From the NCBI GenBank assembly GCA_029891345.1, contig CM057005.1, positions 60,281,760 through 60,345,759 of the forward strand: 64,000 nt of DNA. Reading direction: 5' to 3'. The notes under the pieces were generated by a model. It was not told where the DNA came from. It made no database searches and worked only from the letters and a program-made list of their open reading frames with translations. Below are positions 1 to 64,000 of this stretch, piece by piece (within the stretch, counting starts at the first letter, position 1; the number at the start of each line of letters is the position of its first letter). Origin of the DNA: Dryococelus australis (taxonomy: Eukaryota; Arthropoda; Insecta; Phasmatodea; Phasmatidae). Made by a program: the position numbers and the translations under genes.

Positions 1-203
1 TGACAACTCGTGAGGGTTATTGCCGGTAGTAGTACCGATAGCAAGTTCGATCACATCTTTGACAACGTGTTAATATTGCATACCACTTCTTTCCCCCCCC
101 CCCCCCAACACCTCCTGCCAAACAACCAATGACTATGCAACGTTTTTGAAACAAGCATATATAATATGCAATGTTTGTGTACATGTGCAGTTTGCTTTAT
201 AGG
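1..203. other. AT-rich unique sequence
   Basis: No gene or repeat recognised. A short run of C lies near position 95-107. It directly precedes the first SINE copy and contains the approach to that SINE's left target duplication. Confidence 0.5.
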
Positions 204-216
204 TTCTAACTTGAGT

Positions 217-433
217 GAGTGGGCGAAGAGATTTGGGTGGTTCTTAACATCGAGGTCTCGAGAGCCGATGAGGGTGAAGCGAGATTAGTATGGAGCAGCG
301 CCGGAATGCAAGGGCGGCTGGAAAGAGAGATCCCCTGGAAAACCCGCCGACCACCGGTATCGTTAGGCACGTTTCCCACATGCGAAAATACGGGGAGGCG
401 AGCAGTCTAACCACCACACCACCGTGGTCCCCT
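217..433 (-). mobile_element. tRNA-derived SINE, family S, copy 1
   Basis: Read on the minus strand, this begins with a tRNA-like head that carries a Pol III B-box-type stretch, continues through a body with CGGCTCTCGAGACCTCGATG-type sequence, and ends near a GA-rich tail. Perfect 13-bp direct repeats TTCTAACTTGAGT flank it at 204-216 and 434-446, which is a target-site duplication and sets the boundaries. At least five other family members or fragments lie in the window (about 2928, 12703, 26694, 30250, 56478). The short open frame across it is incidental. Confidence 0.85.
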
Positions 434-446
434 TTCTAACTTGAGT

Positions 447-1166
447 TATTACTCGTACGCTAACTGGATTTTGAGATGTGACATAATTTCGAACAAGCGT
501 GTTTTATTTTTTAAATCTAGAGTAACTGGAAGTTGTGAAACAATTAATAATGAAGGACTTTGTTCCTGTTCATTCTAGACAAACATAGAAAATAATTCTT
601 AATTGCCCCTCTTTAAGTAAGCTGATAATGTAACGCAATGTCATTTAGGCCTACCTCATGTACGTTTTCTATAAGCTAATTTACTTTAATTTACACAGAA
701 ATGGGACTTATAACTAAACAGGAAACAAATGAACAACTCATTCAGCGACGTCAGTCCGAATGTTTTCTGGTTGTCTTTATAATATTTTTTAGCTGAAGTG
801 CTAAATTTCTGCTAACTGTATTTTTGCTATTTCTTATTAAGTAATGGTTATATCTCCATTACATTGCACGGGAAATTTCTCATAAAATACTTTATTTTAA
901 AAGTACAACAGGATTGATTGTACGTTGGTACTGATTGAAAAATGTTGCCGATTTCATTTGATTAAAGCGTGTCTGCTTCTCTAACATCGTTTATGCACAA
1001 AAATGTGGGTTTTGACAATTTGCGAGCATTTTAAAAATTGTTTTTATTATATTTATTCCATTAACGTTATTCACATATTAATGTCGGCTATTGCGTTGAA
1101 AATTACCGTACTCTCAGTATATGAAAATAAAGAAACGAACCCTGTACACATTCGGTTTTGCGGTGA

Positions 1167-1199
<33 letters not shown>

Positions 1200-1986
1200 G
1201 GAAACCAGACATATCGATATATTTTCCCACCTTTAAAAGTTTAAACTGCTATAATCTAAGGAAACACGACGAATCTTGTCAATGAAAAACTAGAGGTATA
1301 ATTTCAGTTGAAACTCGGTGATGAAAATCGTTATAATTTTCTTTAACCGAAATACAGGAAAATATATCTCTTAAAAATATGCGTTCACTTATGTCGATAT
1401 ACTAATTTCAGTTTTATCACCTTACATGTTGTTCAGATGTAATGTTCACACATTAAAAATATTTTTCAAAACGAAAGTAATGTCACAGAAACTAATCAGC
1501 TAAAATCATCGATGTCCACACTAAGTAATATTCTAAGACCGGTTTAACAGTTTTAAATATTCAGGCATTGAAAATTGTTAGTTTAATCCCTACTGTACAA
1601 TCTGACATAGAATTAATTAAGAAGTTATAATTGGTTCTATACGACGTGTACAGCTGTATAGGCCCTACCATTCTAGGACCGAATGGTAAAACTGGTGATA
1701 AAAACTGACGTTACATAAATCATGTAGTAAACTGAAAGTTGAAGATTTATACTTCATTATTTTTAAGGTTATGAAATGGCTTTTTGCACCTTATAGGAGT
1801 GTCAACTTATAGTGACAGACACATGAATACATAAGGATTGGGGTATCTGGAATAACAGTGTCACTACTAGCACATTTCACTTCTTTCATTTCCTGTGTTT
1901 TTAATCTTTAGACATATTTTACATCTATATATATTTAGAATATTTCCTAAATATTAATAGATTAAGATCATAACTGTACCAACACT
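447..1986. other. AT-rich sequence, no gene seen
   Basis: I see no protein-coding or RNA gene. A poly(T) run of about 29 bases lies at 1169-1197. The open frame across it is short and ends in homopolymer-derived phenylalanines, so it is not credible as a gene. Confidence 0.5.
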
Positions 1987-1990
1987 ATAC

Positions 1991-2721
1991 TGTTATGCGC
2001 TCGCTGCTTCGCATTCCGCGCGAACGAGTGGAAGTGAAGGACAAAGTAGTTATATGATAGCGGTGGCGTCAAGTCGGTGGAATATTTTGAATGACAGGTG
2101 AGCGAACAGTGTATCTGTTACAAAAAGCGAGCCGACACGGTAACCCCTTTTGCGGTGCGCGCTGCTGACACTGGTTGTATTGAGTTTCTGCATTTATCTG
2201 AAGAATTTCGTAGTGGTTTACTGCCGTAGTGTCTCTCAGCCAGACTCAGGGTGCGGCGAACCTTCCAGGCCAAGGTCAGCGGCTATAGAAAGAGCGCAGG
2301 GCCTTCGAGCCTCGGTTGCTGAATGGACGAGTTTCAGCGGTAGACGACTAGCGAGAAGAGAAGCGCGCGGCGAGAGAAGTGACCAGCGGGTGAGAAATCT
2401 GCGACTGCGAACATCAGAGCAGTGAAGGGTGCGGCTGGCACGCTGGACTATTGCACTGGATGCGTGAGTTAAAGACATTACAAATGATGGCAACAAATAG
2501 ACAGAACTTTGCGTTAATGACGAGTATGAGTTACAGATATATGAAGGACGTTAATTAGAGTTGAAATATAAATTAAATATCGCTCTCACTGTGAAATAAA
2601 AGCAGTAATAGTGACGACAAATAACTACGTGGATAAATTAAAAATCAAATTTGTTATTTTAATTTGATTAAGACTTTCCTCCTCGCGAACCCAGATACGC
2701 CCCTCAGGCATTCTCGTAACA
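1991..2721. mobile_element. Solo-LTR-like repeat, copy 1 (LTR retroelement fossil)
   Basis: A 731-bp CG-richer block begins TGTTATGCG and ends CTCGTAACA, giving TGTTA...TAACA termini as in many LTRs. The same 4-bp sequence ATAC flanks it at 1987-1990 and 2722-2725. The block aligns along its whole length with 19224-20119 in the opposite orientation. An AATAAA about 130 bp before the right end would suit a polyadenylation signal if the plus strand is sense, but orientation is uncertain. I see no internal retroelement genes beside it, so it reads as a solo LTR. Family is probably Gypsy-like, on terminus and 4-bp duplication only. Confidence 0.65.
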
Positions 2722-2927
2722 ATACTATATCTCCAAATTTACGTTTTGTTGTCAATTTTCTTTTACAATGAGTGTACATCAGCCTTGTTTGTGAACGCTC
2801 GTGTTTGTGTCAAATAACCGCAATTCAATTCTCAGCTTCACACTTAAACAAGTTACTCTACATGCGTATTAATGAGAACTTTGAGAAATATTTGTAGCCG
2901 TGATGGTTTTGTACGCAATTTGAGAGA

Positions 2928-3160
2928 AGTGGAGAGGTTTGGGCGGCTCTTAACATCGTGGTCGTGAGAGCCGATGATGGTGAAGCGAGGTGGTTATGGA
3001 GCGGTGCCGGAATGATGGGGTGGTGGAAATGAGAGATACCCGAGAAAACCCGCTGACCTGCTGCGCGATTCCCACGTGCGAATATCAGGGAGCGACCCCG
3101 CCTGTTCGTCTTGGTGTGAGGCGAGTAGTCTGACCACTACACCGCCGCGGCCGCTACTCT
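2928..3160 (-). mobile_element. tRNA-derived SINE, family S, copy 2
   Basis: Same family and orientation as 217-433. The tRNA-like head is at the high-coordinate end (GCCGCGGCGGTGTAGTGG on the minus strand). The 10-bp direct repeat ATTTGAGAGA at 2918-2927 and 3161-3170 is its target duplication. Its right flank abuts the TIR element at 3173. Confidence 0.85.
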
Positions 3161-3172
3161 ATTTGAGAGATA

Positions 3173-3446
3173 CACTCTAAAAAAATTATTCGGAAATTTA
3201 CCATACCACTCTATACGCCTAGTGAAAAAGCGGTAATGGTAATGTTTTACCTTATACATTCATTGAGGCATTCCCAAATTTGCCCAGGAAACAGTCAAAT
3301 GCATAGGGAAGTTCCCAACTTTGTACAGTAGAGCTGCTAAACACTCCTATGTCCGCAGCTTGATGTGTGGTATTATTACCATATCTTGTATAGGTTGAAA
3401 ACTTCCATTACAGTTTAGGAACTTTACCAGAAAATTTTTTACAGTG
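3173..3446. mobile_element. TA-flanked TIR element, mariner-like MITE
   Basis: The left end CACTCTAAAAAAATTATTC mirrors the right end read in reverse, CACTGTAAAAAATTTTCTG. TA dinucleotides flank it at 3171-3172 and 3447-3448. The CACTGTAAAAAATT terminus and TA duplication are typical of nonautonomous Tc1/mariner elements. It is 274 bp long with no coding capacity. Confidence 0.7.
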
Positions 3447-3448
3447 TA

Positions 3449-5144
3449 GAACGCGTTCGTCCTGTTTTCCATCACAGGTTTTGCTTGCGCAAATGCGCGA
3501 TACACTGAGAAAAATGTCATTAACGCTCAGGGGTAAAAATAAAAAAAAATAATAAAAATAATTGTTTTTGACGTCATGATAAACATTGAACAAGGCTGTC
3601 TGGCACAGTTCACAAAAGTGCAATAAAAAGAAGCAAAATATTTGTGTTTCCCCATACTTCGTTTCTTTTTTAATTATAAAGACTGGAGCATTTTTCCAAA
3701 TATTTTTCCTGCAATATCGCAGCTAGTACAAAAAAATATGCATGTCTCTTTTTCTGCGCTAATACTAGTAAGCATTAATTCCGCGTTTAACGTTTTTTTT
3801 ATATCCACTAGAGAACTGGTGATTATATGTATCGAGGCTTGTGTTGAGAGATATGGCCAGGATTATTTATTATTTTGTGCGTCGTCTGACAACCCTTGCT
3901 GCAGACACGTAGATGACCATGACAGTACAGGATTGCAATATTTTTCCGCAGCAAATGCGATGTCGTAAAGATGCCTCTGATAAAAAAAAACTCATTACGC
4001 CTTCTTTGACCGAGGTTTATATATCTTACAAGAGCAAGGTTCTGGCTAAAAATTCAATGTAATTAATTTATGTGTATCTATTTGATGGAATATATAAATG
4101 AGGATTTAAAAAAAAACTATAATGTCTCTTTGCGGCTAGTTGAGCACTTTTGAAAGCCTTACTTAATATCTACTTTTCTGCCCATTATGTAGTCTTTTGC
4201 GATGTGTCAAATTAATTTTCCCGTGGAACCTGTCACTTTATTCATCCGCCGAACCAATAAAACTGGAATTTTTATGAACCTAACTGCGTCATCAAGAAGT
4301 TAATTCATAGTTACATTTTCCACGTCGTTGCCAAATTAGTTGGAGACACGTGATTCACTGGGGCATGTTTTGTTTAATACAGTTTTTCTAAAATGTTATT
4401 AAAATGTACATATAAAAAGGTAATAAATATTTTGTTTTAGTAATATTATCTGAGAAAGTCGCGTCAAAATGATTTTTGTTTGAAACAGTTATCTTTAAAA
4501 TTAGCGCAATGAGAAGGAATTTTGTTTAAAATTGATTCCTCATTTAAAGTTCGCGGCAGCTGGCTTAGTAGGCAGGGCCGTTAAGTTAGAGCGTTGTGCA
4601 AAATGGCTGACGTGATGGGCTGGGCTTACCTGTCGAAAAAAAAAACAATATGGAATTAGTATATCGACATATAAGCTAAGTGTGAGGATTTAATAGATGG
4701 TCCTACGTTAGTCCCAAGTATTGCAAAATACCGGCCCTACTAGTTTCTGCCGCAATCAGACTGCAGTGACAAGAAATCAGCCAATGGAAGACTTCGTTAC
4801 CGGCGATTTTTATTTGTACTGCCACCTTGGGATGGATGAGGTATAGCTACAAAGTCCATCTCCTAGTCCCCTGGATCCTTCTTATTGAAGGGACGAAGAG
4901 GATCGAAAATGGTTTCACGGACACCCTTACTGACTGTTGCCAAGCGGGTGGACGGATACAATAATAGAATGCAGAGCCGCTTAGAAATGGCTTCGAAAAG
5001 TAGAGTAGAATAAAAATAGGGAATGACTCCAAGGTTGCTGGGAAAGTCAGGGTGGATGTCAGGACCAACCACGCCACAATCACCCGTAGGGCAACTCGGC
5101 ATTGGATTATAGTATTCAATAATATAAAAACATTAATAAAGGGG
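3449..5144. other. AT-rich sequence, no gene seen
   Basis: The longest open frames (3642-3968 plus, 4847-5209 minus) show no motif or similarity that I recognise. The 4790-5100 part is more GC-balanced than its surroundings and could be an unrecognised old repeat. I see nothing else. Confidence 0.4.
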
Positions 5145-5347
5145 GCCGACCTTCCGTGGCGCAGTCGGTTGGCGCGCCACGGGAGGCTCTGGGCTCGAAT
5201 CCCGGGCAAGACACGGACGTTAATTTAAGTTAGGTTATAAGTTAGTCTGTAAGCCGTCCCCTGTTAAGCCTTGAAGCATTTAAAACAATACAGTGTAAAT
5301 AATCAAGCGGTTATGGTACACAAAGCAATAAAAACGAAACAAAAACA
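5145..5347 (+). mobile_element. tRNA-derived SINE, family T, copy 1
   Basis: The head reads like a tRNA: an A-box-like TGGCGCAGTCGGTTGGCGC followed about 30 bases later by a B-box GGCTCGAATCCCGGG. A non-tRNA body and an A-rich tail (CAATAAAAACGAAACAAAAA) follow. The body and A-tail, and a second diverged copy at about 24060, argue for a SINE rather than a tRNA gene. The family differs from S. Confidence 0.75.
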
Positions 5348-7599
5348 GATTAAGTTAGAAGCGCGCTTGTAAGACGGCAAGAGAGAGGAAATGTCACGTG
5401 GTCCGGGAGAGCTAGATAATTGAATACTGACAAGATAGATAACACAACGATCGGCTAAAGGAACTACACTCACCTCCGCAATACTCTACTCAGTTCGGGA
5501 AGCTAAAATTTTTCCCCTCCGTGATTCACTGATGTCGCATTTGTACCGGGATTTTCCTTTTCGGGTTAAAGTAAATCGGGTGATAGCCTTTTTTTTTTTT
5601 TTTTTGATAAAATAAACAAAATTTCGTAAAATATTCCGGTTTGTGTTCTGTTAGAACCCGTGCAAAGAATAAATTATGTTCTTCGGAAATGTAACGAAAT
5701 ATATTCACATGATGTTTATTTAATATTTCTTCGTAAATTGGATTTAGTCATACGTTGGCTTACACTATAAATTTATTCAAATATAAAAAACTGAATCGAA
5801 AAAAGTTGTTAAAAGTTAGAAAATATTATTTTTATGGCTTTTCTGAGCATATTCCTTGGTTGAATGGTAGCTGGAATCCGGGCCACTCCGCAACCATCAT
5901 GACACTTATAAACCACACGATTTTTAAGTTAATTTAGCATAAAATCTAATTAGGCTATGGTTCAAATTGCATTTGAAAGAAGACAGTTCAATTATTCACA
6001 ATGTAAAAAAATATTAAACCAAATACATCAATATCAGAGTAAATTTAAAAAAAATTGTTTTAGAAATCGCTTCGAATCCGATAATTTCCTATGCAGTTCA
6101 AAAATATTAGTTCTCCCTAACCAAAAACGAATCAAATTTGTTTCTACGAAAAAAATAAACCTCCTTCTAGGGTTTTTCATGATATCGTAAAAATGTATGA
6201 ATAAAAAGTCCAGAAGTCCGGGAGAAAAAAATATCATCTTGAGTAGTGTTTTCTTAACAAATTTATATATTTGGCCATAAAATATAAAGTTGAAGACTTG
6301 GATGCACGAAATTTCGAAAAAAAATCATAGATATTTTTGTTTCGTGTAGATAGGACGAGTAGTTTTCTGAGGACAGCTGAACTGCTGTAATAATCGTAAT
6401 TTTGGCTTAGGATATGCTGCTGCTTGTGTATGGTGGCGTATTCTGCAACTAGTAGCAGTGGCCATCTGCCGTGAATGGAAACGAGTCCCTTATGTATTCA
6501 AGTTAGCTTCTAAATGTCTTCTGACACCAGCAAACTTGAATTCATTGGATAATAATGAATGACTGCTGAAACAGTACTGTGTAAGCACTATTTTCTAGCA
6601 TTAGCTGCCACATTACCAAATATTTTCTAACTGTTTTCATAAAAAATGTATCAGTTTATTATATATACGAATTTTATTGCGAAAATAGTGTCACCACAAC
6701 AAACTACACAATCCCTGGGCTCTGACAAAAATTTGAATACCGCCGCCAAAATTATCAGATCATTTTTTTTATCGCCGTACAAGTGCTACGGCTAAAAATT
6801 GATTAGCATAGTCATGTGATGGCTGCGTATTAATCTTAATGAAGTACAAATACGTTATATTCTGCTACACATTTCCTATTAAATCTGTAAAAAAAAAAAA
6901 AAAATTAACTGACCTTACTAGGTATGCTGAGTGATTATGTTTAATATTTAATGAAAAATTTTCATTCGATTTCAAGTGAAACACATGAAAAAACTGAGAA
7001 GGATGCAGCGTACTATATTAGCAAATGGGTGCGGTGGTTCGCAAAAGTCGCAGTTAAGAGCACGTGATTTCTATAATAACTTTTTAATTTGTAATTCGTT
7101 TATTTATGGAGTTTTGGAGTGTATCTTGTATCTAACGTAAATGGCCCACGCACGCTGAAGTTTTACAAGAACATCTCAAGGCATTTCGTTGCACAAAGAA
7201 CAAATTTGAAAACCGTTGCCAATAAATGAACATGCAAATAATGCCGTATGTAGAATGATCAAACCACCGCCATATTTCGAGGCATCTGTCAACGTGACAG
7301 TGGCAAGATTGGAGCTGTGGCAAAGTCGCCCATACATAGCGCTGACCGCGAAAATAATATGTCTCCTTGATGAGATGCAGGGGCGTAATAAATTTGAAAC
7401 AAGAGGCGTCACGTGTCGCTAGCCTTTACCGACGACCACTGGCGGGCAAGGGGAAGACCCTCGTTACAGGGGGCAAAAAAAAAAACAGCAAGGACTACTG
7501 TCCGCCGAGGACTCCAGCCTGCACGCAAGCTTCCTGTATATCACGCAGTCACAAGGCCACCGCTATGTGCTGTCTCTCTTCCTCTCTACTGTCATCTGT
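5348..7599. other. AT-rich sequence, no gene seen
   Basis: Contains a poly(T) run near 5588-5605 and a poly(A) run near 6889-6905. Several short open frames (for example 5957-6190) have strong lysine, asparagine and isoleucine bias, as expected from composition alone. Confidence 0.45.
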
Positions 7600-7646
7600 T
7601 ATAGGCTGTTCACGGTAAACTGAGCCCTGTTGAAAACCCTGCTTAA

Positions 7647-8092
7647 GGGTGCCGCCTATCTGATGATTGAAATCCGCGGTTTTTTTTTTTTTTTACGAAA
7701 CCATTAAATGTGCCCCTGTGATATCGGTGTACGAAAAGAAAACTCACTGCAGACTAGTTACATCATGTACAGTGCTATTCCCGAGCCCTCCAATACATCT
7801 AAAAACAGCTTTTTTTCACACGGCTGTATTGTGTAACATACAGGTTGGAAACATGCGAAAATATTATAGGGACATGCATTGAAACTTGCTGTAGACTTTC
7901 CACCGGTAAACTGATAGGGTCACCGCTTAAAGTCCCGGAGGTAGACGCAGCACAACGGAAACACTGCACGCCATTTTCATCGCCTTGCGCTTAGGAGCGT
8001 TTGGACATCAGGCGCGCGCGTCAGTGTCGCTCTTATCGCTGCCGCGCTTCCCTGCCTCGACCGCTCTAGAAACGTCCAATTAGGTGGCACCC
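7647..8092. mobile_element. TTAA-flanked TIR element P (piggyBac-type, nonautonomous)
   Basis: Starts GGGTGCCGCCTA and ends TAGGTGGCACCC. TTAA lies on both sides (7643-7646, 8093-8096), and the target read across the insertion is CTGCTTAAGATCT, as in other subfamily-A copies. TTAA duplication is the piggyBac signature. About 130 bp of its right half (near 7950-8060) resembles the CG-rich module of family C elements. A poly(T) run lies at 7680-7694. Confidence 0.8.
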
Positions 8093-8313
8093 TTAAGATC
8101 TACTTGAAAATACGTTGTGTGTTCTTCCGCCTTACGTAAAATTAACTTTGTCATGAGCCGCATCACATTATTCATGCATCGGTCAAGTGAAACTGCGATA
8201 TTAATAGAAAAGGAAATACTATACAAATCTGCTCGTTTTTTAAACTTCGATGCATAAAAAAAAAAAAACAGAAAGCGAGAGAAATAATTTCAGTTATCAC
8301 AAATTGTTACATA

Positions 8314-8707
8314 AAGGCTGTTCACAGTAAAGTGAGCACTTGTGAAATCAACCTTATAAAAAACTCACTGCCCCTACCTACATATGTTTTAGCGGGCGCA
8401 CTGAGTGACATGAGTCCAGTAAAGTTGCTCACGATTGAGGGGAAAGTAGTTCCATATATTAACGCCGGACAAAAAGTGTTAGGTTACCATTTGTGATCAC
8501 TTAAATTATGCCTCTCGCTTTCTGTATTATGTAATGCGTTGAGGAGTAAAATAATTTCACAGTTTCACTTGACCGACGCATGGATAAAGTGATGAGGCCC
8601 ATGGCAATGTTAATTTTACATAAGGCGAAAGAACACACAACGTGTATAGATACAAGTAGATCTTAAGCAGGGCTTTCAAAAGTGCTCATTTTACCGTGAA
8701 CAGTCTA
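8314..8707 (-). mobile_element. Short TIR element, subfamily A, copy 2 (nested)
   Basis: A 394-bp reverse-orientation copy, inserted at a TA (8312-8313 and 8708-8709) inside the older copy that spans 7602-8875. The ends are AAGGCTGTTCACAGTAAAG and TTTTACCGTGAACAGTCTA. The host element resumes at once after it, which proves the order of insertion. Confidence 0.85.
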
Positions 8708-8877
8708 TACCACTTATTATTCGATGTTAATATATGTAACTACTTTCCACTCCATCGTTACAAACTTTACTGGCTGCATATCACTCGTTGCGCCCGTTAA
8801 AATATATGCAGGTAGGAGCGGTGACTTTTCTCTAAGGTTTATTTCAAAAGTTATAACTTTGTCGTGAACTGCCTTTA

Positions 8878-11216
8878 CACGCTGGCATCAACGTTATCGC
8901 TCCGATGTAATTCCACTGAACAATCGTATATATAGTCTAAGGGTGGGTTTACGATTGACTTAACAGAATAAGTATGCCATGTGCGTAGGATATGAATAAA
9001 TGTGTTCAAAGGAATTGGTTTACGACTGTCGTGTGCGGGTCGTGGCAGGTCGTGTGCGTTCTTGGCTTGACTTAATATATCGTTATATTTCATATCTTAA
9101 GTACAAGTCAAGATAAAGTAGCCAATGAGATCCCAGTGACTTTTATTGCTGGCGGGAAACTGTATTAACACCTTGGATTTAGGTTATGTCGTATCGTGAA
9201 ATCGTATGCAATGAATTGTATACCTCTTTAATTAAATAACCGTCCGAGGTCATGTTTTATTTCTTGGAAGAGGTTATTGAATTCGCTTTATTTAACCTTC
9301 TGCAAATGCATTGACGTAAACGACCAATGCTGGCATCGACATTCCCTTCTATAAGATACCAAAAGTTCTTCAAAATGATTACACGCGCAGTAATCACAAA
9401 TAATAAAATATATGTACATAATCTTCGTTCTTGCCCATTTCTCCAGGTTATGTCGGCTGCTTTGGTATCCGACAATTCTGATTGGCTAGACTTAACAGTT
9501 GCTAGATCAACCATAAACTGCAAAACTTATTTTCTGTGTACTACACGAGACATGAGTACAATTCTTAATTCTTCAGTATTTAATCGTAAACACACCCTAA
9601 GGGATTTATACTAGCCTTACTAGTATAAGAAAAATACTCTTATGTTCTTCGACTCGATACAATTGTGAAATAAGTTGCACCGGATACTTAATAAGCTCAA
9701 TGTATGGTTTTATACAGTACTAAGCTTAAGACTTTTGGGATGGAAGAAACCGAACGAAGGAATTTTACTGTAAAATAGAACTACTTCATTACCTGGCTTC
9801 AAAGATACCGTAGAATATGAATGCTTCCAAAGGATTGCAAGATATGTCCCGTATTAACATATATTTTTTTAGTGGAAGTTAACAGTACATAATTCATTTT
9901 AACTTTACTTTTTAGACTTTTGTTAAACAACATAGCTACAGTCATCGAATTCGCATCTTCCGAAAGCTTCGAGATATACTCGCAACGAGACACCAGCCAA
10001 ACATTAAATTAAATATTATCAGTCGCCGAACCCTTCTTCTCAGGGATCGAGACATGACTGTCTTAGGGGAAAAATTTCCTGTTGACGTGACAACAGGACG
10101 AGGGAATGATACCTTGCAACAGAATTACCCCGAACTCCAAGTACGCGCTGTGTGAGATTATTCGCAATGGAAAATGGAGTACAAAACATATTACGATCTA
10201 TGACCTAACAGTCTCCAGAGTAAGAATGTTACTGTTAGCAGCAAAATAAGGGAAAAGTTTTGTACAAACTGGCGATCACTGGCACTGAAATATTTTTAGT
10301 TTGTACAATTGAAGTAACGACTGGCATGATAGTTGTTTTTTATAACAATTGGACGTTACAGTTAAAAAAGAAAAAAAGTAACGTTTACAGTACTCTGTAA
10401 ATTGCGCATACAAAAGTTATTTTACCAAAAAAACTAACCGGAGTCAAGACAGCATAGATGTGACGGTATAAATAAAAATTGAAAATACTAAAAGAAGCAC
10501 TGAGCTTTCAGTTATAGCCAAAGTATTACGGAAATGTGGGTCTGAACACGTTCCGATTTCTCATGTCTTTACTAAAAATTACCTCAGATTTTAAGCGCAT
10601 GCTTAAGATTAACTTCTAACTTTACTTAAAAACAAGCTACTTCTCTGAAAAAAAAAAAACTAGCTTAAAGTTGAAAACCCAACGAGTTAAGTTGATACTG
10701 ACTTTTCAGTTTAACTATCAACTTATTAACAAGTTAGCACCCATGTGTGAGATTGTGAAGGCTTTCTGTACGATATCGCATCTCTGATAGGCACTCTTTA
10801 AAAATAAAAATAGTATCGTTAGACATTCGTCGAAATACGTCCCAGTCATGGTGGTAAGAGATCCGTTCTGCATGTAGCCCTCTTTGAGCAAGAGCAGGCG
10901 AAACATGTCACGTTCGTTTGGAATTGGCCTTTAGCTATCGTTATCCACTTAAATTGAGCATGTCGCATGTTTGAGACAATCAAATATTTTCTTACTTCCC
11001 ACTTGTTTCAATTTTTTCTACTTTGGCTTTTAAAATACGTGAAGAACTCAACACACGCGGCTAGTGCGTCCGGAACTTGTGCTGTTTTCTTAGATACACG
11101 TGTAGGAAACACTTACGTATCACTGGATAAAAGGGGATTGAAAACACGCAGATGAAGCGACAACACAGCGTAATTAAATATATAGAGTCGAAACATGCGC
11201 TTATACTGCGAACTGC
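8878..11216. other. Unique AT-rich sequence, no gene seen
   Basis: Six-frame reading gives only short frames without recognisable motifs (9327-9614 plus and 9257-9523 minus overlap each other). A poly(A) run lies near 10650. I see no TIRs or tRNA-like sequences. Confidence 0.45.
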
Positions 11217-11431
11217 AGATACGCACGCCAGGAAAATGGCGTCGCTAGCCGTTCGTCAACGAGCCATCTGGTAACTTATTCGCCAACAGGCAGCCCGGCC
11301 ATTAGGGAATCTTTCGCAGCATTCAGCAGCCAATCAGACACGAGGATCCTTCCCAGAGCCTCGCGCAGCCAGTCAGAGAATGGGTACATCCACAACAAAG
11401 GAACCACCACGGCATCTAGTCTCTGTGTATA
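11217..11431. promoter_or_regulatory. GC-richer patch with paired CCAAT-type motifs (weak candidate)
   Basis: This 200-bp patch is more GC-rich than its surroundings. It holds GCAGCCAATCAGACACGAG and, about 45 bp on, the similar GCAGCCAGTCAGAGAATGG. CCAATCAG resembles an NF-Y binding site. No transcript evidence can be read here, and it could equally be part of an old repeat. Confidence 0.2.
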
Positions 11432-11669
11432 TAGACTGTTCACGGTAAAGTGAGCACTTTTGAGGCCCTAGTTAATTTTTTTATTTCAGCCATATTTCAT
11501 CCTTTAGCTATTTTTCTAAATAAATATTTGCAATTTAAGTAATAAACATAGTGTGTATATTCCCCCGCACTCGAAAGTTAACATCTAAAGCTAAAATAAA
11601 ATAAATTTATGAACTATTATTCGAAATGAGAGAGCTTTCAAAAGTTCTCACTTTACCGTGAACAACCTA
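11432..11669 (-). mobile_element. Short TIR element, subfamily B, copy 1
   Basis: A 238-bp element with the ends TAGACTGTTCACGGTAAAG and CTTTACCGTGAACAACCTA and TA at both flanks (11430-11431, 11670-11671). Its interior (AAGCTAAAATAAAATAAATT near the right end) defines subfamily B. It directly abuts the D element to its right. Confidence 0.85.
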
Positions 11670-11673
11670 TACT

Positions 11674-12531
11674 GTGTTCGCGGTTTGTTCACACTTTTAG
11701 AATTAAACCTTACAAAAATCACCCCATGTGTGATGTGTTTGGGACTTTTCTAAATATATAATGTAGGCCTATCTCAAAAATTTTATAATTCTTTTTAACG
11801 TAGTCATTATATTTTTTTTTGTAAATATGAACTTTAAATTAATCTTTGTTTGTAAATTATAATAATTCATTTGTAATTAGTATGAATAAAATCAGGAGGA
11901 AGTAGGTGTATTGATAATGGCCCGATATAAATAGGTCTTGGGCAAAATATTATTACAGTGAGCGCGTACGAATGCATCGCGCTGTCCCTTTGGTGTAATT
12001 TTTGGAGAATCGGTTAAGAGAGGGATGGACCCCCGCATTTTCTGTGAAATAGTTTGCGCGAATACACGTATCTCGGTAAATAAATGTTCTGCTAATACGA
12101 ATTTTTGTCAGGAAAGATTAAAAAAATAATCATTTATGCCTCTAATTACTTACTTTTGTCGTATTAAGTGCATTATTGGAGAAAACAATTCGCGGGAATG
12201 GTTAAGTAAGTAATGGGAAAAGTACAAAGATACGGGTAGTTTAATCTGTTGTCTTTCATCGCGTGTAATAAAACGCCACTGTTACACATCCAATCTGCAC
12301 AGTACAGCGTCACGACGGAAACACTGCACGCCTTGCGCGTAGGAGCGATGAGGCGCTAGGTGTGCGTGTTAGTGTCGCCCGTATCGCTCCCTCTCGTCTT
12401 GACCTTGGACGCGGGGTTCCCACGGGTGTCCACCGCATCCTTAAGCTTTGTTAACACGAGACGGAGGAATATCCTGGAAGTAGGAATTTTTAGCAAGGCT
12501 TCAGAAAAGCTGGAAGTAACCGTGAAGGGGT
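11674..12531 (+). mobile_element. Short TIR element, subfamily D, copy 3, with nested element C
   Basis: The left part (GTTCGCGGTTTGTTCACACTT onward) and the right part (GGAGGAATATCCTGGAAGTA, ending ACCGTGAAGGGG) match the two halves of the D copies at 24969-25391 and 61377-61803 read in reverse. The C element at 12018-12440 interrupts it at a TTAA. Without that insert it is about 430 bp. Confidence 0.8.
12018..12440 (+). mobile_element. TTAA-flanked TIR element, family C, copy 1 (piggyBac-type)
   Basis: TTAA flanks it at 12014-12017 and 12441-12444. The left end GAGAGGGATGGACCCC pairs loosely with the right end read in reverse, GGATGCGGTGGACACCC. The right half carries the CG-rich module CGGAAACACTGCACGCCTTG shared with 13940-14397, 47705-48060 and, in part, element P at 7647. 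It is inserted in a D element, so it is younger than that D copy. Confidence 0.75.
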
Positions 12532-12702
12532 TATACTCACATACTCTGTAGGATCAGGAAAGGCATGCAGTCTGGACCACTGTACAATTATCCCACGGGA
12601 AGGTGTCTGGCAGGCAGTAATTAAAACCGCGAGAAAACAAGTTGGCAGCTGAAGCCTCAGACTGGGTCAAAACTTGCAGGGAGGTCAGTGCTAAGTGGAG
12701 AG
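12532..12702. other. Unassigned sequence between D and S elements
   Basis: About 170 bp of moderate GC content. No repeat partner or coding motif recognised. Confidence 0.4.
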
Positions 12703-12918
12703 AGTGAGTGAAGTGATTTGAATAGTCTTGATAGCCAATGAGGTGTGTGTGTGGAGCAGAAAGGAATGACAGGGCGGGGGAAACGGGAGATCCCCCGACC
12801 AGCGGCATCGTCCGGTACGATTCTCAATTTCGAAAAATCGGGAACGACTCCGCCGGCAATCGAACCCGGTTCTCCTGGGTGGGAGGCGAGTGGTCTAACC
12901 ACTACGCCACCGCGGCCC
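12703..12918 (-). mobile_element. tRNA-derived SINE, family S, copy 3
   Basis: Minus-strand head GGCCGCGGTGGCGTAGTGG with B-box GGTTCGATTGCCGGCGG, the clearest tRNA-like head of this family in the window. The distal tail half has diverged or lost sequence relative to copies 1 and 2. I could not see target duplications. Confidence 0.8.
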
Positions 12919-13939
12919 CTTCGCTACACAAGGCAGGTCTGTAACCATTTTCACGTTGACCTGAGTTTATGAAAAACACTCCTAAATCACCTTTTACCTA
13001 CTGAAGTTCCATGTTTGAATCTCTGATAAGTCATGCGTGTGTGTGTGTGTGTGTGGCGTTTACAGATGTAAATCTACATAGTGTATTATATTACTTAATT
13101 TGTTTCTTCATTAATTTCCTGCCACGAAATTAAGGTATTTTACGAACATTTGATTAAACATTCTACTTAATTGAGAACTTATAGCCTACGCATAACAATA
13201 ATTTTTTTCGAATACGAACGCCCCATAATTTACATTGCATGACATCAAGACTGTTGTTTGTTACACAGTTTAATATTATTGACACTACCTCTCAATAGTT
13301 AGCGCTTATGTCTCGTACTGAACAAACATATTTTGTATACTTTCTCAGTTGATTTGCTAGTCTTTGTCATATTTACATTTCATACGGTCTCTGCGTTTAT
13401 TCACCCTTTAACGTACTATCCCGAGTATACTCGTTCATGTCTGACGTATTGCAAAATAGGTAAAATCATGGTCGGTGCTGTACAATGTCAGAAGCTAAGC
13501 ACCAATGCAAATAGCGCATTTTTCCTGGTGAATGCTATTGGTTGCTGCTCGTACACCAAAATGTTATCATTGGTTACTGCGGATGCCGTGGACCAATACA
13601 AATTATTTACGTATGTTAAGTCACGTAAGTTATAACAAGGAATTATTAAGTGCTTGTCAGGCCAAAAATCTCCTCTTTTGCAACACCTAAACGGGTAATT
13701 TAAGGGGTTAAATAAAAGCGTGGTAATCAGTAGTGGTTATATTCGGCTCATATCGCCATGGTCTTGTAGCTGCAGATGATGTTTTTCCTGTGCGCATCTA
13801 TGTCCATATACGTCGGGGATCATCGTGCCCGAGTATCGAGATCATTCACACGACTGCGGTCAAAGCAGATTTGTAGATGCTGCTTGAAAACATTAAGACA
13901 GCATGATGAAAATTATATCGTGTAAAATTTGAATCTTAA
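12919..13939. other. AT-rich sequence with a GT microsatellite
   Basis: A (GT)n run of about 10 units lies at 13035-13055. The open frame at 13333-13635 (100 aa) has no recognised motif. Nothing else is seen. Confidence 0.45.
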
Positions 13940-14397
13940 GAGCTGGATGAACCCCGCGTCCAAGGTCAAGAAGCGAGGGAGCGATACGGTCGACACTAAC
14001 ACGCACGCCTGGTGCCTCATCGCTCTTACGCGCAAGGCGTGCAGTGTTTCCGTTCGCGACGCTCTACTGTGCAAATTAGATCTGTAACATCGGGGTTTGA
14101 TTACACGCGATGAAAGACCACAGATTAAACTACGCCCGTATCTTTGTGCATTTCTCTTGAGGAAACTGCGTAGGCAAGCTTTAAAAATGCGATATTTTAC
14201 CATTTACACGAATTTTTCTTCTTCAAGAATACACTTAATATGACAAAAGTAAAAAATTAGGGTGATATATATAATATATATATATATTTTTTTTTTCTTT
14301 TCTGACAAAAAGTCGTATTAGAAAAACATTTATTTACCGAGATACGCGCATTAGCGCAAACAACTATACCACAAAAAATGCGGGATCCATCCCACTC
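13940..14397 (-). mobile_element. TTAA-flanked TIR element, family C, copy 2
   Basis: TTAA flanks it at 13936-13939 and 14398-14401. The left end is GAGCTGGATGAACCCCGC; the right end read in reverse is GAGTGGGATGGATCCCGC. These 18-bp ends match at most positions and define the family termini. It is 458 bp, in reverse orientation to copy 1, with a TA-rich stretch near 14262-14288 and no coding capacity. Confidence 0.85.
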
Positions 14398-14401
14398 TTA
14401 A

Positions 14402-16402
14402 TTTAATCATTGCAATTTCTACTAACAGTTCCTTACAACTGTCGATATGCGTCAGCAGGAACATAGTTCCACGGCCATGAAGGGTTCCCTTGTGGGAACA
14501 TATAGAAATAGTCATTCTGTAAGCTTTTAGACACCAGAAGCCTTGTGTATGTAAGCAACCTTCACGTGTTTTCTTATTTATTAATGCACCGATCAGTATT
14601 AGAAACCCCAAATCTTTTGGATAACTGAAGGTAAGGGTGGACCCAACCAAATCCACTATTCCCATCACTATAATGTCCACGTCTTTGCACAACGTTCATG
14701 AGACTTGTATTTTAAAGGAGTCCCATATGTGGAATGCGGCGTTTTAAACTTTACCCGTAGTGTATGTCACGACCTTTATCCTTTTTCCGTCACCGCATCA
14801 CCCCAGAGATCAGCGCACGTTCGTTTTACCTTTCCCAGCAGCTCTTTTCGCTGGCGAGTTTGAAATTATCGGTCGCAAGCGTACGTGACCTATAGTGTAG
14901 AGACAGAAGATTCCAACGAGGCTTCGGACTCTTATTCCTGTCATTGCAATCATAAATGAAACTTTCTGCTTCTGTTTAGTTTCTCTCTTGTGTTTCCGTC
15001 TATGCTGGCACGTAAATGTCAAAATTCGACGATAAATATTTAAATTAATTTTTTTAGATGGTCAATTTTCTAAGTGTTAGGACGGCGTAGGTGCCTACTT
15101 GGAAATGAGGGAACTTGAGTGCACTGTTGGAAAATGTCATAAGACGAAATTTGGCATAAACGTAAACTTCCATTACCTGAGTATCAATTAGGACAGTAAA
15201 AAGGCACTGTCTGTGGAAAAAAAAAAAAATTAATTTTAGTTTTTTTACAGTTTCATCAAAATTTGTTCAACGGTTCGCGATAAAGGAAACATGCCCAGGA
15301 TATTTTGAAGGAACACAGGGAGAGAAATTAATGTGAAGTAAAGAGGAAGAGAAAGTAGTGTCATGAGAAGTTTAATTAAATATTCTGAATGCAAGTAAAT
15401 TTGTGAAGTTTGTCAACAAATCTAATAAAATATTCTACTTATTTGTAAATCTTCTAAAACTTTTGAACAATGCGAATCGATTATACTCAATTAATTTTCG
15501 ATCAAATTGATTAGATGTTTATATATACTCAAAATATTTTATTTTAAAAATCAATTTTTTCGTGTGGTAAAAATTTGCCTTTATCAAGATTTTCGAATTA
15601 TTCTCGGTTGATGCCAGTTAAAAAGAGAGAAAAATACTTTCGTTTAAATCGATTCAGTGTTTGTTTATGGCGAAAAAGTTTCTCACGATGGTCTGTATAG
15701 TAATAAATACTCTTATGTATTTAATGTAATTATGGTAGTGTTAAAAAAAACTAAACATTTTGAAATATGGTTATTTTCCTATAAGTTGTATACGTGCTTA
15801 ATTTTACTTTGTGTATCATTTAAAGCTCAAGTAAAGTGTTAATTCTCATCAAAAGATTGGAATGTATATATATAAGAAAGTTATTTTAATTAGAAATTTG
15901 TTAGAAAATGGTAACTTCGGCCAGAAAGCAGTATCTCACGTTCCGAATATTTTAATTTATTGAAAAAGTTATGGAAAAATAACCACAAAGATATTTGAAT
16001 TTTTATTGATGGGTCCAAACTATGCAGCTTTACTAAAGGGTTATCCTGAATTCTAGGTACAAACTTTGTGAAATGATTCGTTATCTAAAATGAGGTAGAA
16101 AATATGACACGGCCTATGACCCAACGCTATTATTAAAGGAGAGTGACACCCTTGAAAGTTAGGAATTAGAATTAGTTATTTGTAAAATATTCATAAACTA
16201 CGTGATATGAAATGACACGTTCGTGAACAATGTTAACCTGATTTGATATCTGCCATCTGTAGACATTTCGCAGGCAATATCATCGCCCGTCAGTATAAAA
16301 TTAGAGGTGTCATGTTGTCGGTCAATAACTTGGCACCCCACGATGTTACCTATATATATAACAAGTCACGTTGTTAGAGGAAGATAGTCGTACAGACTGT
16401 TA
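14402..16402. other. AT-rich unique sequence, no gene seen
   Basis: The frame at 14351-14692 (113 aa, minus) starts inside the C element and shows no family I recognise. The remainder is AT-rich with short A and T runs. Confidence 0.45.
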
Positions 16403-16631
16403 TAGGATGTTCACGGTAAAGTGAGCAGTTTTGAAGCCGTAATTACTTTTCCTTTCAGCCATTTTTCATCCTTTCACTTTTTAAATGAATATTGCCATGT
16501 AAGTAATAAACAAAGTGTGTATATTCCACTGCATTTCGAATTTGAAGTCTAAGGCCAAACGAACATATATTTATTGAATATTATTCCAAAGGAGAAGGCT
16601 TCCAAAAGTGCTCAGTTGACCGTGAATATCG
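16403..16631 (-). mobile_element. Short TIR element, subfamily B, copy 2
   Basis: The left end is TAGGATGTTCACGGTAAAG after TA. The right end is diverged (CAGTTGACCGTGAATA). The interior matches 11432-11669 over most of its length, including GTAAGTAATAAACAAAGTGT. Confidence 0.75.
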
Positions 16632-17419
16632 TCACATATTTAAGGAAACAACCGAACACGTGTGTTTTTTTTCCAACTATTGTAAAGGCACTGCGAACAG
16701 ACTGTACACACAAATGCATGTCTTACTGCGCAGACGATAAAGTTGGCGTGGAAAGACGACGAGGAATGAAAATTGTAGCGTGCATACATTATTACACTGA
16801 GAAAATGCCTTGTTCCACGCAACGAAACTTTCGTTTGAAATGCTGCCACGAAATGAATACTGTTGTTCCGATATTTTTTTCCCAACGAAAGAGTTTACAT
16901 CTCCGTGTTGTGCTAGTTCTTATGTTTTTTTTTTACCTTAACTCACATCTATGTTTAGTTTGATAATAGCTGCGTGCTTGTCTGCTATGCAAGAAGTGAT
17001 TTGTCTTTTAAAATAAATAACTGGTTTTGTTTAAAAAACTCCCCCCCACCTTGAATACCTGATATTTCCTATGCGTGCAAAGAAGACGTCATATTTGCAA
17101 CTCGAAGCGCCCATTACTTACATTCGCCCTGTGTCCGGGACTGCTGCTTCACCTCGGAGGTCACGTTGCGGCAGGATTAACCATATGACGTCACGGAATT
17201 ATTCCCGACCGTTGCAGAAGCACGAGTTGTGTTTGTTGCGGCATGCGGAAACTCTTAGCGGCGCGCGGGGTCGTAATTTCACGCGAGTTCATCGGCTTTC
17301 AGCTCGGGAGAAAACTAGGTGCTCGCGGCGGAGTGCCTCGCCCAACGCCGTGGGAGGAATACAGTATGCTCGCAACTGAAATGTTTATTATTTTTAAAAT
17401 CCTCACGAAGTGTTGCGTA
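16632..17419. other. Unique sequence with a CpG-rich patch
   Basis: The 17080-17380 part is much richer in CpG than its surroundings. It contains GACGTCA at about 17087 and the perfect palindrome TGACGTCA at about 17188, a CREB/ATF-type site. The overlapping frames at 16574-16963 and 17071-17379 show no recognised domain. It could be a promoter or first-exon remnant, but nothing confirms this. Confidence 0.3.
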
Positions 17420-17660
17420 GTCTATTCGCAGTTTCCTCACACTTTTTCGATCAAAACTTTGAAAACTCACCCCATGCATGATGTGCCTGATTCTTCCTTG
17501 ATATATCACGCATCGTAATCGTTCAATACTTGTGTCAACGTAAAAGTAATTTTTTTTATATATTGGATATATACTTATATTTTACTAATAAATTATAATA
17601 TTAATTTTTTAATTTAAAATGAACTATACAGGGAGAAAATAAGCGTATTGTTAGTGCCTA
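17420..17660 (+). mobile_element. Short TIR element, subfamily D, copy 4 (left part only)
   Basis: Begins near CTATTCGCAGTTTCCTCACA and follows the D copies through GGGAGAAAATAAGCGTATTG and TTAGTGCCTA. It then stops at a TA where the subfamily-A copy at 17661 is inserted. The other half of D is not found beyond that insertion, so it was lost. Confidence 0.7.
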
Positions 17661-18087
17661 AATGCTGTTCACGGTAAAATGACCACTTTTGAAAGCCCTG
17701 CTTGAGATCTACCTATATGCACGCTGTGTATTATTCCGTCTTATGTAAAATTAACATTGTAATGGGCCTCATCACTTTGTTCATACGTCGGTCGAGTGAA
17801 ACTGAGAAATTATTTAAAAAATATAAAATATTTTACAAGCCGGCTCATGTTCACAATTAGACGTATTATAAGAAAAACAGAAAGCGAAATAAATAATTTA
17901 AGTTATCACAAATTGTTACCTAAAATTTTTTTATTCGGCGTTAAAATATGGATCTATTTTCCGTCCACCGTTACCGACTTTACTGAGCTTATGTCACTCG
18001 GTGCGCCCGTTAAAATATATGCGGGTAGGAAAAGTTACTTTTTACCAAGGTTGGTTTTAATGTGCTCACTTTGTCGTGAACACTCTT
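17661..18087 (+). mobile_element. Short TIR element, subfamily A, copy 3
   Basis: A 427-bp copy starting AATGCTGTTCACGGTAAAAT and ending GTCGTGAACACTCTT. The interior includes the subfamily-A hallmark GCTTGAGATCTACC and GTTAAAATATATGCGGGTAGG. Its insertion point is the TGCCTA of a D element. Confidence 0.85.
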
Positions 18088-18588
18088 TGGGTAGGTCACT
18101 GCCACATTTCACGATATCGCTTTCAAAAACACACCACATTGTCCGTTTTTGCCCGAGATACATTTCAACAAAAACATTTTAAAAAAAATTTAAATACCCT
18201 AAAAAATGTCGGGAAATTAAGATTTATAGCCACAGCAAAGTCAGGAACTCTTTTAAAGTTATTCTACATGATTTTTTTTTTTTTTTTAATTTTCATTTTC
18301 ATAAAACATTTTGTGTTTTTTTTTGTACTCGAAAGCAATAGTTCATGTAATACTTCGTGCATAAAATATTTTAGTACTTATTTAATACTTTTACGATTAT
18401 TTTTGTCAACTCATTTGTTCACATTGCTATCATGGCATCTTGAGGAAAAAATGGGAGCCTATGTTTCCGCCACAGAGAATAAATTAACTTACGCAATATT
18501 GGTTTCTCCGTTAAACTATATACGTTATTGGAACCTGCAGCTGTTTCATCATGACTAATATCGCAAACTGACTAAAGAAAGCTGCATA
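18088..18588. other. AT-rich sequence, no gene seen
   Basis: Open frame 18076-18558 (160 aa, plus) runs through poly(T) and is phenylalanine-rich. I see no domain and treat it as incidental. Confidence 0.4.
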
Positions 18589-18828
18589 TAGGCTATTCAC
18601 GGTAAAGTGAGCACTTTTGAAAGCACTCCCATTTGGAACAATAGTCAATAAATATGTTTTATTGCAGCCCTAGATGTTAACTTCTGAGTGCGGTTGAATA
18701 AACACGCTGTGTTTATTATTTACATGGCAATATTTATTTTAAAATATGGTTAAAGGGGTAAGAAATATCTGAAAGGAAAAAAAAATAATTAGCGCCTCAA
18801 ATGTGCTCACTTTACCGTGAACAGCCTA
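18589..18828 (+). mobile_element. Short TIR element, subfamily B, copy 3
   Basis: A 240-bp element with the ends TAGGCTATTCACGGTAAAG and CTTTACCGTGAACAGCCTA, preceded by TA. It is in the opposite orientation to copies 1 and 2. Confidence 0.85.
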
Positions 18829-19219
18829 CATACAGATTCTGGCAGTAGGCGTGGCCACTCACCACGTAAATAAAAGCGGCAAGTCGTCAGGAAGACGAAT
18901 CACCCCCCCCCCCCCCCAACATCATGAAATGTCTTCACGCGCAATCGAGCTGTGCTTTCTTCGACCTATAGTGATTCCGGCTCGTGCAGCGTAGACGCTT
19001 GCAACAGAGCCCTTTGGATATAAAATGAGAATTATTTGTACAGCTTTCAAGATATGTCCACAAGCTCGTCCCTTTGTCCAGACCATTGCAAACTCCGCCA
19101 GAGCAACTTAATCATACGTAAACAAAACAAATATACAAACTATTAAAATGGACTGTGTCCGCAGCCTGTGGCCATTACAAAGTTAAAAACATTGGCATGT
19201 CAAAAGTCCTGGGATAACA
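18829..19219. other. Short unassigned stretch with poly(C) run
   Basis: A run of about 15 C lies near 18903-18917. Nothing else recognised before the LTR-like copy. Confidence 0.4.
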
Positions 19220-19223
19220 GTAT

Positions 19224-20119
19224 TGTTATATGAGAGAGGACGCCTAGAGGGGCGTATCTGAGTTTGTGTGAGATGGTCATAATAAATAAAATAAAATAAA
19301 CTTAATTTGATTTCTAATTTATTCACTCTGCTACGATATATAACATTACATTATGTGTCTCCAATTTTCCGTTTTTTATTTAACAGTGAGCGCAATATTT
19401 TATGTCTATTTCAACTCTAACGTTCTTCTTAATGTCTCCCTTGCTTTTATAATGTCTTTCACTCGCGCATTTAGTCAAGTAGTCCAGCCTGCCAGTCGCA
19501 CACTCTACTGCCTGATACTTGCAGTCGCAGACTCCCCTTCCGCCGGTCACTGGTCGCCTTCTATCGCTCGGAACTCAGCCACTCATTCATTTAGTCAAGT
19601 AGTCCAGCCTGCCAGTCGCACACTCTACTGCCTGATACTTGCAGTCGCAGACTCCCCTTCCGCCGGTCACTGGTCGCCTTCTATCGCTCTGAACTCAGCC
19701 ACTCATTCATTTAGTCAAGTAGTACAGCCTGCCAGTCTCACACTCTACTGCCTGATACTTGCAGTCGCAGACTACCCTTCCGCCGGTCATTTGTCGCATT
19801 CTATCGCTCGGAACTCAGCCACTCATTCATTTATCCACTCCAACTCAACTCGCGGCCCGGAGGACTGCCGTGGCATTTATAGAGCTCGCCGTGACATCTG
19901 GAATGTTCAGCGCACCCCGAGTCGCGCTGAGAGAACGAGGTCATTACTACAGCGCATTCTTCATAAATCGGCCGAAAACAATACGACCAGAGCCCGCGGC
20001 GCGCGGCTGTAATTCTAAACCCGCCATTGTCTTTCATTCCGCCGTCGCTATCGTGTGACAACTCTCTGTCCTGCTCTTCCACTCGCCCACGCACGAAGCG
20101 AAGCAGTGAACGCGCAACG
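19224..20119. mobile_element. Solo-LTR-like repeat, copy 2 (LTR retroelement fossil)
   Basis: An 896-bp block in opposite orientation to 1991-2721 and homologous along its length. It begins TGTTATATGAG and is flanked by GTAT at 19220-19223 and 20120-20123. The extra length compared with copy 1 comes mainly from tandem amplification of a 120-bp segment (19468-19827). The 219-aa open frame across this region follows that repeat (its 40-residue period is 120/3) and is not a gene. No internal retroelement genes are adjacent. Confidence 0.65.
19468..19827. repeat. Three tandem 120-bp units inside the LTR copy
   Basis: Units start at 19468, 19588 and 19708, each beginning CATTTAGTCAAGTAGT. Units 1 and 2 are almost identical; unit 3 carries several differences. 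The copy at 1991-2721 has only one corresponding unit, so the expansion occurred in this copy or its lineage. Confidence 0.9.
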
Positions 20120-20123
20120 GTAT

Positions 20124-21082
20124 GTAAAGGTAATTGTCGATGGCGTCAAACGTACCGTTACGTCTTGGATGATGCCCAGACCTGTATCGATTGTGCTCTG
20201 ACACCGCGTGAGTGAGGGTATGCTGGTTACGGAGCTGCATTGCAGACCTTCATGCACTCTACAAAAAAATGTTTGTACTTTTACAAGAAAAATCCTTGGA
20301 AGCCCAGTTTCGAAGAAAACCATTTGTGAAGCTACAAATAGTTTTCTTGAAAAATCTGCAAAACATATATTTGAAATAGGCACATAAAAAATGACAGCAT
20401 TGTATTATAACTTAAATTATTGAAAAGTATACATGAAATAATTTTTTTTCGTGTTGAGAACAAATATGATAAATTGATAACAGAGTATAACAAAAAAAAT
20501 CAAAATATAATTTAGAAAAAAATATTACACTATGACAGCACAGGAATTAGAACAAACCCTCCTTGTGTTATCAACTGCTCCCCTAACTACAACACCGACT
20601 CAACTGACGATGTTCATAATTATTTTTATAGTAAATATAACTGCCAGTACCTACAAAATGTTAACGAAGTTATTTTAATAAAAAGAATACATTTATTTAA
20701 TTTGAAAGTTCTGTGTAGCTAGTAAAAGTTAATAGTTAATGAGTAATACGGTTGCGTTTTATTGAAATTGTCGTTTTATTATAATTATTTGAGTTAATTT
20801 ATGTGGTTTACGTTATTCAAACATGCAATACATTTCTTTTTGCACGCAGCTGCACTTTAAACTACCTATAGTTTTTGCACGAACAGCTCTATACAGTTTG
20901 ACGCTGTTAAGTAACCGCCATTTTGCTGAAGCTCGCGGATACGGATCGGATCAGTGCAGTACAAACATTTCTTGAGGTGTATTACAAACACGGCCCGTGT
21001 AGTTTCACAAGAGTAATCTCTGTACTGTTACAACCGTTTGTAAAATTACAAACAATTTCTCAATAAAAATAACAAAATTTTT
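20124..21082. other. AT-rich sequence, no gene seen
   Basis: The AT-rich stretch around 20400-20800 holds no recognised feature. The end nearest the transposase remnant (20940-21082) has several short TTACAA/TTGTAA inverted motifs, whose meaning is unclear. Confidence 0.4.
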
Positions 21083-21470
21083 TTTTTTACAATGTGGACT
21101 TCACGTACTCCTACAACAATGGAATATTCCAGCAGGACAATGCAGGATAATGTACCGTGTCATTGGGCCATGTTGTCGGGTCGAGGATCATTCTGGAGAT
21201 TTACGACGACTGCTGTGGTCACCTATAGTTCACCCGATATGAAACCCATCGAGCACTTATGCGACGGGGTGGGAAGGTCCATTAGAACCCGAGGTCCTGC
21301 ACCAACAAATATCAGGGAGCTGTTGGTAGCTGTTAATACGGCTTGGGTAAATTTTCTCTTCACAGGTATTTCGCATATTTGTGGAATCGATGCCACGACG
21401 GGTAGCTGCAATTCGCCGGGCAAGAGACGAGCCTACACGATGCCAGACCTGTATCTTACGACTTTTCGCG
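21083..21470 (+). pseudogene. Tc1/mariner transposase, C-terminal remnant
   Basis: This is the last third of a Tc1-type DDE transposase, the nuclear enzyme that cuts and pastes its own element at TA sites. Visible blocks are GIFQQDN near 21121, QDNVPCHWA near 21148, SPDMKPIEHLCDGVGR near 21230 with the glutamate of the DDE triad in PIEH, and the terminal block ESMPRRVAAIRRAR near 21383. These lie in three different frames: the first shift follows the QQDN block, where GACAATGCAG and GATAATG look like a small duplication, and the second lies at about 21345-21381. The N-terminal DNA-binding domain and first catalytic aspartate are absent upstream, so the copy is both truncated and frameshifted. 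No TIRs were found around it. Confidence 0.75.
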
Positions 21471-21539
21471 TTGCAGTGTCTCTTCTCTATACCATTAACC
21501 AAGAATGAAAGTTTGCCGCGTCTAACACTTTATGCCCAA

Positions 21540-21955
21540 ATTGTAGGGTGGGTGGGGGGGGGGGGGGCTAGTTGGAATCGATAGTACCCCATTGGGAAGG
21601 GGACGAGTTATGGGTTGCCGAACGCACCATCCCATCCTCTTGGGGGGAGGGGGTTATGCTCCATGCTTAAGGTTCGTGTTTGCCATAGAAGTTGGGTTCG
21701 GATGTACCATAATTATCGTACACAAGTTCATATACCCATTTGTCGCGTACCCTCAAGGCTTACGTTTTAAGTCTTAATATCCCCATTGCAACTGCAGCAG
21801 GTGCCGGAGTTCCCAGACGACATTGCACCAAGGTTACTCCCTTCATCGACGGTGGCTTAGTCCGCAGATTCTGCGGGCCCGTCCCTGGTATTAAATTAAT
21901 GAAAGTATGATTGATATCTGCATAATGAGCGAAACCGGGGGGGGGGGGGGGTGAC
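21540..21955. repeat. G-tract-rich segment with a dispersed repeat (family E, copy 1)
   Basis: Three long G tracts lie at about 21546-21566, 21640-21654 and 21939-21952. Between them, about 21805-21905 (GTTCCCAGACGACATTGCAC to CCCTGGTATTAAAT) is shared with 28625-28740. The family is not recognised; it may be the tail of an old retroelement. Confidence 0.5.
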
Positions 21956-22120
21956 GCGCTGAACCGGATGTAGGTTAGGAAGAGTTTCACAGGGTTGCAC
22001 AGCTGTAGCGCCAAGTGAAACCTGTCTGGACCTAGTTGCGATACCGCACCGGTCTAGAACACCAGATCATAATTCATCATATTATTAAAATATTAAACGC
22101 AGTGGGAAAGGTCGACACAC

Positions 22121-22121
<1 letters not shown>

Positions 22122-22164
<43 letters not shown>
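22122..22164. repeat. Poly(A) tract
   Basis: An uninterrupted run of about 43 A. I see no SINE or LINE body immediately 5-prime of it that I could name. Confidence 0.9.
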
Positions 22165-22165
<1 letters not shown>

Positions 22166-22568
22166 GGACGTCAACTCGGACGATTCTAGAGCGCTTGACG
22201 TCACCACGTACACACAAACATGCCTCGATGGAAAATGAACTTAAGGGGTCCGCCTACACGGCACTTTAACTGCGTTCCATAATGTTCGAAATACGGGTTT
22301 TCTCTCGAAAATATTAATCATGCGACCAATGTGCGGCCACTCACAGGGACTGTTCCTTGCATCGTTTGGAGCAAAATATGTCATATACACGTGGGTCCTA
22401 TTTCCAATATTTACAGAGTAATTCGAAACATTTGAAAATTGACGAATAAAATAATCACGTTTTCAAAAGTAATTACAGTGATGTATTATCGGATCGTATT
22501 GTTTACAGTTGAGAATCACAATTGAGTCTAACAAGCTTACAAAATATGTTCCAAAATGTATCCTTTTA
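22165..22568. other. Unassigned sequence
   Basis: About 400 bp with no recognised gene or repeat. Confidence 0.4.
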
Positions 22569-22986
22569 TAGGCTGTTCACGGTAAAATGAGCACTTTTGA
22601 TAGCCCTGCTTAAGATCTACTTCTATGCCCGTTGTGTAACCTTCCGCCTTATGCAAAATTAACACTACCATGGGCTTTATCACTTTATTCAAGCGTCGGT
22701 CGAGTGAAACTGTGAACTTATTAGAAAAGTAAACTTTTTACAAATCTGCTCATTTTTACACTTCGCTGCATAAAAAAACAGAACGCGAAAGAAATAATTA
22801 AGTTATTACAAATGGTTTTTTAACTATTTTGATTCAACGTTAAGCTCTGAAACTACATTCTCACCAAAGTTACAAACTTTACTGGACGCATTTCACGCAG
22901 TGCGCTCGTTAAAATATATGAAGTCAGCGGCAGTGACTTTTTCTAAGGTTGATTACAAAAGTGCTCACTTTATCGTGAACAGCCTT
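22569..22986 (+). mobile_element. Short TIR element, subfamily A, copy 4 (full-length reference)
   Basis: A 418-bp copy with TA at both flanks (22567-22568, 22987-22988). The left end is TAGGCTGTTCACGGTAAAAT; the right end is TTTATCGTGAACAGCCTT. Ends pair over about 35 bp. It is the cleanest full-length A copy in the window. Confidence 0.9.
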
Positions 22987-22988
22987 TA

Positions 22989-23425
22989 CTTCCTTACACT
23001 TGGCCTCACGCTTATGAACCGCACGTGTTAATATACGTAGCTGCACACGGCTCTGTCTTTGATTTCTGTAGCGCAATACATGATACGCGCAGGTAGTTCC
23101 TCACGTGTATATTTTATTTGTCGAGCGGCGGTAACTCCTCGTGAATAATCCTGTGTGTATATATATATACATACATACATACATACACATACACACATGT
23201 TTGCATCCTTCTTGCGAAGACCTGTTCAGAAGTGTGTAATAAAGTATGTCAACCCATTTACAAAACCGAAGTTGACCCCCATATCTCCTTCACTCCTCGA
23301 CGTAACACCATACTGATAACGTCACGTTATGGCCCATTTCACCACAAATAACGATTGTCTGAACCCTTTTCTTCTATCGTTACAAGTGGGCGAGTTACTA
23401 AGGTGGCCTGTTTTAAATGCCTCAA

Positions 23426-23474
<49 letters not shown>

Positions 23475-24059
23475 GAACCTGTCGTTTCGTTTAATAAAAT
23501 AGTTAAATATGACAGTGTTAAAATACAATACAAGTAGTTACTTTTGTAAGTTCAACAAAGATTATTCTAAAAATTCACTGTACAACACTGCACATCACGT
23601 ACTGAATCAAGAGGTCCTGTTGTTATGAAACACCACCACTGGCCTTTATAAATAACCAACAACTAATTGACCTTAGTTCTTCATGACGTCGGAGTCCGGA
23701 CAGCGAAGAAGAAGAAAGATGGAGACAAGCTCTCTGCATCTTAAAAAGAAAGGGACGTAATGAATGGGCTCCTTGGGCATACAGAAGGCATCGTAGAGCG
23801 AAGACAGAAATAACGAAGTGTGAATTGTAATGGATGAGCGCAAGTTCACATATCTGCAAACAGAAATATGCATTGGGCAAGACAGATAACGGCGATGGCA
23901 AATACGCAACATAGTGATGGAATATTTGCCGACGTATACAGTATGCTCCGTCTTTGAAGATCGAGAGTGAGTTACAAATAGAATGTTAAGTAAGATCTAG
24001 TCACTCGAGGACATGCAGAAACTGAAAGGACGAAACAAGTATTAAATCGCACAGATTGC
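22989..24059. other. Sequence with two TA-type microsatellites
   Basis: A mixed (TA)n/(CATA)n run lies at about 23156-23198 and a pure (TA)n run at 23428-23473. The frames that cross them are products of the repeat. No gene seen. Confidence 0.6.
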
Positions 24060-24215
24060 CAAGAGAGATTCCATCTTTTCATTGCGAGAGGCTCTGGATT
24101 CGATTCCGGGTGAGATATGTTTTTAAAAAAAAGTTGTTATTTTAGTTTGTAAGAGACCTCCTTTACCCTGGTTGAGGCTGGTAAAAAAAACCCATTGTAA
24201 TTATTTTCTATCATC
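24060..24215 (+). mobile_element. tRNA-derived SINE, family T, copy 2 (diverged)
   Basis: Shares GCGAGAGGCTCTGGATTCGATTCCGGG-type head sequence with 5145-5347 (B-box GATTCGATTCCGGG). It is followed by a short body with A runs. The A-box half is eroded. Confidence 0.5.
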
Positions 24216-24968
24216 TGAGTATTTCTTATGGGACGTCGTGATATTAATGATAATTTTATAAAAGTAAATTATTATTTTAAAAATATAATTTTTCTTGCTT
24301 TTGAAGCGTGAGTGCGGTAAATGTTAACTTACAAACTAATTTCGCATAAAAGTTTTGAAAGAAATTTTAACACAATATTTGGTTTCAGCTTAAGTGTTCT
24401 TCAATTCACGGGAGTGACATGTTGCAATCCTTTGGAACCTGGCACTTGGTTCAACTGCGGTGAAGTTTCAACCTATAGCTAATTCTAACTTAAATTTTTA
24501 AAAATTGAAACACGGACGAACCAAGTCACAAATTTCCCATATATAATACTCTTCATGACATTCTGATGATATGGACATCGATTTTGACCCTGGGGTACGA
24601 TTTTGCTCAATTTTTGGGTTTACACGAAAAAGGATATCAAAATATTTTTCCTAAAAGTTTGCATTCGATTTTTTTTTACATTTAAAAATTGTTTTCCTTA
24701 GTATTATTTTACACAGTAACGGAAAAATATGTTAAATGTAAAAGAAACGTAGTAAATAATGGCGAAAGTTTTCTCGGAGTTCTGGCGTTTCCTTCACCAC
24801 TACATTCCGTATCTTCTTCAGTCACACTTCTTTCAACTCATTTTTTTTTCAGACTGGCCAGAAACGAAAGCCGCGACTCTCGGCTGGTGCAGCAACCTTC
24901 ACTAAAAGTCGGTTTCATTTCATCCTAGCCTCGCTGGCTCTACCTTCAAGGCGGAAAATAATATACAT
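24216..24968. other. AT-rich sequence, no gene seen
   Basis: No coding or repeat signal recognised. Confidence 0.4.
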
Positions 24969-25391
24969 TGTCCATTCACGGCTACTCCCAACTTTTCTGT
25001 TCTGAAGCCTTGATGAAGTTGTACTTCCAGGCTATTCCTCCGCGTCATGCAAAAGAAGCCTACAGCAGATTTACGCCAAAAGGACAACGCACCGTATTCG
25101 TGCGCACTCAGTGTAATAATATTTTGCATAAGAACTATTTCTTACTAGGCACTACCAACACGCCTATTTTCTCTCTGTTTTAATTCATATTAATTATAAA
25201 TGAGTTACTGTATTTTAGAAACAAATATTGTAAGTAAAAATTGAACTTTAAAAAAAAAAAAGCAATTTTTTCATTCACAAAAATATAAAGCGCTTGTGAT
25301 ACATTACATATTTAGGAAGCAATGAAGCATGTCGTACGTGGGGAGATTTTTCAAAGGTTTGATTCAAAAGTGTAAAGAAATCGCGAATAGA
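24969..25391 (-). mobile_element. Short TIR element, subfamily D, copy 1
   Basis: One end is TGTCCATTCACGGCTACTCC; the other end read in reverse is CTATTCGCGATTTCTTTACA. The interior is homologous to 61377-61803, including GGACAACGCACCG and ACTTCCAGGCTATTCCTCCG. The ends resemble the A/B terminus (TTCACGG...ACTTTT). Confidence 0.8.
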
Positions 25392-25398
25392 ATATAGC

Positions 25399-25424
25399 TT
25401 TTTTTTTTTTTTTTTTTTTTTTTT
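25399..25424. repeat. Poly(T) tract
   Basis: About 26 T immediately after the D copy. Confidence 0.9.
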
Positions 25425-26299
25425 GCGTGGTGTAGCGCACTCGAAGTTTTGCGAACTGGTGTACAGATGCAGTACCTTTAAGGGTATTTGTATAGAAAGT
25501 ATACTACAAAAGAAACATTTTACATTAAACACCTCGATTACAATATTGCGACAACATATGCACACAATGTACTACAACCAATACGCTTGAAAAATCACAG
25601 CTTAAATATGAAAATTATACTAATTTGCGACATCTAACATGAGGATTAATTTCATAGCCCTTGCTCGTCGGTCTCTTGCCTTTGATATAGAGACTATCGA
25701 GGCACATAAATGAGCGTGAACGGTGGGGATGCATGGTTTATTTCAAGTTTAAGCATTATATGGCAGCCTCGAACAAGAAACAAAAATGTATTCTATTCAG
25801 TTTTGTTTCCAATGACAATTGAACGTTTTCAGTGTCGCTACTCGTTAGACTGTCGGCACGACTGACCACAAAATTCTCCTTCTTTTGGTATAGTTTTAAG
25901 TGTGACAACAGCACCTTGGAGCATTTTTTTCGTACTTTAATATATTTCTTACACTACATGCTTCAGTGGTAGGAATTATAAACAAATACTACGCCACAGT
26001 TGGCAACAAATCACAGTCGAAGTGAGATGTTTGAAGGCGGGGGTGTGTATTCTCGCTCGGCTCAGACGCTCACCCGTGGTGTGTGTAACCAAGGTCGACT
26101 GAGTCTGCCAAAGTGATGGCCAACTAAATCGCGGTTATTTGCATTCGCTTCTCGGAAATATTCGTGCACGTGCGGCTAAGGAATCACCGCCCACGGCCCC
26201 TGTCATTCGTCCGCGATTCCTTAGGTTCATACCGGACCGTTGTGACCGATCTATGCTGTTATGAATTGCTAGAAAAAAGTTCTGTGCTGCTGTATACGC
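25425..26299. other. Unassigned sequence, GC-richer towards the right
   Basis: No gene recognised. At 26030-26240 the sequence is GC-richer and includes ATTTGCAT (an octamer-type motif); that alone is not evidence of function. Confidence 0.4.
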
Positions 26300-26307
26300 G
26301 TAATAAG

Positions 26308-26601
26308 TAGGGATAGGAAAATTTCGCGAGTTCATTTCAGGACGAGATAGACGTCAAACACGTGTACACTGAAGACACTTTTCAATTGGATCACAGTTTA
26401 TTAGACATACCCTGGACGACTCTGAGCAAATAGCAGACTTGCAAGGGAAACAAGTAGCGAGTACTATATTACCAGGTGTGTAGTAACACTGGGTACAGTG
26501 TGGGACAGCATCCAATGAACAAACACGCGAGTCTCGAGTGTACACAGTACTGTGGAGTCTAGCCAGCAGGACATTGAACTCGCGAAATTTTCCTATCCCT
26601 A
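26308..26601. mobile_element. hAT-type nonautonomous element
   Basis: A 294-bp element with perfectly matching termini, TAGGGATAGGAAAATTTCGC at the left and its complement at the right, at least 27 bp each. It is flanked by identical 8-bp direct repeats GTAATAAG (26300-26307 and 26602-26609). Eight-base duplications and a TAGGG start are hAT hallmarks. The intact termini and duplication suggest a recent insertion. No transposase is encoded. Confidence 0.92.
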
Positions 26602-26693
26602 GTAATAAGATTCGTTCGTTTTCCCATGAACCCACGGTGAAATTATTTTACTTGTTTGAATAACACAGCCCCAGTATACACAATAGTGCACTC

Positions 26694-26935
26694 GGGGGGC
26701 CGTGGTGGCGCCGTCGGTAGAGCGCCCACCTCCCATCAAGGTCAACTGGGTACGATTCCCGGCGGGGTTGCTCCCGGAGTAGTCGTGCCGGACGATGCCG
26801 CTGGTCGGGGTTTTTTTTTCTCGGGGATATCCCGTTTCCTCCACCCCTTTCACTCCAACTTTGCTCCATACTCACTTCACTTCAACCTCATCGGCTCATA
26901 TCTCTCCACTCCACACTCCATACCCACTAAGTCCA
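26694..26935 (+). mobile_element. tRNA-derived SINE, family S, copy 4
   Basis: Plus-strand head GGGCCGTGGTGGCGCCGTCG with an A-box-like GGTAGAGCGCCC and a B-box GGTACGATTCCCGGCGG. The S-family body follows (GACGATGCCGCTGGTCGGGG, then CTCCATACTCACTTC). The 3-prime part is diverged. Confidence 0.8.
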
Positions 26936-27000
26936 GGGAAAAAAATAGCGTACTACGACAGGCTCGAGTTGATTCTCTAGGCAGCGCGAGAAAGGATCTA

Positions 27001-27427
27001 TAGACTGTTCGCGGTAAAATGAGCACTTTTGAAAGTCCTGCTTAGATATACTTGTATGGACTTTGTGTATTCTTCCTCCTTATGCAAGATTAACACTGCC
27101 ATGGGCCTCACTACTTTATTCATGGGTCGGTCAAGTGAAATTGTGAAATTATTTGAAAAGTAAATGTTTTACCAATCTGCTCATTTTTATACTTCAATGC
27201 ATTAAAAAAAAAAAACAAAAAGCGAAAGAAATTATTTAAGTTATCAGAAATGGTTACCTAACACTTTTTATACGACGTTTAAATACGGAACTACTTCCCA
27301 ACCATCGTTACCTACTTTACTGCGTGCATGTCGCTCAGGGCGCCCTTTAAAATATATGCAGGTAGGGACAGTCACTTTTTTCTACGGGGTTGATTTTAAA
27401 AATGCTCATTTTATCGTGAACAGCCTT
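27001..27427 (+). mobile_element. Short TIR element, subfamily A, copy 5
   Basis: A 427-bp copy with TA at 26999-27000 and 27428-27429. The ends are TAGACTGTTCGCGGTAAAAT and TTATCGTGAACAGCCTT. The interior matches 22569-22986 throughout. Confidence 0.9.
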
Positions 27428-27754
27428 TAAACACATAACTCGCGCGCCAGACACGATGAGCACCGATCTTTTTAACGAACATATCCGAGCAGAAATATTT
27501 TCGCGGCCTCGAACTTCCAGAGGAAATAATTTCATTATCTCGTTCTTCGTACAATATGTACGAGCTGTACTGTTATACTACAACCTTTACTGATACTAAT
27601 GACAATAATTCTGCTACCATTTTTAGTGCAACTGCAGTAATGAGTATGTTTTTACAGCGGCTGGGTAAAGGATATCTACGACCTTTCAGAATCGTGTCAT
27701 TTGTCTTCATGTTCTGCTATTATTTAATTAAAATGAGATGTCATAGATAATGTG
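27428..27754. other. Unassigned sequence
   Basis: No recognised gene or repeat. Confidence 0.4.
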
Positions 27755-28145
27755 TGAAGTCATTTTTAAGGGGAATGGTGCACGAAAGCCGCGTATTTAC
27801 CGTAATTTTGGTCAAAAGATATTTTCAGAAAATTTTTCAAAATTTTTGGCACGACAAAACATAAAGAATAATTTCGAACACGTTCTTACAATGATAGATA
27901 TTCACTACCAATACTACTATCGGAGCAAGGAGCACTGATGAAAGATAAGAAAGAATATCTTATTTCTCATATTCCATCAGTGCTCATAGACTAATAAAGG
28001 TAGTGAATATTTAACATTGCAAGAAGTTGTTAAAAATTAATATTTATGTCTTGTGCCAAAAATTTCTATAAACACTCTGAAAAACAAGTTATAAAGAAAA
28101 TCGGGTAAATGTACTTATATTGGCCGTAAGGTTAAAATGTAAGTC
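27755..28145. mobile_element. Foldback (palindromic) element
   Basis: Two arms of roughly 190 bp are inverted about a centre near 27955. Matching blocks are AAATTTTTGGCAC (27840 and, inverted, 28055), ATATTCACTACC (27898 and 28010) and GAGCACTGATG (27930 and 27980). The central part is best conserved and the outer parts are diverged. A single-stranded form would make a long hairpin. The family is not recognised. Confidence 0.65.
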
Positions 28146-28174
28146 GTATTCTATAATCAAGAATGGAGGTTTTC

Positions 28175-28175
<1 letters not shown>

Positions 28176-28229
<54 letters not shown>
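28176..28229. repeat. Poly(A) tract, 54 bp
   Basis: An uninterrupted A run, the longest homopolymer in the window. It creates the phenylalanine runs seen in minus-strand frames. Confidence 0.95.
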
Positions 28230-28230
<1 letters not shown>

Positions 28231-28860
28231 GCTGTTTTTGGAGCACCGTTGTGGCAAACGGATAGGTAGTGGAGCGGGAACGGATAAGGTTGGGTGGAGG
28301 GGGGAGAGCCGACCCCCCACTCACTGATCCCCCATCCTTCCTCTTTGAAACCCTCACCCCCGAATTTCCACACCCCTCCCCGAGGAGTTATAGGGACAAG
28401 AGGGAATGTTTTCCATTTTGTACGGGATTGGAGGTGTGATCTTCGCCTTCGAATCAGCCTGGAAGGTGCATTTTTCGACCGATTTCCTTCAAATTTGTGG
28501 GAGAGGTACCTTTCCTTGTCCCACCCTCCCCTCATCAACAGTTTTGCCCTTCGTAAGTCGACGGTCTAAGTCTTAAGTGTTACATATTAAGTATTACTTA
28601 TTAAGTATTAAGTCTTAACGAGCACATGCCGAAATTCCCAGACGACATTGCACCATAAGTACTAATTCGTACGGTTAGCCGCTTCAGCTTTGATGGCTCA
28701 GCCCTCGGTTTCTGTAGGCCCAACCCCTGGTATAAAGATATTCAATAAAAGGCTTGGCAAAAACCTGCGCGAGACTTTAAAACGAACGACATTAAAACCG
28801 AGGTCTCTGCACGAGGGTGTTTTATACCTTGGCTGATTATGCAGCTGAGTAGCGACTAGA
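28230..28860. repeat. Unassigned sequence with dispersed repeat family E, copy 2
   Basis: The part at about 28625-28740 (ATTCCCAGACGACATTGCAC to CCCCTGGTATAAAG) matches 21805-21905. A small palindromic TTAAGTATTA cluster precedes it at about 28575-28620. The 28260-28400 part is G/C-tract rich. Confidence 0.5.
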
Positions 28861-29245
28861 ATTTTTATCCTTTGTATTCTACCTGACTGTCTCCCGCGTC
28901 TCAAGAGACCTGGTAAGTCTTGGAAAGACGTGCGTTACAAGGGGTTTGCAGGCTATCGGAGCCGTCGTCTGCCGAAGTCGTGACAACGCGTCGACAGACA
29001 GTGGCCGACAACAATGTATCGGCTCGGGGGCAGAGCTGTCGCGGCCTCCCGCACCTAAAGAGACAGGGCCCTCCCTGCCAGCAGGAGGAAGTCGACGAGT
29101 CACGCGAGCCCGCCCGGCGCTCGTTTTGTCTCCTCCCCGAAGGTCGGAGGTTACGTATCCCCGACGAGCTGCCGTCGACCTGCGGAACGATAACTCTACA
29201 TGACGGAGAGCCACGATTCGAGGTCGCAAACATGCGCTGAGTGCG
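28861..29245. promoter_or_regulatory. CpG-rich island-like segment
   Basis: About 380 bp with strikingly high GC and many CpG dinucleotides, in an AT-rich setting. A consensus splice donor, CTG|GTAAGT, occurs at about 28910. Overlapping open frames on both strands (28920-29240 plus, 28879-29229 minus) reflect GC-rich sequence and show no known domain. It could be a host promoter or first exon, or a fragment of a GC-rich repeat. Confidence 0.3.
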
Positions 29246-29600
29246 GGATATTAAAAGGAGCGAGAGGAAACGAGAAAAAAAATTACAAAAAAGGAATTGG
29301 GGAATAAAAACAAACGAGAATGAAAAAGCGGGGAAGAAAAATGAGGGAATGAGAAAAAGGAAAAAGAATGGGAATGTGAAGGACGAATTGGAGAGAAAGA
29401 GAAAACTAGTTTATAGTGACAGAAGACGACAGAAGGACAAACATAAAAAAAAAAGAAAAAAACGTTGAAAAGAGTAGAGAAAAGAACCATGGCAACTAAA
29501 AAATTATAAAAGAGGAGGGACAAACAGTTGAAGAATGGATATAAGGAAAGCAGAAAAAGAGGTGGAAGATAAGGATACCTGAAAATATAAGAGGTTGAGA
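29246..29600. repeat. Polypurine tract region
   Basis: About 350 bp in which the plus strand is almost all A and G. The frame at 29241-29468 is rich in lysine, arginine and glutamate purely because of this composition. Confidence 0.7.
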
Positions 29601-30249
29601 GAAGGTTTGGTGAACACAATTTTCAGAAGTGCCAGTCGATTACAAACGTTTCATCCAGTAACACCATGGCCAAAATGTCTAAAGCGTTACACGCTTAACA
29701 TATTCGATTTCGGCTAAACCAAAAATATGTATGTGCAAGTGTGTGCTGGCTTCAGATGTTTCTTAATATCAGCATTGTGGTATGGAGCGGGGCGTTTGGA
29801 ACTTTGCTGGCGGAAAACACTTTTCCTCTCTGTATATATTTTGTTTAGCTGCAATTTCAGTTTTTATTGCGAATTTAAAATTCAAGTTATTGTTTTACGC
29901 CAGAAAACGCTATTATGAACAAAAAAAAATCAGACATATTAATATACTTAAAATTAACTCAAACGGCGGGATTAACTTCCTTACGTTTGCAGTAACTGAA
30001 ATGTGCATTGCTAAATTTTGGTGTTCCCTATATATTAAAATGCATGCCGCCTTGCTGGAAAACGCTTTCCGATAACCCATGAGTGCACACACACACACAT
30101 GCATCTACATATACAGACTATTCGGAAATTGTCGGGGATAATTTTAAAAGATGGTAGGTCACGCCAAGACAAACATTTTTATATAAGGATCATGTGTTCG
30201 GAAACACCCCCCCCCCCTTTTTTTTTTTTTTCTTTCGAGATAAGCTCTG
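29601..30249. other. Unassigned sequence
   Basis: A poly(C)-poly(T) run lies at about 30207-30230, just before a SINE fragment. No gene seen. Confidence 0.4.
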
Positions 30250-30331
30250 CTTGACGCTCGCCTCGCTTCAAGCTTATCGGCTCTTAAGACCTCGATGTTA
30301 AGAGCCGCCAAAATATCTTCACTTACTCGCT
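30250..30331 (+). mobile_element. SINE family S, 3-prime fragment (copy 5)
   Basis: Matches only the distal part of the S body (CTCTTAAGACCTCGATGTTA then AGAGCCGCC and a C/T-rich end). The tRNA-like head is missing. Confidence 0.7.
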
Positions 30332-30405
30332 ATACGTATAAAATATTTTGGAAATACCAGTGAACTGCGATGTTGTATTGTGCCGAATATTTTGGACACA
30401 TAAGT

Positions 30406-31049
30406 AGTAGATATATAATGCGGGAACCAGCGCAGCGTACTTTTTCCGGCAATTTCAACCAAAAGTACAAGAAAAAACTAACATAACTATTTCCCGTTAT
30501 TTTTAACGATAGCACAAGAAAAAAATTAAAAACTCAATCTGAAATTCGATTAAAAAAAACGATCAAACTCAAGCAATTTTAAGTTAAAATCCAGCAAATT
30601 TCTCAGTTTCTAGTTACTTTTTATTATTTATAGAGGCTCCATTTCTCATCAATTTTCATCAAAAAACCATGCATTTTAACCCAAATATCAAGTAATTTTA
30701 TCGTTTTCATGCTACTCTTTCTACTTTCTAGAAACCTCATTTGGTCTCAATTTTCATCAAAAACAAGCAAATTTAAGCCAAAAATCAACTAGTTTTATCG
30801 TTTTAAAGCTACTTTTTCTACTTCCAAGAAGCTTCATTTGACCTTAAATTTAATCGAAAACCAAGCATTTTTACCCCAAAATCAAACAAATTTACCACTT
30901 TTTTTCTTCTAAAAACCTCCGTGCAGGATTTGTGTCGATTTAAAACAGCAAATTTATGCTAAAATCAAGCAAATTTAAGCTAAAATCAAGTAAATTGATG
31001 CTAAAATCAAACGAAATATGAAATAAGATATTTTATAGATTCAAATTTA
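30406..31049 (+). repeat. Polinton left terminal inverted repeat
   Basis: About 640 bp, inverted match to 44452-45087. The outer 130 bp are unique in sequence. The inner part is a series of imperfect subrepeats built on AAATCAAGCAAATTTAAGC. Confidence 0.9.
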
Positions 31050-31127
31050 AGCTAAAATCAAAATTAATGTTGTCTTATTATTCTTTGCAGTTTATATTCG
31101 AAGCTCTACTAATTTTTTAAAAACTTC

Positions 31128-32870
31128 TTATATTTGCTCTAGATTTTCTCCAATATCTTGAAGTTTATATCTATCGTCAACAAATTTTAAGAGTGTATAT
31201 TGTAAGTATTGTAAATTTAAATGAAATTTGTGAACTATGTTTTTAAGAAGTTCAGATGCATTATCTAATATATTGGAAGGTGGTCTTGAACCATCATCAC
31301 CACCTTTTAAAATATTAGTCAAACTGCATGGAAACACAGGGATTTTTATTTATAAAGAAAATATTCTTATTAAGAGAATGAAAAAACTCATTTAGAATTA
31401 TGAAAATTATATTTTATTTGATGAAATAAATCACCTATATATCTAAAAACTCGTAAATGTTTTAAAAGCAACGAATTAACTATAAGTCTAAAATATCGTA
31501 TTAAAATATCGAAACATTCTGTTGATTCTTCCATTTAATAATATTAAAACTTTATATATCTTCAGTAATTCTTCCCTTCAAATAATCATAAGTTAAATTT
31601 CTTTTACTAATTAAAACAATACAAACTGTTCCTCTTCAATAACTTTATTAAAATCACTAATTTTTGTGTTTGTTTTTTCTTTAACTACAGTAGTTTTTCT
31701 GTATAAACAATCTGTGACATATAATGGTATTCGTCCCAAAAATGAATAGTAATTATCATCACCATCAAAGTTTTCAGTTTATAATAAAGTTCATTATTTC
31801 TATAGTCGGTATCTAGAATCATTACAAGGAAAAAATTGTTTAAGACAAACACCGTTTTCAATGTTAAGATTCCAGTTTTCTTTAGGAAACATTTAATTTC
31901 TACCGTTTTTTAACATGAATATTTCTTACATTACGATAATCAAACATAGTAGCGTGTTTATGCTGTTCAGCACGATTTCTTCTTTTAAGTTGAAAACCTA
32001 AAATTACAAAATCAATCATATCAAATTTTAAATTATTAACCTGATCTTTTATATCAAAGTTAAAAACAGTTCAACCACCAGGAACTTCTTTTTCTAAAAA
32101 TAGCCAATAATCAAAACTAATACGATTTTTTGGAACTTTGTATATTTTTTCTTTAATTTCAATGACTGTGTTAGATTCAAATTCAACAATAGGCCATATA
32201 ATTTCTAATTTTCGAATAACAATTTTACCAGGATCAGGACGATGTTAGTAACTTTGTCGTATTAACCTAAAGTTTCATAAAGAAATAAACAGTTGTTATT
32301 AGATGAATTACGAAAAAAAAGTAATTTTATAACCACCTTTCCAATCAATCTCATTGTTTTCACGAATAAAACCAAACAAATATCTCAGCGGATACATTAT
32401 TTCATTTGTTTTATCACTAGAAACAGGTTTAACTTCGTCTGTTATATGACTAGAAACAGATTTATCTCGCTATAGATGATCAATACCAGTTAATTCTAAA
32501 TAATTTTGTTCACTGGGTGATCTTAATAAAGCATTCATCGTTGTTGATGTTATACCAGGATTATCAACAGCTTCGCTAATATTTCCATGTCTTGAAATTT
32601 CTACTCTGGAAAATTGAAAAGAAATGTTCGAACAAACATCAACATTATCTAAATTATCACATTTTGCTTCATCTCCAACTTGATCTCTCTTTAGTAAACT
32701 GAATTGCTCATAAACGTGTCATTTGGAAAAGAAAACCCCTCACCTATAGGAATATCAAATTCAATTCTATTATTGTAAACATTTAAATTCCCCCTAGTTT
32801 GATCAGTTGGGGGAAAAGTTTGTCACTCAAAAACTCTCAATACTTTTATAATAACTCATTTATAAGAAAA
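31128..32870 (-). pseudogene. Polinton major capsid protein remnant (double jelly-roll type)
   Basis: Minus-strand fragments resemble the Polinton major capsid protein, which would build the icosahedral shell. Visible pieces include NPGITSTTMNALLRSP near 32510-32580, close to the conserved GITSTLK block of this family, and VILGFQLKRRNRAEQ with DYRNVRNI near 31930-32020, matching the conserved ...F..QTDRKN...FD.C.LRN... region. The assignment rests on these blocks and on position next to the left repeat. It is multiply broken. Confidence 0.65.
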
Positions 32871-32897
32871 TATATATATATTAAAAATTCGCATATA

Positions 32898-33715
32898 AAT
32901 GACGCAATCAAAGGGAGGTTCTCGAGTTAAATTACTCATCGAAAGATACAAAAATGCAAAAAGGACCATGAAAAAGAATATGAAAAATTAATAAGAAAGA
33001 ACAACCATTAATCGACGAATTACGAAATATCGGTAAAAAAAAAGTAGAAAAAGTGAAGAAAATAAAAATTTAATAACACTAGTTCCTGTTGTATTAAAAA
33101 AATTTGATTATCCACCTACTCCTGAAGAAACATCGTTTGTAAGAGAATTATTCTCAAAATCTCCTAATGTGGAAGAGCAAATGGGAATTGTACCATTGAA
33201 AAATTTACACATGCAGCGTCTGATTCTACTGTAAATCTCGGGAAAAAATTTCAAAAAGAATGAATGTTATTCAATACAAATTAACGGAAGGACTTTCTAA
33301 TTTGTTAACAAAAGGAAAAGAAGAAGATCTTTAGGATAATTTCACTGATACCGATTATGAAAACTACACGAAATTTTTTTCAGATACCAATGCTGCATTC
33401 CAAGAATATAATCCAAGAAAGAAAAATAAACTCGAATAGAAGTTCGAATTACAAAAATATAATTATACAAATTTATAACTATATAAAAGAACCGCATTCA
33501 ATAACAGCACCAAACACACTAGCAAATTATGTCTCCCAGAACTTCTAGATCTGGAGAAAATATAAAAAATACAACAATTTGCCAAAAGCATATGTTTCGA
33601 AGGATGATGATAGAAAATTGTTTGATAGATTATTAGTTATTCATGGTGAAGAAAGTACTGGAAATAAAAATTATTACAATAATATGTAAACATAATGAAT
33701 ATGCTAAACAATAAA
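32898..33715 (+). pseudogene. Polinton gene remnant, unassigned
   Basis: Coding-like AT-rich sequence, divergent from the capsid gene. It begins with a lysine-rich MTQSKGGSRVKLLIERYK stretch and continues through pieces such as LVPVVLKKFDYPPTPEE. I do not recognise the family; the position among virion genes suggests a structural or accessory protein. Broken. Confidence 0.4.
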
Positions 33716-34150
33716 TTTTCTGTTTTTGTCATTAATAATCCCAAAGGAATTCCATATATTATAACAATTTTAAATATAACACCACATTCATTTTGGAATC
33801 CAGAACATAATGGCAAAAGTATTATAAATTGAGCTTTTAATAATTTAAATTTACCCGAAATGCATTCGCCAGGCTATAATTATTGTGAACCATTTACAAA
33901 ATTAAATGAAAAGTTGGAAAAAAGTGACACAGGAATAAATTAAATTAGATGAAGCGTGCAAAAATCACAATATTGCTTATACAGATCGTAAAGATTTAGA
34001 ATGTAGACATGAAGCTGATAAAATGGTACAAAAAGAAGCAAAACAAATTACATTAGATAAAAATACACCAATTGGTGAAAAAATTTGCTTCTGCTGCTGT
34101 TGGCTCAACTGTGTTTACAGAAAGAAAATTAGGATGGTGAATTAAAATGT
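33715..34150 (+). pseudogene. Polinton phospholipase A2-like protein remnant
   Basis: Fragments include GYNYCEPFTKL near 33870 and HNIAYTDRKD near 33970, with the downstream CRHEAD-like stretch. The order YCGP.T.L ... D.AC..HD..Y is the signature of the phospholipase A2 domain of parvovirus VP1 and of similar proteins in Polinton-like viruses, where it is thought to help virions breach membranes. The calcium-loop and catalytic-histidine regions are recognisable. Broken. Confidence 0.6.
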
Positions 34151-34334
34151 TCTATTAATTATATATGTATATATACTTATAAGTGAAGATAAAAAGCTGA
34201 TCTTTCGATAAACCCATTGATCAATTAAGATATATCGGTATAGAATTTTTTTAAACAAAATATCTACTTGAGAAAATAAATAAAAAATTAAAAGAAGGTA
34301 AAGGTTTCTTTTTAACTTAGACACTTCGAATAGT

Positions 34335-34365
<31 letters not shown>

Positions 34366-34384
34366 CAGGAAATGAATTACATCA

Positions 34385-34600
34385 CAAAGTAAATACACCA
34401 CTTATATTTCCAATTTTTTGGTGCACTTGGATCTTTAGCCGGCGGAGCAACTGCAATTTTTAATTATGTCGAACGAACTATAAAAAATAAAAAAAGAATT
34501 AGGACAACAGAGACACAATTTAGCAATGGAAAATAAATCAGGAAGAGATTTAGTGGCAAAAAAGAAGGGAAGACGAAAAAAGAAATTAGTATATACACAC
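34385..34600 (+). pseudogene. Polinton small hydrophobic virion protein remnant
   Basis: Contains FGALGSLAGGATAIFNYVE near 34415-34470, a glycine- and alanine-rich hydrophobic segment followed by a basic stretch. Similar short proteins sit just before the protease in other Polintons and are compared with adenovirus membrane-lytic or core peptides. Function is inferred from position and composition. Confidence 0.5.
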
Positions 34601-34604
34601 TATC

Positions 34605-35018
34605 TAATATCGATATTGAAAAAAATGTAAAAATATTAAATATAAAAAATGTCATAAATGTTTATATGATTGGTGAATTACCGAAAATATGCACAACAAT
34701 GAATGTGCTGTGGTTAATTTTGACATTTCATCAAATCCCGGAACTTATTGGGTTTGTTATTTTAAAAATATTAATGCTATTTACTATTTTGATTCATTTG
34801 GAGGCAATATTTCTAGTGATTTAATTAATTATTTCAAAAACGGAACTATTTATTACAATGATGATCGAATTCAGAATTATTTTAATTCAATTATATGTGG
34901 AAATTTATGTTTAATTGTATTGCATCTTTTTTCGAAAGATTTTAGGTTTAATGATTTAATTTCTTTGTTATTAAATGACGGATATATTTGGAAAACCATT
35001 TATCAAATCTTTGAATAA
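34605..35018 (+). pseudogene. Polinton adenovirus-type cysteine protease remnant
   Basis: Would mature capsid precursors. Blocks NNECAVVNFD, YWVCYFKNINAIYYFDSFGG and CGNLCLIVLHLF (34689-35018) match the family order: substrate-loop region, catalytic-histidine strand, the YFDSFG block and the catalytic-cysteine helix. The upstream piece IDIEKNVKILNIKN near 34610-34650 matches the usual N-terminus. About the expected length for the family. Confidence 0.8.
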
Positions 35019-36010
35019 AATTGTTGACACAAGTGCTTATGCTTTAAAAAAAGATGTTGATTTAAAATACATAACAAATGCTTCTGATTACGCTCCAAAT
35101 ACATATATAGATTCACAATACAATTCGGGTGTTACTGGTTTACAAAGTAAACTAAGGACATGATTTGATTATACAAAATCTTATGATTCTTTATTAAGGC
35201 ATATAATTGTTAATACAGATGATCCTAGAGACGATAAAGACCCAGTCAATAAACATTTTTAAAATTAAAATAAAAAGCTTATATTGCATCAAAAGAAGAT
35301 ATACATTTAAAATTCAGTAATGCTATTTCTTATTACACAAAACAAATAAATAATGCAATGCAGGTACTAAAAAGGGATGTAGATTGAAAGTACAATATTA
35401 TTGTTACTGGTTTACAAGATTAACTTAATAAAGTTTTTGTTCATACAACAGATTATGTTTCTATTCAAAATCGTAGAATTAATAATACAGCTGATCCTAT
35501 AGATGGAAAAGATACGGTCAATAAAAAATATTTCTATAAATAAATAGCTTATAAATTGCAAAATTTAAACCAATCAGTTTTGAATTATTTTGATTCACTT
35601 GCTAAATCGAAAATTGAAAAATGTAAGGAAGAAAAATGACAAAAATTTTATTTACCTGCAAAGCGGAATAAAAGTAATAATAATTCTCACTTACATAATA
35701 ATAAAATATTCTTTACTTTTTTGATGGATTGTAATGTTTATAAAATAATTACTGTTAATCCCAATTTAACTGATGATACTGTGACTGCTATTTAGAGTTC
35801 TCAAAAAATAAATTACAGTAAACCTTTTGATGTTAACATAGGTGATATTTTAACCTTTAAAATAAAAAAAACTAAATTATCTGAATAAGATGATGGTTTG
35901 ATGACTACAATAGGAATATTCGTAAAATATAAAGATGAATAACTTTATTCTTATCAAATGGAAATACTTGGTGCTTGAAGTGTAAAAAAGTCACCAAAAC
36001 AATAATATAA
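34975..36010 (+). pseudogene. Polinton fibre-like protein remnant with tandem modules
   Basis: Two modules of about 270 bp follow each other. Each has a VTGLQ block (near 35128 and 35400) and ends with a DP..DKDPVNK-type block: DDPRDDKDPVNK near 35217 and ADPIDGKDTVNKKYF near 35490. The latter resembles the N..DP...DAVNKKYVD linker found in phage tail-fibre and other virion spike proteins. The 35690-36000 segment could be a C-terminal beta-rich tip domain. Overlaps the end of the protease gene slightly. The role is inferred. Confidence 0.5.
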
Positions 36011-36025
36011 AAACTTGAAAATACT

Positions 36026-37008
36026 ATAAATGGACAGTTAGTTCAGAAAAGTAAATGTTCAATATTTGATTCCAATAAATCAACATTTAAAAAAAATTTC
36101 CAATGTAAGAGAAGGAATAATCATTGAATTATATAAACCTGCACGAAAAAGTGTTCCAAGAAGAAAAGTAATTTGGTATAGTATTGATGATTTATGGCAA
36201 ATCGATCTTGTTGAGATAAATACTGGAAATTTAAATGTATATCACATATAAATAATGGATATAAATATATTATGACAATTATTAATGTTTTTCAAAATAT
36301 GCACTCGCTGTAACAATTAAAAATAAAACAGCAAAAAATTTAGTATATGGTCTAGAATCTATATTAGTTAAAAGAAAATCATGCAATATTCAAAGCTATA
36401 ATGGATCCGAAAATTATAATAAAATTTTTTAAGAATTTATGCAAAAATATAACATCAATCACTATTCTACATTCAGTGAACTTAAAGCCAGTATTGTAGA
36501 AATATATAATCCTACAATAATGAACGAAATGTGGAAGAAATATGCTTTAAATGACAATTTTTAAAAGGTAAATATATTAGATGATTTAGTTAAAGAATAC
36601 AACAATACAAAACATAGATCCATTGGTATGGAACCAATTGAAGTTAATAAGACCAATGAAAAATTTAATGCAAACAAATTTTGTAGACATGATTACTAAA
36701 CTGAAATACAAAGTTGGCGATATTGTCTGTGTAAACAAATCTTTGAAAATGGATATTTAGCTAATTGTACAACATTATTTACCATTTTTGAGGTTTTAAA
36801 TTATGATGTGACAACTTACAAACTGAAAGATATCACAGGCAAAGAAATGAAGGGTAGTTTTTATGAATATCAAATTATGAAAACAGACTATCCAAATGAA
36901 TATTGTGTTGAAAAAGACTTAAAAACTAAAGTTGATAAAATTGATGTAAAATGGTTAGGTTTTGATAACTTGCAAAACTCTTGGATTAATAAAACATATG
37001 TTTTGTGA
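36026..37008 (+). pseudogene. Polinton integrase remnant with C-terminal chromodomain
   Basis: Retroviral-type DDE integrase that would insert the element and make the 6-bp target duplication. Visible blocks: YKPARKSVPRRKV then DDLWQIDLVEI (first catalytic aspartate region, near 36140-36215), NGYKYIM and SKYA-like sequence (36255-36300), a second-aspartate region near 36395, and the YNNTKHRSIGMEP block near 36600. The tail at about 36900-37008 (VDKIDVKWLGFDNLQNSW) has the K(V/I)KW.G....SW pattern of a chromodomain, often found at the end of Polinton integrases and thought to target chromatin. Broken. Confidence 0.85.
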
Positions 37009-37296
37009 ATTTAAATATTTTTGTGAAATTAAATATTTTTATGCAAGTAATAATTTTAAATGCAACACAAAAACACTACTTTAATGCTCGTTTAACATAC
37101 ATAAAATGCCTCCAATGCTTGTTCGATGCACATTTACCTATGGTGAGCTTTATTTTCTTTAAAAGTTACAAAAAGGTTTACAGATATGTCTATCATGCCA
37201 GGCACTTTATTAAAAAGGGTCTAGAGATATTTCTTTCATGCCAGTGACCCAATTTTTTTGGCCTTAATTAGCACCTGTAAAACTCCAATTGAAAAA

Positions 37297-37447
37297 CCCA
37301 ATCACCTCTTCACTCGGCCGGCCTATTTTAATGTATTTTTTTAAGTGGAGAGATGATTGGGTTATTTAATTGTTATTTTTTGTTTATTTTATTTTATGAT
37401 ACTCCCGATTCATATAGTGGGGTGCCTTCCACTATATGAAGCACCCC
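37297..37447. repeat. Cluster of short inverted repeats
   Basis: Two structures: CCCAATCACCTCTTCACT with its near complement at 37297-37361, and a perfect 12-bp stem TTCATATAGTGG/CCACTATATGAA at 37409-37440. The second interleaves with GGGGTGC (37419) and GCACCCC (37441), a pseudoknot-like layout. Confidence 0.7.
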
Positions 37448-37957
37448 ACCCAATACATCTGATATACTACAGTATAGCACAGAGTGTACCATTTATTTGC
37501 ATCAATACTCATATATTGAATATATGAGCAAGAGCATGGTTGTTTAGCCAAAATGTTGAATGATTTGGTTATAATCTAATAGTGAAAATATGGGTGGCCC
37601 CATACTCACATTATTTAATTATCTGCTCAGACTGGGAGTCGAACCCACGACCTACACATTTGAAATCAAACCCCTTGTCGCTGAGCCACTGTGACAAGAC
37701 AAGTGAGGCAATGTTTTAAAGTGTTCATATGTCGAGCTGGAAGCTTATTATCAAGAGCCGTGCAGTCTGTTTGCCGCACTGCGAGTAGGTAGCGATGCAG
37801 TTGTGATAAAATACTTCCTGTCGCGGAGAGAGAGCTCACTGCCATCGCAGACAAGGAGAGCTCGTTTCGAGGCAGAGTGCACTGTAATATTGGTTTTTCC
37901 TGTAGCCAGTAAATAGCGCGATGGTCGCGAAAAAAGAAAAAGAATTCTCGTATACAA

Positions 37958-37962
<5 letters not shown>

Positions 37963-38014
<52 letters not shown>
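37963..38014. repeat. (GA)26 microsatellite
   Basis: Uninterrupted GA dinucleotides on the plus strand, within the foreign block of the Polinton. Confidence 0.95.
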
Positions 38015-38017
<3 letters not shown>

Positions 38018-38029
38018 ACATTTTTATAT

Positions 38030-38700
38030 GATTTCTGTACTTCCATTCCTTCATTTTTCTGCTCAAATCTAATGTGAAGAAACCAAAATCTTTGTCCAGC
38101 ACGTTGCGTAAAGCTCTTTAAATTTATCGATAATAATATCTTCATCCAACAAAATCATTATGAATCTGACATAAATTTGTAATATCTTGTTGAAATATGA
38201 ATAAAAAGTTTGCATTATCCTTTACTAATTGTTTAGGTACTTCTGAATAAGTTTGAGCTAAATAAAATATATCAATATTTTGATGTCTTCCCATAGTAAA
38301 GTACTCGCGAATCACATCTCGATTCTCTAAAATTACATAGTTGAAAATAATCAGTGAATCATTTTCACAGTGCTCTAAAGGGGTCATTTCATCATTGCTA
38401 CTTAAAAAATAAGCGAACTTTTCATTAAACTTGTTGGATATTACATCAGTCATTTTGTAACTGAATATATTTTGGTTGATTAAAATTTTTTGAGCAAAAA
38501 TACAATTGATTAAGATTTAACCAACGTATCTTGTAAATAAAACTGATCATTAAATTCATCTTGCCAGAATTACTGGGCCTGATGATAATGGCTCTCATAT
38601 TGTCATGTAAAAAAATTCCACCATTATTTTTCTTACTAGCATCTCCTTCGGAAATTTAAACACCAACACCTCAGTCAACCCTTTTCATTTATGACATAAT
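38030..38700 (-). pseudogene. Polinton packaging ATPase remnant (FtsK/HerA type)
   Basis: Minus-strand ATPase that would pump DNA into the capsid. A P-loop-like SNSGKMN near 38560-38590 stands at the Walker A position. NDSLIIFNYVI near 38340 fits Walker B (hhhhD/N), and GRHQNIDIFYLAQTYSEVPK near 38220-38300 matches the conserved GRH.N....L.Q.Y...P motif of Polinton ATPases. Coding pieces continue to the edge of the foreign block at about 38025. Broken. Confidence 0.8.
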
Positions 38701-38723
38701 TTTTGTACTAAATTGATAATAAA

Positions 38724-39415
38724 GTGTTAAATAATAGTTCAATTGTAAGGAAGAAGCTTCACTATGATACAATTCATCAAGGCAAATCTATTGCATTGGT
38801 TAGTTTTATTACAAAATTCTTGACTCCAAATATAAACAATAATACTATAATAACAATTGAAATATTGAGTGCTGTGGTTGATAAAAACAAAGTTATAATC
38901 ATTCCTAGAGACCAATACGATATTGAATCTTCAAAGGAAACTATAAATTCGATTGTCTCATGTTCAACAAGTAACAGTGAACTGACATCAGAAAATGTGA
39001 AAAATAGAGTTGTGGTTAAATCTGAGTTTGATATTAAAGTTGATGATCGATTATCTGATATGCTTGATTTAGGGAGAAATATGCTTATTGTAAAAGACAA
39101 AGTTACTGTAGGTACTAAGCTACATAATTTAAATTCATTTAAAACAAATGTGCATTGTAATTTAGCCTATGGAAGGTTTATATAAAATATGACGAATCTA
39201 ATTATTTAGGAACTGATATATTTGCTAGTTTTCCATCAAAAAGTATGTTTGGCTTCAGAGATTATGTTAGTTATGAACCACCATATCCAATTTTTATAGA
39301 ATAAATAATGAGCAGTTTAATCACATTATTTTAGAAGTTAGGGATGAAAATGGTAAACTGATTGATTTTGATGGTTCTAATATTGACATTGTTTTGGAAA
39401 TTAAAGTCATTTAAA
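38724..39415 (+). pseudogene. Polinton virion protein remnant, possibly minor capsid
   Basis: A fairly long readable stretch (38724-39185) followed by pieces ending in RDENGKLIDFDGSNIDIVLE near 39330-39410. A terminal (T/R)D..G.LIDF.G motif is typical of an uncharacterised or penton-like protein next to the ATPase in other Polintons. I cannot confirm the fold. It is divergent from the ATPase and convergent with the polymerase. Confidence 0.45.
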
Positions 39416-39479
39416 ATATAATAATATAATATAGTAATATATTAATATAGTAATATAATAATATAAAAATTAATTTAAA

Positions 39480-42400
39480 ATTATAAGTTTTGAAAACCAT
39501 ATGGTATTATATCTATTTTATTTTATTTTGTAATCGCAATGACTTAATGCTATTTTATTAACTTCGACTGTATATATTTCATGTTTCTCACTCCTTATTA
39601 AATACATTGTTCTATATTCTATTTTCTCTTTAAACAAACAATTCTTGTAGACCTCAAATGTAATCCTCTTGTTAACAACACACTTCTTTACACCATTTGA
39701 TATTTTATTTTCTTTATTATCAACTCTATAAGCCTACATTTTTGGTCTTAAACCAACAAATTCTTTCATTATTTTCCCATTACATTCGTATTTCATCTTA
39801 CCTATAACTTTCTTATTTATTTGTGGCTTGTGATAGATGTCATTTGAATAATCACTTGTATCAAATTTTTTTATCACCGACTTCATATCTTTGTAAAAAT
39901 CTTCTGTTTTTATGTTATAAATCTATTACTCAGTATCTTGATAGCACAAATCCATTTTATCACAATATTTTGGTTCCATCACTTTATAATGGGAATCATA
40001 CATTAATTTTTTGATATATCTAGAATTGAGAAACCATTAAATTATTATTAAATTTTACACTTGTTTTATAAATATGTATGGCCACAAGATTCTCATTAAA
40101 TATAGTACTTTTCTTGAAATTTGCTTCTGCTACTAATTTTTCACAGACCTTTCCATTTGACATCAGTCTTGTATCTACCCTATTCTTAATATTTTCCGTA
40201 GTTTTGCCGAACACAGAATTATTCATCAGCTTATCAGCTTATAAGATTTTATTTAAATTTGTTTTTAGCATTAGTTCTCATTGTTGTATTTAAATCTATA
40301 TATTTCTTCGACCAATTAGACCGACTAAACTTCAATATTCTATGTATTTTAGTAAGTTTTAATATATTATTTAGACACTGTTTTAAATAACGATAGTTAA
40401 TTACACACCTTTGTTTATTAAGTAAAGTTGTTTATAATTTAGACTGATATGTTCCTGGAACTACCTTATTTTCTGGACAAAATGGAAGATCTTAACATAA
40501 TTTATGTAGATCTTGTGGATACTCTAAATCTACTTCTAAAATGTAACCATGAGCAGAATCATCCTTAAGATTTAATACATAATTTTGCCAGAAATCTAAT
40601 TGAAATTCTGTATAATAAACCCATTCGAAACCACCATATGGTAAATATTGAGGCATTGCCCAACCATATAATTTATTCGCATCGAGATAAGCTAAATATT
40701 TAGACTATTGATTATGGTTAAAATCGTCGAAATATTTGTTATTGGCTTTGATATATTGTTTGCAACATTGCGATATTCCACCTCTAATCCCGTTTTCTAC
40801 AATTAATATCAAATAATCATGTAATAAATCTAATGATTGTTTAGTCATTTATAACATTGCATCCCAAGATAATCCTGGTGCTGTAAAATACCACACATTT
40901 ATACACGTATTTCTGAAATTTTCGAATATATCTGCTAACAATAATACATCACTTTTTAATGATATTCGCCATGATTTTTTAATTATAAATTGGTTCCATA
41001 CAAGTTTTGCATTCCCAAAATCAGCATCAGTTATGTCAGATTCATTTAATTTATTGTGAAATTCACTCTTTGGTGGAAGTTCAGTTTCTTCAAATTTCTT
41101 CCAACTATCCACATAATCATATGAAAAAACACCCTTTCTTATAACCAAATCAACTTGATTTTTTGGAAGTAGTTTTGGGTGTGTTTCATTTGATCTTTAC
41201 TTAAATTATATGATAATTTATCAAAACTACTGGCCATAAATTTAATGTGTTTATAAACCTAATTTTTAAAATTTCTGCTGCTTTCCCAAAAGTAATACAC
41301 TTTTCTTCATTATTCGCAATTAAGTCTACATTTTTATTATCATATCCTTTCTTTTAAATAAATAAATGAGCATCATAGCCAGCTAAATAATGAAAATAAT
41401 TTGTAACAAAATCGGGTAATTTTAATTGTATATTACAATTATTACATACTGGATTAATGAATTTCCCTGTTATATGATCATGATGATGTACTTTTTTACT
41501 GTCCTTCATATATTCACATTCACATATAGAATTATTTTTATTTACTATATAACATTTTTTTCTTCTTTTGTTAGTGGATGCATTGGTTCAATTTCTGAAT
41601 ATATTTCCCCGATTTATTCTACTTCCATTTTTTCAATTAATTTTATAAATTTCTTATGTGCATTTGGACCTCAATATACTACTGGAGGCTTATAATTAGC
41701 ATAACTAAATACAATATAATAGCAAAAACCAGAAACTTCATGTAATTGATATTTCATAGTATATGATTCATCATTCAACTTTAAATCAATGTTATTTATA
41801 TGATCATTAGTAAGTTTGTATCATTCTTTAATTATTTCTTTATTAAAGCCATATGAATATATTCTTTCGTTAAATTGGATATTTTTGATAAGGTTAAATT
41901 TACTTATTTCTCTTGTGTTTGGTTTGGTAGTTGAAATTTTCTTTAGAATTTATTCAAAAATCGGCATATATTGTGAAAAGAAATTTCATTTTATTGTTAT
42001 AATTCTTCGATTTTATTTGCTCTTCTTTCGAAGGTAAATTGATTCTTACTGATTCATATTTAGAGCAGTCTTCTGTATGTATATTTAATCTTTCTTGAGA
42101 ATAAAAGAATTGAAGACACATATCACACATATAAGTTTTCCTTTAAGGTTTTTTTTTTTTTTTTTTTTTTGCTGAGAGCAGTTTTGATAAATCCAACAGT
42201 AATGTGAGTTTTTATCATCTTTGAAGTAAAGTAAATTTATGTTTTTCCATTTTAATTTTTGTAAATTTTAGTGCATATACTGTAGACTTATCTTCAATAG
42301 AGTATACATTTATGGATGTACCAATTTGATTTTCTATTTTTCGTATATCATCAATTTTAATAGAATGTTCACAATTATTTATTTCTTTATCAATATTTAG

Positions 42401-43835
42401 CCTCACATTTCTCTATTTGGTTACTCTTTGTGGATTGTTTTCAGCTGGATACAATGCTGATATTATTGACCAAAGAAAACATTTTCTATAATTATTTTAT
42501 TTCTTCTTAATAAATTCTGGTAGATCAATTTATGATGACCCATTTAAAGGAGTATACATATCTATAGCTCATTGTATTCCAATTACTCTATCTAAAGTTC
42601 ATCCTGAACCTCTTCTTTGAAATTCAGATAATTGTGTAATTCCTGTTTTATGATTTTGTATATCTTTATAATTTCTACTTCCCTTGATATTCTATGAATA
42701 TGACAGAAATTTAAAAAGTTCTACTTGATTATTTTCCTGCTTGCGACCATTGGTATATCATTTAATGCTAGTTTTCAAGCCCTCTAAATGTTCTAAGATG
42801 ATCTTGTATTATCTAAAAAAAAAATTTTATACAAGTTAAAAATTGATTAGGCTGCACTAAATTAAAGGAATTCCCAATTTTATATGTTGATATCCTTTTT
42901 TTAAAAGTTTTATTAACTTAGTAATTTTTATTGGTTCTTCTATTTATTTTGCTTACGAATATGTTAGTAGAACAGGGGAATATTTCTCTTAATTATTTTC
43001 TCTCTTGCCTATATAATTAATTGATATTGGCATCTGATAAAGGTAAATTTGCAAAATTATTCTTTGTTATCCATTCTGTAACCTGCTCACTTTTACTTCT
43101 AGGTCGTACAAATAAATTATTAGAGGAATGGAATTTTTTTTTTTTTAATTCACTTCTATCTTTTGAATATAGTTGTATGATATTGACATATGAAAATGGT
43201 AAAGTTTCTTTTTCTTTGCTCGTTTATAGTAAATGGTGTAATAACTGCAATAAAATCAGTTTTCCTTAGATTATACCGATATTTAATATAGCAATGAAGA
43301 ACTATAAAAATAGTAAATATATTGGAAAATGAAATCTATAAAATGTTTAAATTATTGATAATAAGTGAAATTGTTTATAACTGTGTAGCTTACATTTAGC
43401 TGTGTGTTTAAAGGTGCCCCTTCTCTGTAAGTTCAGTAAATTTCTTGTCAAGACGATAATTATTTGTTACATTTTGTTCTAAGTTTGTTCTAATTTCTTG
43501 TGTGAACTAAAAAATATTTTATATATCTATTCTCATTACATACTCTACATGTTATTGTTGGGTAATTAACGTGTTGAATTTCATTTAGAATGTCCACTAA
43601 CACATTGTGTGATTTAGTATTTTTATGTTCTTTGAGAGGTGCAACACCTCTCAAAGAACACAAATTTATTTTTGGCGTTTTCAATTACACCTTTTTTACA
43701 ATTGTTATAAAGTGTATCCTTATTTTTTTATGGTAGTAAAATTTTTCTATGTTTAATACTTCGCCACACGTTTTGCATTGCTTAGATATGGTGTTTTTTC
43801 CCATTTCATTGCTGAACAGTGATTCCATTTTTGTG
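39480..43835 (-). pseudogene. Polinton protein-primed DNA polymerase B remnant
   Basis: The replicative polymerase of the element, minus strand, spanning about 4.3 kb as expected for a protein of well over 1000 residues. Near the start is a zinc-finger-like QCKTCGEVL (about 43750). Further on: INVYSIEDKSTVYALKFTK (near 42270), a motif typical of Polinton polymerases; KSDVLLLADIFENFRNTC (about 40930), the third exonuclease motif; TAPGLSWDAML (about 40860); YLAYLDANKLYGWAMPQY (about 40650-40700), the palm motif A; and NNSVFGKTTENIKNRVD (about 40200), motif B. Broken many times. Confidence 0.88.
43626..43660. repeat. Perfect 16-bp stem hairpin
   Basis: TGTTCTTTGAGAGGTG at 43626-43641 and its exact complement at 43645-43660, with the loop CAA. 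It lies in the N-terminal part of the polymerase remnant. Confidence 0.95.
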
Positions 43836-44160
43836 TTTATTTAAAAGGAATTAAATTTGAATAAAAAAATATTTTAATTAAAATAACAATAAAAATAAAA
43901 ATAATAATAAAGTTAAAATTAATATTAATATTAAAATAAAGATTATTATGAAAATAATAAAATATTAAAATTAAAAGTAAAATAAAAATAATAAAATTAT
44001 AACAATAATTGAAATTAAAATAATAGTACAATAAAAATAATAGAAATAAAATAATAGAATCAGAAAATAATAATAAAATTAAAATGAATAATTTAATAAA
44101 ATTGTTTTATTATTAATGTTTTTTACTTTTAAATAAACACAAAAATGGAATCGCTGCTTA
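43806..44160. promoter_or_regulatory. Divergent intergenic region with duplicated leader
   Basis: The polymerase (-) and the small gene (+) start on opposite sides of an almost pure A/T spacer (about 43860-44100). Both are preceded by the same leader and begin with the same codons: TTTAAATAAACACAAAAATG is present at 44127-44146 on plus and its counterpart ends at about 43831 on minus; both continue GAATC(A/G)CTG. This looks like an inverted duplication of a promoter/leader that serves two genes. Confidence 0.6.
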
Positions 44161-44381
44161 AAAAGTTGAACAATTCATTTGAATGGACTAAATTACACGA
44201 CCTAGAAAAAAATAAAAAGTATGTTGCTACCGAATTCCAACCATACGAATCTAAATATGGGAAAAATATTAGTTGTATTCAAGGTGGTAAATATAGAATT
44301 ACCTCACCAGATCGCTTTGTAGATATGTTTGATAAAAATACTTTAAAATTAATAAATGAGAAACAAGTTTTTATAACATAA
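44145..44381 (+). pseudogene. Polinton small conserved protein
   Basis: A 78-residue frame beginning MESLLKKLNNSFEW. The middle, ATEFQPYESKYGKNISC, followed by YRITSPDRF, resembles the short protein seen in many Polintons and related viruses with a (V)....T.YG..I.V.L......LP.R pattern. Its biochemical role is not settled. It lies next to the right terminal repeat, divergent from the polymerase. Confidence 0.5.
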
Positions 44382-44451
44382 AGGTTTGAAAGAAATGAAA
44401 AATGGAAAAACTATGCATGGTTTTGTAGTCTCTTAAAAATATATAAATTCT

Positions 44452-45087
44452 ATTAATTTGAATCTTGTAAATATTTTATTTGATTTTAGTTTAAAGTTGA
44501 TTGATGTTAGCTTAAATTTGCTGTTTTTAAATCGACACAAATCCTGCATGGCTGTTTTTTGAGGGGAAAAAAAAAGGTAAATTTGTTTGATTTTGCAGTA
44601 AAAATTGCTTGATTTTCGATTAAATTTAAGGTCAAATGAGGCTTCTAGGAAGTATAAAAAGTAGCTTGAAAAGTATCAAATTAGTTGATTTTGGCTTAAA
44701 TTTGTTTGTTTTTGATGAAAATTGAGACCAAATGAGGTGTCTAGAAGGTAGAAGAAGTAGCTTGGTAACGATAAAATTACTTGAGTTTGGGTTTAAATGA
44801 ATGATTTTTTTTATGAGAATTGTTTCTTTTTGATGAAAATCGATGAGAAATGGAGCTTCTATAAACAAGAAAAAATAGCTTGAAAATTAGATATTTGCTT
44901 TATTTTAGCTTAAATTTGCTTGATTTTGATCGTTTTTTCAACGGTTTTTCGTATTTTGAGTTTGTAGTTTTTTTCTTGTACTTTCTTTAAATATAACGGG
45001 AAATAGTTATGTTAGTTTTTTCTTGCATTTCTGGTGAAAATTGCCGGAAAAAGTGCCCTGCGCTTGCTCCCGCATTGTATATCTACT
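44452..45087 (-). repeat. Polinton right terminal inverted repeat
   Basis: Inverted counterpart of 30406-31049. The outer end reads CCCGCATTGTATATCTACT. It carries the same AAATCAAGCAAATTTAAGC-type subrepeats and small indels relative to the left copy. Confidence 0.9.
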
Positions 45088-45093
45088 ATAAGC

Positions 45094-45448
45094 CAAAAGT
45101 CCATTTTGCGAGCGAAACCTTTTTCAAGGGACTTTTCCTATTTTAATGATTTTTGTCCCCTTATTAACTTCATTGATTTACGATTATTTTCGTAACCGTT
45201 AATCCGCGAGCAGCAGACATTGAGAATCTGAATGCATGTGTGTAGAGAAAGCCTTGGGGGGATGGGTAGAGTGGAAGTCCGAAACGCAATATATCTTCAT
45301 TTATTGACCTCGCGACCACTTTGTTCAAATCACTCATCTCCTCTGCAGGGAGAAGCGTCACATTTATATATTGCTTTTGAGATGAGTCATGACGTTACAA
45401 ACCTCACCGTCAATCTATGTCACGCTGAGTTTGTGCCTGTTTTGGTTA
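45094..45448. other. Unassigned sequence
   Basis: No gene or repeat recognised. Confidence 0.4.
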
Positions 45449-45851
45449 AGTCTGTTCTCGATTAAATGAGCACTTTTGAACTCAACCTTGGAAAAAAAGT
45501 CATTGCTCCTACCTGCATATAACTTGACGGGAGCACTGAGTATCATGAGCCCAGTATAGTTGGTAACGATAGAGGGAAAGTAGTTCTAAAATCTTATTAT
45601 TGAATTAATAATGGCAGGTAACTATTTGTGATACTTAAGATAATATTTTTTTCGCATTTTATATTATTAATGCATATTTGTAAGAGATTTACTTTTTTAA
45701 AGATTTCACTGTTTCACTTGGCCGACGCACGAATAAAGTGATGAGGCACATCTAGTGTTAATTTTACATAACGCGGAAGAATACACAACCTGCATACACG
45801 TACATCTTAAGCAGGGCTTTCAAATGTGCTCATTTAATCGTGAACAACCTA
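45449..45851 (-). mobile_element. Short TIR element, subfamily A, copy 6
   Basis: Reverse orientation. The left end AGTCTGTTCTCGATTAAAT is diverged; the right end is CATTTAATCGTGAACAACCTA. The interior matches 8314-8707 (TCTTAAGCAGGGCTTTCAAA near the right end). Confidence 0.85.
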
Positions 45852-46186
45852 GGCCTGTACAAAAATTTACTTCTCTTGCATGTGTACTTTGTTTTGTTTT
45901 TCCAGTTATGGAAATCATTACATTATTAATTTGTAGAAGACATAGAAGGATAGGTAATCTCCGACTGTTTCGTCTGATATCTACATTCTGAGTTGTCCTA
46001 GTGAAGTAAGAAGTATTACACTTCATGTTTTTCTTCGTCTAAAAACCTTTGGCTGCTATACTAGTTACGTATAACTTCTGTCATACTACTTACTAAGATT
46101 AAATTATAGTACTCGGATGGCGAGGGAGTAGCAATTACGATCACTACGCAACACACGGAGTGAAATGACAATAATTAAGTACACTG
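45852..46186. other. Unassigned sequence
   Basis: No gene or repeat recognised. Confidence 0.4.
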
Positions 46187-46422
46187 TAGGCTCTTCACGG
46201 TAAAGTGAGCACTTTTGAAGCCCTAGATACTTTTTTCTTACAGCAATTTTTTATTTTTTAACCACCTTTATAAATAAATATTGTTATGTAACTAATAAAC
46301 ACAATATGTATATTCCACAACACTCGGAAGTTAACGTCTAAAGCTAAAATAAAATATATGGATTGGTTATTATTCCAACTGAGAGGGCTTTCGAAAGTGC
46401 TCACTTTACCGTGAATAGCCTA
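46187..46422 (-). mobile_element. Short TIR element, subfamily B, copy 4
   Basis: A 236-bp element with ends TAGGCTCTTCACGGTAAAG and CTTTACCGTGAATAGCCTA, followed by TA. Same orientation as 11432-11669. Confidence 0.88.
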
Positions 46423-47700
46423 TATAAGCACGTATTTCCCAGACAATTTCTGGAAAAGATATCATTTCCAAAATGTTAATAATGTTCAGAACAGTGATGA
46501 ATATCACAATTAACTAATTGTGACCGAATTAGACTGTACTTTTTACGTTACAATTTTAGCTTCAACCAGCTGGCGTAGGGTATTAAGCTCTAAAGCTAAA
46601 GCTGCTGTGTTACTCTGCGACAAGCTAATAAGTATAATGGTATTGGAACCACCGTTTTGGAGCCGCGATATCTAGAAATAGCAGTCAAATCAGTGAAATT
46701 AATTCACTATGATAATTGATATTTGGAGGAGCTTGTTTAATTGTAAGAATTTTTTACTATATTAATGTTAGAGTGTTGCTCAATCGTGATTGGCTCCTGT
46801 AAAACGTGCAGGCTTCCTAAAGTTAGCATGCTTGGCACGTCTCTTGTGAGCGTGGTGTCGGTAAATTGAATATGTTTATGACTGCTGAGAGACCTGTTTA
46901 ATTTCTTCTTTCTGCTCTTTCTGTCTTTCTACCAGATAGAAAAATGTAACATTGGCATGTGCTGTTTGACTAGTAATCAAGCTTATACAAGCGACACTAT
47001 AAAATTACTAGAAACATATTTTTCTGCGACACAAATTATATGCGTAACTTTCAAAAGTAACAATTATTTAGTTTCAGCTGCGATAAGTTTCGGATACTAT
47101 ACACTTAAATTAAGCAAGTGTAACTCAGAACTACTTTCTATAATTCGCATTACTGCCAACGTAGTCATAAACATTGAGATAATACGGGGTTGATTGCGCG
47201 TATCAGCTGGGCTATAAGCGGCTCTATGTCACGACATTTATCTGTCCCTCCCCTCCCCTCATCAACCCAATTGCAAGTGCCAAATTCATATGGCTTCTAA
47301 TAATGTCTGCAGAATGTCAACACATATACGTTCTTCAATACATGTTGTAATGAAATTACTTTGAATTACTGTTAGGCAGAATTAATTTTTGGGCAGAAGG
47401 CGAAAATATACGTAGAAATCTATGACCGGAAGTGCTCGCATTAAAATATATGCATTTACAGGAATTTTGTAAAAATGGTGTCGTCAGTAGTTTTTAAACC
47501 AACAAATAACAATCTGTAACATATATCCGTTAGTCACTTGAAACGGAGACTCATTTCGGTAGAAAATATAAATTTACTTTCAGTGAACTGACACACTTGT
47601 TCGAACGAATTAGGCATGCGGTGATGCCCCGCCTGCATTGAAGACTGAGGTGTGAAATTATAATAGTTTCTATTGACGGCGACAAAAAAATTATGTGTGC
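46423..47700. other. Unique sequence, no gene seen
   Basis: Short frames only (for example 46957-47193) without recognised motifs. Confidence 0.4.
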
Positions 47701-47704
47701 TTAA

Positions 47705-48060
47705 GAGTGGGATGGAGCCCCGTGGGAACCCGCACGTCCAAGGTCAAGAAGCGAGGGAGCGATACGGGCGACATTAGCCTAACACGCATGTCTAGTGCCT
47801 CATCGCTTCTACGCGCAAGGCGTGCAGTGTTTCCGTCGTAATCGTAACCCTGTACTGTGCACTGTAACAACGGGGTTTTATTACGCGTGATGAAAGACCA
47901 CAGTTTAAACTACGCCAGTATGTTTGCACTTTTCTCTTGCCGCTTAAAGAAACTGCATAGGCAAGCTTTAAAAATGCCAAATTTGACCATTTTCTTGAAT
48001 TTTTTTTCTCCAAGATTACACTTCATATGACCAAAGTAAAAAAAAAGAGGCATATATTCC
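47705..48060 (-). mobile_element. TTAA-type element, family C, copy 3 (one end missing)
   Basis: Starts GAGTGGGATGGAGCCCCG directly after TTAA (47701-47704). It carries the CG-rich module and the interior shared with 13940-14397 up to about AGAGGCATATATTCC. The opposite terminus is absent. Confidence 0.8.
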
Positions 48061-49984
48061 ATTCCCGATTGGAAGCGACTTATGAAAATCAAACTTTGAA
48101 AAAACACTTTAGGCATAACATGTCAACCTGTTTTTTTCAATAACCTGTATTCCAAAAATATAGAACACTGTGGTTAACTTGCGAGTACTGTATTATTGAA
48201 TAAATGAACCTTTACCTTAATATCTTCTATAACTTGTAATATTTATTTCTTTTTAAAATATGAATTAACAACAGCGAGTGCAGCGACGTGTTGGCAACGA
48301 CAGGTAACAAATAGTTCACTGTTAAAATATTATTTTAACCTAGTTTTTTAGTATACTATTTGTGAATTAAACGGTACCTATTGAGAAATTAAAATATTTA
48401 GGTAGCCCCGATGGCAACATATCTATTTTAACAGTTTAAAATAACAGCGGAAAATATCGCGAGTAGGACGTAATGGTACAGTGTTGTTTAATCAACCGAG
48501 AAAGCAACGGGAAAACTGTCTGCTGGCGAGGCTTGTCGCGCTCGTTCACTTTCTTCGTCTCTTTCACACTCGGGAAATTTCACTTCGCTAGTAGGCATTG
48601 AAATTATATGTTTTCAATTGTAGCACATTCCATACTTATTACAGCAAAATAATGATTTTTGAATTTGTAATTTACAACTGAAAATAGATTTTAATGTTTG
48701 AATACTTGTTTTAATATATTTATATATGATGGCAAGGCAGTTACCAAGTGAAGTTGGCAGACTTGGCGAGCCATGACATGGCGTGTTGCTTTTTGCCAAA
48801 CTAAATGTAAATTATTCTTACTCCGAAAAATACTTCAAACAAATTACCACATCACGGTTGTAGACGTTGTGTTTTTTAAACCTACGTAGGCAAGTTACGA
48901 TGTTGTGATAAATCTGTTTCCACTGCAGTAATACATATACTGTGGCGTGTGTTTCGTTAATCATTGCGTCTGTGAAATGGCGTGCCTTTGTGCATCGTGG
49001 TCGATACGCTGGCCGCGTGTGTGCGTAATTTCAAATATTCGATTAGCACTATTTATACGTTTTAACTATGAACTGTTTATGACGAAATTAATTATTTACA
49101 TCCACGTCTGTTTATACATCACAACGCTGTACCTTTGCCCTAAGGGGTTTGAAACACAGTCGTGTAACGTAATTTGCCACAATCCTAGAAGAAAAATACT
49201 AAGCCTAGCCCGATAAATTTTAATAAACCTAATAAACAGTAAGTAGCAATACATAGAAATATTAGCGGGATAAAAGTTACCGTAGGCTTATTTGTGCGCA
49301 TGTTCACAGCTATCTTTTAAGTTTGTATGACAAACATGAGCAACACGAGTTGCGTGCTTGAATTTGATATGCCTTTTTTGTTTGACTGGTTGTTCCTTCG
49401 TTTTAATATTTATTCCAACTGAGGCTGTCCTTTTAAAGAAATAACCCAACACGTATCAATAACAAAAGGATAATTAGTACAGCCCTTTACCTAGCAGTTG
49501 TAACAGTGTTAAACTCAGTCGCGTCAAAATACTAACGTACATTACATGTATTGAGCTATGTCGTGTAAAACAAATATGCTAATGTAAAATAACCGTAAGA
49601 ACTGTCGTCAATTCAGGCATTTTTAAAACGTCATAAAGCTGACCTAAATAATATTAGAGGCCTGAACTGTTAATCATACGGAAGGTTTTTGGAATATGAC
49701 AGAATGCTTTGAAAAGTTGTTAACAGTAAACAACGCATTTGACAAGTGTAAAAGTAGAAGTCACATTTCAATGTTTATTTTTAGGTGTAGCGAAAGAATA
49801 CGGACATATACACACACACGATGGAATGTAAACATTGATTTTGACAGATGCTACATGGCAGTCACGTGGTAATGCTTGTTCACATTTGACGGAAGGATAC
49901 AAAACGGCCCTGCAAGTAGATATTTAGCAGGGTTCCGAAAAAGTTGCTTCCAATGGGGAATGGGCTATAGATATTTGTTGTTTA
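48061..49984. other. Unique sequence, no gene seen
   Basis: Frames are short and unremarkable. No tRNA-like or TIR structure seen. Confidence 0.4.
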
Positions 49985-50096
49985 TCTTTTCTGACAAAAC
50001 ATCATATTTGCAGAACATTAATTTACCGAGACACGTGTATTCGCGCAATCAGTTATTTCACAACAAAGAGGCAGGGGACCATCCCACTTTTGACTG
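49985..50096 (-). mobile_element. Family C element, terminal fragment (copy 4)
   Basis: Matches the GAGTGGGATGG end of C copy 2: TTTACCGAGACACGTGTATT, then GCGCAATCAGTT, then CATCCCACTTTTGA at the end. Only about 110 bp remain. Confidence 0.65.
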
Positions 50097-50171
50097 TAAT
50101 GTGTAATCAGTTAATGAAACGAACATTGACACAAGCCCACCTACCAACTACCCCACCACACCGACTTTTAA

Positions 50172-50465
50172 CCCTTTCAGACCCAATTTAATTTACGTTT
50201 GCAGGTGTTACAAACAAAAAAATTATGATGCGTGCTGTACTTAGTCGACACAGCACGTGTTTCGTTGCCACAGCCAATGGGCTGTAGACTATATGTTCGG
50301 CCAGAGTAATATGAACCAATAGTGACCTAGACAAGTAAGACGGTTTACGAAATATTTACCTAAAGGTGAGATCATTGGTCTTTGAGCTTCGCAGTGTGCA
50401 GTACAGACCTGATATTACTTACACTTGCGTAATGTAAACAGATGTGAACACTGGGTCTGAATGGG
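50172..50465. mobile_element. TTAA-flanked TIR element (piggyBac-type, separate family)
   Basis: A 294-bp element starting CCCTTTCAGACCCAATTT. Its right end read in reverse is CCCATTCAGACCCAGTGT. TTAA flanks it at 50168-50171 and 50466-50469. The termini differ from families C and P. No coding capacity. Confidence 0.8.
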
Positions 50466-50469
50466 TTAA

Positions 50470-51335
50470 ATTATAAAATATTGGAGCTCTCCGGCCGTAG
50501 TACACTTTTTCATATTTCAGAAAAACTGCGTTAATTTTTACGTCAGATTCTCAGATACGTAGGCAAATCAGGATTTCATCTAACGCGTAGAGGATGCTAG
50601 TTTGTTTTAATTAACAACGTACCAACACTGGCCTGTGTTATATACACACACACATGAAATATGTATCAGCCCGCACTTGGGAAGAGCCAGTCCACCACTC
50701 GAAATAAGGGGACTAGTTCCACATTTCAAACCGAATTCCGATATATATATAATGTATTTCCCACAATGTCTTTCCACACGGTACATGTCAATTAAGAATG
50801 CCTGAGCTGTGGAAGAAACTCCGAGCAATTAAGAATTACGAATCGACTAAAATATCCACCGACTGAAAAAGTTAAACCTTCGTGTTTGATGTCGCATTTC
50901 TCGTGAAAGTTTCTATCCCGCGATATATTTAGTAACTCCGTAAAACAAGATATCCTTGAGCTGGATACCTGCATCGAAAATCGGCTTACGAGCTCTTTTT
51001 GTTAGTTTTGTTTTTTCTTTTAACTTAATGTGGCCATCAGACACCTACACTTACCACAAGGTACTATTAAAATCCGCGCTCAATGTTGGCTATTATGTCT
51101 CGTTTGGGAGCCATAACCATTTGTCATCGGTATTTTTAGTAACTTATTTACATATTCTGCGTTCGCGTACAATATAACATAGTTGTTACAACACTTAACC
51201 CGTTTCCGAGATGTAAGCTTCTTATTGTAAACGTTGACTCCCACCGAACTTTCTCTGCGCTAGTGTCTTAATAAAATACATTTTAATCGTGTTTAAGTAT
51301 AGATTTGCCATTTTCTCGTACAGGTTAAAACCATG
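50470..51335. other. Unique sequence, no gene seen
   Basis: Short CA and TA runs near 50644 and 50744. No gene recognised. Confidence 0.4.
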
Positions 51336-51545
51336 AGTCTTCATAATATAACGTGTGTATATTTATTTCTACTTCACAGTCTTCATAATATAACGTGTGT
51401 ATATTTATTTCTAATTCACAGTCTTCATAATATAACGTGTGTATATTTATTTCTAATTCACAGTCTTCATAATATAACGTGTGTATATTTATTTCTAATT
51501 CACAGTCTTTATAATATAACGTGTGTATATTTATTTCTAATTCAC
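51336..51545. repeat. 42-bp minisatellite, five units
   Basis: Five head-to-tail units starting at 51336, 51378, 51420, 51462 and 51504, each AGTCTTCATAATATAACGTG then a TGTATATTTATTTCTAATTCAC-like end. Units differ by only one or two bases. Because 42 is divisible by three, a frame stays open and gives a 14-residue repeat; I do not think it is a protein. Confidence 0.97.
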
Positions 51546-52811
51546 AGTGTGGTATAGCTCATGATAACTAGTTGCACGGAAACGTTAGTTTTATACATTT
51601 CGTGAAAAGATCTCACCGGACAAAATTTCGTGTCATGTAACTAAAATACGCCTAGTAGGGCCTGATACCTCCACCAATACGAATAACAGCTGCGACTCGG
51701 TTCGACATGGACTGTACAATTATTCGTACGTATAGGCGATATGAGAGTTCAGCCACAATTGCATCAAATGATTAAACGCGTGTATATCTTTCCATTGTTA
51801 CAGATATTACCTACCAGAGATTTGCAAGTGGGTTTTAGTTTGTAAATTTTGCGGGACATCCCGAATGTCTGAATGCATCCGAATGTTTTTCAAACTAGTC
51901 GGTCACGTTGGCGATCCTGGGAACGTTTGAATTTTCGTCTTGGAACACAGGGGCAGAAATGTTATGTCCCTCGTTAAGACGATGAACTTAAAAATCAAAA
52001 TTATGGTTGTCTATTACATTCCTGTAACTGTGTAGTTCGAATTTCCTTCCACCTTGACGTAGGACTCATTTCAGCGTAATTGAAAAAAAAAACATCCAAG
52101 ATATCAGTAAACCACCTTCAACTTGTACTACATCTGGCAGTCCTTACTGAAGTTTTAATGAGATCTACGACGCACATGAAGTCAGCATTATTCACATGTC
52201 GGCAGGAACGTGACCCATCTAACCAGATGGCACATTACCGGTCATGAACGGCAATGTGCTCAGGTCTCTTCGCTCACTGTAAGACGTCAACTTTTTGAGC
52301 AGACGTGAGCAAACGTTTCTTGCACGCCAGTGCGCATCATTTTTCTTTGAAGTGTTTTGACGTGAACACGTCTTTAAATTTGCAACCATAGAGGGAGAAA
52401 ATCCAGGAAATCCGATGATGGCGAAATCGTGGGATAGAGTTTGCCATTGCAGCTCCGAATCCATCCAATACATTCAAAATACAATTACACCACTCGATTG
52501 TCAAAGGATCAAAGAATATGTTCCGTTGAGTGAGGACTGCGAAGCATCGTGAGTGGGGGAGGGGGGATTTCTAGTTCGTTTCGGCGCATCTCATAACTTC
52601 CGCGTAGTATAACTTTTGACTAGAAGATGTTACGACGCTCGTTTAGTTTTCAAACGACAGCTCTCGGCAAGATCAATCGATTGCGTGTATAAAAACATTT
52701 GTGTGGTGCGGTAATGATGAAATTGTATGCTTTTAATGCAAAAAAATTAAGGAAACTGAACACGATTTCGGCCGATACTCGTCAAAAATCCAAGCCGAAA
52801 TACAGAAATCG
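51546..52811. other. Unique sequence, no gene seen
   Basis: The frame at 52219-52473 (minus) has no recognised motif. Nothing else seen. Confidence 0.4.
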
Positions 52812-53064
52812 TACACTCTAAAACGGAATCAGTTATTTTTTACTGATTGTCAGTTGAAACTGCTCCATCCGGAATCTGTAGAAAAAGAAAATTACTAATC
52901 TCTTCAGTTAAATGAAATCCACTAATACAAACAGTAGAAAATCTGTTATTTTTAGTCGACTAATAAAAAGCACAAGGAATACCAACCGTGCATTACGGTT
53001 TGAAATAAATTAGGTATACAATTATTTTGTCGCAAAACAAAATTATCACATGTACAAGGACATT

Positions 53065-53160
53065 TTTGGAAGTGGTGGGTATCGAACCGCAACCCAAAAA
53101 CGCAGCACATTCTCTTGTTTCTTTTGGCTGATGTTCTACCAACTCTGCTACTTTGCCACT
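53065..53160 (-). repeat. tRNA-like module in the left arm
   Basis: Minus strand: A-box-like GTAGCAGAGTTGGTAGAACA and, about 45 bases later, B-box GGTTCGATACCC. The spacing is longer than in a normal tRNA. Its homologue in the right arm is at about 53930-54015. Confidence 0.6.
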
Positions 53161-53929
53161 GAAAGAGACGGTCTCGCATTAGCGTAGTAACATAAACTTA
53201 CAATGGCGAACGGCTGTAAGTTTCGTAATGTGAAAGTACTTCATGTGGTCGAAATATACACATATTATGCGTACGTATGTACGCGTTTTTGTAAGGCTCG
53301 AAAGTCATTCTAAGTTAAGTTTAGTTCAGATTGTGTGCTTTAAAAGAGAAATATAGTGGTTTTAACAGTGTTGTCGGTGTTTTCTATGTATCTGCTATTT
53401 TACAATCCAACGATATTTTACAGAATGAAATTGTCATTTTGAAGAGACAGATTGACTAGTAATAACTGTGCTAATTAGACAGAACGATAGAAACAATGCA
53501 ATATTTGATAAAATTTGTCGTTTCCTCATTATTTTATCTGTTAACTCGCAGAGACCACAAAACTTTTGTTGGTGTAAATCCACCTTTCTTATTGTATCAC
53601 CGAACTATCGAGTCAGTAAAATTATCACTGATCTATCTGTCACTAAAAATAACAGTTTAGATCTGTAGTGTCTCATTGAATTGTAAAATGGCGTATACTA
53701 GTGGACATCGATAAACTCGTACATTGAAACCAGTACATTTGTCTTTTAAAGCACAGAATCTGAACTAAACTAAACATAGATTGACTTTCGAACTTTGCAA
53801 AGACATGCACTTGCGCAGAAAATCTGTATATTTCGACAATAAGAAATTATTTCACATCACGAAACTTACAGCAATATTTGACATTACATTTTGTGATTCT
53901 GTACCCATAATACGAGCACACATTTGGCA

Positions 53930-54015
53930 GTGGTAAAGTAGGGCAGTGGATATGGCTGACCATGGAAGCTTCAGCATGCTTTGCTTTATGGGCGGAGGTT
54001 CGAACCCAACCACGT
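53930..54015 (+). repeat. tRNA-like module in the right arm
   Basis: Counterpart of 53065-53160: GGTAAAGTAGGGCAGTGG then B-box GGTTCGAACCCAACC. The A-box is more eroded than in the left arm. Confidence 0.5.
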
Positions 54016-54256
54016 CCAAAAACGTTTTTGTGTAGACAATATATGTGTTCTGCGACAAAATAAATCGTACCTAACTTACATCAAATAGAAATGTTCTGTG
54101 CTTATTTATTAACAACAACTATAAATAGTAGTTTTCTACTGCTTTAATTAGTACATTTATTTCAACTGATGAATTAGTAATATTTTTTCTACAGATTCCG
54201 GATGGAGCAGTTTCAACTGACAATCAACAAGAAATAACCGATTCCGATTTAGAGTG

Positions 54257-54662
54257 TATACGGTTGGAAAGATCATCTCGAGAGTAATACAGTGATACCC
54301 ATAAAACCCCCATATGATCGAATGAAGAGGTGTCGGGAACGTAAAATAAACATCAAGACACGTATACACGCAAAACAAACGGCCGTGTCCCCAACACAGC
54401 CACACCCAATTTTTTTCTTGAGAAATTGTCTGTGAAGGATTTTAGTTGACGTCTACTAGCAATTCTTTGTTAAAGGGGAAGCGAATTTAACACACCAGCC
54501 CTGAAACACGTTGGCGGTCCCTATCCGTCAGCGTCGTATTTCGGCCACAGCTACGGTGAGAATTTCCTGCACATTGGGATCTTTACAACATCCGTGTGAC
54601 CGTACGCTTGGATGTGCGTGCCAATTAGGCCGTCCGTTGTCATACAATGGGTTTTTTTTTGC
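54257..54662. other. Unassigned sequence
   Basis: No gene or repeat recognised. Confidence 0.4.
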
Positions 54663-54821
54663 CGCTGCGGCTAGAACGCTCCGGTTCGACGGGATGGGCA
54701 CAGTACACTGATGCAGATGCGAGGTGTCACGTTAGTTCAGCGTTCGCTAGTGTGACACCTCGCATCTACATCAATGTGTTGTACCCATCCCGTCGAACTG
54801 GAGCGTTTTAGCCGCAGTGGT
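54663..54821. repeat. Long hairpin, about 69-bp arms
   Basis: The left arm (54663-54731, CGCTGCGGCTAGAACGCTCC onward to GAGGTGTCAC) is matched by the right arm (54752-54821) in reverse with about eight mismatches. The loop is about 20 bp. It is probably a small foldback element or the fused ends of a MITE. Confidence 0.9.
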
Positions 54822-54864
54822 AGAAACGCATAGTGCGACACCGGGCTTAGGCTACTATGCTGTA

Positions 54865-55099
54865 TTGGCTGTTCACGATAAAGTGAGCACTTTTTAAGGC
54901 CCTCCCAACAGGCAACAACCACTAATAAATGTGTTTTATTGCAGCCTCCGACATTAACTTTTGAGAGTGGTGAATGTATACACTGTATTTATTAGTTACG
55001 TGACAATGCTGATATTAAAAAAAGGCTTAAACATAAAAAATGGCTTAAAAGAAAAATTTGGAAGGGCCTTAAAAAGTGCTCACTTTACCGTGAACGGAA
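54865..55099 (+). mobile_element. Short TIR element, subfamily B, copy 5
   Basis: A 235-bp element with ends TTGGCTGTTCACGATAAAG and CTTTACCGTGAACGGAA and TA on each side. Same orientation as 18589-18828. Confidence 0.85.
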
Positions 55100-55497
55100 T
55101 ATAACCATAATTATTTGTTTGAAAACTACAAAACTACGGTAGTTAATACGTATTTATGCCCTTGCAGGGATTCTAGTGCGTATAAATTCACGCAGTTGAA
55201 TGAGTATATGAATTTCCATTTAATCATCCATACTATCATTTTATTCGTACTTATATATTTACACACTTTTATATATGGACATAGTTATTTATTTGTGTGT
55301 TACATATTTGCTTTTAACACTTTCTCAACGTTTATCAGTATATTTTCGAATTCGACGCTTTTTTGGCTGGCAACGATAGGATATATTTAAGATGACTATG
55401 TACCGCGGATAGCAACAGAATTGTTAAGTTACCACGGAAACTACATTTAAAGAGCGGTATTTTAAAGTTGATGCGCTGGCAATGTTATTATCTGTCT
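55100..55497. other. AT-rich sequence, no gene seen
   Basis: The frame at 55115-55390 (91 aa) is hydrophobic and phenylalanine-rich, but I recognise no family and expect it to be incidental. Confidence 0.4.
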
Positions 55498-55951
55498 GAG
55501 GCCGTATTCCAGTTGACACTTTTAGTTTACTAAGTGGTCACGAGACCCGATTAAATTTACTATAATGATGACGTACTTGGTAGTTTCGTAATGTGACGAA
55601 ACATACGAAATAATAATTTACAATTCGTGACAAAGAAAATTGCGGATATAGCATCATATTATACACAAACGTAATTTTTTTTTTATGAATTCACATCATT
55701 GAATGTAAAAACGTAATCAGAAATATATTTCATACATGAGTTTTTTATATAAATGTTTATTTATAATAATAGTCTTGTAAAAATGCTATGCTAAATAGTG
55801 TGTGTTATGCAATGCAGAATTGCAGACTGCATTCCTACAATTTAGCTCGATAGGTAGCACCATCGAGGAGCGACTGTCAATATAGTTCCATTTGAACCAT
55901 TCTGAATTACTAAGTAGTAAATTACGAAATCGTCAATTGGAACACGGCCTC
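55498..55951. mobile_element. TIR element, unassigned superfamily (1)
   Basis: Ends GAGGCCGTATTCCAGTTGAC and, read in reverse, GAGGCCGTGTTCCAATTGAC. It is about 454 bp, AT-rich inside, with no coding capacity. I could not define a target duplication. The terminus resembles that of 59658-60331. Confidence 0.7.
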
Positions 55952-56369
55952 GTGCGGTGCATGCTTACTGCTATTACGGAAGACTGAAGACCAGAGTTAT
56001 GTGGTACGACACATATGAAGCCGGGCCGTTCTATCGTCGCTCAGCCCACAGACCGGTCCGTCTCAGTCTAGCGAGCTGGAGGGGCGTCTTGACGGGCTCG
56101 TTTGCATGTCATGCCACGGGAGGCGACGGGTTGTCTGAATAATAATGGAGCGACGATTCCAACAGACATGTGCTATTGTAAAGTTCATTTCTCAGCTGTG
56201 CAACCGGATAAGCGGCGGTCACTTCAATCAGTTGCCGTAAAACAACGCAACGTTTCATCGACACACTACTTTGAGCAGAAACACGTGCAGTAATAAATAA
56301 TAAATTGCTTTTAACAAATGTGGATTTGTATTTTTATTTATTAGTAGCATAAGGATGTGTTTCCTCTTA
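55952..56369. other. Moderately GC-rich sequence, no gene seen
   Basis: Short frames at 55957-56142 and 56102-56293 show no recognised motif. Confidence 0.4.
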
Positions 56370-57032
56370 TAAGCTGTTCGCGATAAAAGTGAGCACTTTT
56401 GAAAGCCCTTTCATTTGGGATAATAGTTAATAAATAAATTTTATTTTAGCCTTAGACGTTAACTCCCTAGTGCACTCCATACTCAGCTCACTTCACCCTC
56501 GTCAGTTCTCAAGACCTCGATGTTAAGAGCCGCCCAAATCTCTTCACTCACTCACATCGTCATATTTGAGACTCCCCAGGTCGTACGCAAGCTGTTTGTT
56601 GAATTTTTAAATTTGGTGTATTAGAATGAAATATTTTAGCAGTGGAAAAATTAATCTGGAAAGTAGAGAGTTGGTAAAATCATGGCAACTCGTTATTCCC
56701 TACAGAGGTTTTAAAAATGGTAAGATGTTTAAAGCATACATATGCTTCCAAAATCCTGACGAGTCGTTATGTCTTATGGAGGATTAAAAAACTGCATTTT
56801 TTTAAAAGTACAAATAATGTTGGCAGAATCTACATGCCTTGCAGTGACAACAACGTTCTTAAAGTAACCGAAAGGGTTGAAAAATCTCTTAAGATTTACA
56901 TACCTTTTGAAAAATGTTTATATTCCACTGCACTTAAAACTTAACGTTTAGGATTAAAATAAAATATATTTATTGATTTTTATTCTAAATGAGATGGCTT
57001 TCAAAGGTGCTTACTTTACCGAGAATAGACTA
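56370..57032. mobile_element. Composite of two inverted subfamily B end fragments
   Basis: The left part (56370-56477, TAAGCTGTTCGCGATAAAAG onward) and right part (about 56910-57032) are both the same end of subfamily B, in inverted orientation, with TA at each outer side (56368-56369, 57033-57034). The middle holds a SINE S fragment and unassigned sequence. It is thus not a simple B copy split by an insertion. Confidence 0.65.
56478..56562 (+). mobile_element. SINE family S, 3-prime fragment (copy 6)
   Basis: CTCCATACTCAGCTCACTTC then CTCAAGACCTCGATGTTAAG and CCGCCCAAATCTCTTCACTC. This is the distal body only, as at 30250-30331. Confidence 0.75.
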
Positions 57033-57048
57033 TACCAAAGATTTATTT

Positions 57049-57176
<128 letters not shown>

Positions 57177-58838
57177 AATACATACAATGGCAGTAATAAA
57201 TTGCCTCATACGACATATACTACCTTTCACTGAAAACAAGTTTTGGTGAGCATTTTCTAAAACGTATTTTCATCCTCTCTATACGACAAAGAGTTCACAG
57301 AATTTTAAAGTCTGAAGAGGGGTGTAATGGTATGTTTGCTTGTGCCAGAAACACGTGTGTGTGTATATATACACACGCGCGCGTGTTTCTGGCACAAGCT
57401 AATTTACCATTAAACATATTACATTACATATATTACACACACACATATATATATCTATATATACTTTGATTAACAAACGTGACTATTATAATCGACGGAG
57501 ATACTACGTGGAGGTAAATAATACTGACATTTTTACGTTATTAGCAAAACAATAATCGAGTTATTTCCCATTTGTTACATATAAAATCCATAAGTTGAGA
57601 ATATTGTGCTGATACGTATAGGAGAATAAAATAAACATTCGACAAGTTAATCGTGGAGAAAAAGATGTAGTAGTTAGGTACGTGTGTATTTGGTCAGAAA
57701 GAGTGAGATATATGGAACAAACAGAAGACCTTTATATAGGGCTTACCTTGGACTGTTTCAGATAGCTCACACATTACACACAACAATCGTTTTTTAGGAA
57801 GTGAACGTCTGAAATGTTGAAGTTGGTAAAATAATCTTTCCAGCTTATTATTTGAAATGGATCGTTTGCGTGTTCACTTATTCACATTGAATTGGGAACA
57901 TTCGAAAAATTGCATGATGTGCTAGAGCTGAAAATCTGGACAAATAAAAACATGCGTGTTTTTATTCACCCATAACTTGTCAAACGTGTATCACATTCGT
58001 CCTCGCGAGTTCATTAGACCTTATATGATGTAGATTGACCTAGATTTTTCCATTTGGTACGTAATTATAGATTGTTTTTGAAACGAAATTTGTTAAATAG
58101 CTACACGTGGTATTTCACCTTCATCTGTCAGGTTGATCATTTGTTAAGTTTCAAGGTCAAAGACGAGTTATTTATTGCGGGAAATGGTTTTCGTTGAAAT
58201 AGATAAAAAACCGAATCGAACATCCGTTATTTGTCAAATTTACTGACATCCTAAGCGACTGTGCCTAAAGGTTAGCGAAAGTCTCATGCTTAGTGTCCCG
58301 TCAGGCTTTTCTTGCATATACAATCAGAGAAATCGTCTATGGAATGCGATACTTGCACTGTTTACTTATATTCAGAGTTGTTTTTTTTTAAATTGCGCTA
58401 TAATAAAAAATAATCGACATTCTTATAACAGTTACAATAAAATTATACTGAAAACAACATTATTTTTTTCCATTGCTGGCGCATCGTGCTAAAAAAAAAA
58501 GTCAAGTATAGCAAGTAAATGTGTTTGATTTAGTTTCTGGCGGGGTTATGAACATACGAGTACAAACATGTATACGGGTAACATATTTAAGTTTCCAACA
58601 ATTCTACAGTTGACTAGATGCTGACTTTTGGACATTCGCCATTGTGATGCCTTTTCATGTTTTTCAAAGAAATACGCATACCGGGTCCATACCGGGCATT
58701 GATGCGATATTTCAACGAATAGTGCAATGGGGGTGAATGATGGAGATTATTGGAGATTAGTGTTGACAGATATTCAGGAAGTAGAAACAAAAGTTTGCAT
58801 TTTACACCAGCCCTAAATTAAGTTCGTATGCACGTGCA

Positions 58839-58892
<54 letters not shown>

Positions 58893-59399
58893 AAATGAAC
58901 TACGCTTAGAAACTAATATACCCACTCAACAGTTCCAAAATATCACACAAAATATGTCTGCAAGTACGTTTCCATAAACATAATTACGTACAGGTTGCAA
59001 TATAATTGTAAAATGTTAGCATCTCATGTTTCAGTAAGTTTTAACAAACTCCCCATTTCATATTCACGGCAAATTTTTGTAGCTGGAAACACATGATAAT
59101 TTTTTTCTTTTGGGGTTGCGAACAAAACTTATGTAGTCGAATTATTAGAAAGCGAAGAAAGTGCTGTGAAAAGAATACACATTCTTTACTAATGCAGCTA
59201 AGGCCATAATCAAATTTTGTATTTCGATATATTTTCGTAAGGTTGCGCAGTCAAACATTTAATTAGCCTACTGTTCGAGACAAGAACAGTACACGGGAAA
59301 AATTGTGCAGAAATCGAATTGCTCCCGCTAAAACCGTAGCCTGCATTTAGCAACCCTATTCAGACTCTTGAGACCTACCTTTTCTGGGTTTCGCTGCTT
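57177..59399. other. Unique sequence with a hairpin and a CA microsatellite
   Basis: An imperfect hairpin lies at 57325-57413, whose inner stem is GCTTGTGCCAGAAACACG around a TATATA core. A (CA)n run of about 25 units lies at 58840-58890. No gene recognised. Confidence 0.6.
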
Positions 59400-59535
59400 A
59401 GTTCTAGTCCCCAACGGGCGGTAAATTCTCGCGCGAACAATGCCGTCGTGTGGAAGTTTCCTCTGCAAACTCCCATTTTCTCCTCCGTCTTCATTCTGCC
59501 ACCGCTCCATTCCAATCTCACTTCGTACGTTCTTA
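59400..59535 (+). mobile_element. Possible very diverged SINE S body
   Basis: CAATGCCGTCGTGTGGAAGT through CATTCTGCCACCGCTCCATT follows the order of S-body motifs (GATGCCGCTGGTCGG, then TCATTC, then GCTCCATACTCAC). The identity is low; treat as tentative. Confidence 0.3.
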
Positions 59536-59657
59536 TCGATGTTCGAAACGTAAGTTTTACCCCTTGGGAGTGCAGCCCTCTCCACTACAGGGGATTGCGA
59601 TCTTTTCGCGTTTCGTTTAACACGCCAGGATGTGTCATGACGCGTGTTGCTTACTGG

Positions 59658-60331
59658 GGCTGTGTTCCAAATAGCAGGAAGTGCGCACTCTTATGCACTC
59701 GCGCTCGGCAATGACGTCAGAGAGTGCTGTTCCAAATGTCCATCGAGAGCGAGTGCGAGTGTTTGCACATGCAGGATCTCTTTCCGTGCTCGCTACAACC
59801 GCCATTCTTTTGTTTTCTAACATTAAAAAAGTTAATAAACTGCCTTAGTTTAATTCACCTTCGCGTGACTTTCATAAACAAATACAGTATACTAAAGGCC
59901 TATTTTGGGTTACGCGTTACAATTTACCGATCTATCAAGCAATACTACATTACTGAAAACAGTGGAATGGCACAGGAACAAGAATTTTTTCACTGCAAAG
60001 TATTTTCAGTAAATATTCAATATACGTATAAATTCCAAAATTATTTATTCATAATTTTAGAATAAACGGTGCTAAAATTCCAAGCTAAAACTGTTGATTT
60101 CAGATCAAATTTATACCTGACTCTTTTCATACATTACTATCATACCCATTATCAGCCCTACTAATCAATCCATTGTTGATTGAAATGTAAATATTAATAA
60201 ATATATTGGTTTTTTAAAATAAATATTATTTTGTTCATGCCCACAGTAGCGATTAATTTGAAGAGTGCGAGTGACGATAGTTCCATGAGGAGAGAGTACG
60301 AGTGTGTGTGCTGGCTATTCGGAACACAGCC
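59658..60331. mobile_element. TIR element, unassigned superfamily (2)
   Basis: Starts GGCTGTGTTCCAAATAGC; the right end read in reverse is GGCTGTGTTCCGAATAGCC. It is 674 bp. The GAGTGCGAGTG-type subterminal motif also recurs inverted at both ends. The target duplication is not clear. The frame at 59724-60065 (113 aa) lies inside and is not recognised. Confidence 0.75.
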
Positions 60332-61376
60332 TTAAAGCTGCGAGTACAGGTCCACTGCCCCATTCTACCGGCCCACTTAACTTAATCATATTTACAAATG
60401 ATTTCTTGGCGTTTCTGTGTTACTCTCCATTGTATATGCTATATCACTGGATTCCACTTTGCACGTACTTTCAGATGACGTCGAAATAAATGTTTCCAGA
60501 GGAAAAATCCTATGTGGTTTAATTATTTCTGTCCATACACGCGTTACGAATAGTCATTTAGCAGCAAATTACTTGTCCCCGCGCGCAATTTCATTTAGCT
60601 TAAATCGCATTTCGTGATCTGCGACCGTTACGGAAATTTTGGGAGTGTCCATGTTAGGCGGACCACCTGTATAATTTTTTTCCCGGAAAGATAGATAGTA
60701 GAAGTCATTTTGTTTGTTAGTTTTTAAATCATTTGGTAGTTTTTCTTAGAAGTTCTAAATACTGGCATGAAATACACACATGTTTTCCTTTAAGTTTGCA
60801 ATTTATTATACTTTTCTTAACCCATCTTAATTTTATCGAGCAGAACAATGTTAAATGCATACGACTCATTCGTGCATCTCCCAGTCTCAGATAAATTACA
60901 TTCTAGAGGTTATGACCAGCTAGTTTTTTTTTTTTTTTGAACGCCAAACTTTCGCAATCTGTTATTTGCCACATCAATGTTATAACTCAAAAGCGACTAT
61001 ATCACACGAATTTTCCAGAGTTTCCAAGTTATCTATTTTCCCCGACATTTTTTATTGCGTACACGAAGTTTACGTGCTTACGTGTGAAGCACCATATTGT
61101 TGCGCCGGACAAAATCGCGTTTTACGCACGCGTGAATATGTTACGTGAAGTCATCGAAACCAGGTATTGTCGATGTTGAACTTGGCCGAAGGAGAGAAAA
61201 TTGTGCAGATCTACAATTATATTATTGGTCCGTGAATAGAAGACATAGAGTACATAGCAATGAAAAATTTACCCCTATGGACGCAATAATGTATACATAG
61301 AAATATATAAATTCGTTGGTTACGAAAAGAAAGTAACTTTATATCTTGAGGATGGTGCGCGTATAAATCCCGGTAT
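60332..61376. other. Unique sequence, no gene seen
   Basis: Frames at 60417-60617 and 60937-61179 lack recognised motifs. Confidence 0.4.
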
Positions 61377-61803
61377 AAGCTGTTAACGGCAATTTCGAAC
61401 TTTTCTGAAGCCCCGCTAAAGTTCTACTTCCAGGATATTCCTACGCCTCATGCAATTAAAGCTTAACTATGTCTAGAAAACCACACCAAAAAGGACAACG
61501 CACCGGGTTCGTGCGCATTCGGTGTAGGCTAGTATTATTTGCATAGGAACTATTTATTGCTAGGCGCTACCAACAAACCAATTTTCGCCCTGTTTTTATT
61601 CATTAGAATTATAAATGACACGCTATAATTTATAAATAGAATATAAGTATAATTTCAGTTTAGCTAAAATTAAGTAATATTTATGCTAACACGTGTATAA
61701 AACGCTTCTAATACGTGACGTATTTAGAAAACAACCAAACATGCCATACGTAAGGTGGTTTTTCAAAGGTTTGATTCACAAAGTGTGAAGAAACTGCGTC
61801 TAG
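61377..61803 (-). mobile_element. Short TIR element, subfamily D, copy 2
   Basis: Homologous to 24969-25391 throughout (AAGTTCTACTTCCAGGATAT, GGACAACGCACCGGGTTCGT, CAAAGGTTTGATTCACAAAG). The start is AGCTGTTAACGGCAATTTCG. Confidence 0.8.
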
Positions 61804-62740
61804 ACTGCAGTAAGTTTGCAAAAACCGTGAAAAAAATGGTCAATTTGTAAACTGTTTAACTTACTTCTATTGCGTATTTTTTCCCGTGATTATCTGCAAA
61901 ATGTTTTAGTTTTGATGATTTGTCGTCTAGGTATAAAGTAAGTTAAACGAAGTCTTAATTTTGCTTATACTAACTAACCGTAAAAATTTTGTGAAGGTCT
62001 TGTCATTTGTAGCGCTCACTAATCGACATAGACTTCACACGATCACAACATAGTACCATTGGTACAGTACCGCAATAGCCTTCGTCATATAGTACAACAC
62101 GAAATATGTGCATTTAGAGTTTTATATATCACTGATTCTGATAAAACATTTTCCATTTCCTTCCTTCGCAAAGTCAACGATTTCCGATATCGAATATTTC
62201 GACCTTTATTCCACGTTACACGTTTTTTTTTTGTGGGCGAGTTCTTATTAGTGGTGGACCTCATTTTCGATTCAGAGCTACATAAAAAAAAAAATATTTA
62301 TCCGTGAAAGGAATATTTCTATCAGTTCCGCGGCACAACACAGTGGAATGCTTACATGAGAGAGACGGCCATTTTGTGGAGGGAATCACAAAAGAGGATT
62401 GTCGTGCATTTCTGCAATGGCAATAGCTGTGCTCCGTTAGCTCTTAGAGGATGCCGACAGGAAGTCGAGCGAGGGGTTTGGTTCTTTTATGGAAACGCAG
62501 GGTTATTTTGTGTGTGTGCGTGCGTGCGTGCATGTGTAAGGGATGGGGAGGGGCTAACAGGGGGAGAAACCATATTCCCTGCAAAGCACAGTTAATGCTG
62601 CACGCTGGGTTAGCAGGCACGAAAGCTAAATTCGGAAGTTATAGCTGGTGAGGTAGAACCTCGGAAGAAGAATTTGGTTTACCATTGAGAAGAAAAGGGA
62701 CTTTTTATTGGAACCTGTTTTCCCGAACTCGCGCGACGTA

Positions 62741-62806
<66 letters not shown>

Positions 62807-63548
62807 TCTCTCTCTCTCCCCCCCCCCCCTTCCTTTACCTTGGTTTGCTAGTGCAACAACGAACCGATGAACTATTACCGTCTCTTCGTCGTTGTAAGGT
62901 ACATTTCCCGCAGGAGACCGTGACATGTCATGCGATGTAAATTATTTCTCGCGGAAAACGAATTCGCCGTAATATTCACGTAACCTGGTAGCAAATTACT
63001 CCTCGAAGAAGGTTCGCGATATTAACATCGACTCTTGTAAGAAGCCGCTAACTTAAAATAGAAAGTTGGCATTCAAACACTCACATTTTCGCAAAGACGA
63101 TCTTGCCAAAAATAACAAGTGCTCTTTTGTGTATAGCGCCGCCAAAATTATGACCTCCATTCCATTCTAAAATATGATGTATGGTTTCACGTTCACCGTA
63201 CGGTTTGTGTGGGTCGTTTAAGGTAAATACCATTGAGGTTAGGAACAAAACGAGATTACTTATGAGGGAGTTTAGCGTAGGGAAAATTCCCGCCACTAGG
63301 TGCGCAGTATTTCAAAAGGTAACATTTAATAAAAATATTAAGCTACGCCAATAATAAAAGAGAAATATTTAACCTAGTCACGAAGTTATTTTATATTTGA
63401 TTTATGATTAATGCAATTATCCTTTTTTAACGTAGAAAACATAGAAAATATGGTTCACATGCGACACTAGCGCCTATCTAGCGGTGAAAACTGCTGGTTA
63501 CCAACTTTTTTACATCTATCTTCCCAACCTGTACTAGAAGTAACCTTA
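61804..63548. other. Unique sequence with TA and TC microsatellites
   Basis: (TA)n at about 62743-62805 is followed by (TC)n and a C run to about 62829. No gene recognised. Confidence 0.6.
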
Positions 63549-63964
63549 AAGGCTGTTCACGATAAAGTGAGCACTTTAAAAATTAACGTTAGAAAAAAGT
63601 CACTGCTCCTGCATGCATGTATTTTAATGGGCACACTGAATGACATTCGCCCAGTAAAGTTAGTAATGATGGATGGAAAGTAGTTCCGTTTTCTAACGTC
63701 GAATAAAAGTGTTAGGTAGCCAGTTATGATAACTTAAAATCATTTCTTTTGCTTTATGTTTTTTAGTGCGTCGAAGTGTAAAAATTAGCAGATTCGTAAT
63801 GTACTTCCTTAGTAATTTCAGAGTTTCATTTGACCGCCGCGTGAATAAAGTGACGAGGCTCGTGGCAATGTTAATTTTACACAAGGCGGGGCAATACACG
63901 ACGTGTAAACAAGTAGATCTTAAGCAGGGATTTTAGAAGTGCACATTTTACTGTGAAAAGCCTA
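63549..63964 (-). mobile_element. Short TIR element, subfamily A, copy 7
   Basis: A 416-bp reverse copy with TA at 63547-63548 and 63965-63966. Ends are AAGGCTGTTCACGATAAAG and TTTACTGTGAAAAGCCTA. Confidence 0.88.
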
Positions 63965-64000
63965 TAGTGTCGTGGAGTTCATATTGTTTTCCTACGAGGT

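What the first reader, a model, noticed from the sequence alone, without database searches (positions are those of the whole stretch)
30406..45087. End-to-end Polinton fossil with both terminal repeats and a near-perfect target duplication
The element keeps both roughly 640-bp terminal repeats, AG...CT ends, a 6-bp target duplication (ATAAGT/ATAAGC) and remnants of at least eight recognisable virus-type genes, although each gene has decayed. Complete outlines with decayed contents are useful for dating and for reconstructing gene order. The arrangement has the capsid gene at the far left, pointing outward and separated from the ATPase by the integrase block.
Basis: partly seen in the sequence, partly recalled or inferred. 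Interest (0 to 1): 0.75.

Follow-up and report, generated by a model that had tools for sequence, protein, structure and literature searches.

The report
Decayed Polinton in a stick insect
This is a dead but end-to-end copy of a virus-like transposon (a Polinton, or Maverick), one of a large family of such elements in a stick insect genome; it keeps a clear outline and gene order but is a member of a known kind.

Summary
Window 30406-45087 has alignable terminal inverted repeats (629 and 652 bp, 87% identical, K2P 0.143), AGTAGA...TCTACT ends and a 6-bp target duplication matching at 5 of 6 bases. Inside are remnants of PolB (13 collinear pieces), an rve integrase, an A32-type ATPase, an adenain-type protease, a phospholipase-A2-like gene, and an outward-pointing left-end gene that is probably the double-jelly-roll capsid (weakest call). 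Two further genes are conserved but unnamed. The host is almost surely Dryococelus australis, the Lord Howe Island stick insect (contig C4 has exactly the published scaffold N50). The family is large: three gene pieces each matched 150 of 150 scored candidates (lower bounds, the window included), and 4 of 4 selected other copies show the same gene order, with the integrase inverted in one. The named genes of this copy are broken, so it is inert. No empty site could be shown: the right flank matched only itself and the left-flank repeat stops short of the junction. Mavericks are already reported as abundant in stick insects, and the named gene set resembles that of the Spodoptera Mavericks. New member of a known kind.

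The parts
30406..31034 (.). left terminal inverted repeat, with internal 97-bp and 21-bp tandem repeats
44436..45087 (.). right terminal inverted repeat
30400..30405 (.). target site duplication, left (ATAAGT)
45088..45093 (.). target site duplication, right (ATAAGC), 5 of 6 identical
31131..32822 (-). probable double-jelly-roll major capsid gene, broken into several frames, pointing outward
   Evidence: pieces match sister copies in order; 150 of 150 scored candidates match one piece, window included; DJR-like_dom PF21738 below cut-off in sister pieces L070:699-1100 (E 0.001) and L069:1959-2342 (E 0.012), not in four other homologous pieces
33833..34142 (+). phospholipase-A2-like gene remnant, two pieces in different frames
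   Evidence: PF08398 E 0.00069 and 0.005 on two adjacent pieces, both below the cut-off; similar to L029 and L034 genes that pass the PF08398 cut-off
34393..34627 (+). possible small glycine/alanine-rich gene (weak)
   Evidence: phmmer with L029:2605-3084, E 0.029, 8.3 bits against 6.9 best of 4980 shuffled pieces; matched in 3 of 4 other copies
34677..35015 (+). adenain-type cysteine protease remnant; the catalytic His position holds Tyr
   Evidence: profile of two environmental homologues, E 1.5e-9; top-ranked but not significant PDB match is adenain 1avp, E 0.61
36042..37005 (+). rve integrase in five pieces, with a chromodomain-like end (weak)
   Evidence: five collinear pieces on an L029 frame whose rve domain passes Pfam; Chromo E 0.04
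37022..38030 (.). GC-rich non-coding spacer carried by part of the family
   Evidence: 39 other places matched at 70-85% identity in their main segment; no blastn match in copies L099 and L097
38145..38655 (-). A32-type packaging ATPase, two frames, Walker A altered (by eye)
   Evidence: PF04665 E 0.0071, below cut-off; sister piece L062:2285-2668 passes the PF04665 cut-off, E 4.3e-5 and is 60% identical
38712..39411 (+). conserved gene of unknown family (candidate minor capsid, a guess)
   Evidence: 150 of 150 scored candidates matched, window included; no significant Pfam match and no PDB match
39521..42267 (-). family B DNA polymerase, C-terminal two thirds, 13 pieces, at least 6 frame changes and 6 in-frame stops
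43493..43840 (-). small zinc-ribbon-like accessory reading frame (weak)
   Evidence: PHROG matches up to E 0.0018 over about 25 residues
44133..44378 (+). conserved small gene beside the right repeat, family unknown
   Evidence: 150 of 150 scored candidates matched, window included; no Pfam match at 1

Best explanation
A Polinton (Maverick) inserted at this site on contig C13 of the stick insect genome and has since decayed. While its lineage was alive, it replicated linear DNA with terminal inverted repeats by its family B polymerase (protein-primed by family, inferred), and its integrase joined the ends to a 6-bp staggered target, leaving ATAAGT/ATAAGC (duplication shown, mechanism inferred from the integrase family). 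The ATPase, protease, capsid-type and PLA2-like genes point to packaging, maturation and membrane passage of a particle (inferred from the families). The copy is now inert: PolB has at least 6 frame changes and 6 stops, the integrase is in five pieces, the protease lacks its catalytic His, and the ATPase, PLA2-like and capsid-type genes are split over frames (shown). It is one member of a large family in this genome with a conserved gene order.
For: TIRs, ends and target duplication. PolB pieces match 13 of 13 contigs picked by a PolB motif from the prokaryote genome collection, best E 4e-31, and map in order to residues 373-1293 of L034/L033 PolB over nearly the same length. Integrase, protease, PLA2-like gene and ATPase as in parts. 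Other copies: 38 of 41 TIR matches lie outside this element (only 40 of 1711 candidates scored); 2 of 3 other elements examined carry 6-bp duplications, 5/6 and 6/6, none seen in the third; 4 of 4 other copies show capsid-type gene, PLA2-like gene, protease, integrase, ATPase, unknown ORF and PolB in that order (chosen because two of the genes lay 5-6 kb apart; integrase inverted in one and only one short integrase piece in another).
Against: The PolB N-terminal third is not recognisable. The target duplication is imperfect. No empty site was found. The capsid call is weak: four of six homologous sister pieces gave no match and PDB searches of two window capsid pieces gave one unrelated match at E 1.4 and none. 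A profile of environmental ATPases did not lift the window ATPase piece above shuffled controls (7.7 against 9.3 bits). Third-position excess, a sign of past selection, is 0.475 for ATPase and 0.442 for PolB but 0.306 for the capsid gene, while presumed non-coding readings reach 0.40 and 0.43.
Confidence: 0.96

Rival explanations
1. The stretch is a composite of two or more Polinton fragments, or a nested pile of elements, that happens to end in matching repeats.
For: A GC-rich stretch 37.0-38.03 kb differs in composition; a second protease-like match lies at 32281-32472 on the plus strand (17.2 bits, best shuffled 8.9); direct duplication 35105-35288/35377-35560.
Against: The gene order runs through in four other copies; the GC-rich stretch recurs at 39 other places, several of them beside other copies' genes, for example C3:277774063, C2:53342262, C17:217892998, C2:251809521 and C2:134092333; the plus-strand protease-like match is antisense to capsid pieces conserved in sister copies; the right TIR is the highest-scoring match of the left one among those scored.
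Confidence: 0.03
2. It is an endogenous adintovirus that integrated from outside rather than a transposon that moved within the genome. This overlaps with the best explanation: it differs in lifestyle and filing, not in anatomy.
For: Virion-type genes and a PLA2-like gene are present; PMC11071296 (passages) defines adintoviruses by PolB with an OTU-like domain, BLAST-recognisable hexon and integrase with chromodomain.
Against: Lifestyle cannot be read from one fossil; the PolB OTU domain and the hexon comparison could not be tested. Many loci in one genome fit repeated spread inside one germ line, but repeated infection is not excluded.
Confidence: 0.3
3. Assembly artefact.
For: The published assembly is from error-prone long reads without short-read polishing (PMC10268593, passages), so some single-base frame changes may be sequencing errors.
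Against: The TIRs differ at 81 of 622 sites, far above sequencing error; the element lies inside a contig of 113,938,617 bases.
Confidence: 0.01

Closest known systems
Sf Maverick 1 and 2 of Spodoptera frugiperda cells (PMC5803895; passages and section 11 part 1 read)
   Same: PolB with an endonuclease-VII-like part, integrase with chromodomain, A32-like ATPase, adenovirus-type protease, a gene with a PLA2 domain
   Different: There eight small genes are tandem on one strand and the authors found no PY (double-jelly-roll) gene; here genes lie in both directions and a probable double-jelly-roll gene sits at the left end. No direct sequence comparison was made.
Vertebrate Mavericks (PMC8097293; passages and section 7 read)
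   Same: AGT-type ends, 6-bp target duplications, TIRs of 46-1447 bp, size 12.7-24.6 kb, PolB and ATPase on one strand facing the integrase strand
   Different: There integrase, minor capsid, major capsid and protease form one inward-pointing module; here the capsid-type gene points outward at the far left.
Mavericks of the stick insects Timema cristinae and Clitarchus hookeri (PMC5691397; one passage read)
   Same: Same insect order; [quoted passage not shown] cristinae (145,675 copies, 3.13% of the genome) and ranked third in C. hookeri
   Different: Gene contents are not described in that passage; no sequences compared.

Membership tests
Polinton/Maverick | long terminal inverted repeats with AG..CT ends | tested here: met
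Polinton/Maverick | 6-bp target site duplication | tested here: met
   5 of 6 here; 5/6, 6/6 and none seen in three other elements
Polinton/Maverick | family B polymerase of the Polinton type | tested here: met
   13 collinear pieces on homologues; of four homologous PolB scanned, L020 passes DNA_pol_B_2, while L033, L029 and L026 show no DNA_pol_B_2 match at 0.001
Polinton/Maverick | rve integrase | tested here: met
Polinton/Maverick | A32-type packaging ATPase | tested here: met
   through a 60% identical sister piece above the cut-off, 1 of 8 sister pieces scanned; window piece itself below the cut-off
Polinton/Maverick | adenain-type protease | tested here: met
Polinton/Maverick | double-jelly-roll major capsid protein | tested here: inconclusive
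   below-cut-off PF21738 in 2 of 6 homologous sister pieces
Polinton/Maverick | single-jelly-roll minor capsid protein | tested here: inconclusive
   38712-39411 is conserved but matches nothing significantly; its fold prediction failed, pLDDT 28.5
Group II (insect) Mavericks | no insertion of about 140 aa (VSR type) in PolB (PMC10328495, passage) | tested here: inconclusive
   window PolB runs along L033 PolB over nearly the same length, but whether L033 itself lacks the insertion is not established
Adintovirus | PolB with N-terminal OTU-like domain | not testable with these tools
   N-terminal third not recognisable; no reference sequences held
Adintovirus | hexon recognisable by BLASTP to reference adintoviruses | not testable with these tools
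   no reference sequences held

The most novel reading that the evidence does not exclude
A stick-insect Polinton lineage with its own architecture: a capsid gene turned outward at the left end, an integrase cassette that can flip orientation between copies (inverted in L097), and a captured 1-kb GC-rich non-coding segment that spread with one branch of the family.
Probability: 0.35. Interest if true: 0.4.

Novelty: new member of a known kind. Interest (0 to 1): 0.22.

Why it matters
It gives an end-to-end fossil that can be dated from its repeats and whose gene order can be checked against many relatives in one genome. The genome paper's main text has no occurrence of Maverick or Polinton and says that 1.56 Gb of repeats could not be classified (passages; supplements not read), so the family could help annotate that fraction. 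It does not change what is known about how Polintons work.

Tried and rejected
GC-rich 37.0-38.03 kb as an insert in this copy only: rejected, because 39 other places match, several beside other copies' genes. tRNA-like boxes that I saw there by eye are not borne out by Rfam: no match at gathering score in the window and no tRNA family among five matches up to E 1.

A second protease at 32281-32472 (+): 17.2 bits against 8.9 best of 4980 shuffled pieces, but it is antisense to capsid pieces conserved in sister copies and shows no further protease motif by eye; taken as chance, not fully explained.

IMG/VR searches with single window pieces and patterns gave no relative; the one contig (L001) holds unrelated frames. 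Of 18 contigs one, L013, matched window PolB. tblastn against phages: 0 of 2 queries matched. Among the 15 contigs no capsid piece matched; two weak matches of other frames (E 0.004, 0.006) are taken as chance.

Structure prediction: protease piece pLDDT 51.6; its Foldseek list has nothing at E 0.001 or better, best E 0.55, with the Ulp1-type NEDD8 protease at ranks 3 and 5. Unknown ORF pLDDT 28.5, unusable.

A single star-like burst: TIR distances within four elements are 0.136, 0.188, 0.10 (192 sites) and 0.19, between elements 0.09-0.24, while internal DNA identity to four other copies is 68-83%, so the family was already diverse; not supported.

Codon-position counts: share of mismatches at position 3 is 0.475 ATPase, 0.442 PolB, 0.419 PLA2-like, 0.399 integrase, 0.397 unknown ORF, 0.397 right ORF, 0.364 ORFx, 0.352 protease, 0.306 capsid; presumed non-coding readings give 0.426 (antisense of capsid), 0.400 (spacer), 0.385 (antisense of unknown ORF), 0.352 (TIR). 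Changes private to the window are counted once per copy, so the p-values are overstated. At most ATPase and PolB hint at past selection.

Empty site: the right flank matches only itself; the best left-flank matches end 68 bp or more before the junction, with 40 of 1807 candidates scored.
Full report
What is there. The two ends of 30406-45087 align from their first bases: 629 against 652 bases, 541 matches and 81 mismatches in 622 compared sites, 14 gap openings, K2P 0.143 (bootstrap 95% range 0.113-0.179). Both ends begin AGTAGATATA when read inward, and the six bases outside are ATAAGT and ATAAGC. Vertebrate Mavericks most often end in a doubled AGT and have 6-bp duplications (PMC8097293, passages and section 7), so the ends are of the expected type. 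With an insect substitution rate near 3e-9 per site per year (recalled, not measured for phasmids) the TIR distance gives roughly 24 million years; treat this as an order of magnitude, and only if the two repeats were identical at insertion.

Genes. Stop-to-stop pieces were searched one by one. Of 30 pieces scanned against Pfam, one passed a curated cut-off (endonuclease-VII-type finger, 41357-41587, E 3.5e-5). A motif taken from the window's PolB pulled 13 contigs out of the bacterial and archaeal genome collection, and all 13 match window PolB pieces; they are probably eukaryotic or viral contigs binned into MAGs (inference). One of 18 IMG/VR contigs found with a looser motif also matched, and a PolB alignment query found that contig again and one more. 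These served as comparators. PolB: 13 pieces map in order to residues 373-1293 of L034/L033; residues 406-1280 of L033 (875 residues) correspond to about 2.62 kb of the window, so there is almost no net length change. Integrase: five pieces in order on one L029 frame that carries both rve and PLA2-like domains above their cut-offs. Protease: E 1.5e-9 against a two-sequence profile, 32.0 bits where the best of 4980 shuffled pieces reached 8.9; adenain is the top-ranked PDB sequence at a non-significant E of 0.61, and in that alignment the catalytic His position is Tyr while the Cys-Gly motif is kept (the catalytic roles are recalled). PLA2-like: two adjacent pieces.

The host. The genome search answered from then on. 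The window is G000:C13:60281760-60345759 of a 3,415,067,245-base, 646-contig assembly. Contig C4 is 262,277,254 bases long, exactly the scaffold N50 printed for Dryococelus australis (PMC10268593, passages). The printed totals are close but not equal (3,421,391,311 bases, 1,879 scaffolds), as if small scaffolds had been dropped. The paper's main text has no occurrence of Maverick or Polinton.

The family. DNA_pol_B_2 gives 54 matches in this genome and none in 14 control genomes. The capsid-type piece, the unknown ORF and the right-end ORF each matched in 150 of 150 scored candidates (8,753, 10,109 and 10,459 loose first-look candidates); these counts include the window and are lower bounds. 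The outer 301 bases of the left TIR gave 41 matches, three of them inside this element. Three pairs of facing TIRs were examined: duplications 5/6, 6/6 and none seen; one of the pairs is only about 8.6 kb apart. Four copies with the capsid-type gene and the unknown ORF 5-6 kb apart were read in part: all four show the same order; the small GAGG-type gene was matched in 3 of 4, the integrase is inverted in 1 of 4 (L097) and reduced to one short match in another (L098). A fifth such pair (C6:114605757/114612049) was not fetched.

The capsid call. The window's minus pieces between 31131 and 32822 match sister copies in order. Of 14 sister pieces of this gene scanned, two, both homologous to window 31903-32070, match DJR-like_dom from profile position 179 on (E 0.001 and 0.012, cut-off not reached); four other pieces homologous to the same stretch did not. 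One further piece matched DUF6583 at E 0.0099 and another NPV_P10 at 0.12, taken as chance. This makes a double-jelly-roll capsid likely, not proven.

The ATPase. The window piece has Pox_A32 E 0.0071; of 8 sister pieces scanned, one passes the Pox_A32 cut-off, and it is 60% identical to the window piece. A profile of environmental ATPases did not separate the window piece from shuffled controls (7.7 against 9.3 bits).

State of decay. PolB pieces change frame at least six times and are cut by at least six stops (pieces and frames). About 12 stops would be expected over 2622 bases from the TIR distance alone; the observed numbers are minima, so the lesions fit decay since insertion and do not demand an earlier death.

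What is known. Mavericks have been reported as very common in stick insects (PMC5691397, one passage), and insect Mavericks with the same five named genes, including a PLA2-domain gene, are described from Spodoptera (PMC5803895). The element is therefore a new member of a known kind. Two paper searches for Polintons or Mavericks with stick insects (one paper; 15 of 358 papers listed) showed no title or abstract describing this family; that is not proof that none exists.

Noticed in passing
37022-38030: GC-rich non-coding stretch between integrase and ATPase, matched at 39 other places, present in copy L096 and in part in L098, without match in L099 and L097: possibly a captured segment that spread with one branch of the family.
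   Followed up: partly
L097 (5774-6666): The integrase block is inverted relative to the window and three other copies.
   Followed up: no
43817-43881 and 44092-44156: A 65-bp inverted repeat (78%) holds the starts of two divergent small reading frames that begin with the same residues; may be a shared divergent promoter.
   Followed up: no
43622-43664: A 43-bp near-perfect palindrome inside the zinc-ribbon-like frame.
   Followed up: no
35105-35288 and 35377-35560: Direct duplication (71%) downstream of the protease, in a stretch also matched in the four other copies.
   Followed up: partly
L020-L032: Thirteen contigs filed under bacterial or archaeal MAGs carry Polinton-type polymerase genes, probably mis-binned eukaryotic or viral DNA.
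   Followed up: partly
L029:897-2117: One reading frame carries both a PLA2-like and an integrase core domain, both above Pfam cut-offs.
   Followed up: no
32281-32472 (+): Protease-like match of 17.2 bits on the strand opposite the capsid gene, above all 4980 shuffled pieces; probably antisense chance, not explained.
   Followed up: partly
45445-45851, 46187-46425 and copies in both flanks: Two short repeat families with terminal inverted repeats (MITE-like), with several copies in the window.
   Followed up: no
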